DNA from: Catillopecten margaritatus gill symbiont | GTDB lineage: Bacteria; Pseudomonadota; Gammaproteobacteria; PS1; Pseudothioglobaceae | Reading direction: 5' to 3' | Length of the DNA stretch: 64,000 bases | Assembly (NCBI GenBank): GCA_037956075.1 | Contig: CP138327.1 | Location: 434,001 to 498,000 of the forward strand | Part shown: positions 1 to 64,000 of the stretch, one piece after another | How positions within the stretch are numbered: position 1 is the stretch's first letter | Layout of the letters: the number at the start of each line of letters is the position of its first letter | Translations under genes and position numbers: made by a program | The notes under the pieces: model-generated | The model's database searches: none | Seen by the model: only the letters and a program-made list of their open reading frames with translations | Told to the model about the DNA's origin: nothing

Positions 1-475
1 CAATTGCGCCACTTGCCATCAACTAAAAAAATCTGATGACGCTAAAGGCGAAACTTTCAGCAACTATGAATACCACAATATCGGCGTGCCAATCAACACC
101 GCATTACGCACTAAAAACGGCGTAAAAGCCATAGATAAAGGCTTGCTTAATAACCCCAAAGTAAATAACGCAAAACAAAAAGGAAAATTCAAAACCCCAA
201 GCCTCAGAAATATTGCCATCACCGCACCGTATATGCACAACGGCGTGTTTAAAAACCTTGAGACTGTGATTGTATTTTATGACAAATATATCAACAAAAA
301 TCGCACCACCAACCCCGAAACCCATCAACCTTGGGCGACAGCAGAAGTGCCTGAAACGATAAATTTTGACGACCTTAGAAAAGGCAAAAAACTCTCAGAT
401 AAAAAAGTAAATGCCTTAGTGGCATTCCTAAAAACTTTAACTGATAAGCGTTATGAGCATTTATTGGAAAAATAA
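1..475 (+). CDS. di-haem cytochrome c peroxidase family protein, C-terminal part (5' end outside window)
   Basis: The reading frame is open from the first bases and starts inside the haem-binding motif CATCH (bases 5-19), so only the C-terminal haem domain is present. Downstream the segment [17 protein letters not shown], with a Met that is a likely haem ligand, is the typical signature of bacterial di-haem peroxidases and MauG-like proteins, which act in the periplasm and take electrons from c-type cytochromes or related donors. The protein ends at 475 and about 158 residues are visible. A GTG at 86 is an internal codon, not a start. Whether it is a true H2O2 peroxidase or a MauG-like maturation enzyme cannot be decided without the N-terminal domain. 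Confidence 0.85.
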
Positions 476-537
476 TTAGCCATTCATTACTTAAGGGCGT
501 CATTAATTAGATTAGTATTTATTATCGTTTTATTATA

Positions 538-560
538 TAATAATGAGAATCATTCTTATT
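538..560. promoter_or_regulatory. Fur box upstream of the iron transporter operon
   Basis: The stretch AATAATGAGAATCATTCTT (539-557) matches the classic 19-bp Fur consensus at about 15 positions. It lies just upstream of the ABC ATPase start at 572, so iron repletion should repress the transporter. Confidence 0.75.
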
Positions 561-571
561 AAGATTTATCA

Positions 572-1222
572 ATGCTAACTATTCGCAATCTTTCCATACA
601 ATATCGGGATAATCAAGTTTTACAGAGCTTTGACCTTGAATTAGCGCAAGGTGAGATTTTCGCTTTGTTGGGTGAGAGTGGTAGTGGAAAATCTTCGGCG
701 TTACGCTTTATTGCGGGACTCGATGAGGCGAGTGGTGGCAGTGTTGTATTGGATAATGAAACACTATCGGATAATGGACAACATCAAGTGCCATCTGAGC
801 GACGAGGTGTGGGTATGGTATTTCAGGATTATGCGTTATTTCCACATATGAATGTTGAGAAAAATATTGCATTTGGCATTAATAATTTACCCAAGAATGA
901 GCAGAAAATGCGTATTACAGAGTTGTTATCTTTGGTAGATTTACCCGATATTGAGAAAAAGTATCCTCATCAACTTTCAGGAGGCGAGCAGCAGCGTGTT
1001 GCTTTAGCTCGTGCTTTGGCGCCTATGCCGAAGTTGTTGTTGTTGGACGAATCTTTTTCTAGTTTGGATCAAAAACATCGGGAAAGTTTGGCTAAGCAGG
1101 TGCGGGGTATTTTAAAGAAAACCAATACCACCGCTATTCTAGTTACTCATGATAAGAATGAGGCCAGTGTGTTTGCTGATAAAGTAGGGTTGATTAAAGA
1201 AAAAGGCTTGACTTTCAAATGA
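572..1222 (+). CDS. fbpC: ferric iron ABC transporter, ATP-binding subunit
   Basis: This 216-residue protein has all ABC ATPase motifs: Walker A GESGSGKS (34-41), Q-loop FQD (84-86), signature LSGGEQQ (135-141), Walker B LLLLDE (155-160) and H-loop TH (192-193). It would power ferric iron uptake together with the binding protein and permease that follow. FbpC/FutC proteins usually have about 350 residues with a C-terminal TOBE-type regulatory domain; that part is absent here, so this is a minimal nucleotide-binding domain. A Fur box precedes it and two more lie in the gap to the next gene. The substrate is inferred from the neighbours and the Fur boxes. Confidence 0.85.
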   Translation: MLTIRNLSIQYRDNQVLQSFDLELAQGEIFALLGESGSGKSSALRFIAGLDEASGGSVVLDNETLSDNGQHQVPSERRGVGMVFQDYALFPHMNVEKNIAFGINNLPKNEQKMRITELLSLVDLPDIEKKYPHQLSGGEQQRVALARALAPMPKLLLLDESFSSLDQKHRESLAKQVRGILKKTNTTAILVTHDKNEASVFADKVGLIKEKGLTFK

Positions 1223-1257
1223 TAATGAGTATCATTTACAACTGATAATAATTATCA
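1220..1257. promoter_or_regulatory. tandem Fur boxes before the iron-binding protein gene
   Basis: Two 7-1-7 Fur motifs are close together: TGATAATGAGTATCA (1220-1234, one mismatch) and TGATAATAATTATCA (1243-1257, perfect palindromic arms). The first overlaps the stop codon of the ATPase gene. They suggest a second Fur-controlled promoter for the binding protein and permease. Confidence 0.8.
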
Positions 1258-1291
1258 ATTAAAGTAAACTTAAAATTAATCAAGGAGAAAT

Positions 1292-2332
1292 ATGAACATC
1301 AATATAAAATCTTTATTTTCATCGGCTGTAGTAATTTCTACTATCGCTATAACGATTACAACCAATGCGAATACCGAAGGTGCACATAATTGGAATGAGC
1401 CAAGCGTTACTGTTTATAGTTCCAGAAAAGAGCATTTAATCAAGCCTTTGTTTGAAGCTTTTACAAAAGACACGGGCATCAAAGTTAAATATTTAACAGG
1501 CAAGGGTGGTGCATTAATTGAGCGTTTAAAACTTGAAGGTACTGATACTCAAGCAGATATGTTTATGACCGTTGATGCAGGTAATCTTTGGTATGCAGGT
1601 TCGCAAGGTTTGTTTCAAAAAGTGAAAACTACGGCGTTAAGTAAGAACATTCCCGAACATTTAAAAGACCCCGATGGTTTGTGGACGGGCTTATCGGTGC
1701 GTGCTAGAACGATTGTTTATAATACAGAGCGTGTTAAGTCCAGCGATTTATCCACTTATGCAGATTTGGCATCGCCAAAATGGGAAGGGCGTTTATGTCT
1801 GAGAACCAGTAAAAAAATCTATACCAAATCTTTGGTAGCATCTCTTATTTATCATCATGGTGAAGATAAAACGGGTGATATTATTAGTGGCTGGGTTAAT
1901 AATTTAGCAGCAACACCGAACGCCAAAGATTCACATGTAATGAATGCGATTTTGTCGGGGCAATGTGATGTTGGGCTTGTAAATACTTATTATTACGGGC
2001 GTTTGTTAGCGAAAAAACCAAATGCACCTTTAAAATTATTTTGGGCAAATCAAGATACTACGGGTGTGCATGTGAATATTTCGGGTGCGGGTGTGACTAA
2101 ACATGCTAAAAATACTAAGGGCGCCACTCAATTATTAGAGTGGTTATCAAGTGCAAAAGCGCAAGCAATTTACGGTGCTTTAAATAAAGAATATCCTGCT
2201 AATCAAAGTGTTGCTTCCGATGAGGTTGTCTCTGCGTGGGGAGCGTTTAAGCAAGATAAAATGAATTTGTCACAAGCGGGTATTTTGCAAGCAACAGCCG
2301 TTAAATTAATGCAGAAAAAAGGCTATCGATAG
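1292..2332 (+). CDS. fbpA: periplasmic ferric iron-binding protein (FbpA/FutA/IdiA type)
   Basis: The 346-residue product starts with a signal peptide (about residues 1-26) and then has the fold markers of iron-binding ABC solute-binding proteins: VTVYSSRKE near residue 39 and a Tyr triplet in NTYYYGRLLA (233-235), where tyrosines of this family bind Fe3+. It collects ferric iron in the periplasm and passes it to the permease. The start at 1292 has a good ribosome site AAGGAG. It sits between the ATPase and permease genes and behind two Fur boxes, so an iron-starvation role is well supported. Confidence 0.9.
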   Translation: MNINIKSLFSSAVVISTIAITITTNANTEGAHNWNEPSVTVYSSRKEHLIKPLFEAFTKDTGIKVKYLTGKGGALIERLKLEGTDTQADMFMTVDAGNLWYAGSQGLFQKVKTTALSKNIPEHLKDPDGLWTGLSVRARTIVYNTERVKSSDLSTYADLASPKWEGRLCLRTSKKIYTKSLVASLIYHHGEDKTGDIISGWVNNLAATPNAKDSHVMNAILSGQCDVGLVNTYYYGRLLAKKPNAPLKLFWANQDTTGVHVNISGAGVTKHAKNTKGATQLLEWLSSAKAQAIYGALNKEYPANQSVASDEVVSAWGAFKQDKMNLSQAGILQATAVKLMQKKGYR

Positions 2333-2338
2333 ATTTGA

Positions 2339-3940
2339 ATGATGCAAAAATGCGCTAGTACAAAATTTTGGATAAGTGTTTTAGCACTGCTGGTGGCACT
2401 CCCTATTTTTGTAGTGGCTTTTTCTTGGTTGTTACCTGAGAGCGAATTATGGGCGCATTTTTCTGAAAATTTACTTCCTGATTTAATTCGCTCTACGGCT
2501 ATTTTATTGGTAGGGGTGGGGCTTGGCGTCACTTTTCTTGGTACGATATTGGCGTATTTGGTGGTAATGGTGGAATTCCCCGGTAGAAAATGGTTGGAAT
2601 GGGCGTTGTTTTTACCTTTTGCTATTCCTGCGTATGTTTTGGCGTTTGTGTATTTAGGCGTGTTTGATTATTCAGGCTATGCACAGGTGTGGATGCGGGA
2701 AGCATTAGGCTTGCCGGGTTTTGACATTCGTGCAGGATCGTGGGCCATTATCCTAACCTTTATTTTGGTGTTTTATCCCTATGTTTATATGATGGCGCGT
2801 GCATCATTCAAGCGACAGAAAATCAATATGATTGAAGCGGGTAAACTATTGGGCGCAAGTCCATTTAAAATATTTTTTAAAATTTCCTTACCTTTGGCAC
2901 GCCCAGCTGTAGCAGCGGGTTTACTGGTTACATTGATGGAAACTTTGGCGGATTTTGGTGTGGTAGGTTTGTTCAATTACGATACATTTACCACCGCAAT
3001 TTATTCTGCATGGGGCGACTATCGCTCAATTGAAGTCGCTGCACAATTGGCATCACTTTTGGTTTTGGTGGCATTTTTCCTTATCTATTTTGAGAAAAAA
3101 GCACGCGGACAGGCAAAATATTATTCCACTAGCGTGAATGACACAAAACCTTATCAAGCAAGTGGTATCAAGGCTTGGATGATTACTTTATTTGTATTTG
3201 GTGTGTTTATGCTTTCTTTTGCAATGCCGATGTTGCAGCTCCTTATTTGGGGCTGGGAATCTATCGTAGAAGAATGGAGCACCAAATATTTTGATTTAAT
3301 TTCATCAACTGCCATTTTAACTTTCAGTGCCGTTGCCATTACCCTTGTGGTTGCAACCGTCTTAGCATTGCCTAACCATTGCAAGCAAAACAGCACTTGG
3401 TTAAAAAGCATCATTCGCCTGGCAACTTTGGGTTATGCTTTGCCTGGCTCAGTGATGGCAGTGGGCTTGTTATATGGTATCAATCAAATATCTGCATTAA
3501 ATCTGTATTTTGGTGGTGAGTCATTAAATCACTTTATTTTTGGTTCAATTGCCTTGTTATTATTTGCTTATGTATCTCGTTTTATGGCCATTGCTTACAG
3601 CTCCATAGAAGCATCTGCACAGCAAATAAAACCCGTCCTAACGCAAAGCGCACGCCTATTAGGTGCATCTCGATTACGCCTCATTTCACGCATCTATCTA
3701 CCTATTCTAACGCCAGGTATTTTGGCAGGTGGGTTGTTAGTTGCCGTTGATGTTATGAAAGAATTACCTGCTACTTATTTACTACGCCCCTTTGGCTGGG
3801 ACACGCTCGCCATTCAAGTTTATGAATTGAGTGCTGAAGGCTTGTTTGAGCGTGCCGCTGTACCTGCATTGATTATGGTGTTGTTTGGCTCTGTGTTGAT
3901 GCTAATTTTTCAACTGTTGGATAAAAAATCTTTTAAATAA
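2339..3940 (+). CDS. fbpB: ferric iron ABC transporter permease, duplicated MetI-type domains
   Basis: The 533-residue protein is highly hydrophobic with about twelve membrane segments in two homologous halves. Each half has the cytoplasmic coupling loop of binding-protein-dependent permeases: EAGKLLGASPFKIFFKISLP near residue 162 and QSARLLGASRLRLISRIYLP near residue 438. This two-in-one design is usual for FbpB iron permeases, so no second permease gene is needed. It starts 6 bases after the binding protein gene and completes the operon. ATG ATG gives two possible starts. Confidence 0.9.
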   Translation: MMQKCASTKFWISVLALLVALPIFVVAFSWLLPESELWAHFSENLLPDLIRSTAILLVGVGLGVTFLGTILAYLVVMVEFPGRKWLEWALFLPFAIPAYVLAFVYLGVFDYSGYAQVWMREALGLPGFDIRAGSWAIILTFILVFYPYVYMMARASFKRQKINMIEAGKLLGASPFKIFFKISLPLARPAVAAGLLVTLMETLADFGVVGLFNYDTFTTAIYSAWGDYRSIEVAAQLASLLVLVAFFLIYFEKKARGQAKYYSTSVNDTKPYQASGIKAWMITLFVFGVFMLSFAMPMLQLLIWGWESIVEEWSTKYFDLISSTAILTFSAVAITLVVATVLALPNHCKQNSTWLKSIIRLATLGYALPGSVMAVGLLYGINQISALNLYFGGESLNHFIFGSIALLLFAYVSRFMAIAYSSIEASAQQIKPVLTQSARLLGASRLRLISRIYLPILTPGILAGGLLVAVDVMKELPATYLLRPFGWDTLAIQVYELSAEGLFERAAVPALIMVLFGSVLMLIFQLLDKKSFK

Positions 3941-3942
3941 CC

Positions 3943-4061
3943 TTAAGGGCACCCCCATAAACCCTAGTGCGATTCAGGGAATGCAGAAAAAGGGCTGTTT
4001 TATGTGTTTCACTCTTTTCAGTGGGGTATAAATTGTGCCAGGGTTTTTGGGGTGCCCTTAA
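3943..4061. repeat. 119-bp element with terminal inverted repeats (MITE-like)
   Basis: The left arm (3943-3970, starting TTAAGGGCACCCC) pairs with the right arm (4035-4061, ending GGGGTGCCCTTAA) over about 27 bp with few mismatches. TTAA is at both ends. An open frame through it (3967-4152) has no recognisable protein. It fills the first half of the gap between the iron permease and the toxin-antitoxin pair. Confidence 0.7.
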
Positions 4062-4210
4062 TCCTAATCCAAAAGGAGAAAATCACAAATCTAGCACCAC
4101 CCCTTGCCCCGCCTGCATTCGTAAAATAGCCACCAAACTTAATATTTTTTGAAAATACAGGTAAAATAAGGGGTAACGCTAGATTTACAATATCTACTTT
4201 TGGATTAGGG
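4062..4210. repeat. 149-bp inverted-repeat element, member of a dispersed family
   Basis: The left arm (4062-4107, starting TCCTAATCCAAAAGG) pairs imperfectly with the right arm (4168-4210, ending ACTTTTGGATTAGGGG). The left arm is clearly related to a second copy at 19877-19951: both share AAAATCACAAA followed by a CCCTTG block. It abuts the preceding 119-bp element without a gap. Confidence 0.65.
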
Positions 4211-4223
4211 GAAATAAAAGAAC

Positions 4224-4251
4224 TTTAAAAAGACCTAATTTGGGATATAAT
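4224..4251 (+). promoter_or_regulatory. promoter of the toxin-antitoxin operon
   Basis: A perfect -10 TATAAT (4246-4251) is preceded by TTTAAA (4224-4229) at 16 bp. The region around the -10 is an AT-rich imperfect palindrome (about 4245-4264), a plausible operator for autorepression by the antitoxin. A GGAG ribosome site is at 4266-4269. Confidence 0.5.
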
Positions 4252-4276
4252 ATAGTTTTATATTTGGAGTTAGACT

Positions 4277-4549
4277 ATGCGATTAAGCGAAGATATTAAA
4301 CCGATTAGTTATCTAAAAAACAACACTGCTCAAGTGTTGAAGACTATTACTGCAAACAAAAGACCAATGGTTATTACTCAGAATGGTGAGGCTAAGATGA
4401 TTGTGCAGGATATTGAGAGTTATGAGAAATATCAAGAAAATTTAACGCTTCATATGATTCTTAAATTAAGAGAGCAAGAGGTTATAGGGGGAAAAACCAC
4501 ACCTCATGAGCAAGTTGTTAAAGAAATGAGGGAGAAATTTTTTAAATGA
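4277..4549 (+). CDS. type II antitoxin, Phd/YefM family
   Basis: The 90-residue protein has the Phd/YefM N-terminal DNA-binding fold pattern (DIKPISYLKNNTAQVLKTI, then RPMVITQNGEAKMIVQD) and a charged C-terminal tail that would wrap the toxin. It should neutralise the toxin encoded next and repress their shared promoter. The stop overlaps the toxin start as ATGA, which indicates translational coupling. The pair sits downstream of two short inverted-repeat elements and upstream of the housekeeping gene argJ. Confidence 0.85.
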   Translation: MRLSEDIKPISYLKNNTAQVLKTITANKRPMVITQNGEAKMIVQDIESYEKYQENLTLHMILKLREQEVIGGKTTPHEQVVKEMREKFFK

Positions 4550-4893
4550 AATATCTGATTTCTTGGTCTGAGTCTGCAATTAAAGATTTAAACGATTTGT
4601 CTGAGTATATTACAGTAATAGATAACAAAGACATTGCTGAAAAAACCTTTGAGGGCATTATTTTGACGGTCAATGATTTAAATTTTTTCCCAGAACGAGG
4701 TAGAAATGTTGATGAAATAAAGGAATTTGGGGGTTTAGACTTTAAGTTTTTACTTTACAAGCGCTGGAAAATTATCTATAAAATTTATCACGAATTGGAA
4801 GCGGTCAGTGTTTTGTTGGTTGTTGATACCAGTATGGATTTACAAAATATATTAGATAGGATGATAATAGATGAAAAACTTAATAGATATTGA
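4546..4893 (+). CDS. type II toxin, RelE/ParE family
   Basis: This 115-residue protein has the RelE/ParE pattern: WSESAIKDLNDLSEYI at the N-terminus, FPERGRNVDEI in the middle, and FLLYKRWKIIYKI, the strand with basic residues. RelE members cleave mRNA on the ribosome and ParE members poison gyrase; the sequence alone does not say which. It overlaps the antitoxin gene by 4 bp and its last 23 bp overlap the start of argJ, so the toxin operon feeds directly into an essential biosynthetic gene. Confidence 0.85.
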   Translation: MKYLISWSESAIKDLNDLSEYITVIDNKDIAEKTFEGIILTVNDLNFFPERGRNVDEIKEFGGLDFKFLLYKRWKIIYKIYHELEAVSVLLVVDTSMDLQNILDRMIIDEKLNRY

Positions 4894-6100
4894 TGGTGTA
4901 AGTTGTGCAGCAATTAACGCTGGCATAAAAAATGCGCACAATTCAAACGCAAATTCAAATGCTAAGGACGATGAAAAGCTAGACTTATCTGTTGTATTTT
5001 TTGTGCCTGAAACCAAAACAGCGGCGGTATTTACTCAAAATGTATTTTGTGCAGCACCTGTTTTAGTGGCTAAAAATCATTTACATAATGAAATTCGTGC
5101 TTTGGTGATTAACAGTGGTAATGCCAATGCAGGCACAGGAGTTGCGAGTGGCGATAGGGGGCTTGAAAACGCTTATCAAGTCTGTGAAATGGTGGCACAA
5201 TCATTGGATATTGACACCGAGCAAGTGCTGCCATTTTCTACTGGCGTTATTGGGCAGCCATTACCGATGCAATGTTTCAGTAATAATATCGTCAAACTTT
5301 CTACTCAAGTAAAAAATGATAATTTACCTCAAGTAGCACAAGCAATATTGACCACGGATTTGGTGGAAAAAACAGCATCTAGTCAGTTTGAAGTGAATGG
5401 TAAAACGGTGAAAATTAGTGGCATTGCCAAAGGTTCTGGAATGATTCGCCCCGATATGGCAACGATGTTGAGTTTTATTTTTACGGATATCCAATCGACG
5501 CAATCGACATTGCAAGCGTGCTTAATAACGGCGACTAATCAGTCATTTAATCGGATTACAGTGGATGGCGATACTTCAACGAATGATGCCTGCACACTGA
5601 GTGCAACGGGGACTTCTGGGATTGATATTGGCGATTGTTCAGAAGCGTTTCAAACAGCGTTGAATGCAGTAACACAATCTTTGGCACATCAAATTATCAA
5701 AGATGGTGAAGGTGCGACTAAGTTTGTTGAGGTTTGTGTGAAGGGCGGTGCGAGTGACGAAGATTGCTTGGAAGTCGCTTATACCGTAGCACATTCGCCA
5801 TTGGTAAAAACAGCATTGTTTGCATCAGATGCGAATTGGGGGCGAATTTTGGCAGCAGTTGGGCGTGCAAATATTGCCAACTTAAAAGTTGAAGATGTCA
5901 ATATTTATCTTGGTAGTGTCTGCATTGTTAGTTGTGGCGAGTTAGATGCAAATTACACCGAGGCGGCGGGTAGTGCGCAAATGGCAAAAGAAGATATTGT
6001 TATTACCATTGACATCGGCACAAGCGATATGTCTGAGAGCGTTTGGACCACAGATTTGTCTTATGACTATATAAAAATCAATGCCGAGTATCGCACATGA
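4871..6100 (+). CDS. argJ: bifunctional glutamate N-acetyltransferase / amino-acid acetyltransferase
   Basis: ArgJ transfers the acetyl group from acetylornithine to glutamate, so arginine synthesis can recycle acetyl groups. The 409-residue precursor has the family hallmarks: NSGNANAGTG (81-90), STGVIGQPLP near 123 and the autocleavage site DMATMLSF, where Thr198 becomes the nucleophile of the beta chain. The length is normal. The ATG at 4871 lies inside the end of the toxin gene, and the 3' end overlaps purU by 4 bp (ATGA), so toxin, argJ and purU may be on one transcript. Confidence 0.95.
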   Translation: MKNLIDIDGVSCAAINAGIKNAHNSNANSNAKDDEKLDLSVVFFVPETKTAAVFTQNVFCAAPVLVAKNHLHNEIRALVINSGNANAGTGVASGDRGLENAYQVCEMVAQSLDIDTEQVLPFSTGVIGQPLPMQCFSNNIVKLSTQVKNDNLPQVAQAILTTDLVEKTASSQFEVNGKTVKISGIAKGSGMIRPDMATMLSFIFTDIQSTQSTLQACLITATNQSFNRITVDGDTSTNDACTLSATGTSGIDIGDCSEAFQTALNAVTQSLAHQIIKDGEGATKFVEVCVKGGASDEDCLEVAYTVAHSPLVKTALFASDANWGRILAAVGRANIANLKVEDVNIYLGSVCIVSCGELDANYTEAAGSAQMAKEDIVITIDIGTSDMSESVWTTDLSYDYIKINAEYRT

Positions 6101-6942
6101 GCACTTATCGTTTGTTAATTTCTTGCCCTGACGCACACGGATTAGTGGCAAAAGTAAGTCAGTTTATTTTTGAGAGAAATGGCAATATTAAAGAAGCCCA
6201 TCATCATCTTGATGATTTGAATAAACGCTTTTTTATGCGGATTGAGATTGAGTCACTTGGTTGCTCGGTAGAGGTATTTAGCCAAGCGTTTACTGCGTTA
6301 GCGGAGCAGTATCAGATGAACTGGCAGATGAATGACGCCAGTGAATTGAAGCGTATTTTAATTATGGGGTCTAAATCATCACATTGTGTGGCAGATTTAT
6401 TGCACCGTGGACTAGAGGATGAATTGGAAGGCAAGATTATTGGTGTGCTGTCAAATCACGATAAATTGAGTGAGATTGCCAGTTGGTATGGCGTGGATTT
6501 CAAAAAAGTGGCTATTAATAAAGACAGCAAAGATGCAGACATGGCAAAAATGATGAATGCCGTGGATACATTTAAGCCCGATGTAATTGTGTTGGCACGC
6601 TATATGCAGATTATCCCAAAGGTGATGTGTGATAAATACGAAGGTAGAATTATTAACATTCACCATTCGTTTTTGCCGTCATTTGCAGGGGCAAGCCCTT
6701 ATAAACGCGCGGCTGAACGCGGGGTAAAATTAATTGGTGCGACTTGCCATTATGTAACCAGTGAGTTAGATGAAGGCCCAATTATTGAACAAGATGTGTT
6801 GCGAGTAGATCACAGCGACAGCGCCAAAGAAATGCAAAAAATGGGACAAGACATTGAGAAAATTACCTTAGCAAAAGGCTTGCAATATCACCTGCAAGAC
6901 CGTGTATTGACTTGCAATAATAAGACAGTGATTTTTTCTTAA
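6097..6942 (+). CDS. purU: formyltetrahydrofolate deformylase
   Basis: The 281-residue enzyme hydrolyses 10-formyl-tetrahydrofolate to formate and tetrahydrofolate, balancing one-carbon pools and supplying formate for PurT. An ACT domain (about 1-80, starting YRLLISCPDAHGLVAKVS) is followed by a formyltransferase domain with NIHHSFLPSF and the Asp of SELDEGPII. It starts within the argJ stop codon. The 3' end meets the convergent cbbR gene with a 4-bp overlap of the stop codons, leaving no room for a terminator between them. Confidence 0.95.
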   Translation: MSTYRLLISCPDAHGLVAKVSQFIFERNGNIKEAHHHLDDLNKRFFMRIEIESLGCSVEVFSQAFTALAEQYQMNWQMNDASELKRILIMGSKSSHCVADLLHRGLEDELEGKIIGVLSNHDKLSEIASWYGVDFKKVAINKDSKDADMAKMMNAVDTFKPDVIVLARYMQIIPKVMCDKYEGRIINIHHSFLPSFAGASPYKRAAERGVKLIGATCHYVTSELDEGPIIEQDVLRVDHSDSAKEMQKMGQDIEKITLAKGLQYHLQDRVLTCNNKTVIFS

Positions 6943-7820
6943 TCACCGTTTTCAATAATAAAATCTTTAAAACGCTGAGCAATAGGAGAAAGTGCTGTTT
7001 TAGCACTATGTACGACATACCAATGACGCGTAATCGGGAATTTATCCACATTCAGTTGTTTGATAATATTATTTTCTAACTCTAATTGCACTGTGTGTTT
7101 AGACACAAAGCCAATGCCGAGCCCCGCTTGAACCGCCTCAATAATTGCCTCATTCGAGTTAATTTCAATCTCTGAATTAAATTTCATGCCCGCATCTCGT
7201 TCAATGGTGATGCGGGTTCCTGAGCCCTGTTCACGGGTAATCAAAGTTTCTTTGCTAATTGCCTTAATAGTATTTCGCTTGTTTTCAAGCAATGGATGAT
7301 CTGGGTGAGAAATAGCAATTAAAGGATTTTCCATAAAAGGCTGTGCATTCAATGACATATCAGCAGGGGGCTCGCCCATAATGACTAAATCAGAATTATG
7401 ATTGGCGAGTTTTTCTATCAAAAGTTTACGGTTAGTCACCTCTAAATGAAAAGTCATGTTTGGATAGGCTTTCTTAAACTGTGCCAATGCACGAGAAACA
7501 AAAGAGTTGGTGGTGGTGGCAACTGATATTTCCAAGTGCCCAGAATCGGGGTTTAAGGCTTGCTGAATCCCTGCCTTTGATTGCTCGAGGGTGGCAATCA
7601 CCTCTAAACAAGTTTGATAAAATTGCTTACCAATATAAGTAGGTGAAATTTTCTTACCCTCGGTATTAACAAGGTCTGAGCCGATATTTTGCGTCAGTTG
7701 TTGAATCTGCATATACACCGCAGGTTGGGTAATATTTAATTCTTTACTGGCTTTGGTAAAACTTTTTAAACGCACAACCGCCTCAAAACTGTATAACTGC
7801 TTAAGTGTGTAGTTAATCAT
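6939..7820 (-). CDS. cbbR: LysR-family regulator of the RuBisCO operon
   Basis: This 293-residue LysR-type protein has an N-terminal winged helix-turn-helix ([20 protein letters not shown], about 21-40) and a C-terminal effector-binding domain. It is transcribed divergently from cbbL with 94 bp between the two start codons, the arrangement that defines CbbR activators in autotrophic proteobacteria. It should sense a Calvin-cycle metabolite and activate cbbLS from the shared intergenic region. The assignment as CbbR rather than another LysR relies on this position. Confidence 0.9.
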
Positions 7821-7854
7821 AATAAAAACTTATTATTTACTAAATAAATATTAT

Positions 7855-7883
7855 TTTACATTATTTATTAGTTATTGTATGAT
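7855..7883 (+). promoter_or_regulatory. sigma-70 promoter of the cbb operon
   Basis: TTTACA (7855-7860) and TATGAT (7878-7883) are separated by exactly 17 bp and lie 31 bp before the cbbL start. A strong ribosome site AAGGAG is at 7901-7906. The AT-rich sequence upstream, with the imperfect palindrome ATTTACTAAATAAAT (7834-7848), is the natural place for CbbR binding. Confidence 0.7.
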
Positions 7884-7914
7884 AGTGTTTCTTTTAACTA
7901 AAGGAGACCATAGA

Positions 7915-9333
7915 ATGGCTAAAGTTTATGATGCGGGCGTAAAGGACTACCGCGAAACTTATTGGATGCCGGATTATACGCCGAAAGAGACGGATATTCT
8001 TGCATGTTTTAAAATCACACCACAAGACGGTGTGCCTCGTGAAGAAGTTGCAGCAGCAGTTGCAGCGGAATCTTCAACGGGTACTTGGACAACAGTATGG
8101 ACGGATCTTTTAACAGATCTTGACTACTACAAAGGTCGCTGTTATGCGATTGAAGATGTTCCAGGTGATGACACTTGTTTTTACGGATTTGTTGCATATC
8201 CAATCGACTTATTTGAAGAGGGTTCTGTTGTAAACATTATGACTTCTTTAGTAGGTAATGTATTTGGTTTCAAAGCATTGCGTGCACTTAGATTGGAAGA
8301 CATCCGTTTCCCAATTGCTTATGTAATGACTTGTAACGGTCCACCGCAAGGTATTCAGTTAGAGAGAGACATTCTTAACAAATATGGTCGTCCATTATTG
8401 GGTTGTACTATTAAGCCTAAGCTAGGTTTATCTGCTAAGAACTACGGTCGTGCTTGTTATGAAGGGCTTCGTGGTGGTTTAGACTTCACTAAAGATGACG
8501 AAAATGTTAACTCACAGCCGTTTATGCGTTGGAGAGCTCGTTTTGACTTCGTTCAAGAAGCCATCGAGAAAGCTGAAGCTGAAACTGGCGAACGCAAAGG
8601 TCACTACCTTAATGTAACAGCGCCGACTGCTGATGAAATGATGAAACGAGCTGAGTATGCAAAAGAAATTGGTTCACCAATTATTATGCATGACTACATC
8701 ACAGGTGGTTGGACTGCTAATACGGGTCTTGCACAATGGTGTCAAGACAACGGTATGTTATTACACATTCACCGTGCAATGCATGCGGTTCTTGACCGTA
8801 ACCCGCACCACGGTATCCATTTCCGTGTCTTAACTAAGATTTTGCGTCTATCTGGTGGTGATCATTTACACTCAGGTACTGTTGTAGGTAAGCTTGAAGG
8901 CGACCGTGATGCAACTTTAGGTTGGATTGACATTATGCGTGATTCATACATTAAAGAAGACCGCTCTCGTGGTATCTTCTTTGACCAAGACTGGGGTGCT
9001 ATGCCGGGTGTAATCCCTGTCGCTTCTGGTGGTATTCATGTATGGCATATGCCAGCACTTGTAAACATTTTCGGTGACGATTCTTGTTTACAGTTTGGTG
9101 GTGGTACGCTAGGTCACCCATGGGGTAATGCAGCAGGTGCAGCAGCAAACCGTGTCGCCGTTGAAGCTTGTGTTGAAGCGCGTAACATGGGTCGTGAACT
9201 TGAAAAAGAAGGTAAAGATATTTTACAATCTGCAGCTAAGCACAGTCCTGAATTGGCGATTGCGATGGAAACTTGGAAAGAAATCAAGTTTGAATTCGAC
9301 ACCGTTGATAAGATTGATGTAGCACACAAGTAA
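7915..9333 (+). CDS. cbbL: ribulose-bisphosphate carboxylase, form I large subunit
   Basis: This is the CO2-fixing large subunit of form I RuBisCO, 472 residues from the ATG at 7915. An upstream frame-extension to 7879 has no ribosome site and lies over the promoter, so I reject it. Active-site elements are intact: TIKPKLGLS (Lys167, Lys169), the carbamylated Lys193 in [11 protein letters not shown], and loop 6 with Lys326 in [10 protein letters not shown] small-subunit gene follows at once, which rules out form II. The downstream cbbQ and cbbO genes match the IAq type found in organisms that use a Q/O activase and often no carboxysome; no carboxysome gene is in this window. Confidence 0.98.
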
Positions 9334-9359
9334 ATACTAATTTAATAGGAGAAAATATT

Positions 9360-9707
9360 ATGCAAGATTATCAATCAAGTTTAGGTAATGCAGACAGTCG
9401 TAAGTTTGAGACTTTTTCATACTTACCAACAATGAATGCTGAGCAAACACGCATCCAGATTCAATATATTGTTGACAAAGGCTGGAACCCGAGTGTTGAA
9501 CACACTGAGCCTGAGCATGCAGCTGGTTCTTACTGGTATATGTGGAAGCTTCCAATGTTTGGTGAAACAGATGTTGATGCTATCTTAAAAGAGTTAGAGG
9601 CTTGTCATGCCGCGCATCCGGACAACCATGTTCGTTTGTTAGGTCTAGACAACTTCGCTCAGTGCGCAGGCACTTCAATGGTTATTTACCGTGGTCAAAC
9701 GGTTTAA
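9360..9707 (+). CDS. cbbS: ribulose-bisphosphate carboxylase, form I small subunit
   Basis: The 115-residue small subunit completes the L8S8 holoenzyme. It has the family start [10 protein letters not shown], the central GWNPSVEH and [11 protein letters not shown] segments, and a C-terminal beta strand ending TSMVIYRG. It follows cbbL by 26 bp with the ribosome site AGGAG and is followed by a double terminator structure, so cbbLS probably forms the main, highly expressed transcript while downstream genes get read-through. Confidence 0.98.
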
Positions 9708-9723
9708 TTTCCACTGATTTTAA

Positions 9724-9757
9724 ACAAAAAACCCTGACTTTATCGTTAGGGTTTTTT
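9724..9757 (+). terminator. intrinsic terminator 1 after cbbS
   Basis: AAAAACCCTGAC pairs with GTTAGGGTTTTTT around a short loop and ends in six T residues (9752-9757). Its 3' arm is shared with the next, larger hairpin. Confidence 0.8.
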
Positions 9758-9805
9758 GTCTTTAAAGGTTTGGTAACAAACTTTTAAAGACAAAAAACCT
9801 TTTTT
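9750..9805 (+). terminator. long hairpin / intrinsic terminator 2 after cbbS
   Basis: GGTTTTTTGTCTTTAAA (9750-9766) pairs perfectly with TTTAAAGACAAAAAACC (9783-9799). The pairing continues inward (one G-U) to a GTAA loop (9773-9776), giving a 23-bp stem followed by six T residues (9800-9805). It uses the 3' arm of terminator 1, so the two hairpins cannot form together. Confidence 0.8.
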
Positions 9806-9818
9806 AAAGAGAAAAAAT

Positions 9819-10133
9819 ATGGCAAAACCAAATACCTATGTCGGCATCAACAACGAAATCAATGGTGGTATGACCTCTATTGGTAAAATCATTAGAGACG
9901 CTTGGGTATTTGGACTGCTTGATGAGAGCGAAACTTGCGAAGGCTGGAACCTTGCAGGGATTGACGCATTATTACAAAAAACAAACGACGAATGGGATAA
10001 ATACGGCTGTTTGGTCAGTCATTTACCCCCAGAATTACGCGAAAAACATTTTAAAATTCACGACGCCGCCATTCAAAAGGCCAAAACCTCTGGCTGGTCG
10101 GGCGAAGATGAAACAGACGACGAAGATGAGTGA
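9819..10133 (+). CDS. small acidic protein of the cbb operon, function unknown
   Basis: The 104-residue product has no motif that I can name. It begins MAKPNTYVGINNEINGG, contains several Trp and Cys residues, and ends in a highly acidic tail (DEDE). It lies between cbbS and cbbQ, preceded by the double hairpin and an AAAGAG-like ribosome site. Its place in a RuBisCO/activase operon suggests a role in RuBisCO assembly, activation or regulation, but that is only inference from context. Its last 8 bp overlap the start of the next gene (ATGAGTGA), so translation is probably coupled. Confidence 0.75.
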   Translation: MAKPNTYVGINNEINGGMTSIGKIIRDAWVFGLLDESETCEGWNLAGIDALLQKTNDEWDKYGCLVSHLPPELREKHFKIHDAAIQKAKTSGWSGEDETDDEDE

Positions 10134-10689
10134 AGGATTAACAATTGATAATATTCAGGATTTGATCATTGTTATCAGAGAAATACCTGTGATTATTGAT
10201 AGTGATGTTGCTAAGTTGTATGGTGTTCAAACCAAAGAGGTTAATCAAGCAGTTAAAAACAATCCTGATAAATTTCCACAAGGTTTTATATTGGAATTGG
10301 ATAAAAATGAATTAGAAAATTTGCGGTCAAAAAATTTGACCACAAACGCACTAGAAAGCAAATCAAAAAATTTGCGGTCGCAAAATGCGACCGCAAATTT
10401 ATCAAAAACTAGAGTTACCCCTAAAGCCTTTACCGAACAAGGCTTGTATATGTTGGCAACGATTTTAAAATCCAAACAAGCAACAAAAACAACGCTACAA
10501 ATCATTACAACCTTTGCTAAAATTAGAAACCTAAAACAAGATTTCAATCAAGTTTTAAACGAAACAAACGAAGAGACAAAAAACACCATTGGCGCAAAAT
10601 TTGGCGCAGGGCTAATGGAAATTTTCTTAGATGAAGGTTTAGAAAGTCAAAGCAGTGAAACTAAAATAAATTTTCAATGTTTGGCATGA
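10126..10689 (+). CDS. ORF6N domain protein within the cbb operon
   Basis: The N-terminal ORF6N domain (about 1-90) is recognisable from REIPVIIDSDVAKLYGVQTK and FPQGFILELDKNE, followed by the usual RVTPKAFTEQGLYMLATIL segment. ORF6N/KilA-N proteins are DNA-binding and occur in phages, mobile islands and scattered chromosomal loci. I place the start at ATG 10126, overlapping the previous stop; a longer frame from 9880 only shadows that gene. The middle (about 65-95) carries a repeated NLRS(K/Q)N-type segment encoded by hairpin DNA. A gene of this type between a RuBisCO gene and cbbQ is unexpected and looks like an insertion that kept the operon transcribed. Confidence 0.8.
   Translation: MSEGLTIDNIQDLIIVIREIPVIIDSDVAKLYGVQTKEVNQAVKNNPDKFPQGFILELDKNELENLRSKNLTTNALESKSKNLRSQNATANLSKTRVTPKAFTEQGLYMLATILKSKQATKTTLQIITTFAKIRNLKQDFNQVLNETNEETKNTIGAKFGAGLMEIFLDEGLESQSSETKINFQCLA
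10368..10400. repeat. perfect 15-bp inverted repeat inside the ORF6N gene
   Basis: AAATTTGCGGTCGCA (10368-10382) and TGCGACCGCAAATTT (10386-10400) are perfect complements around AAA. A weaker hairpin with the same GCGGTC core lies just upstream (about 10318-10345). Both fall in the repeated NLRS-type coding segment. Confidence 0.85.
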
Positions 10690-10734
10690 GTTTGGAAAAA
10701 TCAATTAAAAAAAGTAAACAAAACGGAGACAATA

Positions 10735-11550
10735 ATGAGTGATGTAAAAATAGACCCAAAACAATATGTAATTAAAGACGAGCCTTATTATGAGGCAGTT
10801 GGCAGTGAAGTAGAACTTTATCAATCCGCCTACGATGTGCGTATGCCAATGATGATTAAAGGCCCAACAGGGTGTGGTAAATCTCGTTTTGTCGAATATA
10901 TGGCATACAAATTAAACAAGCCGTTAATCAGTGTGGCTTGTAACGAAGATATGACCGCTTCTGACTTAGTCGGTCGTTTTTTACTAGACAAAGACGGCAC
11001 AAAATGGCAAGATGGACCTTTGACCACAGCAGCACGCATCGGTGCGATTTGTTACCTTGACGAGATTGTCGAAGCGCGTCAAGATACCACCGTCGTTATC
11101 CATCCATTAACCGACCACCGTCGTGAATTACCACTGGATAAAAAAGGTGAATTAGTCAAAGCACACCCCGACTTTCAATTAGTGATTTCTTATAACCCAG
11201 GTTATCAATCCCTTATGAAAGACCTAAAACAATCCACTAAACAACGATTTGGTGGTTTAGATTTTGATTACCCTGAAACCGATTTAGAAGTGGCAATTGT
11301 AACCAAAGAATCAGGCGTTGATAAAGTAATGGCTGAAAAACTTGTGCAAATCGCACACCGTGCCCGCAACCTAAAAGGTCACGGCTTAGACGAAGGCATC
11401 TCAACGCGTTTATTAGTTTACGCAGGTCAATTAATCGCCAAAGGTGTTAATGCAGAAGCCGCTTGTTCAATGACAATGATTACCCCATTGACAGATGATC
11501 CAGATATGCGCGATACCTTACACGCAGCGGTTCAAACTTTTTTAGGTTAA
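10735..11550 (+). CDS. cbbQ: RuBisCO activase AAA+ subunit CbbQ
   Basis: CbbQ is a MoxR-type AAA+ ATPase that, with CbbO, removes inhibitory sugar phosphates from RuBisCO. The 271-residue protein has Walker A GPTGCGKS (43-50), Walker B CYLDEI (106-111), a sensor-1 Asn in SYNPGYQS and an arginine-rich TKQRFGGLDF segment. A good GGAG ribosome site precedes the ATG. It is followed 49 bp later by cbbO. Two genes not normally needed for the activase separate it from cbbS. Confidence 0.97.
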   Translation: MSDVKIDPKQYVIKDEPYYEAVGSEVELYQSAYDVRMPMMIKGPTGCGKSRFVEYMAYKLNKPLISVACNEDMTASDLVGRFLLDKDGTKWQDGPLTTAARIGAICYLDEIVEARQDTTVVIHPLTDHRRELPLDKKGELVKAHPDFQLVISYNPGYQSLMKDLKQSTKQRFGGLDFDYPETDLEVAIVTKESGVDKVMAEKLVQIAHRARNLKGHGLDEGISTRLLVYAGQLIAKGVNAEAACSMTMITPLTDDPDMRDTLHAAVQTFLG

Positions 11551-11599
11551 TTTAATTTTATCTGCTATTGATTAGCAAGATGAAATTTTTTGCATAACT

Positions 11600-13957
11600 A
11601 TGTCAAAAATACTACTAGAAGAATACAGCGAATTTTTAGAAAAAATCTCACCTGAAGTTAAAGACGCTTTGGATGCGACTTTTCCTGACGCTGCTCGTGT
11701 TATCTCCCCCGCAGGGCTAAAAGACTATTTGGATGGTGCCAAGGCACTTTGTGGTTTGGGTCGTGGCAATGATTTGATTATCACCTATCTTGAAGTGATG
11801 CCACAGATTGCCAAAGAATGTGGCGAGGACATTATTGGCGATTGCATTACTGCGGCGATGAAAGCCTCCTCAATGACCTCTGGCGAGGTGATTGTGCTTT
11901 TACTCTCCAGTTTACCAACCGTTGCCCGCCATTTGGGCGATGCGCAGTTAGTGCGGGGTTATTTAACTTTAATTCATCAAATTGCCTCAACGGCAGCACG
12001 AGGTTTACGCCCGATGTTGATGCATATTGATGAATTATTGTCCAAATTAACACTGAGTGGTTTACGCCGTTGGGCGAATTTTGGTGCCAAAGCCTATCGC
12101 CGTGATTTTAATAATTTAACCGCTTATTTTGCCCTTGAATCGGCAGACAGCCGTGCGATGGTTGAGAGAGAACGCCGTGGCGTGTTGTTCGTTAGAGTGC
12201 AGCGCAAACTTAATTTTTACCTGCGTGCCTTATGGGGTCGTGATTTCTTCATGCGTCCAACGGGTGCTGACTATACCGATTTCCGCCCCTATGTTGAGGA
12301 CAAAATTTTCTATGTGCCAGACGCACTGGATGATGTTAAAAATGGCGAAGACACCATAGAAGGTTTAGAAGTTTATCGTGCGACCGTGGCACATATGGCA
12401 TCACATTTGATGTACACCAGTCAATCTATGTCAGCAGAACAACTCAGCCCAGCGCAGATGTTTTTCATTGGTTTAGTAGAAGATGCACGGGTTGAATACA
12501 AGGCTTCACAGGAATTTCCAGGGTTGAAAAAACTGTGGATTTCATTGATGAAAGTCAAAAATGAAGAACCTGCCGAGCACCCAACCATGCAAATTTTGGA
12601 AGATTTTGCCTTGCAATTATTGGACGAAACAGTAACAGGGACAGACGAGCAACTCAACACCTTTGCTCAAAAATTCCACGCTGAAATTGCTGATAATCAA
12701 GACGACAATCATTTTGCATGGCTAATGGGCATTGAATTATACAACCTATTTGCAGGCAGAAAAGCCGTGCCAAGCCTGCGAATTTTAGAACGCTACCGTG
12801 TTGATTATCGTGATGACAACCGCATTATTTGGCATTATGCCGATATTAATTGGGACGCTGGCGTCGAATATATGGCAGCCAGTCAAGGGCAAATCCGCTA
12901 CGAAGTCAGCCCACTAATGATGGCACACGAAGTCGATTGTGAACTAGCAGGCGACGACGCACAAGTCATTTGGACTTGCAAAGACACCATGCGTGTTTAT
13001 GAAGATGATTTAACCGATGATGCCAAATCCTTCAATGAAACCATGGGCACAGAGCCAATTTCCGATCCATTCCATTACCACGAATGGGACTACCAAATCC
13101 AACTACACCGCCCTGATTGGGTAACCGTTTACGAACGCAGACCGCCAAAAGGCATCCCCGATGAAATCGACGATATTCTAACCGAATACAAACCCATCGC
13201 CCATCGCATTCGCCAAATTATTGACCTACTCACCCCCGCAGGCGTGCAACGCCAACGCAATATGGAAGACGGCGACGAAGTCGATATTAACGCTGCCATT
13301 GATGCTATGGTTGCCATCCGAATGGGCGAACAACCCAATCCAAAAATTACCATGCGTAATGTTTTAAACACCCGTGATTTATCCGTCGTCGTGTTATTAG
13401 ATTTATCCGAATCCACCAACGAAACCATGGAAGGCTCAGACAAAACCGTCCTGCAACTCACCCGAGAAGCAGCGACTTTGGTTTCCACCGCCATCGAAGG
13501 CATCGGTGACCCATTCGCCTTACACGGCTTCGCTTCCGACGGTCGCCACGATGTGCAATATTCCTGCCTAAAAGATTTCAATCAGCACTTCGACGACGAA
13601 GCCAAATCCCGCCTCTCAGGTATGAAAGGCGGACTCTCCACCCGCATGGGTGCCGCTCTCCGCCACGCAGGACAACACCTACACAAACAACCCGAAAAAC
13701 GCAAATTGATTTTATTAGTCACCGACGGCGAACCCGCCGACATCGACGAACAAGACCCACAACACCTGCGCTTCGACACCAAAAAAGCCGTAGAGGAACT
13801 TTATTCAACGGGCGTTTTAACCTACTGCCTAACCCTCGACCCCCATGCCGACACTTATGTTAAACGCATTTTCGGTGAAAATAATTACACGATTATTGAT
13901 AATGTTGAGAAATTACCAGAGCAGTTACCACTTTTATTTGCGAGTTTAACGGCTTAA
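11600..13957 (+). CDS. cbbO: RuBisCO activase adaptor CbbO (vWA domain)
   Basis: CbbO links the CbbQ hexamer to RuBisCO. The 785-residue protein is of normal size, with a long helical N-terminal region and a C-terminal von Willebrand A domain whose MIDAS motif LLDLSESTN is near residue 598, followed by the conserved VTDGEPADIDEQDP segment near 712. The gene is the last recognisable member of the cbb operon. Base use shifts towards C-rich codons in its final third (after about 13,100), a local compositional change I cannot explain. Confidence 0.97.
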   Translation: MSKILLEEYSEFLEKISPEVKDALDATFPDAARVISPAGLKDYLDGAKALCGLGRGNDLIITYLEVMPQIAKECGEDIIGDCITAAMKASSMTSGEVIVLLLSSLPTVARHLGDAQLVRGYLTLIHQIASTAARGLRPMLMHIDELLSKLTLSGLRRWANFGAKAYRRDFNNLTAYFALESADSRAMVERERRGVLFVRVQRKLNFYLRALWGRDFFMRPTGADYTDFRPYVEDKIFYVPDALDDVKNGEDTIEGLEVYRATVAHMASHLMYTSQSMSAEQLSPAQMFFIGLVEDARVEYKASQEFPGLKKLWISLMKVKNEEPAEHPTMQILEDFALQLLDETVTGTDEQLNTFAQKFHAEIADNQDDNHFAWLMGIELYNLFAGRKAVPSLRILERYRVDYRDDNRIIWHYADINWDAGVEYMAASQGQIRYEVSPLMMAHEVDCELAGDDAQVIWTCKDTMRVYEDDLTDDAKSFNETMGTEPISDPFHYHEWDYQIQLHRPDWVTVYERRPPKGIPDEIDDILTEYKPIAHRIRQIIDLLTPAGVQRQRNMEDGDEVDINAAIDAMVAIRMGEQPNPKITMRNVLNTRDLSVVVLLDLSESTNETMEGSDKTVLQLTREAATLVSTAIEGIGDPFALHGFASDGRHDVQYSCLKDFNQHFDDEAKSRLSGMKGGLSTRMGAALRHAGQHLHKQPEKRKLILLVTDGEPADIDEQDPQHLRFDTKKAVEELYSTGVLTYCLTLDPHADTYVKRIFGENNYTIIDNVEKLPEQLPLLFASLTA

Positions 13958-13986
13958 CACCGATGGAAAAGTTATAACTCAGCATC

Positions 13987-14003
13987 CCCACGGAAACCGT
14001 GGG
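13987..14003. other. hairpin after cbbO
   Basis: CCCACGG (13987-13993) and CCGTGGG (13997-14003) form a 7-bp GC-rich stem with an AAA loop. No T-run follows, so it may be an RNA processing or pausing structure rather than a classical terminator. Confidence 0.45.
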
Positions 14004-14024
14004 AATGAGAGACTCATTCGCTGC

Positions 14025-14106
14025 ATTCTTTCTCGCATTTGTTGAATGATTGGTTTTTATCTGTTATTATATGTTCGTTGAATTTGAATTCTGTGTAATT
14101 TTTTTT
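14025..14106. repeat. left-end repeat, copy 1 (82 bp)
   Basis: This AT-rich segment (it contains TTTCTCGCATTTGTT and CGTTGAATTTGAATTCTGT) recurs at 35215-35297 with roughly 88% identity by eye. Each copy lies upstream of an accessory gene whose module ends in the same attC-type sequence. It may carry the promoter of the cargo gene. Confidence 0.85.
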
Positions 14107-14251
14107 AAAACCCCCTTAATATAAAATATTAGGTAAAAATTGAGTTTTATCTTAAAAAATAGATGCGGTTTTATTGTTTTTTACAGATTTTATTTTTAAT
14201 AACGCAATATAAGGAAATACGTCCTTATAATTATAGTTAGGTGCTAAAGTT

Positions 14252-14635
14252 ATGAGTAAATATTCAGTTGAACAGTTTATCGAACTCATTGAGATGCTTC
14301 CAGCAGACAAGGAGGTACCTGTTGGAACACAAGGCTATAACCGTTATCGTACTCAGAAAGCACATTGGTTAGGTTGGTTAGATTCCAAATCCACAGCTGG
14401 AACTTATCAACGACAAGACGCACCAAATAGAGGTGCTAAATATGTTTACAACCATATTATGGAGCCGAAAATGCTTCTGTGGCTTATTTCAGCTTTGGGT
14501 TTGCAGTCAGAATTGGTAGAACGCGCCAAAGAAGAGGTAAAAAACAAAAAGTCTATGGCAGGTAGTTGTGCGGCTATTCGAAAGATGGTGCCTTGGCAAA
14601 CCTTAGAAAAAATTTTACTTAAAGATAAACATTAA
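14252..14635 (+). CDS. hypothetical protein, probable integron-cassette gene
   Basis: The 127-residue protein begins MSKYSVEQFIELIEMLP and contains GAKYVYNHIMEPKMLLWL and a basic C-terminus. I do not recognise a functional family; the helical, positively charged pattern could fit a nucleic-acid binding protein, but this is weak. It is preceded by the 82-bp left-end repeat and followed 47 bp later by an attC-like site, which is the layout of a gene cassette. Its 3' end contains a duplicated AAACATTAATTATTTAAAA segment. Confidence 0.7.
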   Translation: MSKYSVEQFIELIEMLPADKEVPVGTQGYNRYRTQKAHWLGWLDSKSTAGTYQRQDAPNRGAKYVYNHIMEPKMLLWLISALGLQSELVERAKEEVKNKKSMAGSCAAIRKMVPWQTLEKILLKDKH

Positions 14636-14661
14636 TTATTTAAAAGAAAGATAAGGGGGCA

Positions 14662-14741
14662 CAAACATTAATTATTTAAAAGCACCTAACAAATCATTCC
14701 AGCCGACCGCTTATGCGGTAGCTGAATTCAAGCGTTATACT
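14662..14741 (+). repeat. right-end repeat and attC-like recombination site A
   Basis: The AAACATTAATTATTTAAAA repeat (about 14663-14681) leads into an attC-like site: R'' core ACCTAAC (14684-14690), an inner palindrome ACCGC/GCGGT (14706-14718) and R' core GTTATAC (14734-14740). The complement of GTTATAC, GTATAAC, is present at 15206-15212 at the end of the next gene, as cassette recombination predicts. Confidence 0.7.
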
Positions 14742-14755
14742 TCTAAAGGGATATT

Positions 14756-15211
14756 ATGCTAAAACAAGAGATAATTGAAGACTCATTAAAACAAATATTC
14801 TCTGGTATAAGGCAATTGAAAAAGGAGCTGCCAATTAAAGAATTCACTATTGATGGTCGTTTAGTTGGTGATATTGGAGAAGCAATTATTCATCGAGATT
14901 ATGAGTTAAAATTATACGAAAAACTAGAAAAAGACTACGATGGCGAAACTCCCAATGGGCAAAAGGTGCAGATTAAAGCAACATTTAAAGACTCGTTAAC
15001 TTTTAAAACAATACCTGATTATTACCTAGGTATTAAAATATTTGAAAACGGCACATATGAAGAAATATTTAATGGTCCAGGTAAGGCTATTCAAGAACAA
15101 TATGGTCATCGCAAGGGGTTTGGAGAAGCTCTACTATCTTTTCCCAATAAAAAATTGCGTGAATTATCAAAAAGCGTACTAAATGAACAAAAGATTAGAA
15201 AAAGAGTATAA
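14756..15211 (+). CDS. DUF6998-like protein with PD-(D/E)XK-type residue pattern, cassette gene
   Basis: This 151-residue protein resembles the DUF6998 family: GRLVGDIGEAI (35-45), then DGETPNGQKVQIKAT (62-76). Glu42, Asp62 and QIK (72-74) have the spacing of a PD-(D/E)XK nuclease core, so a nuclease or nuclease-derived protein is possible, but no activity can be claimed. It lies directly after attC-like site A and has the ribosome site AAAGGGA. The stop codon overlaps the half-site GTATAAC, but I cannot find the matching 3' half, so its own attC seems truncated. Confidence 0.65.
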   Translation: MLKQEIIEDSLKQIFSGIRQLKKELPIKEFTIDGRLVGDIGEAIIHRDYELKLYEKLEKDYDGETPNGQKVQIKATFKDSLTFKTIPDYYLGIKIFENGTYEEIFNGPGKAIQEQYGHRKGFGEALLSFPNKKLRELSKSVLNEQKIRKRV

Positions 15212-15225
15212 CAGGGGGTAATTCC

Positions 15226-15254
15226 CTCCCTTCCACGCACGGCGTGGGAGGGAG
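15226..15254. terminator. strong GC-rich hairpin after the cassette gene
   Basis: CTCCCTTCCACGC (15226-15238) pairs with GCGTGGGAGGGAG (15242-15254), 13 bp with one G-U pair and an ACG loop. There is no T-run, so it could be a terminator stem, or what is left of a cassette recombination site. Confidence 0.5.
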
Positions 15255-15305
15255 AGATAAGAAATACTATGTAAATAAGAGCAAATAATTATTTTATTTG
15301 TAAGT

Positions 15306-15374
15306 ATGTTAAATGGTAGCAACCCAGAAGAAAATGGTATTTATCGTCGTCGTTTGGCGAGTTTAATGAATTAA
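15306..15374 (+). pseudogene. duplicated 3'-terminal fragment of cnoX
   Basis: The frame from 15306 reads MLNGSNPEENGIYRRRLASL and ends MN-stop; it matches the C-terminus of the cnoX-like protein encoded at 16600-17490 (MLASNNPEESGAYRRRLANL). The similarity extends a little upstream (TTATTTGTAA near 15294). Only about 25 codons remain. The accessory block 14.0-16.3 kb is therefore associated with a duplicated end of the neighbouring host gene. Confidence 0.8.
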
Positions 15375-15462
15375 AAAATACCTAGAATTTTTTGGTGCAT
15401 TAGATGTTATGTGTAAAAATTTACAAATAAAATGATATTCAAAGCACAACGAAGAAAATATT

Positions 15463-16287
15463 ATGTTTAAAAAAATTATAAAAAAATCATCAGCACAAAG
15501 TTTTTGTTGTTTGTTTTTTAGGATTTATTGCTGTTGTGATTGCAGGAAATGTCACCAGTTACCTTCTTTATTCGCCAATACCTTATAAGGTTGGCAATAA
15601 ATATACAATATCTAAAGACAATAAAACACTTTCTTTTAGAGGTGTAATAGATAAGCATGAATTTAAAAGATTTAATCATTTTTTTAACAAGAATATAAAT
15701 AATTTTGTGGTTAATAGTTCAGGTGGAGACATTAAGCAGGCGGTGCTTATAGCGGAAGTTTTGTCGAAGAATGGTGTTAAAGTGATTGTGGATGGCACAT
15801 GTGGTAGCGCTTGTGCTAATTTTTTTTGTATCTGGCAAGCAAAGAGAGATAAGGAAAAACTCTTTTTTTACTGTATCACGGTGGTTTAAATGATGGTACT
15901 TTTACTACGATTGATACGGGTTTTTTGCCTGTTCCTCGCAATTTTATGGAGTTATTTTATTATTGGTCAATGTATATAAATTCAAAGGAATATGACGGTT
16001 TTAAAGATAGAGATAAACAACTTTATAAGAATGCGGGTATTGATTTGGCGATAATAAAAACATCAAGACAAAAAATGGAAGGGGGTAAATATCATTTTTG
16101 GTCACCAAGTAAGGAAACCTTAAGTGGATATGGTTTTGATACCACTCATCTTTGGCATTCATCAAATAAAGAAGAAAAGTTTGAGGCGATAAAATATATT
16201 TGTGAAAATAAGATAGATTATTCCGCTACTAGAGATACTAAAAAATGTAGAGAAACTTTTTCTCAAAAGTTTTTGATAGAAAATTAA
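15463..16287 (+). pseudogene. ClpP-class serine protease-like membrane protein, frameshifted
   Basis: The likely original start is ATG 15463 (MFKKIIKKSSA). The coding frame then shifts near 15500, runs as a hydrophobic segment plus NSSGGDIKQAVLIAEVL and GTCGSACANF, the SGGD and GSACAN motifs of ClpP/SppA-like serine proteases, shifts back in a run of eight T (15820-15827), meets an in-frame TAA just after ASKER, and resumes as LYHGGLNDGTF to 16287. Two frameshifts plus one nonsense codon argue for real decay. It stands alone between the cnoX fragment and the intact cnoX operon. Confidence 0.75.
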
Positions 16288-16345
16288 AACCTTTAAGGTG
16301 TGCTCTTCGAGTGTTGGAATTAAAATTTGAAAATTGGATGTTAAA

Positions 16346-16600
16346 ATGTTTGAAAATGATAAGGCAGTATTAGAGTTTAAACCTCGTTACCCACGGACGC
16401 TACCACAAGATTGGCAAGATATCGATAATCCAACAGTGTATGAAATTAGTGCGACTTTAGATACTTTGAAAAAGATGTATGCCGACCAAGTGAGAGATCT
16501 GAATCAAAAACGAGTTGATACTGACATAGGCGAGGAGAATTTGCGTAACATTGCCACGAATTATCAATCTGTTAAAGCTATTTTATTTCAACCCCGTTAA
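16346..16600 (+). CDS. conserved small hypothetical protein upstream of cnoX
   Basis: From the ATG at 16346 the product has 84 residues (MFENDKAVLEFKPRYPRTLP...), soluble, with a predicted helical C-terminal half. I do not recognise a family. An extension to 16334 would need a TTG start and is not supported. The stop codon overlaps the ATG of the thioredoxin-like gene (TAATG), so the two are translationally coupled and may work together in protein quality control, which is only inferred. Confidence 0.65.
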   Translation: MFENDKAVLEFKPRYPRTLPQDWQDIDNPTVYEISATLDTLKKMYADQVRDLNQKRVDTDIGEENLRNIATNYQSVKAILFQPR

Positions 16601-17490
16601 TGAGAAAAACTATGAGTAATGAAAACAAACCGTTAATATTTGAAATCAGTCAAAGTAATTTTGAAGATTTAGTCGTACATAATTCGACGCATCTGCCTGT
16701 TTTAGTGGAATTTATGGGGATGTGGTCTGAGCCTTGTATTAAAACGGAATATGCGATTGTGGAATTGGCAACTGAGTTTGCGGGGCAGTTTATTTTTGCT
16801 AAGATTGATATTGATGAGCAGGATGAGTTGAAGCAACAATTTTCGATTACCAATGTGCCGACTTTAGTAGTTTTTAAAGATGGCGAAGAAGTGCAAAGAG
16901 AGGAGGGTGAGTTATATTCGGAAGAGTTGCGTGTTTTACTTAAGCATTATGGTATTTTTAGAGAGTCGGATGAGTTGCGTGCTCAAGCCCGAAAAAAGCA
17001 TATGGATGGTGATACGCAAGCGGCGATTATGTTGCTAACTAAGGCAATTTCATCCGATCCGAGTAACACGCGTGTGGCATTAGATATGGTGCAAATATTT
17101 TTAGATATGGGCGAGATAGAACAGGCAAAAGGTTTATTTGACAGGCTGCCAGAATCGGCACAAAAAAGTGATATTGGTACCTCAATATCTAGCCAAATAA
17201 ATTTTATTCGTTTGGCACAAAATACTGCGGGACTATCTACACTGCAAATAGAGGTGGTAAAAAACCCTGATAATTATCAGGTGCGTTTTGATTTAGCCGT
17301 TTGTTTTTTTGCACAACATGATATTGAGCAAGGGATGGAAAATTTATTTTTTATTCAAGAAAACAATGCAAACTTTAAAGAAGGTGCAGCTAAAGAAATG
17401 ATTGGACTTATTTGTAATATGCTTGCCAGTAACAACCCGGAAGAAAGTGGCGCTTATCGTCGTCGTTTGGCTAATTTAATCAGTGAATAA
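16600..17490 (+). CDS. cnoX: thioredoxin-fold/TPR chaperedoxin (CnoX/YbbN-like)
   Basis: The 296-residue protein has an N-terminal thioredoxin fold (about 10-115) and a C-terminal helical TPR-like region. The usual WCGPC motif is replaced by WSEPC, leaving only the second Cys, as is seen in CnoX/YbbN-type co-chaperones that hold oxidised proteins for GroEL. The conserved cis-Pro is in ITNVPTLVVF. Start 16600 overlaps the preceding stop; a second ATG at 16612 is also possible. A fragment of its 3' end is duplicated at 15306-15374. Confidence 0.85.
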   Translation: MRKTMSNENKPLIFEISQSNFEDLVVHNSTHLPVLVEFMGMWSEPCIKTEYAIVELATEFAGQFIFAKIDIDEQDELKQQFSITNVPTLVVFKDGEEVQREEGELYSEELRVLLKHYGIFRESDELRAQARKKHMDGDTQAAIMLLTKAISSDPSNTRVALDMVQIFLDMGEIEQAKGLFDRLPESAQKSDIGTSISSQINFIRLAQNTAGLSTLQIEVVKNPDNYQVRFDLAVCFFAQHDIEQGMENLFFIQENNANFKEGAAKEMIGLICNMLASNNPEESGAYRRRLANLISE

Positions 17491-17618
17491 AATCCTTGTA
17501 TTGGATTAAATACTAGAAAGGTTAACTTTTAGCTAGGGGTGGTGTTTATGCTTGATGTAAGAGTCTCCTGCGCTCCTTGTTATTCCGAGCGTAGGTGTGA
17601 GAGTCTCCTGTTCTCCTT

Positions 17619-17685
17619 GTCATTCCGAGCGTAGTCGAGGGATCTTGCTTCCCACAAAAGATCCCTCGGCTGCGCTCGGGATGAC
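17619..17685. repeat. REP-like palindromic element, copy 1
   Basis: GTCATTCCGAGC...GAGGGATCTT pairs with AAGATCCCTCGG...CGCTCGGGATGAC around a short loop, a 67-bp palindrome. A second full copy is at 23107-23176 and a half copy at 24882-24910. Confidence 0.85.
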
Positions 17686-17945
17686 AGCGTGAGATTTATA
17701 ACTTGGATGACAGTGTAATGAGACTTATAGGTATTTGGTGACAGTGTAATGAGACTTATAGGTATTTGGTGACAGTGTGATGAGGCTTATAGGTATTTGG
17801 ATGACAGCGTGAGACTCATGGATACTGGATGATAGTATGAGACTTATGGGTATTTGGATGATCGTATGAAACTTATAGGCATTTGGATTGTAGTGCGAAA
17901 CCCATGGTTTTTGGGTGACAAGTATGAATAACTGGATGAAAGTTG
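17679..17945. repeat. degenerate tandem repeat, 8-9 units of about 26-32 bp
   Basis: Units begin GGATGACAG or GGTGACAG and continue ...GAGACTTATAGGTATTT, with gradual decay towards 17945. The array grows out of the right end of the palindromic element and fills the gap between cnoX and mogA (17491-17977), in which I see no gene. Confidence 0.85.
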
Positions 17946-17977
17946 GTTTTAGGTGGTATTTATATGTCTCTAAATAA

Positions 17978-18505
17978 CTAAAAATCTTGCTCAATAAAAT
18001 CTAAGTCAATTTGAATATTTGAGTTGTCTAATAACTCTAAACACTTTGGTACTGCCAAAAATACTGCTCCCAGACATACGGCAATTGCAGCGGGTTTTCC
18101 AGGTAGATTGATAATCAAACTGTTGCCACGCGTACCCGCTGTTTGACGCGAGAGAATTGCTGTTGGTACAGTTTGTAGCGATACAGTGCGCATTTGTTCG
18201 GCAAAGCCGTCAAAAATTCGCTCACAGACAGCGTGTGTGGCTTCGGGGGTAACATCACGAGTTGTTGGACCTGTGCCGCCTGTTGTTAGGATGAGATTGC
18301 AGTTTTTATTGTCGGCAAAATCAATCATTGTTTGCTCGATTAGAGGTTGTTCGTCTTCAATAATAACAGTCTCAATTTCATATGGGGATAGTAGGGCGCT
18401 TTTAATCCAATCTTGCATCGCGGGGCCACCAATATCTTCATATTCACCTCGTGCTGCACGGTCAGAAATAGTGATAAAACCGACTTTAATTTTTGTGTTG
18501 TTCAT
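17978..18505 (-). CDS. mogA: molybdopterin adenylyltransferase
   Basis: MogA adenylates molybdopterin before MoeA inserts molybdate. The 175-residue protein has the MoCF-domain motifs TTGGTGPTTRDVTPEA (about 85-100) and NLPGKPAA near 144. It is the most downstream gene of a minus-strand Mo-cofactor cluster and overlaps the nhaA start by one base. The nitrate reductase on the other side of the cluster is the obvious consumer. Confidence 0.92.
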   Translation of the reverse strand: MNNTKIKVGFITISDRAARGEYEDIGGPAMQDWIKSALLSPYEIETVIIEDEQPLIEQTMIDFADNKNCNLILTTGGTGPTTRDVTPEATHAVCERIFDGFAEQMRTVSLQTVPTAILSRQTAGTRGNSLIINLPGKPAAIAVCLGAVFLAVPKCLELLDNSNIQIDLDFIEQDF

Positions 18506-19842
18506 TATTCTCCCTCAGATTTGGCAATATATTTCAGCCATATAAAGCCAGCTACTCCTGAAAATAGCGAGGCTGCTAAAACACCAACTTTGGCTTGAAA
18601 GATAAAATCAGGAGAACCTAAAAAAGCTAAATCAGCCACAAAAATAGACATAGTAAAACCAATACCACCTAACAGTGAAACGCCAAATATCTGACTCATA
18701 GTGCTATCTTTTGGTAGTGTGGCAATTTTGCTTTTGATTGCTAACCAAGCAACGCCAAAAATACCGATTACTTTGCCAAGCACAAGTCCAAGCATAATGC
18801 CGACAGGAATAGGCCGTACAATCGTCTCTCCAATGGAATCTAAATCAATAGCAATACCTGCATTTGCCAGTGCAAATAAAGGGATAACAATTAGAGCAAT
18901 GGGCAAATGTAAATCATTTTCTAATCTTGCAGCGGGTGTTCCCACTTCATCGATATTTCTTTCTATTTTCATTAAAACTGTCTTTTGCTTTTCATTTAAC
19001 TTGTGTGTACTCTGATTTGGATGCTCGTCATATTCATTAAGTAAGCTTTTAATTTGCTTAGAAAAACTTTCGGGTAACCTTTTTGGTTTTGATGGAATTG
19101 CCATCGCCGCAATAACACCTGAAATAGTGGCATGCACACCTGATTCCAGCATAAAAAACCACATAAATAAGCCTACAGCTAAATAAGGCAACATTGCGTG
19201 AATGCCAAATCGATTGAAAGCAATCAATATTAAAAAAGACACACCTGACAAAGCCAATGGCAACAAATGAATTTGATCGGTATAAAAAGTAGCAATCACA
19301 AGGACAGCGCCTAGATCATCCACAATTGCCAATGCAACTAAAAAAGTAACAAGGCTAACTGGTATACTTTTTTTCAGCAACACTAATACGCTAATTGCAA
19401 AGGCAATATCGGTTGCCATCGGAATACCCCAGCCAATCGCACCTTCACCACCACTGTTAACTGTTAGATACAAGAAAGCAGGGAATAGCATGCCACCGAT
19501 AGCTGCCAAAATAGGTAAGATTGCCACTTTGATGTTTGAAAGTTCACCATTCAAGACTTCTCTTTTTATCTCAAGACCAATGATAAAAAAGAAAAAAGTC
19601 ATTAACCCGTCGTTAATCCAATAATGAATAGGGTGGGACAGTGACCAGGTGCCTATGGTTAAGTTTATTTTTGTATGTAGTGTGTGTGCATAAACATCAG
19701 ATAAAGAGGAATTGGCAAGTACTAATGCCAATACTGTTGTCAGCATTAATGCCAATCCTGTCGTTGTTTGGGCATGTAAAAAATGCTCAAAAGGCGTTGA
19801 TATTTTCTTAAAAGCTTTTTCCCAAGGGGCACATAGTTTCAT
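18505..19842 (-). CDS. nhaA: Na+/H+ antiporter NhaA
   Basis: The 445-residue inner-membrane protein has the NhaA hallmark ALAIVDDLGAVLVIA with the paired aspartates that bind Na+/H+, and about twelve membrane segments. It exchanges Na+ and H+ for pH and sodium homeostasis. It is longer than the E. coli protein because of a hydrophilic loop of about 50 residues near 235-290 (KRLPESFSKQIKSLLNEYDE). It sits inside a Mo-cofactor cluster, to which it has no obvious functional link. Confidence 0.93.
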   Translation of the reverse strand: MKLCAPWEKAFKKISTPFEHFLHAQTTTGLALMLTTVLALVLANSSLSDVYAHTLHTKINLTIGTWSLSHPIHYWINDGLMTFFFFIIGLEIKREVLNGELSNIKVAILPILAAIGGMLFPAFLYLTVNSGGEGAIGWGIPMATDIAFAISVLVLLKKSIPVSLVTFLVALAIVDDLGAVLVIATFYTDQIHLLPLALSGVSFLILIAFNRFGIHAMLPYLAVGLFMWFFMLESGVHATISGVIAAMAIPSKPKRLPESFSKQIKSLLNEYDEHPNQSTHKLNEKQKTVLMKIERNIDEVGTPAARLENDLHLPIALIVIPLFALANAGIAIDLDSIGETIVRPIPVGIMLGLVLGKVIGIFGVAWLAIKSKIATLPKDSTMSQIFGVSLLGGIGFTMSIFVADLAFLGSPDFIFQAKVGVLAASLFSGVAGFIWLKYIAKSEGE

Positions 19843-19876
19843 AAGTATTTTTTAATTTTGCGTTGAGGTAATTTTA

Positions 19877-19951
19877 CCTCAGCCAAAAAGTAAAAATCAC
19901 AAAGATAGTGCTATCCCTTGTTCTGCTTGTGATTTCTACTTTTGAGTTAGG
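19877..19951. repeat. inverted-repeat element, relative of 4062-4210
   Basis: CCTCAGCCAAAAAGTAAAAA pairs with the right arm ...TTCTACTTTTGAGTTAGGG; the inner part AAAATCACAAA...CCCTTG matches the left half of the element at 4062. It fills the gap between nhaA and moaD. Confidence 0.65.
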
Positions 19952-19961
19952 GTGTTATATT

Positions 19962-20198
19962 TTATCCACCTGTTACTGGTGGATAAAACGCCACTTCATC
20001 ATCATCATTTAATTTGCTTGAGTCTTTGGCGATTTCGTGATTAATCGCGCAAAGAATGTTGCTTGGGAAATATTGTTTACCATGTCTTTTTATAAGTAGC
20101 ACCCTTAAATCATTAACTGTCATATCGGTAGCTGCCTCAATAACTTCATTAGAAAGTCCAATCGACTCTTTCAATGATGCAAAATATAAAATATTCAT
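19962..20198 (-). CDS. moaD: molybdopterin synthase small subunit
   Basis: The 78-residue ubiquitin-like sulfur carrier ends in the required C-terminal Gly-Gly (PPVTGG), which is thiocarboxylated and donates sulfur to form the dithiolene of molybdopterin with MoaE. It starts 4 bp inside the end of moaA. MoaE is encoded separately at 24333-24809, at the other end of the cluster. Confidence 0.93.
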   Translation of the reverse strand: MNILYFASLKESIGLSNEVIEAATDMTVNDLRVLLIKRHGKQYFPSNILCAINHEIAKDSSKLNDDDEVAFYPPVTGG

Positions 20199-21187
20199 CC
20201 ACCAACCTCTACCATTTGTACATTAATAATATTGTTAATATCGGTATCAAATTCGTGTTTTTCGGGTTTATGGCTAATGGCGTTAACAATTAAATCTTTA
20301 ACTTCGTTATCACTCATTCCCGATCTAAGTGCATCGCGTAAAGATACTGAGTTTTCTTGCCCTAAGCACAAAATTAATTGCCCTTTGGCCGTCAATCGAA
20401 TGCGATTACAATCACTACAAAAATTATTAGAAACTGCAGAAATTGTCCCTACTGATGACTGAGTATTTTCAATTAAATACGCCTTGGCGGGTCCAGCGGT
20501 TTGCGTGGGTTTAACGGCTACTAATCGATTTGGTAAATGTGTGTGTATGCGTTTTAAAATATCGGCTTCACTATAATGTTGGTTAGTGGCATCAATGCCT
20601 GCTGTGCCAATTGGCATAGTTTCAATAAAACGAACACTGATATTACGCTCAATGGCAAAATCAATTATTGACTCTATTTCATCATCATTTACACCACGCA
20701 TTACCACTACATTAATTTTAATTGGATTGATGCCTACTTTTATAGCCTCATCGATCCCCTTAATCACCTTGTCTAATTCACCACCACGCGTAATCTCTTC
20801 AAATCTTTTAGCAATGAGAGAATCGATAGAAATATTAACCCTATTAACGCCATTTTGATGAATCTTCTTGGCAAATTTTTCTAATAAATGTGCATTGGTT
20901 GATAAGGGTATATCGTTAATGCCGTTAGTATCGCCAATCATTTTTATAATTTTAGAAATACCTGTTTTCAATAAGGGCTCACCGCCTGTTAGTCTAACTT
21001 TGGTAATGCCCAAATCAGCAAATATTTGCATAATTTTTTCAATTTCTCCATAAGAGAGAACCTCACTTCTGGCAGTGCTTATTGTGTGGTCTTCATCACG
21101 ACAATAATGACAGCGATAATTGCAATGGTCAGTAACTGAAAACCTTAGATAGCTAATATGACGCCCAAATGGGTCAATAAGTTTCAT
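20195..21187 (-). CDS. moaA: GTP 3',8-cyclase (radical SAM)
   Basis: MoaA catalyses the first step from GTP to cyclic pyranopterin. The N-terminal radical-SAM motif is CNYRCHYC, a second FeS cluster is bound by CSDCNRIRL near 250, and the chain ends in the GG dipeptide needed for activity. I choose the ATG at 21187, because it overlaps the moaC stop as ATGA; a start 3 codons upstream is possible. About 330 residues, normal length. Confidence 0.95.
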
Positions 21188-21657
21188 GCTTTCCAATCTC
21201 CCGATTTACCACCCGATTTTTCCAGTACCTGAGTTTGACTAATCACCATGCCACGGTCAACTGCTTTGCACATATCGTAAACCGTAAGTGCTGCCACACT
21301 TGCCGCTGTCAATGCCTCCATTTCCACGCCCGTTTTGCCATCGAGTTTGGTGGTGGCAATAATTTCAATGCTTGAATTGTCGGTATTTGCCGTTAATTCC
21401 ACTCCCACTTTAGTGAGCATAAGCGGGTGGCAAAGTGGAATTAAATCTGCACATTTTTTTGCCGCCTGAATGCCTGCAATGCGTGCCACTGCCAACACAT
21501 CGCCTTTTTTATGCTGTCCAGAAGTAATCAATGCCAAGGTGGATGGCTGCATCAGCACCACCGATTTTGCTTTGGCAATCCGTGTGGTAATCGTCTTGTC
21601 GGACACATCCACCATTTGTGCGTCGCCTTTGTCATTAATGTGGGTTAATTTGCTCAT
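21184..21657 (-). CDS. moaC: cyclic pyranopterin monophosphate synthase
   Basis: The 157-residue enzyme acts after MoaA to give cyclic pyranopterin monophosphate. Family motifs include [13 protein letters not shown] (about 75-87), [11 protein letters not shown] and the [10 protein letters not shown] loop with its conserved Asp, Lys and Arg. It lies 6 bp after moeA and overlaps moaA by 4 bp. Confidence 0.95.
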
Positions 21658-21663
21658 ATTTTT

Positions 21664-22917
21664 TTAAGTTAATGAATAATAATTCAGTATTTTACCTTGT
21701 GAAAAAGTGCTGTCTTCTGGCACTTCAATCAAACCATCCGCCCAAACCATCGAACTCAAAACATCTGAACCTTGCTTGGGGTAAAGTTGTGCAGAAACGG
21801 GCACCGTTGAATGATTTAATTGGACTCTGACAAACTCGCGTCGTGGTCTTGATTGGCGCCAATCAAAATTACATTGTACTTGCATTGTTTGATTTTGATA
21901 CGAATTTATGCCTTGCATTTTTTTAATAAACGGCTGCACAAATAAGAAAAAAGTGACCATTGCCGATACAGGATTGCCCGGTAATCCAATAAATGCAGCC
22001 TTATCAATATGCCCAAAAGCCAACGGTTTCCCAGGTTTTATTTTAATTCGCCATAAATTCAATTGACCCAATTTTTCTACCGCAGGTTTTACATGATCCT
22101 CTTCACCAACTGACACGCCACCCGTGGTTACAATCAAATCGCAATCCGATTGCAACCGTTCCAACGCATCGCAAGTTGCCTCAAAAGTGTCTTTAATATT
22201 GCCGAGATTAACCACCTTACAACCCAGTTTGTTCAACATTGCCACTAAAGAATAACGGTTAGAGTTAAAAATCTGCCCCTGTTTCAAAGTATTTCCAGGT
22301 TCAACCAACTCATCCCCCGTAAAAAATACCCCTACTTTAACTTGCTGAAATACCGCCAGTTTACCCATACCCACAGAGGCAGCCAGTGCAATATCCTGCG
22401 GTTTCAGTTGCTTGCCTTTGGGCAAAATCACATCGCCTAATTGAATGTCATTTCCCAATGGGCGAATATTTTCATCCAATGCAATCGGTCGATAAATTTC
22501 AATCTTGGTGCCATTATCAATGAGTTCACATTCTTCTTGCATCACCACCGTATTCGCCCCTTTCGGTATCGGTGCTCCTGTAAAAATACGCGCTGCACAG
22601 CCAGGTAAAAGCGTGTTGCCCGTACTCCCTGCGGCAATGCGGTCAGTAATTTCAAATGCAAATCCACCCGGCGTATCAATTTGCTTTTTTTGCAAATGAA
22701 TCGCATACCCATCCATTGCCGAATTATCAAACCCTGGTACCGCAATATCCGAACAAATATCCGTCGCTAAAACCCTGTGTAAAGCCTCATCGAGCGTTAC
22801 TAATTGAGTGTCATTAGTCACTTTAACAGAATTCGTTAGAATTTCTAAAGCTTCATCGATAGAAATTAGAGGTTGTGGCACTGTGGCACTGTCGCAATCA
22901 ACTTGCTGGTTGTTCAT
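21664..22917 (-). CDS. moeA: molybdopterin molybdenumtransferase
   Basis: MoeA inserts molybdenum into adenylated molybdopterin. The 417-residue protein has the N-terminal AVPGFDNSAMDGYA motif, the TTGGVSVGEEDHVK loop of the MoCF domain near 265, and GLPGNPVSAMVTF near 319. Together with mogA it finishes the cofactor. A 322-bp gap upstream (22918-23239) holds a REP-like palindrome and no gene that I can see. Confidence 0.95.
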   Translation of the reverse strand: MNNQQVDCDSATVPQPLISIDEALEILTNSVKVTNDTQLVTLDEALHRVLATDICSDIAVPGFDNSAMDGYAIHLQKKQIDTPGGFAFEITDRIAAGSTGNTLLPGCAARIFTGAPIPKGANTVVMQEECELIDNGTKIEIYRPIALDENIRPLGNDIQLGDVILPKGKQLKPQDIALAASVGMGKLAVFQQVKVGVFFTGDELVEPGNTLKQGQIFNSNRYSLVAMLNKLGCKVVNLGNIKDTFEATCDALERLQSDCDLIVTTGGVSVGEEDHVKPAVEKLGQLNLWRIKIKPGKPLAFGHIDKAAFIGLPGNPVSAMVTFFLFVQPFIKKMQGINSYQNQTMQVQCNFDWRQSRPRREFVRVQLNHSTVPVSAQLYPKQGSDVLSSMVWADGLIEVPEDSTFSQGKILNYYSLT

Positions 22918-23106
22918 ATAGATTGAGTTGTTAATTATTTCGCTGATTGTATCACATAGCCTACATACTTGACAATAACATAAGTCTTCAAAAGAAAAAA
23001 TCTATCCTTAATTAAAAGTAATTTACACATCACCCTTTGTGTTCTTTGCCATCCTGAGCGCAATCGAAGAGTTTTTGTGTGTCAAACGATAGTAAAGAAA
23101 AAAAAT

Positions 23107-23176
23107 GTCATTCCGAGCGATAGCCGAGGAATCTCGTGTTCCCAATACAAGATCCTTCGGCTACGCTCAGGATGAC
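23107..23176. repeat. REP-like palindromic element, copy 2
   Basis: This has the same design as 17619-17685: GTCATTCCGAGC at the left and GCTCAGGATGAC at the right, with a central AAGATCC block. It lies between mobA-mobB and moeA; further GGATGACA remnants follow to about 23200. Confidence 0.85.
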
Positions 23177-23239
23177 AGTGGGGTGAGTTGCTCAGGATGA
23201 CAACATCGGGATTGACAGCAGGGTAGGTTGTCAGCAGAT

Positions 23240-24346
23240 TCACAAATGTGCATAAGCTAAAATAAAATCACTGATTTTCTCAATATTGTTTATATCTAAC
23301 ATTAGCATATTGCCTTCAATTTTCGTTTGGTTACTGGCAATTGCAATAATATTGTCATCATTTTCAAATAATGACGGGTGCTTTAATTCAATGCGCTGTA
23401 ATTCTATTTTCTTAATATTTTCATACTTAAAACCTTCAACTAAAATCAAATCTAGTTGTGTTAAGTCTAGTTGTGTTAATAAAGAAGATAAATCTGATTC
23501 TTGCTGCTGATAACGACTAACCAAAGCAAAATGTTTGGCAGAGCTAATTAACACCTGACTTGCACCTGCATGATAACATTCGTAACTATCCTTACCAGGG
23601 TGATCAATCTCAAAATCGTGATGTGTGTGCTTAACAAGGGCGATGCGTATATTTTTCTGTTTTAATTGCTCAATAAGCTGAGTGATAAGTTTGGTTTTCC
23701 CTGTGCCACTAAAAGCTGAAAACCCTAAAATAGGTGTATTTTGTATTTTACTTGGTTGGGTAACAGATGCGTAATCACAAGGTGTATTGATGTTAATAAA
23801 CTTTTTTTTATGTTTGGAGAAATCTACTTCAATGGTTTTATTCTGTTGGTACCACAAATCAATTTTTCGATTATTTTTCTGTAAATACTGTAATAAATTA
23901 TCTAATAAACTGGTTTTCAATAAAGCAAAAGTGGGTTGCAGCCTGTCTCCATCGTGCGCGACACTGATGTCCATTTTTGAATCAATAAGCGCCATTTTTA
24001 AATCTTGCAATAACTCCTTTCCAACCATTGGGCAATCACATGGAAGCACTAATAAATAAGGTGTTTTACTGATTTTCATGGCTTTTGCAAAGCCCGCTAA
24101 AGGACCTTGAAAATCCTCCATATCATCGCTAATAATTGGATTTTTAGTAAATTTTTGATATTGAGCTTGGTTGCGATTAGCGTTAATTAAGACGGTGCCA
24201 ACTTCATTTTCAAAAGCCTCAATAATGTGCTGAACAAGTGGCTTCTGATTGAATTTTATCAAACCCTTATCTTGGTTATTCATACGCCTTGAACGACCGC
24301 CCGCAAGAATGACAGCGGTTATTTGTTGAGTTTTAATTGTCTGCAT
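23240..24346 (-). CDS. MobA-MobB fusion: Mo-cofactor guanylyltransferase and GTP-binding adaptor
   Basis: The N-terminal half (about 1-190) is MobA, with AVILAGGRSRRMNNQDKGL and LPCDCPMVG, which adds GMP to Mo-molybdopterin. The C-terminal half (about 200-368) is MobB, with a P-loop FSGTGKTKL and the VEGFKYE motif. The two activities, often separate genes, are fused here. I take the ATG at 24346, just before MQTIKTQQITAVILAGG; the frame upstream of it lies within moaE. MGD made here would be used by the nitrate reductase at 30756. Confidence 0.92.
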   Translation of the reverse strand: MQTIKTQQITAVILAGGRSRRMNNQDKGLIKFNQKPLVQHIIEAFENEVGTVLINANRNQAQYQKFTKNPIISDDMEDFQGPLAGFAKAMKISKTPYLLVLPCDCPMVGKELLQDLKMALIDSKMDISVAHDGDRLQPTFALLKTSLLDNLLQYLQKNNRKIDLWYQQNKTIEVDFSKHKKKFININTPCDYASVTQPSKIQNTPILGFSAFSGTGKTKLITQLIEQLKQKNIRIALVKHTHHDFEIDHPGKDSYECYHAGASQVLISSAKHFALVSRYQQQESDLSSLLTQLDLTQLDLILVEGFKYENIKKIELQRIELKHPSLFENDDNIIAIASNQTKIEGNMLMLDINNIEKISDFILAYAHL

Positions 24347-24809
24347 TTTTTGATATTGAATTGTCCCAGCGGTCTTTTTGTTTATTATCGCTGTTCTTGG
24401 CGTCAACCCATGTGCTTTGATCTTTAGTATGTTCTTTTTTCCAGAAAGGTGCTTGGGTTTTTAAGTAGTCCATGATGAATGCACAGGATTCAAAAGCAGA
24501 TTTTCGATGTTTGCTGTTGGTAACAACCAAGACAATTTGTTCATTAGACTGCAAGTCTCCGATACGATGGATAACAGTAACATTGCCCAGCTCCCAGCGC
24601 TTATGTGCCTGATTAATGATGGATAAAAGGGCTTTTTCCGTCATTTTAGGATAATGTTCAAGTGTCATTTTAGTGATAGGTTCACCTTCTAAATCACGCA
24701 CGAAACCAACAAAACTAACGGTAGCGCCGATGCTTCTATCATTGTTTTTAGCGAGAGCAATTTCGGTGCTTATATCAAAATCGTGTTGTTGAATGCTTAT
24801 TTTATCCAT
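24333..24809 (-). CDS. moaE: molybdopterin synthase catalytic subunit
   Basis: The 158-residue enzyme joins with MoaD to make molybdopterin. Family motifs GATVSFVGFVRD, the LEHYPKM segment, VIHRIG and RKSAFESCAFIMDYLK are present, including the catalytic lysine in FWKKEH. The ATG at 24809 gives the normal start; a longer frame to 25037 runs across the nirB promoter. The gene is divergent from nirB with 381 bp between start codons and overlaps mobA-mobB by 14 bp. Confidence 0.93.
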   Translation of the reverse strand: MDKISIQQHDFDISTEIALAKNNDRSIGATVSFVGFVRDLEGEPITKMTLEHYPKMTEKALLSIINQAHKRWELGNVTVIHRIGDLQSNEQIVLVVTNSKHRKSAFESCAFIMDYLKTQAPFWKKEHTKDQSTWVDAKNSDNKQKDRWDNSISKNADN

Positions 24810-24881
24810 TGCGATTATTTTACAAGTTATTAATTGCAAATTATAATTTATTCTACTCCAAAATACAGTCAAGGTGTTTTG

Positions 24882-24910
24882 TGAGATTCCTCGGTGATGC
24901 TCGGAGTGAC
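24882..24910. repeat. half copy of the REP-like element
   Basis: GAGATTCCTCGGTGATGCTC continues to GGAGTGAC, matching one arm of the palindromes at 17619 and 23107. The second arm is absent. Confidence 0.6.
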
Positions 24911-24992
24911 ATTTTTTACTCGGAAGGATGTTTTTTTGAAAGGAAAATGAGAAAATATTATAAATAACTAATATAGTCAACTTTTGCTTTGG

Positions 24993-24998
24993 TATAAT
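24993..24998 (+). promoter_or_regulatory. -10 element of the nitrate/nitrite operon
   Basis: A perfect TATAAT lies 7-10 bases before the predicted 5' end of the leader RNA. The -35 region (around TAGTCAA, 24974-24980) is poor, which is compatible with an activator-dependent promoter. Confidence 0.65.
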
Positions 24999-25006
24999 AT
25001 CTGGAC

Positions 25007-25047
25007 ATTGTCCAACGATGGGCAATAAAATAAACATAGGCGTTTAT
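25007..25047 (+). promoter_or_regulatory. two-hairpin ANTAR antiterminator target in the nirB leader
   Basis: Hairpin P1: ATTGTCC (25007-25013), hexaloop AACGAT (25014-25019), GGGCAAT (25020-25026). Hairpin P2: ATAAAC (25030-25035), hexaloop ATAGGC (25036-25041), GTTTAT (25042-25047). Both loops have A at position 1 and G at position 4, the rule for RNAs bound by ANTAR proteins such as NasR and NasT. The 3' arm of P2 is the 5' arm of the following terminator, so P2 and terminator exclude each other. Confidence 0.8.
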
Positions 25048-25087
25048 CTGGTTTCATTTTTTGAAAACTGGATAAGCGTTTTTTTTT
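25041..25087 (+). terminator. leader terminator 1 (controlled by the ANTAR hairpins)
   Basis: CGTTTATCTGGTTT (25041-25054) pairs with AAACTGGATAAGCG (25065-25078), mostly Watson-Crick with some G-U pairs, followed by nine T (25079-25087). Its 5' arm overlaps hairpin P2. Confidence 0.85.
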
Positions 25088-25120
25088 GGTCGGTTTCCAG
25101 AGGACTGATGAAGGTATTGG

Positions 25121-25169
25121 AGCCAGTTGAGGGGTTGTTGTAATGACGATTTTCGACTGGCTTTTTTTG
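25121..25169 (+). terminator. leader terminator 2
   Basis: AGCCAGTTGA (25121-25130) pairs with TCGACTGGCT (25153-25162), a 10-bp stem with one G-U, followed by a run of seven T. It lies between terminator 1 and the nirB start. I could not find a second pair of AxxGxx hairpins for it. Confidence 0.75.
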
Positions 25170-25190
25170 TGGATAAAATAAGGAAATAGC

Positions 25191-27569
25191 ATGAAAAAAT
25201 TGGTGGTAGTAGGTTCAGGAATGAGTGCAATGAAAGTGGTTGATGAGATGTTGAAAATTGACCCAACGATGTATCAGATAACGATTATTGGGGCGGAGAC
25301 GGTGTTGCCTTATAACAGAATTATGTTGTCGCCAGTTTTGTCAGGTGAGAAAACTTTTGATGAAATTAAGACGCATGATGAGGGGTATTTTGCACAGAAT
25401 AATATCGGTTTTAAGCCAGGGTGCAAGGTAACGGCGGTGGACAGAAAAGCCAAGAATGTGACTTTGATGGATGATAAGGGTGATACAGAGATACTAGATT
25501 ACAACCGTTTGGTGTTGTGCACGGGTTCGACGCCGTTTATTTTGCCGTTGCCAGGTAAGGAATTAGAAGGGGTGGTGTCGTTTAGAGATATTTACGATGT
25601 TGAATATATGAAAGCCAATGCAAAGCAGGGCAAGAAGGTGGCAGTGATTGGCACAGGATTATTGGGGCTTGAGGCGGCGAATGGGCTGAATGAGTTGGGC
25701 TTTAATGTTACGGTAATTGGCAATATGGATTCGATTATGAATATGCAATTAGACCCTTCTTCGGGTAATTTATTGCAGAAAGTATTGGAAGAAAAGAACA
25801 TTAAATTTAAGTTAGGTGCGATTACGACGACGATTAATGGCAGTGATAAAGTTGAGTCACTTACCTTTGAAGATGGCTCGACAATGGATACCGATATGGT
25901 GGTAATGTCAGTGGGCATTGTGCCAAATGATGCTTTGGCAAAAGGCATTGGCTTGCAAACGGACAGGGGGATTATTGTCAGCGATACGATGATGACTTCG
26001 GACCCTGCGATTTATTCAGTCGGTGAATGTATTAAGCACCGTGGAATGTCGTATGGTTTAGTGGCGCCTTTGTTTGAGCAGGCGCGTGTTTGTGCTGAGC
26101 AGGTGTGTGAGGTGTCGCACCGTATGTACACGGGGTCGGATATTTCTACTAAGTTGAAAGTGTCGGGTGTGGATGTGTTTTCAGCGGGTGAGTTTGATAA
26201 TGCCGATGATGAAATAATGTGTTCAAAAGACCATGCTTTAAATACACGCAAACGCCTCTCTATTCGCGATAATAAGTTGGTGGGTGCGGTGTTGTTTGGC
26301 GATTCTACCGATGGATTATTTTATTTTGATTTGATTAAAAAACAAACGGATATTACCGAGTTGCGTAAGACTTTGTTGTTTGGCGATATTGGCGTAGATG
26401 CGGCGAGTGCGGGTGCAGGTGGCGTTGAAAAAATGGCAGATGATGAGCAAGTTTGTGGTTGTATGGGTGTGACTAAAGGCGATATTGTTAATGCCGTTGC
26501 GGGTGGTTGTGATTCGTTTGAAGCGGTGCAGGAATCCACAGGTTGTGCGACAGGGTGTGGAGGTTGTGGTTCGGTGGCGAAGCAGATATTTAGTTTTGTT
26601 TCGGGTGCGGAATTAGTGACCAAAGAGACGCTGTGTGATTGCACCGAGCATTCAACAGAAGAAGTGCGTGCCTATATTAGAGCGTTGGATAGTGTTAAAA
26701 CCATTGATGAAGTGCGCACGGAAATGGGCTTTACAAATTCTTGTGAGGGCTGTGGCGCGGCGATTAATTATTATTTATCTTCGCAGTTTAATGATGAATA
26801 TGTGCATAACGATGCCGAACGACCGCATAATGAGATGATGCACGCAAATAAGCAACGAGACGGCACTTATTCTATCGTGCCACAGATGCAAGGCGGTTTG
26901 ACAACGCCTAACGAACTCAAATCATTAGCAGAAATTGCGGTTAAATATGAAGTGCCGACGGTGAAAGTAACGGGCGGGCAGCGCATTGATTTATTGGGTA
27001 TTCCTAAGGAAAATCTGAATGATATGTGGGACGAGATTGCCGAGGCTGGAATGGAGTCGGGTTATGCGTATGGCAAGGCGACAAGAACTTGTAAGTCATG
27101 CGTTGGCACTGAGCATTGTATGATGGGAACGCAGGATTCTATGGGTTTGTCGGTGAAGATGGAAGATGCCGTTTGGTCGCACTTTATGCCGCATAAATTC
27201 AAGATGGGTGTGAGTGGCTGTCCTCGAAACTGTGCGGAAGCAACGATTAAAGATTTTGGTGTGATTTGTACCGAGAAAGGCTATGAAATTCATGTCGCAG
27301 GTGCGTGTGGTATTCGCACTAAAGCGTGTTTAAAAGACCGTTTCTTTGAGTCAGAAGCCGATGTAGTTGAATATTTAAAGGCATTTGTGCAGTTATATCG
27401 TGTTGAAGCAAACTATTTAGAGCGAGTCATGCATTTTGAGGAAAGAGTCGGTTTGGATTATATTCAGTCGCGATTAAACACCCCTGAAAAGATTAAAAAA
27501 TGGGCAGATGCTTTGCCTAAAACCATTAAAAATCCGTGGGTAACTACCGACCATAGGCAATCAGCATAA
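25191..27569 (+). CDS. nirB: assimilatory nitrite reductase large subunit (NAD(P)H)
   Basis: NirB reduces nitrite to ammonium. The 792-residue protein has an N-terminal FAD/NAD region (VVVGSGMSAMKVV, 5-17; second dinucleotide site VAVIGTGLLGLE near 149), two BFD-like [2Fe-2S] segments (CGCMGVTKGDIV and GCATGCGGCG, about 423-464; CDCTEH near 482), and the sirohaem/[4Fe-4S] domain with CKSCVG...HC near 635 and CPRNC near 676. No nirD follows directly. Expression should depend on the ANTAR leader. It is the first gene of the nitrate assimilation operon. Confidence 0.93.
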   Translation: MKKLVVVGSGMSAMKVVDEMLKIDPTMYQITIIGAETVLPYNRIMLSPVLSGEKTFDEIKTHDEGYFAQNNIGFKPGCKVTAVDRKAKNVTLMDDKGDTEILDYNRLVLCTGSTPFILPLPGKELEGVVSFRDIYDVEYMKANAKQGKKVAVIGTGLLGLEAANGLNELGFNVTVIGNMDSIMNMQLDPSSGNLLQKVLEEKNIKFKLGAITTTINGSDKVESLTFEDGSTMDTDMVVMSVGIVPNDALAKGIGLQTDRGIIVSDTMMTSDPAIYSVGECIKHRGMSYGLVAPLFEQARVCAEQVCEVSHRMYTGSDISTKLKVSGVDVFSAGEFDNADDEIMCSKDHALNTRKRLSIRDNKLVGAVLFGDSTDGLFYFDLIKKQTDITELRKTLLFGDIGVDAASAGAGGVEKMADDEQVCGCMGVTKGDIVNAVAGGCDSFEAVQESTGCATGCGGCGSVAKQIFSFVSGAELVTKETLCDCTEHSTEEVRAYIRALDSVKTIDEVRTEMGFTNSCEGCGAAINYYLSSQFNDEYVHNDAERPHNEMMHANKQRDGTYSIVPQMQGGLTTPNELKSLAEIAVKYEVPTVKVTGGQRIDLLGIPKENLNDMWDEIAEAGMESGYAYGKATRTCKSCVGTEHCMMGTQDSMGLSVKMEDAVWSHFMPHKFKMGVSGCPRNCAEATIKDFGVICTEKGYEIHVAGACGIRTKACLKDRFFESEADVVEYLKAFVQLYRVEANYLERVMHFEERVGLDYIQSRLNTPEKIKKWADALPKTIKNPWVTTDHRQSA

Positions 27570-27584
27570 AGGAGGTCTGATTTT

Positions 27585-29045
27585 ATGGAAGACAAATTAA
27601 CTCTGTTTTCATTTAAGGGCAAATATCGGATATTACATCTGACTTGGTTTGCTTTTTTTATGTCATTTGTGGTGTGGCTCAGCCTTGGGCCGATGATGCC
27701 GTTTATTCGTGAAGCGTTAGGATTAAGCGAGCAACAAGCCAAAGTTTTGCTGATTTTGAATGTGGCAATGACAATCCCAGCACGCATTGTGGTGGGGATG
27801 TTGGTGGATAAATTCGGTCCAAAAATTATGTTCACTTCGATTTTGGTATTGGGCGGATTGGTCTCTATTGCGTTTAGTTGGATGCAAACTTATGAGCAAT
27901 TAGCGTTAATGCGATTTTTGTCGGGCTTTATTGGTGCGGGTTTTGTGGTCGGTATTCGGATGATTTCGGAGTGGTTCCCTGCAAAACAAACAGGCGTTGC
28001 ACAAGGTATTTATGGCGGTTGGGGTAACTTTGGTTCTGCGGGTGCGGCGATGACTTTGCCGTTTATTGCCAGTAGTTTTGGTGGGGCTGATGGGTGGCGT
28101 TATGCGATTACGGCGGCGAGTTTGGCGGCAATTGCTTACGGAATTTTCTATTATTTCAATGTGAGCAATACGCCAAAGGGTTCCACTTATTTCAAGCCAA
28201 AAAAATCAGGGGCAATGGAAGTCAGTAGTTACGGCGATTTGGCGTTATATATTTTGATGAATGTGCCTTTGTATCTCGCTTTGTCGCTAATGACTTGGAA
28301 GTTGGGCGATGAAAATATGATTACCACAACGGTAGAGTTCACAGTGTTTGCGATATTAGCAGGGTTGTTTGTTGCACAAGCATGGAAAACTTGGCAGGTG
28401 AATATCGGACATTTAAAACAAGGCGTGCCGAAGCAACATCAGTATAAATTTAAGCAAGTAGCTATTTTAAACTGGGCATATTTTGTCACTTTTGGCACAG
28501 AATTGGCAGTGGTTTCAGTGTTGGCTATGTTTTATGTCGATTGGTTTGCTTTGGACAAAATCACGGCAGCTCTGTTGGCAGGGATTTATCCATTTATCAA
28601 TTTATTTGCCCGCCCAGGTGGAGGCTGGTTGAGTGATAAATTTGGTCGGAAGATTGTTTTAATGATTACTTTTGCGGGCGTTACTTTGAGTTTCTTGGCA
28701 TTAGGCACAGTTGAAAAATCATGGTCTATTTATTCCGTGATTGGATTAACGATTGCAGGCGGTATCTTTTCCAAGGCAGGCTCAGGTGCGATTTTTGCAA
28801 TGGTGCCGTTGATTCAAAGACGACTCACAGGGCAGATTGCAGGGATGACAGGGGCATTTGGCAATGTCGGTGCGGTGATGTTTTTAACCGTAAATTCTTT
28901 GGTGGATTATGACCAATTCTTTATGTTAATCAGTATTATGAGCGGTATTGTATTGGTGCTGATTATCGTGATTTTGAAAGAACCGAAAGGGCATATGACA
29001 GAGATTTTAGACGACGGCACAGTGGAAATAATTAAGTTGAATTAA
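27585..29045 (+). CDS. nasA: nitrate/nitrite transporter, NarK/NasA-type MFS
   Basis: The 486-residue protein is a twelve-helix major-facilitator transporter. Nitrate signature segments are visible: GGWGNFGSAGAAMTLPF near 146 and GAFGNVGAVMFLT near 425, both with the Gly/Asn pattern of NarK proteins. It starts 15 bp after nirB with the near-perfect ribosome site AAAGGAGGT. It would import nitrate for the reductase encoded downstream. Confidence 0.93.
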   Translation: MEDKLTLFSFKGKYRILHLTWFAFFMSFVVWLSLGPMMPFIREALGLSEQQAKVLLILNVAMTIPARIVVGMLVDKFGPKIMFTSILVLGGLVSIAFSWMQTYEQLALMRFLSGFIGAGFVVGIRMISEWFPAKQTGVAQGIYGGWGNFGSAGAAMTLPFIASSFGGADGWRYAITAASLAAIAYGIFYYFNVSNTPKGSTYFKPKKSGAMEVSSYGDLALYILMNVPLYLALSLMTWKLGDENMITTTVEFTVFAILAGLFVAQAWKTWQVNIGHLKQGVPKQHQYKFKQVAILNWAYFVTFGTELAVVSVLAMFYVDWFALDKITAALLAGIYPFINLFARPGGGWLSDKFGRKIVLMITFAGVTLSFLALGTVEKSWSIYSVIGLTIAGGIFSKAGSGAIFAMVPLIQRRLTGQIAGMTGAFGNVGAVMFLTVNSLVDYDQFFMLISIMSGIVLVLIIVILKEPKGHMTEILDDGTVEIIKLN

Positions 29046-29049
29046 AAAA

Positions 29050-30747
29050 ATGAAAGCACTAAAACTCACCATTAATTCTCACTCTATCGCAGGTATCAAA
29101 CCTGAAAATCAAGATAATTGTGCCTATTACATACCCGATGACCAAGCGTTAGAATACAAGGGCATCACCAGCGTAATGGCGGATGGCGTCAGTGCATCGG
29201 CGAGGGCAAAAGAAGCCAGTAGTTGTTGTGTCAAGAGTTTTTTGAGTGATTATTATTCCACGCCCGATTCTTGGAGCACCGAGCATTCAGCGGTAAAAGT
29301 AATTTCGGCGTTGAATAATTGGCTATATTCGCAATCTGTGCGCGATGGTGAAGAATCTTCAATGTTGTCAACACTCAGTGTTTTGATTGCAAAATCAAAT
29401 ACGGTGCATATTTTCCATGTCGGTGATTCACGGATTTATCGCTATCGTAGCGGCGTTTTAGAGCAATTGACCAAAGACCATGTGCTGAATGTTAACAAGC
29501 AAAAAGCGTATTTATCAAGGGCAATTGGCTTTGATTTAAAAGTCAGCGTTGATTATCAAACCTTTGATATGCACCCGCAGGATTTATTTTTATTGACCAC
29601 GGATGGCGTGCATGATGTTTTGGACAAAGACACTTTACAAGGGTATTTAAGTCAAAAAATGTCTTGTGAAGCGTTAGTAAAAAAGGCGTTGGAAGCAGGT
29701 TCTGAGGATAATATTTCAGCGATGATTTGTCAGGTTGAGCAATTGCCTGAGAAGAATTTGGATGAGGCTTTTGATGAATTAACCCAAAAACCCGTCCCCC
29801 CTGATTTAGAAAAAGGCATGAAAATTAACGGTTTTGAGATAGACTCGCTGTTGGTGTCTAGTGTCAAAATTCAACTCTATTTGGCAAAAAATATTGATAC
29901 AGGTGAGTTGGTTGCACTCAAAACCCCATCGGTTAATTTTGAAGACAATGCCCAGTATTTGCAGTATTTTATGTATGAACAATGGGTTGGGCAACGCATT
30001 CAAAGCCCAAATGTGGTTAAAATTCATAAGTCAAATGCACACGATAAATTCCTTGCTTATGCGATGGAATATATCAAAGGACAGACGCTACGAGAGTGGA
30101 TGGATGAAAATCCATCGCCAGATATGGGTGTGGTTTTGAGTATCGTTAAGCAGATTATTAGCGGTATTCGTGCGTTTCACAGGCAAGAAATGTTGCATTG
30201 TGATTTGAAGCCAGAAAACATTATGATTGACGAAATAGGGCAAGTAAAACTGATTGATTTTGGCGCAGCACGCATCGCAGGTGTGGCAGAATTACTCAGC
30301 CCGATTGACATCAGTCATAATCAAGGCTCGCAAGGCTACACTGCCCCCGAAGTGATTTTACAAAATGAAGTATCGCAAGCATCAGACCAGTTTAGTTTGG
30401 GTGCGATTGTGTATGAAATGTTGGCAGGGTGTGTGCCTTATGAGGATAAATTAGACAGAAATTTGAGCGATAAAAAACTGGATAAAATGACCTATGATTC
30501 CATTTTAAAACACGACCCTCATGTACCGATTTGGATTGATGGGGCAGTGCAAAAAGCCTGTTGTTTAAATAAGGCAGAACGCTACGAAGTATTGAGTGAA
30601 TTTTTGTATGATTTATCACATCCAAATCAGGCGTTATTCACCGCAAAAGAAGGGGTAAAACCTGAGGTATTGTTGAAAAAATATCGTTTATTAATTGCTT
30701 TGTCATTTGCACTTAATATTGTATTGTTATTATTACTGGTTCGTTAG
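29050..30747 (+). CDS. PP2C phosphatase-Ser/Thr protein kinase fusion, membrane-anchored
   Basis: The first 240 residues form a PP2C-type phosphatase (SHSIAGIKPENQDN, VMADGVS, VGDSRIYRY, LLTTDGVHD, GSEDNISAMI). Residues of about 260-530 form a eukaryotic-like kinase with HCDLKPENIM, LIDFGAARI and GYTAPEV. One C-terminal membrane helix (LLIALSFALNIVLLLLLVR) anchors it. Genes of this type recur next to nitrate transporters and assimilatory nitrate reductases in proteobacteria, so control of nitrate uptake is a reasonable inference; the substrate is unknown. Confidence 0.9.
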   Translation: MKALKLTINSHSIAGIKPENQDNCAYYIPDDQALEYKGITSVMADGVSASARAKEASSCCVKSFLSDYYSTPDSWSTEHSAVKVISALNNWLYSQSVRDGEESSMLSTLSVLIAKSNTVHIFHVGDSRIYRYRSGVLEQLTKDHVLNVNKQKAYLSRAIGFDLKVSVDYQTFDMHPQDLFLLTTDGVHDVLDKDTLQGYLSQKMSCEALVKKALEAGSEDNISAMICQVEQLPEKNLDEAFDELTQKPVPPDLEKGMKINGFEIDSLLVSSVKIQLYLAKNIDTGELVALKTPSVNFEDNAQYLQYFMYEQWVGQRIQSPNVVKIHKSNAHDKFLAYAMEYIKGQTLREWMDENPSPDMGVVLSIVKQIISGIRAFHRQEMLHCDLKPENIMIDEIGQVKLIDFGAARIAGVAELLSPIDISHNQGSQGYTAPEVILQNEVSQASDQFSLGAIVYEMLAGCVPYEDKLDRNLSDKKLDKMTYDSILKHDPHVPIWIDGAVQKACCLNKAERYEVLSEFLYDLSHPNQALFTAKEGVKPEVLLKKYRLLIALSFALNIVLLLLLVR

Positions 30748-30755
30748 GAGCGTAT

Positions 30756-32960
30756 ATGTTATTTGGACGAGGGCAAAAAAACCCGATAAAAATCACCGAT
30801 AAAAAAATTAAAGAATGGAAATATGCCACTTGTGGATATTGTTCTACAGGTTGCTCTATTGAAGTTGGCTTTAATGAAGAAGGCAAGGCTGTTTCCTCTC
30901 GTGGCGTGGCAGGTGCGGATGTTAATCGAGGAAAATTGTGCCTTAAAGGCATTATGGAGCACGAATTATTTGACTCAGTAGGGCGGGGCGATAAGCCACT
31001 CATTCGTAACCATTGGCACGAAGATTTTGCTCAAACTAATTGGGATGAGGCTTTAGATGCCAGCGCCAAAGGCTTGAAAGCAGTGCAAGAAAAATACGGA
31101 CGCGATTCAATCGCCATCATTTCTACGGGGCAAATGTTAACGGAAGAATTTTATACCTTGGGTAAACTCACCCGTGGATTGATTGGCACCAATAATTATG
31201 ACGGCAATACCACGCTGTGCATGGCATCAGCCGTATCGGGTTACAAACGCTCGTTTGGCTCCGACGGTCCACCTGGGTGTTATGAGGATTTTGAGCATAC
31301 AGATTGCTTGATTGCTTGGGGTTCAAACTTACCAGAGCAACACCCGATTATTTATTGGCGCATGAAAGAAGCGCAAGAAAAACGCAAATTTCCACTGATT
31401 GTGGTTGACCCACGGGTAACGATGTTGGCACAAAATGCTGATATTCATCTGCCGATTACACCAGGAACGGATGTGGTGCTGATGAATGCGTTGATGTATG
31501 TGATTTTTGATGAAAATTTGCAAGATATGCATTATATCGAAGCAAATACCAACGGTTTTGAAGAACTTAAAGCAGAAACGGATAAGTATGACCCAGTAAC
31601 GGCAAGCAAAATTTGCGGCATTGATGAAGATACTATCCGTGTTGTGGCACGAATTTTTGCCAATGCAGGGGCAGCAATGCAGATTTGGACGATGGGCATT
31701 AACCAGTCCACACACGGCTCCGATGGGGTGGTTGGCATTAATAATTTAGCGTTAATTACGGGTAATATTGGCAAACCAGGTGGCACCAGTTTGTCCATTA
31801 CAGGGCAGTGTAATGCAATGGGGACACGCGAATGGTCAAGTTGTTCGGGTTTGCCAAACCATCGTTTTTTGGAAAATGAAGGCGACCGTGAGGACATTGC
31901 AAAATTTTGGAACATTGATGTGGATTTTTTGCCGAAAAAGCGCGGTATGTTTCAAACAGATATTTATCATGCGATTGAAACAGGTGAAATTAAAGGGCTA
32001 TGGCTGATTGCGACCAATCCACTTTCCTCGTTACCAAACACAGCACGGGTGCGTAAAGCCATGGAAAAATTAGAATTTTGCGTGGTGCAAGATTGCTATG
32101 CTGACTCGGAAAGTAACCAATATGCCAATGTATTTTTACCCGCAGGCACTTGGGCGGAAAAATCGGGCGTAATGACCAATACTGAACGCAGAGTGAATTT
32201 GGTCAAGCCTATTATTGAGCCGATTGGTGATTCTAAGCCTGATTTTTGGATTTTTAATGAAATGGCAAAACGCTTTAATACCGAAGGCAAAGTGAATTTC
32301 CCCGACACTTCAGAAGCGGTGTTTGAAGAAATGAAAGGGCTTTCAAAAGGGCGTTTGTGCGATATTTCGGGAATGAGTTACGACAAAATTGAAAAAAATA
32401 ACGGCATCCAATGGCCTTATACCGAGGAAAATGTCAAAAATTCAGAACCACCTCCACAGGGCGGTAAGCGTATTTATACCGAAACTGCCACTTTTCGATA
32501 TGCAGACGGCAAAGCAAAATTAATCCCTTTGCCGTTCGTTGATAACAACGAAGTGCCTGATGAAAAATACCCGATTTGGTTGAATACAGGGCGTTTGATT
32601 GAGCATTGGCATGGTCGCACCAAGACGGGAAAAATTGCCAATAATAACAAGTTTAGCCCAATTCCATTTATTGAAATTAACCCAGATTTAGCATTTGATA
32701 TGGACATTGAAAACGGGCATTATGTGCGTTTGGTGTCGCGTCGTTCGGATGCGATTGTGATGGCAAAATTCACCAATAGGGTGGGTAAAAATATGGTGTT
32801 TTTGCCGTTCCATTTTCATGATTGTGCCAATCGTCTAACTTTGGGATTATTAGACCCACACTCTCGCCAACCCGCTTACAAGCAACAAGCGATTAGAATT
32901 GAAAAAATTAAAGACCAAAAATCAGCCGCCAAACTCAGCATGGAAATGCGACAATTTTAG
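30756..32960 (+). CDS. nasC: assimilatory nitrate reductase catalytic subunit (Mo-bisMGD)
   Basis: The 734-residue enzyme binds a [4Fe-4S] cluster through CGYCSTGC...GKLCLKG (about 25-65) and Mo-bisMGD. The segment TLCMASAVSGYKRSFG with a Cys as probable Mo ligand and GSDGPPGCYEDF is typical of NasA/NarB nitrate reductases. No Tat signal is visible, so it should be cytoplasmic. Unlike many NasC proteins it has no extra C-terminal [2Fe-2S] domain; electrons probably arrive through the FeS/membrane protein encoded next. Confidence 0.92.
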   Translation: MLFGRGQKNPIKITDKKIKEWKYATCGYCSTGCSIEVGFNEEGKAVSSRGVAGADVNRGKLCLKGIMEHELFDSVGRGDKPLIRNHWHEDFAQTNWDEALDASAKGLKAVQEKYGRDSIAIISTGQMLTEEFYTLGKLTRGLIGTNNYDGNTTLCMASAVSGYKRSFGSDGPPGCYEDFEHTDCLIAWGSNLPEQHPIIYWRMKEAQEKRKFPLIVVDPRVTMLAQNADIHLPITPGTDVVLMNALMYVIFDENLQDMHYIEANTNGFEELKAETDKYDPVTASKICGIDEDTIRVVARIFANAGAAMQIWTMGINQSTHGSDGVVGINNLALITGNIGKPGGTSLSITGQCNAMGTREWSSCSGLPNHRFLENEGDREDIAKFWNIDVDFLPKKRGMFQTDIYHAIETGEIKGLWLIATNPLSSLPNTARVRKAMEKLEFCVVQDCYADSESNQYANVFLPAGTWAEKSGVMTNTERRVNLVKPIIEPIGDSKPDFWIFNEMAKRFNTEGKVNFPDTSEAVFEEMKGLSKGRLCDISGMSYDKIEKNNGIQWPYTEENVKNSEPPPQGGKRIYTETATFRYADGKAKLIPLPFVDNNEVPDEKYPIWLNTGRLIEHWHGRTKTGKIANNNKFSPIPFIEINPDLAFDMDIENGHYVRLVSRRSDAIVMAKFTNRVGKNMVFLPFHFHDCANRLTLGLLDPHSRQPAYKQQAIRIEKIKDQKSAAKLSMEMRQF

Positions 32961-32971
32961 AGGATAAAAAA

Positions 32972-34819
32972 ATGTTTAATGTAAGAAGTGATGAGCCAAA
33001 ATATGCGTTTTTGTGGGACAAAGAGACCCAAAGTGAAAACTGTTATGGCGACAAAATTGAAACTGTTACTAAGGAAGATATTCGCCGAGAAGTGAGCTTA
33101 AATATTAATGATAGCGGCGAAATTGGCGAAAATCCAAATCGTTACAAACAACACGGATTTTATTTTAACGCCGATAACTGCATCGGTTGCCACGCTTGCG
33201 AATCTGCCTGTAGTGAAAAAAACGATGTGCCCTCGCATTTAGCCTTTCGCTCAGTCGGTTTTGTTGAGGGTGGCACTTACCCAGATTACCAACGCCTTAA
33301 CATCTCTATGGCGTGTAATCATTGCGACGACCCAGTCTGTCTTAAAGGTTGCCCAACTCGTGCTTACACCAAATTTGCAGAATACGGCGCAGTATTGCAA
33401 GACCCTGATATTTGTTTTGGTTGTGGTTATTGCACTTGGGTTTGCCCTTATAACGCCCCGCAACTCGACCCTGTGAAAGGGCAGGTAAGCAAATGCAATA
33501 TGTGCGTGGATAGATTAGAAGTGGGTTTAAAGCCCGCCTGTGTCGCTGCTTGTTTGGGCAATGCACTCGATTTTGGCGTGGTTGAAAGTGTGCCTGAAAA
33601 TCGTGAACAAGCCAAAACTGCCATCCCAGGTTTCCCCACCACCGACATCACTCACCCCAATATTCGTTTTCAACAAACCAAAAACACACAACGAGATATG
33701 GTGCGACCTGACGGTATGCCAGTGAAGTATCACAAGCAAGATGATGGTAATTTTAAATCAACATTAGACGACAAAAAACAATCAACTCAAAAGAAATGGG
33801 GCTTAAAAAAACTCTTGCATTCACACGAAAATGCCCACGCAATTTTTACCCTCTTCGCACAAGCCGTGATGGGTGCAACGCTTTGGCTAATGGCAATGGA
33901 TGTTTTTAATATCATCAAAATACCCAGCATTTTTATGGTGAGCGTATTGCTGATTTTATTAGGCTACGGCTTGTTTAAACTCAATATGCACCTCGGCAAA
34001 CCACAATTTTTCTACCGTGGTTTTTACAACCTCAAACACTCCCCAGTAAGTCGTGAAATTGCAGGCGTTAGTTTGTTTTTTGGCGGTTTAATGATGATAC
34101 TTGCCGTGCAATTATTATCCTTAGATTTGTTATTACCCCTAGTTTACGCCATCACTTTCTTCGGCTTCGCATTAGGCTCATATTATATGATGAAACTCTA
34201 CCTCATCCCCGCCCGCCCGTTTTGGAATCATTGGCAAACAGGCACCGCATTCTACGGCACAATATTGAGTTTAGGCAGTCTGTTATTCGCTCTATTATTG
34301 TCAATTTTTGCTATCCCTTATAGCATACTGACCAACATTGCCATGGTCGCAATAATCGGTTTAATGATTGAAGTCGTCGGTTTAATTGCCCACAAAAAAG
34401 CCAATCAAGAAACAGGTGAAAGCCAAGCATCAGCCTTCATACAAAGCACCACCTTTGGCAAAACAGAAAGACTGCGCTACACCTTGCTCGGCATCAATAT
34501 ATTGCTAATGCTAGCATTGATGCGCTACCCAAGCCTTTGGTTATTAATACTCAGTTTTGTAAGCATCAGCGTATCCGTCTATTTAGGCAGAATTTTATTC
34601 TACGCCGTCGTCATCCCAACCACAATGCCTGGTGCCTTCTTTTGGAAAAATGACCAATTCAAACAACACGCCATCGAAACTGGACTCTCCGATATGCCTC
34701 AAATGGGCGTTATGCCAGAGCGTCATCATAAATTTGATGTCAGCGCCTTAATCAAAGTAATCAAAAACACCAACATTAAAGCAATATCCACTCAATTTAA
34801 ATCAATCATCAAAGGATAA
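32972..34819 (+). CDS. FeS electron-transfer / membrane-anchor fusion (DmsB-DmsC-like)
   Basis: The N-terminal 240 residues carry four cysteine clusters of a DmsB-type ferredoxin (CIGCHACESAC, CNHCDDPVC, CFGCGYCTWVC, CNMCVDRL). After a linker with charged residues the C-terminal part (about 290-600) has about eight membrane helices like DmsC, a quinol-binding anchor. The two are usually separate proteins. It starts 12 bp after the nitrate reductase gene, so it probably delivers electrons from the quinol pool to that enzyme; this partnership is inferred from the operon. Confidence 0.88.
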   Translation: MFNVRSDEPKYAFLWDKETQSENCYGDKIETVTKEDIRREVSLNINDSGEIGENPNRYKQHGFYFNADNCIGCHACESACSEKNDVPSHLAFRSVGFVEGGTYPDYQRLNISMACNHCDDPVCLKGCPTRAYTKFAEYGAVLQDPDICFGCGYCTWVCPYNAPQLDPVKGQVSKCNMCVDRLEVGLKPACVAACLGNALDFGVVESVPENREQAKTAIPGFPTTDITHPNIRFQQTKNTQRDMVRPDGMPVKYHKQDDGNFKSTLDDKKQSTQKKWGLKKLLHSHENAHAIFTLFAQAVMGATLWLMAMDVFNIIKIPSIFMVSVLLILLGYGLFKLNMHLGKPQFFYRGFYNLKHSPVSREIAGVSLFFGGLMMILAVQLLSLDLLLPLVYAITFFGFALGSYYMMKLYLIPARPFWNHWQTGTAFYGTILSLGSLLFALLLSIFAIPYSILTNIAMVAIIGLMIEVVGLIAHKKANQETGESQASAFIQSTTFGKTERLRYTLLGINILLMLALMRYPSLWLLILSFVSISVSVYLGRILFYAVVIPTTMPGAFFWKNDQFKQHAIETGLSDMPQMGVMPERHHKFDVSALIKVIKNTNIKAISTQFKSIIKG

Positions 34820-34822
34820 AAA

Positions 34823-35158
34823 ATGGAAATAGACGGCAACAACATTGAATTAGACAGCGAAGGATATTTAACCGAACCCGACCAATGGACACCCAACACA
34901 GCCCTTGAATTGGCAAAATTAGAAAACCTAGAATTAACCGACGAACACTGGATGATACTCAATTTAATGCGCAATTTCTACAACGAAGAGGGCGTTATCC
35001 CCGATGTTCGCCACATTTTCAAACAAATGGGCGTAGATTTAAACATCAGCAAAAAAGAAGCCAAAGCCAAACTATTCACCTTATTCCCCTACGGCTATGT
35101 GCAACAAGCCTGCAAAATCTCAGGCATGCGTCGCCCTAGAGGTTGGAGTACGGGTTGA
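34823..35158 (+). CDS. DsrC/TusE-family protein lacking the penultimate cysteine
   Basis: This 111-residue protein has the DsrC/TusE fold markers (GYLTEPDQWTPNTALELA; LTDEHWMILNLMRNFY). DsrC has two C-terminal cysteines and TusE has the penultimate one. Here the inner Cys is kept (QQACKISG) but the chain continues MRRPRGWSTG, with Trp where the penultimate Cys would be. Such a protein cannot form the intramolecular disulfide of DsrC. It starts 3 bp after the FeS/membrane gene, so it belongs to the nitrate operon; a regulatory or sulfur-carrier role is unproven. Confidence 0.85.
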   Translation: MEIDGNNIELDSEGYLTEPDQWTPNTALELAKLENLELTDEHWMILNLMRNFYNEEGVIPDVRHIFKQMGVDLNISKKEAKAKLFTLFPYGYVQQACKISGMRRPRGWSTG

Positions 35159-35214
35159 AATAAAAATAAGAGAAATCGTTCCTGACATATTTATAAGCAC
35201 AACCCACCCGTTGT

Positions 35215-35297
35215 ATTATTTCTCGCATTTGTTAAATGATCGGTTTTTTTATCTGCTATCATATGCTCGTTGAATTTGAATTCTGTATGATTTTTTT
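35215..35297. repeat. left-end repeat, copy 2 (83 bp)
   Basis: This is the second copy of the segment at 14025-14106: it has the same TTTCTCGCATTTGTT and CGTTGAATTTGAATTCTGT blocks in the same order and orientation. It lies 85 bp before the DNA methyltransferase start, and could carry its promoter. Confidence 0.85.
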
Positions 35298-35381
35298 ATA
35301 AAAAAATTATATCCAGTCAAAATAGTTAAAAATAAGGGATAATAGTTATTAAGTATGCTTATCTACTATCTGGGGTGAAAA

Positions 35382-36911
35382 TTGAATCAACAAGTGCTTT
35401 TTGAGTTTAAAAATGACATTGCTTGTTTTCAAAGAGACTTCCTTGGGGTAAAGCCCTTGAAGGCCAGAAAAACTTTAGGGCAATTTTTTACTAGACCGAC
35501 TGTTTCAGACTATATGGCATCATTGCTGAATAATCCTAAAAGTGAAACAATTAGAATTTTAGATGCTGGTGCGGGTACAGGTATATTAACTACATCTACA
35601 GCCTTACATTACTTAAATAACGGTTATAAAACAATTCATGCGGTGCTATATGAATTGGATAGTGAAGCTTTTGTCAATCTTGAGCGAACTCTAGAAAAGG
35701 TTCGTAATATATTTCAATTAAAACAAGCAAACTTCACATATGAGATTTATTGTGAAGATTTTGTACTTTCCAGACCTGATAAAAATAAAAGTATTCAGCC
35801 TTTTGATGTCTCTGTAATTAACCCTCCTTACTTTAAATACAGCGCTAAAGAATCCCCATATGCAAAAGCTGTAGCTGATTTATATCAAGGAGACCCGAAT
35901 ATATACGCTTCATTTATGGCTGTTGTATTGGCTTGCTTAAAGGACAAGGGGCAAATGGTAACGATCACTCCTCGTAGTTTTACAAACGGGCTTTATTTTA
36001 AAGGCTTTCGTACTTATTTGTTAAGTCAGTCGTCATTAAACTTAATTCATATTTTTAAACATAGAAATAAAGTATTTAATACTAATGAGTCATCGGTGCT
36101 TCAAGAAAATATTATATGTCACTTTGTAAAAGGAAGCTTAACAGAGGATGTTACCATTCGCTCAAGCGATTGTGATGAAACAATTAATAGTGCTGAGGAG
36201 GAAATCTATCCAATAAATCTAATTGTTGATGATTCAAACAACTTACAGCTTATTCGTATTCCTGAGTCAGCTAGTGAGGCAAACATCTTAAATCAAGCTG
36301 AAACCTTAAAAAGTACATTTCAAAATGCAGGATATTTTATTTCAACTGGGCGTGTGGTCGAACACCGTACTAGAGAGTACATTACTAAAGAAACTAATAC
36401 AGAAAACACAGTCCCACTTTATCGCCCCCATAATATAACGCCATTAACTGCAACTTGGACGGGCGAACATAAAAAAGAAGTATCCTTCGCCCTTAACGAG
36501 GGGCATAATAAGCATACAATTAACAATCAAACCTACTTATTACTAAAACGTTTTTCATCAAAAGATGAAAAACGTAGGTTGGTTGCTGGAATTCATTTTG
36601 AAAACGAACATTCTTGTAAATTAATTGGTTTTGGTAATAAAACTAATTATATTGGAGTTATAAATAGCAAATTATCTATAGTTGAAGCCTATGGTCTCTC
36701 AGCCATCTTCAACTCATTATTCATGGATAAGTATTTCAGGTGTATATCAGGAAATACACAAGTAAATGCTACTGAAATTAGGGTTATGAAGTTCCCCGAA
36801 CGTAGCCAAGTAAAAGAGATTGGTAGAAAAATACAACAATTAAAAAATTATAACACAACAGAAATTGATTTAATTGTGAACCCAATTCTTGGTTTAATGA
36901 ATTCAACATAA
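35382..36911 (+). CDS. N6-adenine DNA methyltransferase of a PstI/BsuBI-type R-M system
   Basis: The 509-residue enzyme has the SAM-binding motif LDAGAGTGIL (60-69) and the catalytic NPPY (147-150) of gamma-class N6-adenine methyltransferases, with a GQFFTRP start region shared by M.PstI/Eco57I-like proteins. It should protect CTGCAG sites from the nuclease encoded next. The best start is a TTG at 35382, after GGGGTGAAAA. It lies after the shared left-end repeat in a region with foreign features. Confidence 0.88.
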   Translation: MNQQVLFEFKNDIACFQRDFLGVKPLKARKTLGQFFTRPTVSDYMASLLNNPKSETIRILDAGAGTGILTTSTALHYLNNGYKTIHAVLYELDSEAFVNLERTLEKVRNIFQLKQANFTYEIYCEDFVLSRPDKNKSIQPFDVSVINPPYFKYSAKESPYAKAVADLYQGDPNIYASFMAVVLACLKDKGQMVTITPRSFTNGLYFKGFRTYLLSQSSLNLIHIFKHRNKVFNTNESSVLQENIICHFVKGSLTEDVTIRSSDCDETINSAEEEIYPINLIVDDSNNLQLIRIPESASEANILNQAETLKSTFQNAGYFISTGRVVEHRTREYITKETNTENTVPLYRPHNITPLTATWTGEHKKEVSFALNEGHNKHTINNQTYLLLKRFSSKDEKRRLVAGIHFENEHSCKLIGFGNKTNYIGVINSKLSIVEAYGLSAIFNSLFMDKYFRCISGNTQVNATEIRVMKFPERSQVKEIGRKIQQLKNYNTTEIDLIVNPILGLMNST

Positions 36912-36921
36912 GGATTAAAAA

Positions 36922-37908
36922 TTGGAATTTACAACACAACAAAAAGAAAAGCTTCAAGAGTCAAAAGCTCTATTAACTGCTTTAGGATTGCCAAAAGCCC
37001 AGTGCAATGACAGATCGGCGTGGGTTTTTTTAGCATTAGCAAATGTAAACTCTTTCAGCTCTTGGCATTCTGCATCTGCACCACTTTTACCGACTGTGAA
37101 TATAATGGAGTTTATTCGTAACAACTATGCTATGGACTATAAACCCAATAGTCGTGAAACTATTAGGCGGCAAACTCTTCACCAGTTTGAACAGGCGGGT
37201 ATAGTTGAGAGAAACCGAGATGATCCAGCTCGTGCGACGAATAGTAGAAATAACAATTATTCATTAAATCAACTGATATTAGATATTTTAATGGTCTATC
37301 CAAGTTCTGACTGGGAAGAAAAGGTTAGTGAATATAAGAAAGCTGTACCAGAATTAAAAGCCCAATACGATCGAAAGCTCGATAAACATAAAATACCAAT
37401 CACATTGCCAAATGGTACAATTATTAATTTATCACCAGGCAAACACAACCAACTTCATGCCGATATTATCCATGAATTTTGCTCTCGTTTTGTTGGAGGA
37501 AATGGCAAGTTACTTTATATCGGCGATACTGCTAGTAGCCGTCAAGAAGGAGGTAAATTTATGTTTTTACAGTCAGTCGATTTAGAGTTATTAGGTGTGC
37601 CTCCAATGTCTCACGATAAATTACCTGATGTTGTAGTATTTGATGAAGGTCGTAAATGGTTGTTTTTAATTGAAGCTGTTACAAGTCACGGCCCTGTTTC
37701 TCCAAAGCGTTGGATTGAACTTGAAGAAGCCTTTTCAAAATGTAAAGTGGGCCTTGTGTATGTTACAGCATTTCTAGACCGTGCTGAATTTAGAAAAAAT
37801 GCAGCAGATATCGCATGGGAAACAGAAGTTTGGATTGCAGAGAATCCAGATCATATGATTCATTTTAATGGTGATCGTTTTTTAGGCCCGCATGAAAAAA
37901 ACAGTTAA
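36922..37908 (+). CDS. BsuBI/PstI-type restriction endonuclease
   Basis: The 328-residue protein matches the BsuBI/PstI family: an N-terminal winged-helix-like region ([23 protein letters not shown], 82-104) and a C-terminal PD-(D/E)XK nuclease with [10 protein letters not shown] (PD at 235-236), [15 protein letters not shown] (Glu251) and [11 protein letters not shown]. These enzymes cleave CTGCAG. It starts with TTG, 10 bp after the methyltransferase gene; the weak start codon may keep nuclease levels low. CTGCAG occurs in the window at least at 9230 and 20434. Confidence 0.9.
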
Positions 37909-38047
37909 CAATTGTATCAAAAATAACCCACACTCAACTTCAAAGCACACCACCTCTAATAAAAAACAAGGGTCTTAACTAGTTAAGCGGCTCTTTTCTA
38001 AAATTATCAAGTAAGATTTTATACATATCTTGCTTACGATTATTGGA

Positions 38048-38190
38048 AGATAAGGGGAAGATAAGGGGACACAAACATTAATTATTTAAAAAGGGAAGAT
38101 AAGGGGACACAAACATTAATTATTTAAAAACACCTAACAAGTCATTCCACCTGACCGCTGACGCATCAGGTGATTTCAGGCGTTAGGCGC
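38048..38190 (+). repeat. right-end repeat and attC site B
   Basis: Two tandem copies of GATAAGGGGACAC plus AAACATTAATTATTTAAAA (38048-38130) lead into a classic attC: R'' ACCTAAC (38132-38138), inner palindrome CACCTGACC/ATCAGGTG, and R' GTTAGGC (38182-38188). The same pre-attC repeat is found at 14650-14682. Confidence 0.85.
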
Positions 38191-38317
38191 ATAAAAAAAT
38201 ATGGGACAATGTAGAGGGATGAATATAAGGCACCCCCTTATAATTCTTATAATTTCGAAAAAAGTCTTTGAAAAATTGGAACAATATTTATAAAAGAAAT
38301 AGTAGTATAATGACTCT

Positions 38318-38494
38318 ATGACAATTGATATTAAAGCATTACAAGATGATTTAAGAAAATTAGCAATTGCATTATTTATTACTGCTTTTATAGGGTTTTT
38401 TCTAAAAGAACAAAATTTTTGGCATGTATCTTACGCTATATTCTCAGGTTTATTGCTTTGGGTATTAGGTTTAACTAGAATAGGAGAAAAGTAA
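38318..38494 (+). CDS. small two-helix membrane protein, gene-cassette ORF 1
   Basis: The 58-residue product MTIDIKALQDDLRKLAIALF... has two predicted membrane helices (about 15-30 and 38-53). TATAAT at 38306-38311 is only 6 bases before the ATG, so the transcript may be almost leaderless. It lies between attC sites B and C and its stop overlaps the next ATG (TAATG). I do not recognise the family; short membrane proteins of this kind are common in gene cassettes. Confidence 0.65.
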   Translation: MTIDIKALQDDLRKLAIALFITAFIGFFLKEQNFWHVSYAIFSGLLLWVLGLTRIGEK

Positions 38495-38616
38495 TGGAGT
38501 TTGTTATTTTAATTACAATTATCACTGTATCAGCATCCGTATTATTTTTTATTGCTTTGCGGCAAGATAGTCATAAGCCAAAAGATACGCATCACCTAAC
38601 AAATCATTCCACCTGA
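38494..38616 (+). CDS. small one-helix membrane protein, gene-cassette ORF 2, ending in attC
   Basis: The 40-residue product MEFVILITIITVSASVLFFI... has one N-terminal membrane helix and a hydrophilic tail. Its last codons (HHLTNHST) are read from attC site C, which is usual for cassette genes. The start overlaps the stop of the preceding ORF and is preceded by AGGAGAAAAG, so the two are co-translated and may form a complex or a toxin-like pair. Function unknown. Confidence 0.6.
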   Translation: MEFVILITIITVSASVLFFIALRQDSHKPKDTHHLTNHST

Positions 38617-38650
38617 CCGCTGACGCGTCAGGTGATTTCAGGCGTAGGTG
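38593..38650 (+). repeat. attC site C
   Basis: CACCTAAC (38593-38600) followed by an arm almost identical to site B (CATTCCACCTGACCGCTGACG) and a degenerate R' core (CGTAGGTGG, one T short of GTTAGGT). With site B it bounds one 460-bp gene cassette. Confidence 0.8.
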
Positions 38651-38691
38651 GCTATCCTTAAAATAATAATTAGAGTCAGAGAGTAATTTAT

Positions 38692-38760
38692 TATGACTGA
38701 ATACAACCAAGTACACAATCTGGTTTACAGGATCCACTTCTAGTGGCAAAGTCTATATGT
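38692..38760 (+). pseudogene. possible remnant of a GIY-YIG nuclease N-terminus
   Basis: The frame MTEYNQVHNLVYRIHF stops at once; with a one-base shift the sequence continues SGKVYM. The pattern VYRI...SGKVY resembles the N-terminal strand pair of GIY-YIG nucleases. Only about 23 codons exist before the end of pdxB. This is a weak call. Confidence 0.25.
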
Positions 38761-39802
38761 TAACGATTGATAATAGGCAGTGTAATTTTACTGTTGTAAT
38801 GATGCCATTCATAGCGAATAGGGTAGTTGCGACGATAGTCTTCAAAGTTGCTAATATCCGCAATCTCAGCTGTATCTTGTTTAAAGTTATAAATCGCATT
38901 CAGTGTGTCTTTTAGCGTGTCTTTTTGCACGCTTAAAATCCCAGGATTAATCAAATTTGCAATACTTTCCTCCTGTTTTTCACTCAAAAATTCACACAAC
39001 GCTTCATACACCATAAAACTCCCTTGAAATTTCGCATCTACCGAATGTCCAGCGATGTGAGGGGTGGCTAAATAGGCGTTTTTTTGTAGTGTTTGGTTGA
39101 TATTTGGTTCATTTTCCCAACAGTCAATGACATTGACCTTAGTTTGTGTTTTTTCCCAAATACTTTCATCAATCACCCCCCTCGTGCCGCATTAAACAAG
39201 ATAGTTTCATCGGTAATACAATGAAAATTACTTGCATTGAGCAAGCCATAAGAGGGGTGTTTACCCTCTTTAGTGAGTGGCGTGTGAAAAGTGACAATAT
39301 CCGCACTGAGTGCTGTACTTAAATCCACAAAATCAGTCAAATTCTCTTTTTCCTGCCGTATCGGGTCATTTAATAAGGTGCTAATCCCCATTAATTCTGC
39401 CTTAGCCGCCAGCCTTGATCCTACATTGCCAACACCAATAATTCCTAGTGTTTTTGCACGATAATCAAAATCCAGCTCATCGGCTAAATTTACAATCGCA
39501 CTAATGACAAACTCTGCCACCGCCATCGAATTACACCCTTGTGCTGAAAAAAAAGCAATCCCATTGTCTTTTAAATATTCTTGGTCAATATGGTCCAATC
39601 CAGCAACAGTTGAGCCAACAAATTTAACTTGACTGCCTTTGAGTAACGCCTTGTTGACTTGGGTGCGAGAACGCACGATTAAGACATCAGCATCCCGTAC
39701 AGTATCAGCATTAATGCTACGCCCAGCAATAGCAGTTATTTTACCAAAGTTGCTAAATATTTTGTCGTATGCGTAACAAGCGTCATCAATGACTAATTTC
39801 AT
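38760..39802 (-). pseudogene. pdxB: erythronate-4-phosphate dehydrogenase, interrupted by a frameshift
   Basis: PdxB oxidises 4-phosphoerythronate in the DXP-independent pyridoxal-phosphate pathway. The N-terminal part (39802 to 39173) has the NAD-binding [13 protein letters not shown] motif and [10 protein letters not shown], and ends FNAARGG-stop. The C-terminal part resumes in another frame from 39176 ([10 protein letters not shown]..., [12 protein letters not shown], with the catalytic His). The break is in a run of six G on the coding strand; seven would restore ARGGVIDES. It is either a real mutation, a phase-variable tract or an assembly error. The start overlaps the preceding gene by 17 bp. 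Confidence 0.85.
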
Positions 39803-40502
39803 CTTTTACCTTTTTTGATTCTAATTCCATCAATCGTGCCTGTTGTAAGGCAGTGTCAATCTCTGCATTTTTAATTTGTTTCGTTAATCTTTGTATGTCG
39901 ATTTTCGCATCATCAAGCTCATCTTTCATATGTTCGTAATTGTGTTGCAGGATTTTGATTTTGTTTAATGAGGTTTCATTTTCATACAGCGCACCCAGTA
40001 AATTGCTTTCAACTTCCTGTTTGTCATAAGTGCTATTGCTTAGTAGTGAGCTTAATCTCTCTATGTGGGAATTTTTTGAGGTTATTTCCACGCTCACTTT
40101 TTTATTGAAAAGATAATCAATAACACCCTCGTAAGTTTTAATGCCATTTTTAAACATCTTGATATTATCCGCTGGCGTTATGTATTCTGATATTCTCAAA
40201 CTTTTAATCATCTCAGATAATCTAAATTCAGAAGTAGCATTTTTGTTGATAACGGTAATCACAGTCTTATCTTTTTTCAATATGATAAAAAATCCCGTTA
40301 AAATTTTATTGCTATTAGGCAACATAAATGATGCGCTAAAAGATTGTCTATCATTGGCGAGATTTTCTAAATTCTTTATATCGCTGACAAGTAATTCTTC
40401 ATCTTCCGTGAAAAAATGACCATATCTAAATGATAAAGAATCTAAATTAGCGTGCTCATTTGTCTTGATGACAACACGCATTCCTTTTATTTTATTGTTC
40501 AT
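39786..40502 (-). CDS. hypothetical protein with C-terminal coiled coil
   Basis: The 238-residue product has no family that I recognise. The N-terminal part looks globular (beta-rich, [21 protein letters not shown]), and residues from about 165 to the end form a long heptad-rich coiled coil ([20 protein letters not shown] onward). It lies between ung and pdxB in a tight minus-strand operon, 3 bp after ung and overlapping pdxB. The coiled coil suggests an oligomeric or scaffold protein; anything more would be a guess. Confidence 0.65.
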
Positions 40503-40505
40503 TTC

Positions 40506-41162
40506 TCACCAGTTTATTGCTTGTTGACTGTGCATTTTAAGGTATTCATTGGTTTTTGAAAAGTGCTTGCAGCCAAAAAAACCTTTATGAGCCGAAAAAG
40601 GAGAAGGGTGGGTAGCGGTTAATACCAAGTGTTTTTCTGAGTTGATGAGTTCAATTTTTTGCTGGGCGTAGGTGCCCCAAAGTAGAAAAACTAAGTTTTG
40701 TTTTTTGGCATTTAGAATGTCGATAACAGTGTCGGTAAAATTAACCCAGCCTGAATTAGCGTGCGATCCCGGGGTATTTTTTTCGACAGTTAATACACTG
40801 TTGAGTAGCAGAATACCTTGCATTGCCCAGTGCTCTAAGTTGCCACTTTTCTTGGGTGAGATGGCTAAATCTGAATTTAATTCTTGGTAGATATTTCGCA
40901 GTGAAGGTGGAATTTTCATACCGTCGGGAACAGAAAAACTTAACCCTTGTGCTTGGTTGTCTCCGTGATAAGGGTCTTGTCCTAAAATGACGACTTTGGT
41001 ATTGGCAAAACTACTAAGGGCGAAGGCGTTAAAGATTTTATCTTTGGATGGATAGATAATTTTATGTCGTTTGCTGGTTTCATCGTCTAAAAAATCCATT
41101 AAACGACAGTAGTAATCTTGTTTAAAAACAAAGTCTAATTGCGCTTGCCAATCGCTTGTCAA
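40506..41162 (-). CDS. ung: uracil-DNA glycosylase, family 1
   Basis: Ung removes uracil from DNA. Motif 1 GQDPYHG with the catalytic Asp and motif 2 HPSPFSAHKGFFGC with the catalytic His are both intact, and the length (218-230 residues) is normal. The start is uncertain: the frame is open up to an ATG-like position at 41198, which would overlap the upstream gene by 40 bp; a TTG at 41162 overlaps the upstream stop as TTGA and fits the usual N-terminus better. Confidence 0.93.
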   Translation of the reverse strand: MTSDWQAQLDFVFKQDYYCRLMDFLDDETSKRHKIIYPSKDKIFNAFALSSFANTKVVILGQDPYHGDNQAQGLSFSVPDGMKIPPSLRNIYQELNSDLAISPKKSGNLEHWAMQGILLLNSVLTVEKNTPGSHANSGWVNFTDTVIDILNAKKQNLVFLLWGTYAQQKIELINSEKHLVLTATHPSPFSAHKGFFGCKHFSKTNEYLKMHSQQAINW

Positions 41163-41659
41163 AGTCCAGCCCACCAAAGTCTGAGTTTGTAGCCCCAAGT
41201 GGTAACATAGCCGATTTCAACAAATTGAATCTTGCCTTCGGTATTGACGAAAAAACTGCTTGGAGTAACATTGACACCGAACAACCTTGCTAAAGAGCCA
41301 GAGTTGTCATTGATTATATTATCAATCTGCATATTATTTTCGGCAGCGTATTTTTTGAGTTCATCATCAGTGCCCGATTGTAGGGCGATATTAAGCACTT
41401 TGTACTCTTCACTCACTGCTTGAATATTGTCATTTTCTAATTTACAAATGCCACACCAAGTTGCCCAAAAATGTACCAAAATAGCTTCATCGGGCAAAGG
41501 CTTGCTGTTGACAATTTCACCGCTCAAGGTTTTGGAGGTGAAACTCGGCACCATGCCCGTGGTTAAATCTTGTTGTTGCCACGCACGGATGACAAAAATG
41601 GCTAAAATAACCATCATAAATTGCATGAGGGTTTTGCGGCTTGGTCGTTTTATATTCAT
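41159..41659 (-). CDS. membrane-anchored thioredoxin-like protein (TlpA/DsbE type)
   Basis: From the ATG at 41659 (MNIKRPSRKTLMQFMM) the 166-residue protein has one N-terminal membrane helix and a periplasmic thioredoxin fold with WATWCGICKLE as the CXXC active site and a cis-Pro in VNVTPSSFFV. It should reduce or isomerise disulfides in the periplasm, for example during cytochrome c maturation. Upstream codons as far as 41746 lie over the divergent tpm gene and are rejected. It is the first gene of the operon with ung and pdxB. Confidence 0.88.
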   Translation of the reverse strand: MNIKRPSRKTLMQFMMVILAIFVIRAWQQQDLTTGMVPSFTSKTLSGEIVNSKPLPDEAILVHFWATWCGICKLENDNIQAVSEEYKVLNIALQSGTDDELKKYAAENNMQIDNIINDNSGSLARLFGVNVTPSSFFVNTEGKIQFVEIGYVTTWGYKLRLWWAGL

Positions 41660-41685
41660 AGCGTAGGTATTATACAGGAGTAAAT

Positions 41686-42348
41686 ATGACAGATTGGATA
41701 CAGCGTTGGAAAGAGGGGAAAACGGGGTGGCATCGGGATACACCAAACGGCAAGTTGGTGGAATTTATTGGTAGCTTGCAGTTACAAAAGGCACAAACAG
41801 TGTTTGTTCCATTGTGCGGCAAGAGTCAGGATATGGTGTATTTGCTGGAGCAGGGGTATAAGGTTATTGGTGTGGAGTTGAGTGCATTGGCGGTGGATGC
41901 ATTTTTTAAGGAAAGTGGAGTGCCCTACACGGTGCAAGAGGCTCGAGATTTTACGGTTTACAATGCACGAAATATCCGTATTTTTTGTGGTGATTTTTTT
42001 GACCTTGATGCTTATCATTTAGAGGCTGTTAATGCAGTCTATGATAGGGCTGCGTTGATTGCTTTACCTGAGGGTTTAAGGGTGGAATATGTACGGCAGT
42101 TATACGATATAATACCCAACGGTTGCAGAATATTATTATTAACATTGAACTATCCGCAATCACAGATAAGTGGACCGCCTTTTGCAGTAGACGAAAGGGC
42201 GGTAAATTCACTTTTTGAACGGTTTGAGTGTCGGCAGTTACAGTGTTTTGACGATATTAAAAATGAACCTAAATATTTAAACGCAGGCGTAGATTTTATT
42301 GAAAAAGCTACTTATTGCTTGCATAAAAAAGGAAAAGAAAATGGCTAA
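41686..42348 (+). CDS. tpm: thiopurine S-methyltransferase family protein
   Basis: The 220-residue SAM-dependent methyltransferase has the Tpm family start WIQRWKEGKTGWHRD, VFVPLCGKSQDM as the SAM-binding motif (about 40-51) and YDRAALIALPEGLR near 120. Bacterial Tpm proteins methylate thiol, selenium or tellurium compounds; the natural substrate here is unknown. It has a good ribosome site (AGGAG) and is the first gene of a long plus-strand run of overlapping genes. Confidence 0.92.
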   Translation: MTDWIQRWKEGKTGWHRDTPNGKLVEFIGSLQLQKAQTVFVPLCGKSQDMVYLLEQGYKVIGVELSALAVDAFFKESGVPYTVQEARDFTVYNARNIRIFCGDFFDLDAYHLEAVNAVYDRAALIALPEGLRVEYVRQLYDIIPNGCRILLLTLNYPQSQISGPPFAVDERAVNSLFERFECRQLQCFDDIKNEPKYLNAGVDFIEKATYCLHKKGKENG

Positions 42349-42667
42349 AATGAAAGGTGAAGTAAGTAAATTTGGTACCAAAGGGTATGGCTTTATTATC
42401 GGTGATGATGGTGAGCAGTATTTTGTACATCAGAAAAGTGTGTTCAGTAAATCCCGTTTAAAGGTGGGAACACGCGTCCAATTTAACACAGAAAATTCGG
42501 ATAAAGGCTGGGTAGCAAATACGGTTGAATTAGCCGATGGCACAAAAGCATCTAAATCCAAACCTAAGTCACCCTCTCAGCCAATGTCAAATGGCACAAT
42601 TAAAGGGTTATTTGCGATTTTATTTATTGCACAAATCGTGGTAATTTACAAAGTTTTCTTAGGGTAG
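42341..42667 (+). CDS. cold-shock-domain protein with C-terminal membrane helix
   Basis: From the ATG at 42341 the 108-residue protein has a cold-shock domain with KGYGFIIGD and QYFVHQK (the two RNA-binding motifs), a basic linker (KASKSKPKSPSQ) and a C-terminal membrane helix (GLFAILFIAQIVVIYKVFLG). A membrane-tethered single-strand nucleic-acid binding protein would act on RNA near the membrane. The start overlaps the end of tpm by 8 bp and has AAAGGAAAAG before it; an upstream start at 42299 is inside tpm. Confidence 0.85.
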   Translation: MAKMKGEVSKFGTKGYGFIIGDDGEQYFVHQKSVFSKSRLKVGTRVQFNTENSDKGWVANTVELADGTKASKSKPKSPSQPMSNGTIKGLFAILFIAQIVVIYKVFLG

Positions 42668-42669
42668 TA

Positions 42670-43275
42670 ATGAAAAGACTTGCTTTATTCTTATTGCCTT
42701 TATTGTTAACAGGGTGTTTTTTTTCATCCCCCGCTGTCAAAGTCGATAATATTTGTTCTTTAATGGATGAAGAAGTTGGCTGGTATAAGGCAGCAAAGGC
42801 ATCAGAAAAAAAATATGGAGCGCCTGCCCATGTGCAACTCGCTATTATCTATCAAGAATCCCATTTTGAATCTGATGCAAGGCCACCAAGAGGCTCATTA
42901 TTTGGGGTGATACCTTGGACCAGAGCAAGTAATGCATATGGCTTTGCACAAGCCAAAACGGAAACTTGGGATTGGTATAAAAAAAGCACAGGTAATCGTG
43001 ATGCAGTTCGTGATAAGTTTGCAGATGCTGTTGATTTTGTCGGTTGGTATATTAGCACATCTAACAAAATATCAAGCATTAGTAAGAACGATACCTACAA
43101 TCAATATTTGGCTTACCACGAAGGTCATGGTGGGTTTAAACGCAAGACATACAAGCAAAAAGATTGGCTAATAGAGGTTGCTAGAAAAGTAGAAAGAAAT
43201 GCCAAACGCTATCAGCAACAATTACAACAATGCGGCTCACAGTTAGATAGAAACAACTCCTGGAGTTACTTTTGA
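42670..43275 (+). CDS. lytic transglycosylase-type lipoprotein (SLT domain)
   Basis: The 201-residue protein begins with a lipoprotein signal peptide (LLLTGC, Cys16). The SLT-like domain has IIYQESHFES with the catalytic Glu, GFAQAKTETWDWY and YLAYHEGHGGF. It should cleave peptidoglycan glycan strands at the outer membrane. It starts 2 bp after the cold-shock gene and its stop overlaps the next start (TGATG). The C-terminal Gln-rich helix is variable. Confidence 0.87.
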   Translation: MKRLALFLLPLLLTGCFFSSPAVKVDNICSLMDEEVGWYKAAKASEKKYGAPAHVQLAIIYQESHFESDARPPRGSLFGVIPWTRASNAYGFAQAKTETWDWYKKSTGNRDAVRDKFADAVDFVGWYISTSNKISSISKNDTYNQYLAYHEGHGGFKRKTYKQKDWLIEVARKVERNAKRYQQQLQQCGSQLDRNNSWSYF

Positions 43276-43571
43276 TGTGGGTAAAAGTATTAGACATTCC
43301 ACCTAAAGAAGGCACAATGGCTGAGGTAGTTGTTGACGGTAAAAAAGTGTTTGTAACAATGAATAATGGTGCGCTGTATGCCGCTGAAAATCGTTGTCCA
43401 CACGAAGACATTGAGTTGACTTTAGGCTGTTTGAAAGGCAATCGGGTTAAATGCTCATTGCACGGATACAGTTTTGATTTAGCCACAGGTGACAGCTCCG
43501 AAGCCGATGTTGATAATATGAAAACCTATGCGGTTAAACAAGAAAATAACGATATATACATACAATTATGA
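43275..43571 (+). CDS. Rieske-type [2Fe-2S] ferredoxin
   Basis: The 98-residue protein has the two Rieske cluster motifs CPHED and CSLHGYSFD, which bind [2Fe-2S] by two Cys and two His. It resembles NirD/ferredoxin subunits of oxygenases, but no oxygenase is nearby. The ATG at 43275 overlaps the previous stop and the end overlaps the following gene by 4 bp (ATGA). It is not adjacent to nirB and I would not assign it as NirD. Confidence 0.88.
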   Translation: MWVKVLDIPPKEGTMAEVVVDGKKVFVTMNNGALYAAENRCPHEDIELTLGCLKGNRVKCSLHGYSFDLATGDSSEADVDNMKTYAVKQENNDIYIQL

Positions 43572-44629
43572 ATTCACAAGCACTTTTAAAATCCATTATC
43601 CAGCGTGTTGCCACGGGCCCCGATCTAAGCAAAGACATTGCCTTTGAAGAAGCCAGAGATGGAATGCAAGCCATCTTGCGTGGCGAAATTGATGATGTAC
43701 AATCGGCAATTTTCTTAATTGCTTTGCGAATGAAGCGCGAAAGCATGGAGGAGAATGAAGGAATTTTGGCGGGCATCCTCTTAGAAAGTGACAAGCGGCA
43801 AGTGGCTGTGGATGATTTGGTAGATTTGGGTGACCCGTATAGTGGTTACAACCGTTCAATCCCTGTATCATCGTTCTTACCACCTGTTTTGGCAGAGTTA
43901 GGTTTGCCGACGGTGATTCACGGATTGAACAGCGTATCGCCAAAATTTGGACTTACACATCGCCACATCAGTCAAGCCTTAGGTTTGAGTGTTGGCCATT
44001 CAACCACAGAGGCAAAAGCACGATTGGAAAACCCCACAATTGGTTGGAGTTATATCGACCAAGCCAGTTATTGTAAGGGTTTACACGATTTGGTGTCATT
44101 GCGTGATCGCATCATTAAACGCACTGTCATTAACACGGTGGAAACTTTAATCGCTCCATTGCGTGGAAAAACCACACACTCAATTTTGGGCTATGTGCAC
44201 AAACCTTACCCGCCAATTTATGCGCATTTGGTCAATGCATCTGGGATGGATACGGCACTTTTAGTGCGTGGTGTTGAGGGGGGTGTGATTCCCTCTTTGC
44301 GCCAAAAAGGCTTAATGGTGTCTTATCAAGGTATTGAGGAAAAAGACCGTGTCGATATTGAACCTAAATCGCTCGGCATTGAACAAGAAATGCGTGCGAT
44401 TGCTTTCCCTGAAGGCTTAACGGTTGAAAATGGTATTGAAGCACTCGCAGAATATACTGTTTCCCTTGGTAAAGCAGCACTTTCAGGTGAGAAGGGGATG
44501 TTTTATGATGGCTTAGTTTTATCGGCAAGTTTGGTGTTATGGCACACAAAAAAGGCAAACTCTCTTGAAGATGCGGCGGAAATGGTTAGAGTCACTTTAG
44601 ATTCAGGTAAGGTATTAAGTCGTTTATAA
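43568..44629 (+). CDS. TrpD2/anthranilate phosphoribosyltransferase-like protein
   Basis: The 353-residue protein is of the TrpD/nucleoside phosphorylase-type fold: DDVQSAIFLIALRMKRESMEE in the helical domain, and HGLNSVSPKFGLTHRHISQALG where TrpD has its glycine-rich site. The PRPP-binding GTGGD loop of real TrpD is replaced (LGDPYSGYNRSIPV), as in YbiB/TrpD2 proteins, some of which bind nucleic acids. It is unlikely to make tryptophan. It is coupled by overlap to the Rieske gene. Confidence 0.8.
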   Translation: MNSQALLKSIIQRVATGPDLSKDIAFEEARDGMQAILRGEIDDVQSAIFLIALRMKRESMEENEGILAGILLESDKRQVAVDDLVDLGDPYSGYNRSIPVSSFLPPVLAELGLPTVIHGLNSVSPKFGLTHRHISQALGLSVGHSTTEAKARLENPTIGWSYIDQASYCKGLHDLVSLRDRIIKRTVINTVETLIAPLRGKTTHSILGYVHKPYPPIYAHLVNASGMDTALLVRGVEGGVIPSLRQKGLMVSYQGIEEKDRVDIEPKSLGIEQEMRAIAFPEGLTVENGIEALAEYTVSLGKAALSGEKGMFYDGLVLSASLVLWHTKKANSLEDAAEMVRVTLDSGKVLSRL

Positions 44630-44650
44630 CTAGTAAAAAAGGAGAAGAAA

Positions 44651-45112
44651 ATGAACAATATTATTAAAATGAGCGTCAGTTGGTTGATTGCCTTATGGTC
44701 GTCATATGTCTTTTTAGGTTCGTTGCCTTATAAATTTAACGGTGCAGCGGAGCCTTTACATATTTTTTCTACTTTAGGTACATGGATGAGTGGCTTTTTG
44801 GGCGACACAATAGGAGGGTTATTTACTCAATATGGCGCTTATCTCGTAGGGTTTTTTGAATTACTTACAGCTTTGGTTTTATTGTCTCCTGTATTGATAT
44901 GGTCACAAAGACAGAAATTACATTGTATTGGCGGTTTAATGGCGGCTGTAGTGATGAGTGGTGCAGTATTTTTCCATTTATTTACCCCGCTTGGTTGGGT
45001 GGTTAAATGGAGTGAAAATGGACAAATACAAACCGACGCAGGTTTGGCAAATGCGGCACTTTCTATTTTGATTTTAGGTGTTATTATGGTTGTGATTAAT
45101 AAAAAAGCATAA
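44651..45112 (+). CDS. four-helix membrane protein (DoxX-like)
   Basis: The 153-residue product has four predicted membrane helices (about 5-22, 55-85, 92-115 and 130-150) and a layout like DoxX/TQO small-subunit-like proteins, with SLPYKFNGAAEPLHIFSTL after helix 1. Function cannot be named from sequence. A strong AAGGAGAAG ribosome site precedes it. It lies 1 bp before the decarboxylase gene, so it is probably part of that pathway. Confidence 0.65.
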   Translation: MNNIIKMSVSWLIALWSSYVFLGSLPYKFNGAAEPLHIFSTLGTWMSGFLGDTIGGLFTQYGAYLVGFFELLTALVLLSPVLIWSQRQKLHCIGGLMAAVVMSGAVFFHLFTPLGWVVKWSENGQIQTDAGLANAALSILILGVIMVVINKKA

Positions 45113-45113
45113 T

Positions 45114-46499
45114 ATGGAAAAAAGGGATATTTTACAAAAAATAATTCAAATTCTTGACGGTGAAAATCTAAAAACAAATAATCAACCCATTAACCATCAG
45201 TCAGTTGATGAATTAAAAAAAATACTCAACCTGAATAAAGATACCAGTCCGCAACAGTGGAGTGAAATATTTACATGGATAAAGCAATACCTGCAATATT
45301 CCCCCAATACCAGTCACCCTAATTTTGCTAATCGTATGTGGTCAGGCGCTAACCCATCTTCGATTGCAGGTGAAATTATTGTTGCATTAAGTAATACTTC
45401 AAATTGCACTTTTGAATCCGCCCCCGTTGCAACACTGATGGAAACCTATATGGTTGAGCAAATGCTTGAGATAGTGGGTTTTAAAAAGGGTGAAGGGCAG
45501 ATGACTACAGGCTCCTCTAATGCTAATATGATTGCAATGATGGTTGCGCGTAATCAAGCATTAGAAACCGTAAAACAACAGGGTCTATTTAGGCAAAAAC
45601 CTTTATTTGCTTTTGTAAATGAACATGCGCACTATTCACTGGATAAGGCAGCCAATATACTAGGTATTGGCACAAACAACCTAATCAAAGTTCCTGCACT
45701 AGAAGATGGTTCAATGGATGTAGCCCAATTAGATATTTCTATTCAAAGTATTAAGCAACAAGAGGGGGTTGTGTTTTTTGTTTGCGCCACATTAGGTACA
45801 ACAGTACAGGGCGCCTATGACAATATTAAGGCGTTAACAGCACTAAAGAAGCGACATAATTTTTGGCTACATGGTGATGGCGCCTGGGGCGGGGCTGCAA
45901 TGATGAGTTCAACATTAAAAACTAAATTTTTAACAAATATTGAACAATTAGATTCTTTTACAATGGATTTCCACAAAATGTTAGGCAGTAATTTAATGTG
46001 TAACTTTCTTTTATTAAATCATCAAAATTTACTCTCTTGTACTTGTGCAGATGGCGATAATAGCTATATTTTTAGAGATAATGAAGTTGATTTAGGTGTT
46101 GCATCCCTACAATGCGGTCGTCGTGTTGACAGTCTCAAGTGGTTTTTAGATTGGAAGTTTTACACCCGACAGGGGTTTGCTGAGAGAGTTGAAAATTATT
46201 ATCAACTGGCACAATTTTCCGAACATTTTATTAATAAAAGTGCAGAGTTAGAGATGGTGTCTGAACGAGTCTCTTTCAATATCTGTTTTCGGTTTAAGGC
46301 AGATAATGCAAATACTTTTAATCAGCAGTTGCGTGACACTTTGCTTGAGCAAGAGATGGCATTGCTGTCTTTAGCGTATATTGGTAAAAAATTGGTGTTT
46401 AGGCTGTTGATTGCCAACATTAACTTGGACAAAGTGAAACTTACCACCTTGTTTAATCGTTTAATTGAAACAGGAGTAAAAATACAGGGCCATGTTTAA
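45114..46499 (+). CDS. PLP-dependent group II amino-acid decarboxylase
   Basis: The 461-residue enzyme belongs to the glutamate/cysteine-sulfinate/aromatic decarboxylase family: TTGSSNANMIAMMVARN (about 123), HAHYSLDKAANILGIG (about 170), WLHGDGAWGGAA with the Asp that contacts the PLP ring, and the PLP lysine Lys288 in FTMDFHKMLG. The gene overlaps a cysteine-dioxygenase-like gene by 8 bp, which makes cysteine sulfinate (giving hypotaurine) an attractive substrate; glutamate, aspartate or a diamine precursor remain possible. Confidence 0.85.
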   Translation: MEKRDILQKIIQILDGENLKTNNQPINHQSVDELKKILNLNKDTSPQQWSEIFTWIKQYLQYSPNTSHPNFANRMWSGANPSSIAGEIIVALSNTSNCTFESAPVATLMETYMVEQMLEIVGFKKGEGQMTTGSSNANMIAMMVARNQALETVKQQGLFRQKPLFAFVNEHAHYSLDKAANILGIGTNNLIKVPALEDGSMDVAQLDISIQSIKQQEGVVFFVCATLGTTVQGAYDNIKALTALKKRHNFWLHGDGAWGGAAMMSSTLKTKFLTNIEQLDSFTMDFHKMLGSNLMCNFLLLNHQNLLSCTCADGDNSYIFRDNEVDLGVASLQCGRRVDSLKWFLDWKFYTRQGFAERVENYYQLAQFSEHFINKSAELEMVSERVSFNICFRFKADNANTFNQQLRDTLLEQEMALLSLAYIGKKLVFRLLIANINLDKVKLTTLFNRLIETGVKIQGHV

Positions 46500-46980
46500 A
46501 AAAATTCAAAAATATAACTATCAACACCCAATTGATTTTAATTTTTCTGCATTGGCTGAGTTATTAAATGCAGAAAAATATGAGTTGGCAAATGAGGAAA
46601 TTCAAATATTAGCAAGTCAAATAGCATCTGATAAGCTGCCTTTTGAGCAGAATAATTACACTCGAAGTGTTGTTATTGATAATCAAAAATATTGGTTAGG
46701 TTTACTGAATTGGGATAAAGGCGCAATGACACGCATTCATGGGCATCCAGACCATGCTGTTGTATTTGTTCTTAAGGGGCGATTATCTTGTAAAAATTTT
46801 ACCAAAGACCCTTTATCTGAGTTAGACAGTAGTGAAATAAAAAGTGGAAAATATCGATATAACAAGGGAGTTCAAGGGAAAATGGATAATTACATTCATC
46901 AAATTAACGCTATAGAGCCGAGTGTTAGCTTGCATTTTTACTCAGACAATCCTGCCAAAGGAGAAATTTTTGACTTTTAA
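46492..46980 (+). CDS. cysteine dioxygenase-like cupin
   Basis: The 162-residue protein has the cupin iron site of cysteine/thiol dioxygenases: His83 and His85 in RIHGHPDH, and His136 in DNYIHQI as third ligand, with Tyr150 as a candidate for the active-site Tyr. These enzymes oxidise cysteine or 3-mercaptopropionate to the sulfinate. It overlaps the preceding decarboxylase, so an oxidation-decarboxylation sequence from cysteine to hypotaurine is a reasonable inference. Confidence 0.78.
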   Translation: MFKKIQKYNYQHPIDFNFSALAELLNAEKYELANEEIQILASQIASDKLPFEQNNYTRSVVIDNQKYWLGLLNWDKGAMTRIHGHPDHAVVFVLKGRLSCKNFTKDPLSELDSSEIKSGKYRYNKGVQGKMDNYIHQINAIEPSVSLHFYSDNPAKGEIFDF

Positions 46981-47776
46981 ATTAATTTTTTATTATATTT
47001 ATTGGTCAATTCGCTTAGGTATCCCGCCTTGGTATTATTTTCAAATTAATGCCGAGTGGTATAACAAAGAAAAAGGCTTTTATTCTAAAATTGACATAGA
47101 CGGACATATCCCCAAAAAATGGCGATTGCAACAAGCTTACCTTGATAAGAGTAACCTACCCAGTGATTTCCCTGTTTTTTTCAAACCCGAATGGGGGCAA
47201 AACTCTAACGGTGTTGTGCGAATTGATAATGCACAAGATTTTATGGGCTTTGAAAGTAGCAGTAAAATCCCTTACATTGTGCAATATGCAGCTCATGAAC
47301 GCAACGAGTACGAAGTTTTTTTCATTCGTGATGCCAAACATAAAAATCAACTCAGCACTTTGAATATTGCCCAATCAATCAACCGTTCAAATGAACGCTA
47401 TCCGATTAATTGCATCCATAATAAAGCAGTCACTTACCGAGATGTTACCTCCGACTTTAACGCTCAAGAATTAGAGGTTTTACATCGGTATTTACGAGAA
47501 TTGCCCGATTTTCGCATCGCCAGAGTAGGGCTTAGGGCAGATTCTAAGGCAGACCTGCTTGCGGGTGATTTTCATATCATTGAAATTAATTTATTTGCTC
47601 CATTTCCTATTCATTTATTAGATAATACAATCTCTAAAAAATCCAAACACCAGTTTATCAAAACCAATATGAAACACCTTGTTAAGGTCAGCAAAACAAT
47701 CCCTAAAACAGCCTTTAATCGCTTTGTTTTCTCTAAAAAAATTATTAAACACTATCAATCAAAGGCTGGAGAATAA
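46970..47776 (+). CDS. ATP-grasp-like ligase 1
   Basis: I place the start at TTG 46970, with AAAGGAG (46957-46963) six bases upstream, overlapping the cupin stop by 11 bp; a more upstream start lies deep in the cupin gene. The 268-residue protein contains VFFKPEWGQNSNGV, an ATP-grasp-type phosphate/Lys strand, and FHIIEINLFAPFP, the Mg-binding Glu-x-Asn of ATP-grasp ligases. It should join a carboxylate to an amine or similar group. Substrates are unknown. Confidence 0.75.
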   Translation: MTFKLIFYYIYWSIRLGIPPWYYFQINAEWYNKEKGFYSKIDIDGHIPKKWRLQQAYLDKSNLPSDFPVFFKPEWGQNSNGVVRIDNAQDFMGFESSSKIPYIVQYAAHERNEYEVFFIRDAKHKNQLSTLNIAQSINRSNERYPINCIHNKAVTYRDVTSDFNAQELEVLHRYLRELPDFRIARVGLRADSKADLLAGDFHIIEINLFAPFPIHLLDNTISKKSKHQFIKTNMKHLVKVSKTIPKTAFNRFVFSKKIIKHYQSKAGE

Positions 47777-48675
47777 TGCGATTATTGCATCGATTTTTAT
47801 CGCACTTTTTTCTCTCAGGGTGCAGTGATTACAACCCCTTAAGTGTGCGGCGTGCTTGTCGCTCTAAAGCACAGGCGAGATTGGCGTTTGAAAAAAATGC
47901 ATTACCTTACGCCAAAGGTAGAACCTTTATTAATCCTTATTCAGCGTTTAAATTTTGTCAACAGCAGGGCTTCCCACTGGTTGTTAAGCCAAATGTCGGT
48001 GGTTTTTCCCGAGGTGCTTATTTCCCTATTCAAAATAAAACTCAATTATTAAAAGCCACGATCGGCGTTAAAAAATGGTGGCCAAATAGCATCATAGAAG
48101 AATATTTACTCGGCAAAAACTACCGTGTGGTAATGACAAAATTTGGGGTTATGTCAGTGCTTAGACGCTACCCGCCTTTTGTCGTAGGGGATGGATTAAG
48201 CTCGATTAGTGCCTTGATTGATGCTGAAAACAAACAAAGAGAGCAGAGGCAACTTGCGCCCATTATTCAGTTAATACCCAAAAATAGAGCCATTAAAAAT
48301 CACTTAAAACAACAGGGTATGAATTTTCCCAGTATTCCTGAAACTGATAAAAGGATTTATTTACACCATAAAATTTCGCTTAAATTGGGTTCAAGTATCG
48401 AAGTGGTTGAGAAGAGCAAACTGACAGAAAACAATAAACAAAATTTAAGCAAAATATTGAATTTTTTTAAAGCCAATATCTTGGGTATTGATGTGATTTG
48501 CGAACAAGGCATTGAAGTTGATTTTAATGCACAAAAGTGCATTTTTTTAGAACTTAATTCACGCCCCTTTTTAAAAATGCATGACAACCCTAGATACGGT
48601 AAAAAACCCGAAGATTTAGATGATTTTTACCATAAATTAAACCAATTAAAAGTAACAGATAATGCAAAATATTAG
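47776..48675 (+). CDS. ATP-grasp ligase 2 (cyanophycin synthetase/GshF-like)
   Basis: The 299-residue protein has PLVVKPNVGGFSRGA, IIEEYLLGKNYRVVM, then the RRYPPFVVGDGLSSISALID block and FLELNSRPF, in the order and with the GDG...LI signature found in the ATP-grasp part of cyanophycin synthetase and GshF. It would form an amide bond to an amino acid or peptide. It overlaps the previous ATP-grasp gene by one base, so the two probably act on one product. Confidence 0.8.
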   Translation: MRLLHRFLSHFFLSGCSDYNPLSVRRACRSKAQARLAFEKNALPYAKGRTFINPYSAFKFCQQQGFPLVVKPNVGGFSRGAYFPIQNKTQLLKATIGVKKWWPNSIIEEYLLGKNYRVVMTKFGVMSVLRRYPPFVVGDGLSSISALIDAENKQREQRQLAPIIQLIPKNRAIKNHLKQQGMNFPSIPETDKRIYLHHKISLKLGSSIEVVEKSKLTENNKQNLSKILNFFKANILGIDVICEQGIEVDFNAQKCIFLELNSRPFLKMHDNPRYGKKPEDLDDFYHKLNQLKVTDNAKY

Positions 48676-49222
48676 TAAAAAATACTTGTTTTATGGGTTT
48701 ATTTTCATCAATATAGCCATTATTGCCTATTTGTATTTCAGCGGCTATACATTTGACCCCATGATGATTAAAGAGTTTTTAACAGGGCAGAATTTTTTAG
48801 TGGCTTATATCGGCTACATCCTCATTTTGATTGTGCGTGGCTTAACGCTGTTACCAGGCACTGCTTTTTTATTGGCAGGCATCTATGTTTTTTCCTTTAT
48901 TCAAGTATTTTTTGCTATTCAAATTGCCATTATCGGTTATTGCTTTATCATTTATAACTTTGCACACAAACTAAATTTTAAAGTGCCACAAAAAATATTG
49001 GACTATGAACATAAAATTAAAGCCAAAGAAATCCCTATTATTTTTGCCTTATGTTTTATCCCAGGTATTTCAATCAATGTATTAATTTATTTCCTAACCA
49101 TTATAGAAGTTAAATTCAAAAACATACTGATTGGTATTATTGCTGGCACCTCTATTACCTCAGTAATTTATATATCAATCATTACTGGTGTATTTGAATC
49201 AGCGGATTATGTGCTTAATTAA
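48662..49222 (+). CDS. VTT/DedA-type membrane protein (TVP38-like)
   Basis: The 186-residue protein has about five membrane helices and two re-entrant-type segments with Gly/Pro: RGLTLLPGTAFLLAG (about 59-73) and CFIPGISINVLIYFL near 136, the arrangement of VTT/TVP38 proteins, some of which move lipids across membranes. It overlaps the ATP-grasp 2 gene by 14 bp and ends the plus-strand run. It could handle a lipid or membrane-bound product of the cluster, but this is inference. Confidence 0.7.
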   Translation: MQNISKKYLFYGFIFINIAIIAYLYFSGYTFDPMMIKEFLTGQNFLVAYIGYILILIVRGLTLLPGTAFLLAGIYVFSFIQVFFAIQIAIIGYCFIIYNFAHKLNFKVPQKILDYEHKIKAKEIPIIFALCFIPGISINVLIYFLTIIEVKFKNILIGIIAGTSITSVIYISIITGVFESADYVLN

Positions 49223-49409
49223 GCGTTTTAAACTGATTTCCCCCCAGCCAAAAATTATTGGCACTGGCAATAGTGCCATAAATAGCATATTCATTACCTT
49301 TAGATTCAAAACCATACCAAGCATGTTTGCTATAAACAAAATCAAGCGCAAACACTTGTAAAGTAAAAAAACTGAGTAATGTCAATAGAGTTATTTTTGT
49401 TTTTTGCAT
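49215..49409 (-). CDS. small secreted protein downstream of the anti-sigma gene
   Basis: The 64-residue product has a signal peptide (MQKTKITLLTLLSFFTLQVFA) and a mature part of about 43 residues with several aromatics (HAWYGFESKGNEY). No family is recognised. It follows the anti-sigma gene by 15 bp on the same strand and so probably belongs to that regulon. Its end overlaps the end of the VTT gene on the other strand by 8 bp. Confidence 0.55.
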   Translation of the reverse strand: MQKTKITLLTLLSFFTLQVFALDFVYSKHAWYGFESKGNEYAIYGTIASANNFWLGGNQFKTLN

Positions 49410-49424
49410 GTCGTTCTCTCTTGC

Positions 49425-49928
49425 TTAGAAAGTCCATTCCCCCTGGTAACTGATAAGCGTAGGTGTAGAGGGTAACGGATTATCTTTATTTTCAAATGAA
49501 ATAATGATTGTGCCTTTTTTAAGCATTGATAAGACTTCTGAATTAAGATTAAAAGTTTTTTTACCCGTTTCAGGCATAGCCCCGACTAACAGCATTTTAT
49601 CCCCTTTTTTAATCCAGAGTGTGCAGGCATTTTTTTCATTAACATGCTGGTGGGTAGTGGCAACAACGGATATCTGTTGTTTGGATAAGTCGGTATTAAT
49701 GTCCCAGTCCAGTTGCGCATGAACAGTTTGATTAATAAGTGTAACGCTAAGCAACAAACCCAAACTGGTAACGCCACTCAATATATAACCCCAGTATTTG
49801 CGTAACTGGCTTACTTGCCCCGTAAACCCTAAGTCAAGTTCACTGCTAATATTTCGCCAAACTTGTTTTTTTACTTTTTTACTTAAAGGGACGATGATAT
49901 TTAATAGCGTTAATTGTTTGCGATTCAT
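49425..49928 (-). CDS. anti-sigma factor (RskA-like)
   Basis: The 167-residue protein has a cytoplasmic N-terminus of about 45 residues, one membrane helix (YWGYILSGVTSLGLLLSVTLI, about 45-65) and a periplasmic domain with the RskA-type order ...TLWIKKGDKMLLVGAMPETG. It would hold the ECF sigma factor encoded just upstream at the membrane. The two genes overlap by 4 bp. The usual zinc-binding HxxxCxxC anti-sigma motif is absent. Confidence 0.78.
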   Translation of the reverse strand: MNRKQLTLLNIIVPLSKKVKKQVWRNISSELDLGFTGQVSQLRKYWGYILSGVTSLGLLLSVTLINQTVHAQLDWDINTDLSKQQISVVATTHQHVNEKNACTLWIKKGDKMLLVGAMPETGKKTFNLNSEVLSMLKKGTIIISFENKDNPLPSTPTLISYQGEWTF

Positions 49929-50458
49929 AAGGACTCCATGCAGCTTTTTAATTTTAACAAAGAACGAGACACCCAGGGTTTAATGGTGTTTTCTGAACGA
50001 TTCATATTTTTGGCAACTTGTGCATAGGTTTTATTGTGAAAATAAATGAAAAAAACCGCATCTCTAACATTGCTTGGCAACTGCTCTAAACAGTGCTCAA
50101 GTTGTTTTTTGTTTTCACTTTGTTCCAATTTTTCCAGCAGTTGAATTTGCTCATCATCAATCACGCTCAAATCAAAATCATCATAAACAGGCAGGCGTTT
50201 TTTACGATAAAAATCAATCGCATGATTGCGTGCAATGGTTACCATCCAAGTTAGGGGCTTGGCTTTCTCCTGATTATATTTTTCAAAATTATGATAAATT
50301 TTCACAAACACCTCTTGTAAACACTCCTCACTTATCTGCTCTTGTTTTAAGATACGCAAAATAACGCCGTAAAGTTGCGTAGCGGATAATTGATAAATTT
50401 TTTGAAAATTTCTATTGCTTAATGGGCGAGAGAAATAGTAGTTAAGGTTTTTGTTCAT
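49925..50458 (-). CDS. ECF-type RNA polymerase sigma factor
   Basis: From the ATG at 50458 the protein has about 177 residues with sigma region 2 (EECLQEVFVKIYHNFEKY, then WMVTIARNHAIDFYRKKR) and region 4 (LPSNVRDAVFFIYFHNKTYAQVAKNM). It resembles SigK-type ECF factors, which are paired with RskA anti-sigma factors, as here. An extended start at 50497 is possible but lacks support. A long inverted repeat (50547-50609) lies in the divergent region upstream. Confidence 0.87.
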   Translation of the reverse strand: MNKNLNYYFSRPLSNRNFQKIYQLSATQLYGVILRILKQEQISEECLQEVFVKIYHNFEKYNQEKAKPLTWMVTIARNHAIDFYRKKRLPVYDDFDLSVIDDEQIQLLEKLEQSENKKQLEHCLEQLPSNVRDAVFFIYFHNKTYAQVAKNMNRSENTIKPWVSRSLLKLKSCMESL

Positions 50459-50546
50459 TGAAGTGATTTTACGAATTTTTTTTATAAAGTGTTGCAACTT
50501 TCTAAAAATAAATTGCGTAATTTAAATAGTAAGATTTTTAGCAATA

Positions 50547-50609
50547 TTTTTTATAATCACAATTAAGTTGTTTCCCCCTTCCTCTCAACTTGATTGTGAT
50601 TATAAAAAA
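50547..50609. promoter_or_regulatory. 24-bp inverted repeat between divergent sigma and rhodanese genes
   Basis: The left arm 50547-50570 starts TTTTTTATAATCACAA and the right arm 50586-50609 ends TTGTGATTATAAAAAA; they pair with one mismatch around a pyrimidine-rich 15-base loop. The right arm contains the -35 TTGATT (50590-50595) of the rhodanese promoter; its -10 TATAAT is at 50614-50619 (18-bp spacing). It may be an operator or a bidirectional terminator. Confidence 0.75.
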
Positions 50610-50647
50610 CCACTATAATTACTCATGATTACACAAGAATCATTTCT

Positions 50648-51091
50648 ATGAAAAAAATCACATTAATATTACTGACATTATTCCCTTTATTTGCGAATGC
50701 AGATTTTACAACATTGTCAACAGAGCAAGTGCAAGATAAAATCACACAAGAGGTTGTTATTATTGATGTTCGAAGACAGGATGAATATAATAAATATGGC
50801 GTTATTGCCGGCGCACACAAACTTACTTTTTTTGATGAAAGAGGTAATTACAATGCAAAAAAATGGCTGGAAGATTTAGCAAAAATTGTTAAAACCAAAG
50901 ACACGCCTTTTATCTTGGTTTGTGCACACGCCATTCGCACTAACACCATTGGCAACTTTTTAAACACAAAAACCGACTATAAAAATATTTTTGAGCTAAA
51001 GGGCGGTATCATCGATAGCTGGATAGACAAAGGTCTAGCAACAACTAAAATCCCCGCAGGTAAGGCCAAACCTCGATATAAATTTTGGTAA
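50648..51091 (+). CDS. periplasmic rhodanese-domain protein
   Basis: The 147-residue protein has a signal peptide (MKKITLILLTLFPLFANA) and one rhodanese domain with IIDVRRQDEY and the active-site Cys92 in LVCAHAIRT. Rhodaneses carry sulfane sulfur; a periplasmic one suits an organism that handles thiosulfate or sulfide. It has a clear sigma-70-like promoter of its own and is divergent from the ECF sigma gene, which may control it. Confidence 0.87.
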   Translation: MKKITLILLTLFPLFANADFTTLSTEQVQDKITQEVVIIDVRRQDEYNKYGVIAGAHKLTFFDERGNYNAKKWLEDLAKIVKTKDTPFILVCAHAIRTNTIGNFLNTKTDYKNIFELKGGIIDSWIDKGLATTKIPAGKAKPRYKFW

Positions 51092-51279
51092 TAACAGAAT
51101 GCCTACTTTCAAGAAACAGGTCTAATTCGTTGATAACAAATGTCCCGAGCTGAAAACTGATTTAAAAAAATATTATCTAAAAAATTTATTAGAACACAGC
51201 GACTAAAAACGGGTAATATTATCAATATATGGTTTGGGTTTTTCAGTATCTTATGCCGCTTATAAAAAAAAGGAGAGGT

Positions 51280-52782
51280 ATGGAAACAGATGATATGATG
51301 GAAATTATTCAAACAGCAACCCCTGTTTTAGAGGTTTTATCCACGCTTTTTGTCTTTTTCTTGGGTTTAATTTTTTTATTAATCGTTGTTATTTTTATTT
51401 TTGATATTAGTCAAAAAAAGAATGCAATTTTACGAAATTACCCTGTTGTTGGACATTTTCGTAGTATTTTTTCTAGCTTGGGTGAATTTTTTCGTCAATA
51501 TTTCTTTGCAATGGATAGGGAAGAGATGCCGTTTAACCGTGCTGAGCGTGATTGGGTGCATAGAGCGGCTAATAATACCGATACTACAGTTGCATTTGGG
51601 TCAACTAAAAGCCTAAGTCTTACAAACACCGCTATTTTTGCCAATTGCCCCTTTCCAACTTTAGATAAAGATGCGTCTGAAATACGCCCAATTACTATTG
51701 GCGAGAATTTTTGTCAAAAACCTTATGCAGCAAAATCAATTTTTAATATTTCTGGTATGAGTTTTGGTGCAATTTCCAAACCCGCAGTATTGGCACTTTC
51801 GAATGGTGCTAGAATAGCAGACTGTTGGTACAACACAGGAGAGGGTGGTCTTAGTCCTTATCATTTAGAAGGTGGGGCGGATATTGTTTTCCAAATAGGG
51901 ACAGCAAAATATGGTGTGCGTGACTCAGAAGGTGGGTTAAGTGACGAAAAACTCGTCGAACTTGCTACTCATAAGCAAATCAAAATGTTTGAAATTAAGA
52001 TGAGTCAGGGCGCTAAACCCGGTAAAGGCGGTATTTTACCAGGGGCTAAAGTGACCGAGCAGATTGCTCAAATTCGTGGCATTGGTGTCGGTGAAGATTC
52101 TATCTCACCCAATCGACATATTGAAATTAGCAGTGCACAGGATTTATTGGATATGATTAACCATGTGCGTAAGGTTACTGGTAAGCCAACTGGCTTTAAA
52201 TCGGTCATTGGTGCAACTGATTGGCTAGATGATTTTTTCCAAGAAATTAATAAGCGTGGTGAAGCTTGTGCACCAGATTTTATTACGCTAGATAGTGGTG
52301 ATGGTGGCACAGGGGCGGCACCCATGTCGCTATTGGATAATGTTGGACTGCCTATTAAGGAAACACTCCCCTTGTTGGTTGATAAGCTCATTCAATACAA
52401 CCTTAAGACACGCGTTAAAGTCATTACCTCTGGTAAATTAATCACACCATCTGAAGTGGCTTGGGCGTTATGTGCTGGGGCAGATTTTATAACCAGTGCA
52501 CGGGGCTTTATGTTTTCAATTGGCTGTATTCAAGCATTAAAATGTAATAAAAATACCTGTCCAACGGGTATTACTACACACAATAAACGCCTACAAAAAG
52601 GATTAGACCCGAAAAATAAAGCGATCAAAGTCGCTAATTATGTACATAATATGAATCATGCAGTTGAAGTTATTGCCCATTCTTGTGGTGTATCTGAGCC
52701 TAGAGAGTTAAATCGTAACCATGTACGCATTGTGCAAAATAACGGTCGCTCAATCCCAATGAGTGAACTTTACCCATCATAA
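51280..52782 (+). CDS. glutamate synthase-like FMN/FeS protein with N-terminal membrane helix
   Basis: From ATG 51280 (AAAGGAGAGG upstream) the 500-residue protein has one N-terminal membrane helix (about 15-45) and then the FMN-binding domain of glutamate synthase: ISGMSFGAISKPAVLAL, NTGEGGLSPYH, EIKMSQGAKPGKGG, and the FeS-binding Cys cluster near CIQALKCNKNTCPTGI. The amidotransferase domain of GltB is missing, so it is not a complete glutamate synthase. It is followed by acetolactate-synthase-like and aldehyde dehydrogenase genes, which suggests a shared unknown pathway. Confidence 0.85.
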   Translation: METDDMMEIIQTATPVLEVLSTLFVFFLGLIFLLIVVIFIFDISQKKNAILRNYPVVGHFRSIFSSLGEFFRQYFFAMDREEMPFNRAERDWVHRAANNTDTTVAFGSTKSLSLTNTAIFANCPFPTLDKDASEIRPITIGENFCQKPYAAKSIFNISGMSFGAISKPAVLALSNGARIADCWYNTGEGGLSPYHLEGGADIVFQIGTAKYGVRDSEGGLSDEKLVELATHKQIKMFEIKMSQGAKPGKGGILPGAKVTEQIAQIRGIGVGEDSISPNRHIEISSAQDLLDMINHVRKVTGKPTGFKSVIGATDWLDDFFQEINKRGEACAPDFITLDSGDGGTGAAPMSLLDNVGLPIKETLPLLVDKLIQYNLKTRVKVITSGKLITPSEVAWALCAGADFITSARGFMFSIGCIQALKCNKNTCPTGITTHNKRLQKGLDPKNKAIKVANYVHNMNHAVEVIAHSCGVSEPRELNRNHVRIVQNNGRSIPMSELYPS

Positions 52783-52798
52783 TACCCAGGAGAGCAAC

Positions 52799-54430
52799 AT
52801 GAAAGCGTCTGATTTATTTGTTAAAGCCTTAGAAAATGAAGGGGTTGAATATATTTTTGGTGTTCCTGGTGAGGAAAATTTAGATTTTTTAGATTCTCTG
52901 AGAAATTCAAGTATTAAATTTATTCTAACTCGCCATGAGCAGGGTGCAGCATTTATGGCGGCTACTTATGGCAGAATGACGGGTAAAACAGGCGTGTGTT
53001 TAGCTACTTTAGGACCTGGTGCGACTAATTTTGTAACTTGTGCCGCTTATGCGCAACTAGGCGGGTTTCCAATGTTAATGATTACAGGGCAAAAACCAAT
53101 TAACTCTAGCAAACAAGGGCGTTTTCAAATTATTGATATTGTGCGTATGATGGAGCCACTCACTAAATCTAGCAAGCAAATTGTTAACGGTGGCACGATC
53201 CCCTCTTTAGTTCGAGATGCTTTTCGTTTGGCAGAAGAGGAAAGACCGGGCGCCGTACATTTAGAGCTGCCTGAAGATGTGGCATTTGAAGAAGTAAAGG
53301 ACTGGCATATATTTCCTGTGCATGAAATTCGTCGCCCAGATGCAGACCAAAAGGCTATAGAAATAGCAGTAGAGATGATTAAAAATGCTAAAAACCCTTT
53401 GATATTAATTGGTGCTGGCGCTAATCGAAAAAAGCTGTTTAAATCTATGCAAAATTTTGTTGATAAAACCTGTATTCCATTTTTTAACACGCAAATGGGG
53501 AAGGGTGTGGTAAGTTGCGAGAACCCATTATTCTTAGGTACAGCGGCATTATCTGATGGCGATGTATTGCATCGGGCGGTTGAAATAGCCGACCTAATCA
53601 TTAACATTGGTCACGATGTGGTGGAGAAACCACCATTTTTTATGCACAAAGGTGGCACTAAAGTTATTCACATTAATTTTAACTCTGCACAAGTTGATGA
53701 AGTGTATTTTCCACAACTTGAAATTGTGGGTGATATTGAAACGACAGTTAATCGTTTGGCTCAAATATTAAAAGCAAAATTAGGTAATTGTTCATTAGAG
53801 TTATTAGACCTTAGAAAGCGTATTAAGCAAGCCATTCACGAGAAAGATAATGATGCTTCTTATCCTTTATTGCCACAGCGTATTGTTGCTGATGTGCGTC
53901 GTGGACTTGATAAAGATGCAATCATTGCATTAGATAATGGTATGTATAAAATTTGGTTTGCACGACATTATCATACTTATATGCCCAACACGGTATTGCT
54001 CGATAATGCTTTAGCAACAATGGGTGCAGGATTATCAAGCGCAATGGCTTGCGCCTTATTATATCCACAGCGCCAAGTGATGGCAATCTGTGGTGATGGT
54101 GGCTTTATGATGAATTCTCAAGAGATTGAAACAGCGACACGCCTTGAGTTAAATTTAGTGGTACTTGTTATAACTGACAATGCTTTTGGTATGATTCGCT
54201 GGAAGCAAGAAGGTCAAGGTTTAAATGATTTTGGACTTGAATACAACAACCCTGATTTTGTGAAATATGCTGATAGTTATGGCGCACAGGGACACAAAGT
54301 AAAGGATGTGAATCAATTTTTACCGCTCATTCAATCTTGCTTTAATAAAGGGGGTGTGCATATTATTGATGTGCCAATTGACTACAAAGAAAACAAGGCA
54401 CTGCTTCCTGAACAACTAAGAAATACATAA
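52799..54430 (+). CDS. thiamine-pyrophosphate enzyme, acetolactate synthase-like
   Basis: From ATG 52799 (AGGAGAGCAAC upstream) the 543-residue protein has the three domains of ThDP enzymes: FGVPGEENLDFLD and the catalytic Glu in RHEQGAAFMA at the start, and the ThDP/Mg site CGDGGFMMNSQEIETA...ITDNAFGMI near 436. It looks like an acetolactate synthase large subunit, but it lies outside an ilv operon and no small subunit follows, so another 2-oxoacid may be used. Confidence 0.85.
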   Translation: MKASDLFVKALENEGVEYIFGVPGEENLDFLDSLRNSSIKFILTRHEQGAAFMAATYGRMTGKTGVCLATLGPGATNFVTCAAYAQLGGFPMLMITGQKPINSSKQGRFQIIDIVRMMEPLTKSSKQIVNGGTIPSLVRDAFRLAEEERPGAVHLELPEDVAFEEVKDWHIFPVHEIRRPDADQKAIEIAVEMIKNAKNPLILIGAGANRKKLFKSMQNFVDKTCIPFFNTQMGKGVVSCENPLFLGTAALSDGDVLHRAVEIADLIINIGHDVVEKPPFFMHKGGTKVIHINFNSAQVDEVYFPQLEIVGDIETTVNRLAQILKAKLGNCSLELLDLRKRIKQAIHEKDNDASYPLLPQRIVADVRRGLDKDAIIALDNGMYKIWFARHYHTYMPNTVLLDNALATMGAGLSSAMACALLYPQRQVMAICGDGGFMMNSQEIETATRLELNLVVLVITDNAFGMIRWKQEGQGLNDFGLEYNNPDFVKYADSYGAQGHKVKDVNQFLPLIQSCFNKGGVHIIDVPIDYKENKALLPEQLRNT

Positions 54431-54440
54431 AGGGTTATTT

Positions 54441-55817
54441 ATGGAAAAATTAATTGTTAAGCAAGCTTACACAGGTGAAATACTGGCAGAGTTAAAGATG
54501 CACAATAGTGCGCAGGTAGAGCAAATGTTGTCTACAGCACAACAATTGCATCAAACAGGGCGACTAGCAGAGAAACAACGCATTGCCATTCTCAACAAAT
54601 TAGCCGATTTAATCGAAGCTGAGCACGAAGATTTTGCTCGCTTAATCGCCAATGAGGGCGGCAAACCCATCCGTGATGCAAGAGTGGAAGTTACCCGAGC
54701 CATCAATGGCATTCATATTGCCATTAAAGAATTGGGCAATATCAAAGGTGAAAAAATCCCAATGGATTACACGCCAGCAGGATCAGGGCATACAGCGAAC
54801 ACTATTCTCGAGCCAATCGGCGTGGTGGTTGCCATCAGTGCTTTCAATCACCCTTTAAATTTAGCTATTCACCAGGTCATTCCTGCACTTGCTACAGGTT
54901 GTCCTGTGATTATCAAACCCGCCAGTCTAACGCCATTATGCACACTGCGTTTAGCCGAATTGATTGAGCAAGCAGGTTTGCCAGTAGGCTGGGTGCAAGT
55001 CGCATTGTTGGAAAATAAAGATGCGGAAAAATTGGTTACTGATGACAAGGTCGCATTTTTTAGTTTTATTGGCTCCGCTAAAGTTGGTTGGTATTTAAAG
55101 TCAAAACTCGCCCCAGGTGTGCGTTGTGCTTTAGAACACGGTGGTGTTGCCCCTTTAATTTTTGACGAATATGCCGATGAAGTAGGTTTTGTCAAGGGCG
55201 TGGTAAAGGCCAGCATGTATCACTCAGGGCAAGTTTGTGTTTCCGTGCAACGCGTCTATGTTCCCAACGACAAAGCCGAATATTTGGCACAAAAAATTGC
55301 AGATGTTGCCAGCCAACAAAAAGTCGGCAATGCCATTAACGAAGACACAGATTTAGGCCCACTAATTTCACCGAAAGAAACCGATAGGATTGAATCTTGG
55401 GTTAACGAGGCTGTAGCAACAGGCGCAAAACTCATTACTGGCGGTAAACGCATTAATGACATCAGTTACCAACCAACCGTTTTACTTAATCCACCAACAG
55501 ATGCAAAAGTATCCACTCAAGAAATCTTTGCCCCCGTTGTCTGCATTTATGGCTACGACAACATTGACGAAGCAATACAGCAAGCCAATAGCTTGGATGT
55601 CTCCTTCCAATCCGCCGTATTCAGCGACAATATAGATGCTGCAATGAACATCGCCAAACGCCTAGAAGCCTCCGCAGTAATGATTAATGAATACACCACC
55701 TTTAGAGTAGATTGGATGCCATTTTCAGGGCGTAAACACTCAGGCTATGGTATCGGAGGTATTGGCTATACGATGCGTGATATGCTTGAGCATAAAATGA
55801 TTGTCGTTAAAAGTTAA
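54441..55817 (+). CDS. NAD(P)-dependent aldehyde dehydrogenase
   Basis: The 458-residue enzyme has AISAFNHPLNLAIHQVIPAL and VIIKPASLTPL for cofactor binding, LEHGGVAP with the general-base Glu, and the catalytic Cys in SGQVCVSVQRV near 266. LEHGG replaces the usual LELGG. The substrate cannot be read from sequence; short-chain semialdehyde or lactaldehyde-type substrates are typical for this subfamily. It is the third gene of the co-directional set with the glutamate synthase-like and acetolactate-synthase-like genes. Confidence 0.88.
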   Translation: MEKLIVKQAYTGEILAELKMHNSAQVEQMLSTAQQLHQTGRLAEKQRIAILNKLADLIEAEHEDFARLIANEGGKPIRDARVEVTRAINGIHIAIKELGNIKGEKIPMDYTPAGSGHTANTILEPIGVVVAISAFNHPLNLAIHQVIPALATGCPVIIKPASLTPLCTLRLAELIEQAGLPVGWVQVALLENKDAEKLVTDDKVAFFSFIGSAKVGWYLKSKLAPGVRCALEHGGVAPLIFDEYADEVGFVKGVVKASMYHSGQVCVSVQRVYVPNDKAEYLAQKIADVASQQKVGNAINEDTDLGPLISPKETDRIESWVNEAVATGAKLITGGKRINDISYQPTVLLNPPTDAKVSTQEIFAPVVCIYGYDNIDEAIQQANSLDVSFQSAVFSDNIDAAMNIAKRLEASAVMINEYTTFRVDWMPFSGRKHSGYGIGGIGYTMRDMLEHKMIVVKS

Positions 55818-55828
55818 CGAGTTTACAG

Positions 55829-56776
55829 CTATCCAATAGACTCACCCGCTGCCTGTAAATCAGCATGATACGAAGAACGGACCATCGGACCACTAGCAAC
55901 TTGTGAAAACCCCATTTCTATGGCAGTGTCTTTATATGCTTTAAATTGCTCGGGTGTGATGTAGGCTTCAACGGCTAAGTGGTATTTGCTGGGTTGCAGA
56001 TATTGACCAAGGGTCAACATATCGACATCATGTGCGCGTAAGTCAGACAGCACATTTAAAACCTGTTGCTTGGTTTCACCAACACCGAGCATCAAACCCG
56101 ATTTAGTCGTTACCTCGGGGTGTTGTTGTTTAAACGACTGCAATAATTTCAAAGAATATTCATAACTTGCCCCTGGGCGAACTTTCGGATAAAGACTCGG
56201 CACAGTTTCAAGATTGTGATTAAACACATCAGGCGGACAAGTTTGGAAAACTTTAAGGGCCTTGTCAATCCTGCCTCTAAAATCTGGCGTTAGAATTTCA
56301 ATCTTCACATTCGGTGTGGTTTTTCTAATAGCGTCAATACATTCTTTAAAATGGTTCGCACCACCATCACGCAAATCATCTCTATCCACTGAAGTAATCA
56401 CCACATATTTAAGCGCCATTTTTTCAATGGTTTCTGCCAAATGCTTAGGTTCCTCTACATCAAGTGGCTTAGGTTTCCCGTGTGCCACATCGCAAAAAGG
56501 ACAGCGACGGGTGCATATTTGCCCCATAATCATAAAAGTTGCCGTGCCATGGGTGAAGCATTCCGCAAGATTGGGGCATTGCGCCTCTTCACAAACGGTA
56601 AAAAGTTTTTGCGAACGCAAAGTGTCTTTAAGTTTGCCGACTTTTGAGCCTGAGGCTAATTTAATTCGAATCCAACTCGGTTTTTTAAGTGGAACACGCT
56701 CTGCATCAGGCTTAATCCTGAGTCTTGCGGTTTTTGATTCGCCTTTAAGGGCTTTGATTTCAATTTCTTGTGACAT
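55829..56776 (-). CDS. lipA: lipoyl synthase
   Basis: LipA inserts two sulfur atoms into octanoyl groups on carrier proteins. The 315-residue radical-SAM protein has the N-terminal auxiliary cluster [12 protein letters not shown] (about 62-73), the radical-SAM motif [10 protein letters not shown] (about 92-101), and the C-terminal SSYHAD serine that binds the auxiliary cluster. It overlaps lipB by 17 bp, and the end is only 12 bp from the convergent aldehyde dehydrogenase. Confidence 0.96.
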
Positions 56777-57365
56777 TTTCCGTTAATCGTTGCGTGAGTT
56801 CAGTGCCAATGGCTTCAAGTTGTACATTATCCGTTAAATCTAGCATTTGTGTGACGGCTAAACCTTGGTATCCACAAGGGTTTATCTGCGAAAAGGGCGA
56901 TAAATCCATATCCACATTAAGACTCAGCCCGTGATAAGTGTTGCCATTTTTGACTTTTAGCCCCAAAGCGGCGATTTTAGCATCATTAACATACACACCA
57001 TGTGCCCCTTCTTTGAGATGAGATTCAATGCCATAAGCGTGCAACAAATCCATAATTGATACCTCTATCAACGACACCATTTTTTTAACACCAATCCCCA
57101 AACGCCTTAAATCAATCAAACAATAAACCACTAATTGTCCCAACCCATGATAGGTAATTTGCCCGCCACGGTCGCTTTGCACCACGGGGATATTGTTGTT
57201 TTGTAATAGGTTTTTAGCCTTGCCAGAGATGCCTTGGGTGAACACAGCAGGGTGCTCAACAATCCACAATTCATCGTCGGTATCGGCTTGGCGTTCGGCA
57301 GTGAAGGTTTTCATTGCCGCCCAAGTTTGAGTGTAATCTTGAATGCCGAGGTTGGTTATTTTCAA
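56760..57365 (-). CDS. lipB: octanoyl-[acyl-carrier] protein transferase
   Basis: LipB transfers octanoate from acyl carrier protein to lipoate-dependent enzymes. The 201-residue protein has [18 protein letters not shown] with the conserved His, and the [20 protein letters not shown] segment with its Lys. The order ybeD-lipB-lipA is the common gammaproteobacterial arrangement. It overlaps ybeD by 4 bp and lipA by 17 bp. Confidence 0.95.
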
Positions 57366-57646
57366 AGGATATAAGCCACCAACGGATGGTCTTGCAGTTC
57401 TTTATTGATAGCATTCAACTGCACCACGCTGGTAGCGGTAATTCTAACAGTGTAAGAAATGTAATTACCCTTAGTGCTTTTCCTGCTGCTAATCTGGCTC
57501 GGATGAATTTCCCCAGCGTGGCGTTCGATGATGCAACACATTTCTGTGTGCAAATCATCGTGGTCTTTACCCATTACCTTAACGGGGTAGTCGCAAGGGA
57601 AATTAAAAATTTCTTCGGGAGTAGGTTTTGAGTTAGGCTTAATCAT
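57362..57646 (-). CDS. ybeD: DUF493 (YbeD-like) protein
   Basis: The 94-residue protein has the DUF493 pattern [13 protein letters not shown] at the N-terminus and [20 protein letters not shown] in the middle; the fold is an ACT-like regulatory domain. It is conserved upstream of lipB in many proteobacteria, and its role is not established. It is divergent from the MoxR gene, with only about 60 bp between the likely starts. Confidence 0.9.
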
Positions 57647-57707
57647 AATGAGTAATTTTAGTGGCTATTACTATAAAATAGGGGCAATTTTACATTTTTC
57701 AATCCTT

Positions 57708-58748
57708 ATGCGTCCACAACAAATTATAACCATCTTAAATCAAGAATTTGAATCCGTTACCCACGGACACCATACTCCCGTAATGCTCTGGGGTGCACCA
57801 GGCATCGGCAAATCACAAATCATCAGTCAAGTTGCCATCGAGCACAAAGCCGCAATGATTGATATTCGCTTATCACAAATGGAGCCAAGCGACTTGCGTG
57901 GCATCCCCTTCAAAAACGGCGAACAAGTGGATTGGGCAATCCCTTCCTTATTACCCGATGCAAAACGACACGGCGACAAAGGCATCCTATTCTTAGACGA
58001 AATTACCTCCGCGCCTCCAACAGTTTCCGCTGCCGCCTACCAATTAATTTTAGACCGTCGTTTAGGTGACTACATCGTCCCTGACGGCTGGGTAATTTTT
58101 GCCGCAGGCAACCGCCAAGGTGATAGGGGGGTTACTTATTCAATGCCCGCCCCTCTTGCCAACCGTTTTTCACATTACGACCTAGAGGTCAATCTCGATG
58201 ACTGGGTGGCTTGGGCATATAAAAATAACATTGATGAACGCATTATTGGTTTCTTGCGTTATCGCCCTGAACATTTATTTGAGTTTGATTCTGCACACAA
58301 TCCTGTGGCTTTCCCCTCGCCAAGAACTTGGGAATTTACCCATCGTGCTTTGCAAAAATTTAAGGATAATTTAACCCTATTTAGAGCCGCAGCAACCGCT
58401 TGTGTTGGCGAAGTGGCAGGGGTTGAGGTTGCCACTTTTATTGAACATTTAGAAGATTTGCCTGATTTGGATGCGATTGTGAATGGCGAATCCGTGCCAA
58501 TCCCCGATGCGATTGATTTGCAATACGCCATCTGCTCTGCCTTAGTCGGTAGAGCAATCAGCGTTAAAGACACTGGTGACGCACAAAAAGTCTGGGGCAA
58601 TATCCTTAATTTCGCCAAAGATTTTCCACAAAAAGAACTGGGTGTGATGTTGGTTTCTGATATGCAACGTGCGATTGGGGGTGATATTTTTGCTGTGCCT
58701 GAGTTTGCGAATTGGGCAACAAAGATTGCCGATACAATGTTTGACTAA
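57708..58748 (+). CDS. MoxR-family AAA+ ATPase
   Basis: From the ATG at 57708 (MRPQQIITILNQEFE) the 346-residue protein has Walker A GAPGIGKS near 30, Walker B GILFLDEI near 90 and the sensor FAAGNRQGDRG near 131. MoxR ATPases act with vWA proteins to remodel or load metals into enzymes. Its partner gene, a DUF2201/vWA protein, would be expected right after; instead a truncated copy starts 4 bp later and the full gene is 2.4 kb away. An upstream start at 57648 is less likely. Confidence 0.88.
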   Translation: MRPQQIITILNQEFESVTHGHHTPVMLWGAPGIGKSQIISQVAIEHKAAMIDIRLSQMEPSDLRGIPFKNGEQVDWAIPSLLPDAKRHGDKGILFLDEITSAPPTVSAAAYQLILDRRLGDYIVPDGWVIFAAGNRQGDRGVTYSMPAPLANRFSHYDLEVNLDDWVAWAYKNNIDERIIGFLRYRPEHLFEFDSAHNPVAFPSPRTWEFTHRALQKFKDNLTLFRAAATACVGEVAGVEVATFIEHLEDLPDLDAIVNGESVPIPDAIDLQYAICSALVGRAISVKDTGDAQKVWGNILNFAKDFPQKELGVMLVSDMQRAIGGDIFAVPEFANWATKIADTMFD

Positions 58749-58752
58749 TTCC

Positions 58753-59136
58753 GTGGATAAATACCCAACATGGCAAGACAGTGCAATACAACCTAATGAA
58801 AAAGTTAGTGTGGTTGGTGAAGATATTATCCAGTCAGAGCAAGAGAGTGAATTGAGTGCAATTGAATTGAAAGCCATTAAAGCTCAACTCACAAAAGCCC
58901 GTACCCAACTTATACTCGACAGTCCTTTTTTAGGTAATTTGGTGTTGCGTTTACCGTTGATAGCAGCCGATTCTTGGTGCAAAACCAGTGCTACCGATGC
59001 CAAAAGTTTTTATTATAATCCCAAATTTATTGATGCACTCAATAACCCTCAAATTAAGTTTGTTTTAATCCACGAAGCATTACATTGTGCCTTGACGCAC
59101 TTTGCCCGCAGGGGTAATCGTGTTAAGTATAAATGA
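58753..59136 (+). pseudogene. truncated 5' copy of the vWA/DUF2201 gene
   Basis: From GTG 58753, 4 bp after moxR, the frame reads VDKYPTWQDSAIQPNEK and then matches the N-terminal part of the full vWA protein at 61161, including the HEALH zinc-type motif, until stop at 59136, where the inverted-repeat element begins. Bases 58813-59135 align without gaps to 61242-61564 with about 21 differences, all in the second part; the first 130 or so bases are identical. It is probably the stump of the original partner gene of moxR. Confidence 0.88.
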
Positions 59137-59297
59137 AGACCCTTGCATTAGGTATGAATATCGCCTAAAAGCCAACTTTCATCCATTTGATAACTTTTAC
59201 AAAACCTGTCTTAACCCTGCTAGGACTGGCTTTGTAAAAATTACCAACTGAATAAAATTTAACTTTTAGGCGATATTCATACCTAATGCAGGGGTCT
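59137..59297. mobile_element. 161-bp MITE with 35-bp terminal inverted repeats
   Basis: The left end AGACCCTTGCATTAGGTATG continues to about 59171; the right end (59263-59297) finishes CATACCTAATGCAGGGGTCT, the near-perfect reverse complement. The inside has no coding capacity. It starts exactly where the truncated vWA copy loses homology to the full gene. No clear target-site duplication is visible. Confidence 0.85.
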
Positions 59298-59378
59298 CTA
59301 TTTGACTAAGATTACCCGTATTTTTTTAACGGCACTTTGTTTTAGGGTAGAATAGTCATCTTTTGCAAAAAAATAACT

Positions 59379-60485
59379 ATGTTAGAAAAATTTAGCGTTA
59401 CCAACTTTAAAAATTTTAACGAAGAATTAATACTTGACTTTGCTGCCAGCGATTATCAATTTAACCCACAATCTATTAAAGACGGCATTATTAAAACTGC
59501 GATTGTCTATGGTGCTAATGCCTCTGGAAAATCTAATCTCGGTTTTGCAATATTCGATATTGTTCAACATTTAACCGATAACGAAAGTAGAGGGGATTTT
59601 TATCAACATTATTTAACAAAGCCAAGCAATAACCCTTATGCAGATTTTGAATATTGCTTTAAATTTGAAGAAAACAAGGTGGTTTATCAATATAAAAAAA
59701 CCAGCCATGAAACGCTAGGCGATGAATGCTTAATAATTAATGACAAAAAGGTTTTATCAGTTGTGCGTAGTGATAAAAAATCTGCTGTTTTTTCGTTAGA
59801 AGGTTCTGGAAATTTAAGCAAAAACATTAGCGGTGTTAATTTATCAATCATTAAATATGTTAAAGAAAATACTATTTTAGAAGACAATCAAGAAAATACC
59901 ATATTTAAGCAATTTTGTGATTTTATCAACGAGATGTTATTTTTTAGTTCATTGGAACATAACACCTACTTAGGACTAGAAAGCGGCTCAAGAGAATTAG
60001 ATAAAGATATTATTGACCAAGGTCATGTTGATGACTTCCAACAGTTTCTTAATAAAGCAGGTATTAAATGCACACTAAGTGTTATTGTGGACGAAAATGG
60101 AGAAGAAAGAATAGTTTTTGATTTTGATGGTGAGTATATTAATTTTTTTGAAATTGCTTCACAAGGAACAAAGTCTATAACTTTATTTTATTATTGGTAT
60201 CAGCGCATTCAAGCTAATAAAACTTCTTTTGTATTCATTGATGAGTTTGATTCGTTCTACCATCATAACCTATCTAAGTTTGTTGTTAAAAAACTAAAAG
60301 AAATTGATGTTCAAGTTATTTTTACTACGCATAATACGGACATTATGACTAATGATTTGTTACGTCCTGATTGTTATTTTATTTTAGCTAATAATCAGAT
60401 TACTGCTATAAATAAACTAACTGATCAAGAATTACGCACAGCCCATAACTTGCAAAAACTTTATAAAGCCCACGCATTTGAATAA
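59379..60485 (+). CDS. AAA (AAA_15/OLD-like) ATPase, candidate defence protein
   Basis: The 368-residue ATPase has Walker A GANASGKS (45-52), a signature-like SQGTKSITLF near 264, Walker B FVFIDEFDSFYH near 284 and a TTHNTD switch near 319. This SMC/ABC-like architecture is shared by OLD, PARIS AriA, RloA and retron ATPases. TTTAAC-17 bp-TAGAAT (59325-59353) may be its promoter. It overlaps the TOPRIM-like gene by one base. Anti-phage function is inferred from this pairing, not shown. Confidence 0.82.
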   Translation: MLEKFSVTNFKNFNEELILDFAASDYQFNPQSIKDGIIKTAIVYGANASGKSNLGFAIFDIVQHLTDNESRGDFYQHYLTKPSNNPYADFEYCFKFEENKVVYQYKKTSHETLGDECLIINDKKVLSVVRSDKKSAVFSLEGSGNLSKNISGVNLSIIKYVKENTILEDNQENTIFKQFCDFINEMLFFSSLEHNTYLGLESGSRELDKDIIDQGHVDDFQQFLNKAGIKCTLSVIVDENGEERIVFDFDGEYINFFEIASQGTKSITLFYYWYQRIQANKTSFVFIDEFDSFYHHNLSKFVVKKLKEIDVQVIFTTHNTDIMTNDLLRPDCYFILANNQITAINKLTDQELRTAHNLQKLYKAHAFE

Positions 60486-61168
60486 TGGCAGACAATTCGA
60501 TTACTTTGTTTGTGTTTGAAGGAAAGAAACAAGAGCGTCAATATTTACATATTTTTCTTGAGGCTTTATCTTTGAATGTTAATCGAATAGAAATTGCGTT
60601 TTGCACGCATATTTATACATTACATAAGAAGTTAGAAGAGAGTATTAATTTAGACACTTTTGAGTTATTAAAGGAAGAATGCACTGCATTAAGTCCAACA
60701 GATTACGATAGAGATGACATTGCTAGAATATATCTATTTTTTGATTACGATGGACATGTGCCAGAAGCAGATGATGAGAAAATACAAAAAATGTTAAAGG
60801 TATTTGATAATGAAACAGAAAAGGGGAAACTTTTTTTGAGTTATCCAATGTTAGAAGCCTTGGCTGATGGGGTCGATAATTTTAAAGGTGCTAATACAGA
60901 TATTAGTTTAGGACGTCGCTACAAATGCTATAAAAACATTAGAGAGCTATCTCAAGATGATCTTAAAAAGGCAACCAAAAAACACCTTAAAAAAGCCAAC
61001 TATTTAGTAAATAAAAAGTACCAAATTCCTAGTAATTTAATTGAACAATCCGATATTTTTACCGCTCAACAAATAAAATATATTGTAAATAACGAGGTCG
61101 CTATATTGAGTGCCTTACCTTTATTCTATCTAGATTATAAAGGCGTATCAGGTATCAGCAATGAGTGA
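60485..61168 (+). CDS. TOPRIM-like nuclease partner of the AAA ATPase
   Basis: The 227-residue protein has LFVFEGKKQER with Glu12 and YLFFDYDGH with Asp87 and Asp89, the Glu and DxD pattern of TOPRIM domains, then SYPMLEAL. RloB and PARIS AriB proteins have similar layouts, with little sequence identity between groups. It is encoded with an OLD/RloA-like ATPase, so I regard the two as a candidate defence system. Its last 8 bp overlap the start of the full vWA gene (ATGAGTGA). Confidence 0.72.
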   Translation: MADNSITLFVFEGKKQERQYLHIFLEALSLNVNRIEIAFCTHIYTLHKKLEESINLDTFELLKEECTALSPTDYDRDDIARIYLFFDYDGHVPEADDEKIQKMLKVFDNETEKGKLFLSYPMLEALADGVDNFKGANTDISLGRRYKCYKNIRELSQDDLKKATKKHLKKANYLVNKKYQIPSNLIEQSDIFTAQQIKYIVNNEVAILSALPLFYLDYKGVSGISNE

Positions 61169-62525
61169 ATCAAAATATCCATTTTGGCAAGATGGCTCTA
61201 TGCAAGTGGAGAAATCTAGATCTGAAGAGCAACTTAGAGTTGTTGGTGAAGATATTATCCAGTCAGAGCAAGAGAGTGAATTGAGTGCAATTGAATTGAA
61301 AGCCATTAAAGCTCAACTCACAAAAGCCCGTACCCAACTTATACTCGACAGTCCTTTTTTAGGTAATCTTGTGTTGCGTTTACCGTTGATAGCAGCGGAT
61401 TCTTGGTGCAAAACCAGTGCTACCGATGCCAAAAGTTTTTATTACAATCCCGAGTTTATTGATTCACTCAACAATCATCAGATTAAATTTGTACTCATTC
61501 ACGAGGCGCTACATTGTGCTTTGACGCACTTTGCCCGCAGGGGTAATCGTGTTAAGCATAAATGGGATTTGGCTTGTGATTTTGCGATTAATCCATTGTT
61601 GGTAAAAGAAGGGTTTCATCCGCCGATTGATGTGCCAATTTTTCGTCAATATGAAGGGATGATTGCCGAAGAAATTTATCCAATGATTGACGACAATCTC
61701 GACCAAGAGCCGATGGACCAACATTTATACGATGACCAAGCCAATGATGATTCTAAGGAATCGGAAGGTGGAATGCGCGAGGATGATTTGCAAAAAGAAA
61801 AAGAACCAGAAAATAATCCAAACTCAAAATCTGATAATCAACAAGGCAAAGGCGCTCCGCAACTTGCCCAACAACCCCCAATTTTAAAACCCGATGAAGT
61901 CGAACAACTTGCTACTCAATGGCAAAAAAACCTTGCTTCCAGTGCTCAACTCGCCCAACAAGCAGGTAAGCTAAACGGCGAATTTTCTAAACTCATTGAT
62001 TTTTTCCTCCAACCCCAAGTCTCGTGGCAATCACTCTTAGCTCAATATATGACCAACTTTGCTCGAGACGACTTCTCCTACACACGCCCCTCACGCCGCT
62101 CAGGCGATGCCATCTTGCCTTCTCTAAAATCACAACAAGTTGATATCACCATCGCCATCGACACATCGGGCTCAATTTCCCAAGAAGAAGTCAACGAATT
62201 CATCTCCGAAGTCGATGCCATTAAATCCAACCTGCGTGCCAGCATCACACTCCTCGCCTGCGACGACACACTTTCCCCGCAATGCCCATGGCGTTTTGAA
62301 GCCTGGAACGAGCTACAATTCCCCACCTCCCTCGGCGGTGGCAAAGGCACCAATTTCACCCCCGTCTTCAACCACATCAACACCCAAGACACTCCCTGCG
62401 ATGTCCTCATCTACTTCACCGACGCCAAAGGCATATTCCCCGACACCAAGCCTACTTATCCAGTTATGTGGCTAGTCAAAGGCAAGGAACCCATCCCTTG
62501 GGGTGCTAGAATTCAACTGAATTAA
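61161..62525 (+). CDS. DUF2201 / von Willebrand A domain protein, partner of MoxR ATPase
   Basis: The 454-residue protein has an N-terminal metallopeptidase-like domain with HEALH near 114 (DUF2201), an acidic/Gln-rich linker (about 185-245), and a C-terminal vWA domain with IAIDTSGSIS (MIDAS) near 333. It is the usual companion of MoxR ATPases. Here it is separated from moxR by an inverted-repeat element and two defence-like genes, and its translation is coupled to the second of those. Its first 130 or so codons have a truncated twin at 58753. Confidence 0.88.
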   Translation: MSESKYPFWQDGSMQVEKSRSEEQLRVVGEDIIQSEQESELSAIELKAIKAQLTKARTQLILDSPFLGNLVLRLPLIAADSWCKTSATDAKSFYYNPEFIDSLNNHQIKFVLIHEALHCALTHFARRGNRVKHKWDLACDFAINPLLVKEGFHPPIDVPIFRQYEGMIAEEIYPMIDDNLDQEPMDQHLYDDQANDDSKESEGGMREDDLQKEKEPENNPNSKSDNQQGKGAPQLAQQPPILKPDEVEQLATQWQKNLASSAQLAQQAGKLNGEFSKLIDFFLQPQVSWQSLLAQYMTNFARDDFSYTRPSRRSGDAILPSLKSQQVDITIAIDTSGSISQEEVNEFISEVDAIKSNLRASITLLACDDTLSPQCPWRFEAWNELQFPTSLGGGKGTNFTPVFNHINTQDTPCDVLIYFTDAKGIFPDTKPTYPVMWLVKGKEPIPWGARIQLN

Positions 62526-62842
62526 TGATGAAAGATTTTACTGCCACTGAACTTGATGCTTACTTAAAGGACAACCAGCCTTTACTGCTAGATGTACGAG
62601 AGCAATGGGAATGGGATAAGTGTCATTTTGAAAACTCAAAATTACTCCCTATGGGGCAGATTATGGCAAATATCGATTCGTTAGATAAATCAGAAGAAAT
62701 TGTCATTATTTGTCACCATGGCATTCGCTCTATGCAAGTGGCTCGTTATTTTGACTCAATTGGATTTGAAAAAGTGATTAATTTACGGGGTGGTATTGAT
62801 GCTTGGGCGAAACAGGTGGATACCTTAATGACGCTTTACTAA
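62525..62842 (+). CDS. cytoplasmic rhodanese-domain protein
   Basis: The 105-residue single-domain rhodanese has LLLDVREQWEW and the active-site Cys63 in IICHHGIRSM; it is similar in size to GlpE. It may transfer sulfane sulfur in sulfur-oxidation or cofactor pathways. The start overlaps the vWA stop (TAATG). It converges on pxpC with 9 bp between the stop codons, which contain the short palindrome AAGGGGCACCCCT. Confidence 0.87.
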   Translation: MMKDFTATELDAYLKDNQPLLLDVREQWEWDKCHFENSKLLPMGQIMANIDSLDKSEEIVIICHHGIRSMQVARYFDSIGFEKVINLRGGIDAWAKQVDTLMTLY

Positions 62843-62851
62843 GGGGCACCC

Positions 62852-63754
62852 CTAGATAATTTTAAAAAACTGATTAAATTCTTTTCTTTCACTTTGTGCG
62901 GTTTTAATGTCGATTGGCTCAAAGCGTAGAAGGGTATTAGGGTGGCGTTGAGCAAGTTGGGCTAAATCTAGGGAAAAAACAGTGCCGATTTTTGGATAAC
63001 CACCGATGTTGGGGGCATCTTTTAATAGGATGATGGGAAGTCCGTTGGCGATTTCTACGCTACCATAAGCCATTCCTTCGGAAACCATTGTTTTCTTGTG
63101 GTGTTCAATGGGGGCTCCTTCTAGGCGACATCCCGCTCTATCGCTGGCTTTTCCGATGGTGTAGAATTGATTGAATAGGGTTTTTTGTGCCTCGGTGGTG
63201 AATAGATTAAACTGGTAACTTGGCAATATTCTTAACGCCAATGCTTGATTGTAGTCGGGCAGGTATTTGGACGGTATAAATCGGGCGTTTGTCTTGTTAA
63301 ACGCTATGCAGGGTAGGGTGTCGCCTTGTTTGAGTGGGGTACCTATTTTTTCACGCAGGTTAACGGACTTTGAGTCGAAAAATATCGGGGTGTTGAATCC
63401 GCTTTTGACAGATAAATAGGCGCGCAAGCCGTGTTTACTGTTGCCCCAGCTGAGAATGTCACCTTTGTGAACTTGCACGGTACGCCATATGGCAACAGAG
63501 GTGTTGTTGATTTTAAAGTCTAAATCTGCACCAGTAACAGCGATGAAAGTAGTTACTTGTGCTTCAAGGACTAGGGTGCCGAAAGTTATTTCAATTACGG
63601 CACAGTTAAAGGCATTGTCAAGTAAATAATTACCCCAGCAATAAGCGTGTTCGTCCGCTATTCCCGACTGACCAAGTCCGTGCTCACCATGATTTAAACG
63701 ACCATAATCTTGTATAGTGGCTAAAAAATTGGATTTAATCACCTTAAAACTCAT
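62852..63754 (-). CDS. pxpC: 5-oxoprolinase subunit C / biotin-dependent carboxyltransferase-like (PxpC, KipA)
   Basis: The 300-residue protein has the PxpC/KipA signature: IQDYGRLNHGEHGLGQSG at the start, DRAGCRLEGAP and SEGMAYGSVEIANGLPIILLKD in the middle, and the Asn-Ile-Gly-Gly-Tyr-Pro-Lys segment. With PxpA and PxpB it opens 5-oxoproline to glutamate using ATP. It overlaps pxpB by 4 bp. PxpA is not in the window. Confidence 0.92.
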   Translation of the reverse strand: MSFKVIKSNFLATIQDYGRLNHGEHGLGQSGIADEHAYCWGNYLLDNAFNCAVIEITFGTLVLEAQVTTFIAVTGADLDFKINNTSVAIWRTVQVHKGDILSWGNSKHGLRAYLSVKSGFNTPIFFDSKSVNLREKIGTPLKQGDTLPCIAFNKTNARFIPSKYLPDYNQALALRILPSYQFNLFTTEAQKTLFNQFYTIGKASDRAGCRLEGAPIEHHKKTMVSEGMAYGSVEIANGLPIILLKDAPNIGGYPKIGTVFSLDLAQLAQRHPNTLLRFEPIDIKTAQSERKEFNQFFKII

Positions 63755-64000
63755 AGCACACCGCCACTGGATAAAAACTCATCACGCGTAATTGAATGAA
63801 ATGTAACCGTATCGCCAACGCCAAACTTGCGGATATTGTCAGGATTTTTCAAGGATAAATCTAAAGGCGTGCGTCCGACGATATTCCAACCACCCGAAGA
63901 ATCGACAGGGTAAACGGCTGTTTGATTGTCGGCAATACCAACGCTGCCTGCTGGGATTTTAATTCTTGGGGTTGGTAGGCGAGGCACTTGGATGCGAGTA
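63751..64000 (-). CDS. pxpB: 5-oxoprolinase subunit B (PxpB, KipI), C-terminal part
   Basis: The frame is open to the window edge; a GTG at 63987 is an internal Val. The visible residues include VPRLPTPRIKIPAGSVGIA and QTAVYPVDSSGGWNIVGRT, the C-terminal signature of PxpB/KipI (cyclophilin-like domain). The gene starts beyond 64000. It is co-translated with pxpC. Confidence 0.92.
   Translation of the reverse strand, partial: TRIQVPRLPTPRIKIPAGSVGIADNQTAVYPVDSSGGWNIVGRTPLDLSLKNPDNIRKFGVGDTVTFHSITRDEFLSSGGVL

Follow-up and report, generated by a model that had tools for sequence, protein, structure and literature searches.

ANTAR proteins act by transcription antitermination (PMC3369931), and the target RNA described for NasR, EutV and AmiR consists of two neighbouring hairpins, P1 and P2, of at least three pairs each, with six-nucleotide loops carrying A1 and G4, of which P2 overlaps a terminator (Ramesh et al., 2012, PMC3369931). 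Leaders with ANTAR elements are known in other bacteria upstream of P-II, ammonium transporter and nitrite reductase genes, and the 13 attenuators over six transcription units in Desulfotomaculum acetoxidans provide a precedent for several attenuators per unit (PMC3369931). NasR of Klebsiella senses nitrate by its N-terminal NIT domain (PMC7496416), while EutV of Enterococcus faecalis is phosphorylated by EutW. Nitrate and nitrite genes are also the target of the NasS-NasT pair known from Paracoccus, Azotobacter and Bradyrhizobium (PMC3795266, PMC6759348), and in Paracoccus the two proteins form a complex that nitrate takes apart (PMC3795266).

The window analyzed here is a stretch of 64 kb (G000:C1:434001-498000) from the genome of a marine, sulfur-oxidising bacterium of the Thioglobus/SUP05 clade, a genome that consists of a single contig of 1.54 Mb. 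The closest named relatives of its NirB are found in Bathymodiolus thiotrophic symbionts and Candidatus Thioglobus. Oxygen-minimum zones harbour abundant SUP05/Thioglobus bacteria, which are abundant as symbionts of mussels and clams too. In the literature searched, no mention of ANTAR was found among papers naming SUP05. A sequence-only reading of the window had proposed that an ANTAR-type antiterminator of the NasR/NasT architecture controls nitrate/nitrite assimilation. The analysis reported here makes it very probable, as judged from sequence, that the nirB leader works as an ANTAR-type attenuator of transcription and that a NasT-like protein would open this site and one upstream of glnK-amtB together. 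The mechanism would be the known one of ANTAR antitermination, without the standard nitrate-sensing NasS-NasT pair; the core of the earlier claim holds up, with corrections regarding NasS and the breadth of the regulon.

Gene Context

All window features with coordinates described below lie on the forward strand. The leader precedes nirB, encoding the nitrite reductase large subunit (25191..27569; NCBIfam TIGR02374, 754 bits against a cut-off of 578), which is followed by genes for a NarK-family nitrate/nitrite transporter (27585..29045; NCBIfam TIGR00886, 304 bits, slightly below the cut-off), a fused PP2C phosphatase-Ser/Thr kinase (29050..30747; Pfam PF13672 and PF00069), a NasA/Fdh-type molybdopterin oxidoreductase that is probably the assimilatory nitrate reductase (30756..32960; operon context and sub-cut-off matches to NCBIfam NF047855 and TIGR01591), a 4Fe-4S protein fused to a DmsC-like membrane anchor (32972..34819; Pfam PF13247 and PF04976) and, as the final gene of the run, a DsrC/TusE-family protein (34823..35158; NCBIfam TIGR03342, Pfam PF04358). 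Within this nitrate/nitrite operon, the phosphatase-kinase fusion is flanked by narK and the nitrate reductase gene, and the last two genes (32972-35158) form an electron-transfer set that is unusual for an assimilatory reductase.

Architecture of the First Module

The leader promoter has a −10 box, TATAAT (24993..24998), which is present at the same spot 5' of P1 in nearly all relatives. Downstream of it, the first ANTAR hairpin P1 (25007..25026), ATTGTCC[AACGAT]GGGCAAT with a stem of 7 bp, is separated by the linker AAA (25027..25029) from the second hairpin P2 (25030..25047), ATAAAC[ATAGGC]GTTTAT with a stem of 6 bp, and both loops have A1 and G4. The 3' arm of P2 is at the same time the 5' arm of the intrinsic terminator T1 (25040..25087), which comprises a hairpin (25040-25079) and a run of nine T (25079-25087). 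Base by base, this agrees with the promoter box, the two hairpins, the three-nucleotide linker and the P2-sharing terminator that had been read from the sequence before.

Folding energies were −10.8 kcal/mol for P1 and P2 together (z −3.4) and −18.0 kcal/mol for T1 (z −6.7); for the whole leader z was −5.0, every shuffle being less stable. An architecture scanner, whose rule was two A1/G4 hexaloop hairpins plus an overlapping terminator, returned P1 and P2 of the nirB leader as its single match in the window, while 60 dinucleotide shuffles gave 0.067 matches per window and no match of equal strength. As in the target RNAs of NasR, EutV and AmiR (PMC3369931), the A1/G4 hexaloop hairpins have at least three pairs, P2 overlaps the terminator and the element precedes nitrogen genes. 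The nirB leader differs from them in its linker, which measures 3 nt by maximal stems and 5 nt if the inner four pairs of P2 alone are counted; in most glnK leaders the linker has 7-9 nt. Induction of E. faecalis eutP fell drastically once its linker had been cut to 3 nt (PMC3369931).

A Second Module Upstream of nirB

The second intrinsic terminator upstream of nirB that the sequence-only reading had noticed is T2 (25119..25168), with a hairpin at 25119-25164 and a T run at 25162-25168, ahead of the nirB ATG at 25191. It folds with −22.1 kcal/mol (z −5.9), and 13 of its 16 pairs have double-sided changes. What that reading had missed is that the 5' arm of T2 overlaps an additional A1/G4 hairpin, P4 (25113..25124), GGT[ATTGGA]GCC. 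Such a P4 overlapping T2 is present in 45 of the 47 leaders compared, which makes the attenuators double, and 18 of the 47 have a clear P3 with an A1/G4 hexaloop and at least four pairs. Elsewhere P3 often has the five-nucleotide loop AAGRT. At the P3 site of the window (25088..25112), where relatives have a hairpin with a loop AAAGRN or AAGRT, the sequence is degenerate and no A1/G4 loop was found in this copy. Both P3 and P4 are complete in the glnK leader of the same genome. The doubled attenuator is thus the rule in the family, and the window copy retains half of its second module; the described NasR/EutV/AmiR target RNAs are unlike this family, in which attenuators are nearly always doubled within one leader.

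Conservation and Mutually Exclusive Pairing

In an alignment of 24 nirB leaders that used no motif rule, the P1 loop shows invariant columns at A2 and G4 and the P4 loop at A1 and G4, and A1 of P1 as well as A1 and G4 of P2 were conserved in more than 90%; the A1/G4 hairpins are therefore kept in the leaders of relatives, as the sequence-only reading had implied. Column conservation in 22 glnK leaders, likewise aligned without a motif rule, was much like that of the nirB set. Across the 47 leaders, pairing amounted to 90% for P1 (37-65% in slid registers), 96% for P2 (30-48%) and 99% for P4 (1-53%), and all six standard pair types occur at pair 4 of P1. The loop counts of this comparison hold partly by construction, since an A1/G4 pattern served to locate the loops. 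RNAalifold recovered T1 of module 1 and just two pairs of P1 because the length of P1 varies.

Where changes fall on the bases that P2 and T1 have in common (L118, L123, and L026), pairing of T1 was retained in 3/3 and pairing of P2 in 2/3 cases, and where they fall on the strand shared by P4 and T2, both pairings were retained in 7/7, counts that refer to changes among related sequences and not to independent events. These patterns of change are marks of an antiterminator and a terminator that exclude each other.

They also bear on the explanation that T1 and T2 function without ANTAR, with a leader-peptide attenuator or the 3' ends of a small RNA as examples. In the window, a 41-codon ATG frame begins at the loop of P1, and two strong terminators would yield a short stable RNA. 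However, this explanation leaves the conservation of A1 and G4 and the exclusion between P2 and T1 without a role, and we consider it very improbable. The leader peptide itself was rejected as a candidate: its frame is not conserved, the frames of relatives differ in length and sequence or are missing, and the glnK leader of the same genome has no ATG at this position.

More serious, if still on the unlikely side, is the view that module 1 alone is the ANTAR element and that P4 reflects chance conservation at the foot of T2, which is compatible with the preferred explanation as far as module 1 is concerned. It would account for the missing P3 in the window and for the minority of leaders with a clear A1/G4 P3, as well as for a P4 stem that has just three to six pairs across leaders. 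Against it speak the invariant positions A1 and G4 in the loop of P4, the pairing of P4 compared to slid registers, the retention of P4 together with T2 upon changes of their shared strand, and the complete P3 and P4 of the glnK leader. An ANTAR function of both modules remains the reading that we prefer.

Some leaders of relatives show further peculiarities. In a relative with a reduced genome (G033, 1.03 Mb), the glnK leader (L106:6696-6828) seems to be decaying, with P4 and an arm of T2 damaged; unlike this leader, the nirB leader of G033 is retained. In Candidatus Thiodubiliella endoseptemdiera, an insert of ~160 bp between T2 and nirB (L018:2790-3000) has inverted ends like GAGACCTTTGCATAAATA and is MITE-like, and pieces of this motif are found near other leaders (L002, L007, and L026). 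A module-1 copy of the nirB type located ~400 bases upstream of an aminotransferase-like gene (G003:C339:3702-3783; L133) has no complete second module and is probably a displaced leader.

The ANTAR Protein and Its Missing Partners

No ANTAR gene lies in the window, and the NasT-like protein that had been predicted to be encoded elsewhere is there: the genome has a single ANTAR gene, at G000:C1:286250-286834 (PF03861, 71.8 bits), so that the presence of an ANTAR protein in the same genome, which belongs to the description of such target RNAs (PMC3369931), comes down to one gene. Its product of 194 amino acids carries an N-terminal receiver (Pfam PF00072, Response_reg) followed by the ANTAR domain, resembles the solved structures 1S8N and 6WSH, and is 46% identical to the NasT of G057, the gene of which adjoins a NasS-like gene. 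The ANTAR gene is situated downstream of glnK-amtB. Autoregulation by way of the glnK-amtB transcript was considered and is not supported, as a terminator and a TATAAT-like box separate amtB from the ANTAR gene. Orthologues exist in 33 of 37 family genomes including its own, many of which have no complete nirB, and the protein is ~79% identical or more in the family genomes that lack nirB; this conservation indicates that its central role is not nitrate control.

The search for NasT and NasS in the genome, proposed earlier as a check, was positive for a NasT-like protein and negative for NasS: no NasS-type homologue (PF13379) was found in the genome, whose completeness is 99.99%; the same profile was positive in 12 of 14 control genomes, and the 36 family relatives yielded two marginal matches and nothing more. 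The phospho-acceptor position of the receiver is an Asp in the NasT of G057 and an Asn in the aligned family orthologues. A search for a kinase of the HisKA_2 (EutW) type (PF07568) gave no match. For NtrC, partial matches far under the cut-off were all that the genome contained, and for sigma-54 five identical short stretches, all under the cut-off; GlnD is present.

These findings allow two further explanations to be weighed. According to the first, an overlooked nitrate-binding NasS keeps NasT inactive until nitrate releases it. The protein is NasT-like, the operon is one for nitrate and nitrite, and the Paracoccus pair works in this manner. This is quite improbable here, given that NasS was not found in a nearly complete genome with a profile that was positive in most controls, that it is nearly missing from the relatives too, and that the protein persists in genomes without nirB. 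According to the second, NasS has been lost and the protein is always active and senses nothing here, the leader being constitutively read through and the hairpins being a relic. Loss of NasS does lead to constitutive nas expression in Paracoccus (PMC3795266), and both the Asn at the phospho-acceptor position and the failure to find a HisKA_2 kinase fit this explanation. We regard it as rather unlikely, since RNA and protein are under strong constraint family-wide and the attenuators are doubled and occur on other nitrogen genes in relatives, unlike a relic.

Compared to the described systems, the protein thus shares with NasS-NasT the NasT-type receiver-ANTAR organization and a nitrate/nitrite gene target, and differs in that NasS is absent, the ANTAR gene follows amtB, the phospho-Asp is replaced by Asn and the regulon is headed by glnK-amtB. 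With NasR of Klebsiella (PMC7496416) it has in common the ANTAR domain and the nitrate assimilation leader, the N-terminal part being a receiver instead of a NIT domain. Its closeness to EutVW of E. faecalis lies in a similarity to the PDB 6WSH response regulator over almost the whole protein, but no HisKA_2 kinase to act as EutW was found and the acceptor is Asn.

Regulon

Comparison of the nirB leader with Rfam at gathering and permissive thresholds matched no family, and weak matches to a snoRNA and to rliG were rejected as chance. A covariance model of module 1, built from the leaders including both sites of the genome itself, reached significance at exactly two places in the genome, ahead of glnK-amtB (E 8.9e-16) and of nirB (1.3e-12), the next best site having an E-value of 0.93. 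The covariance scan that the sequence-only reading had named as a check was accordingly negative with Rfam and positive with this model, and its weighty part is the lack of a third significant site, both sites being in the training set. The better-scoring site is glnK-amtB and not nirB, by which the nirB operon is upheld as a target of the element but not as its sole target. Within the order, represented here by this family alone, module-1 matches were found in 72 of 83 genomes and in 48 of the 49 good ones. Putative further targets in relatives, called from the first open frame downstream without a profile check, are narK (L131 and L141), glnK-like genes (L135-L137), serC (L139 and L149), a UrtA-type ABC substrate-binding protein (L140) and porins (L132 and L134). 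The theme of the regulon is nitrogen, not nitrate alone, and, compared to a standard nitrate-sensing NasS-NasT pair, a regulon for general nitrogen status is the more plausible guess.

Variant Leaders in Distant Relatives

In four nirB leaders of distant relatives (L019:267-361, L020:200-263, L022:2920-3001, and L023:2480-2550), what comes after the A1/G4 hairpins is no terminator but a hairpin over the ribosome-binding site, the terminator being replaced by GTCCTTTTAA...TTAAAAGGA or a similar sequence. In L020 and L023 the hairpin of this type forms nine pairs across the ribosome-binding site; the fold is weak in L022. From these four leaders and their folding, a switch from transcription to translation control, acting as release, is possible in distant nirB leaders. 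In actinobacteria, ANTAR RNA controls translation as repression (PMC8164766).

Proposed Mechanism and Significance

What was obtained here directly comprises the structures and their conservation, the pairings that exclude each other, the two sites and the one cognate protein. Binding by ANTAR, antitermination and nitrogen status as the signal, rather than nitrate sensed by NasS, are what we infer from them. RNA polymerase would start just past 24998, and T1 and then T2 would fold by default and stop transcription before nirB. The single NasT-like protein (286250-286834) most likely binds P1 and P2, holds P2 and thereby blocks T1, and P4 probably does at T2 what P2 does at T1. The same protein would open the complete double attenuator upstream of glnK-amtB, by which one regulator would couple ammonium uptake and PII with the use of nitrate and nitrite. 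PII/GlnK is a candidate participant in signaling because its operon has the best site. Standing against this explanation are the 3-nt linker (5 nt by the inner pairs of P2), a length at which eutP was poorly induced, the P3 of the window without an A1/G4 loop and, as regards control by nitrate, the persistence of the ANTAR protein in family genomes that lack nirB.

Going further, and tentatively, the NasT-like protein, having lost NasS and the phospho-acceptor, may have become the general nitrogen-status regulator of the Thioglobaceae, one that acts by RNA attenuation and replaces NtrBC/sigma-54, perhaps via GlnK, with the hairpins of L020 and L023 freeing the ribosome-binding site; we hold this as a conjecture somewhat more apt to fail than to stand. 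The family-wide loss of NasS poses the question which signal is sensed by a NasT without NasS. In the Thioglobus/SUP05 bacteria, control of both ammonium uptake and nitrate use appears to rest with a single small RNA-binding protein and an RNA motif that recurs.
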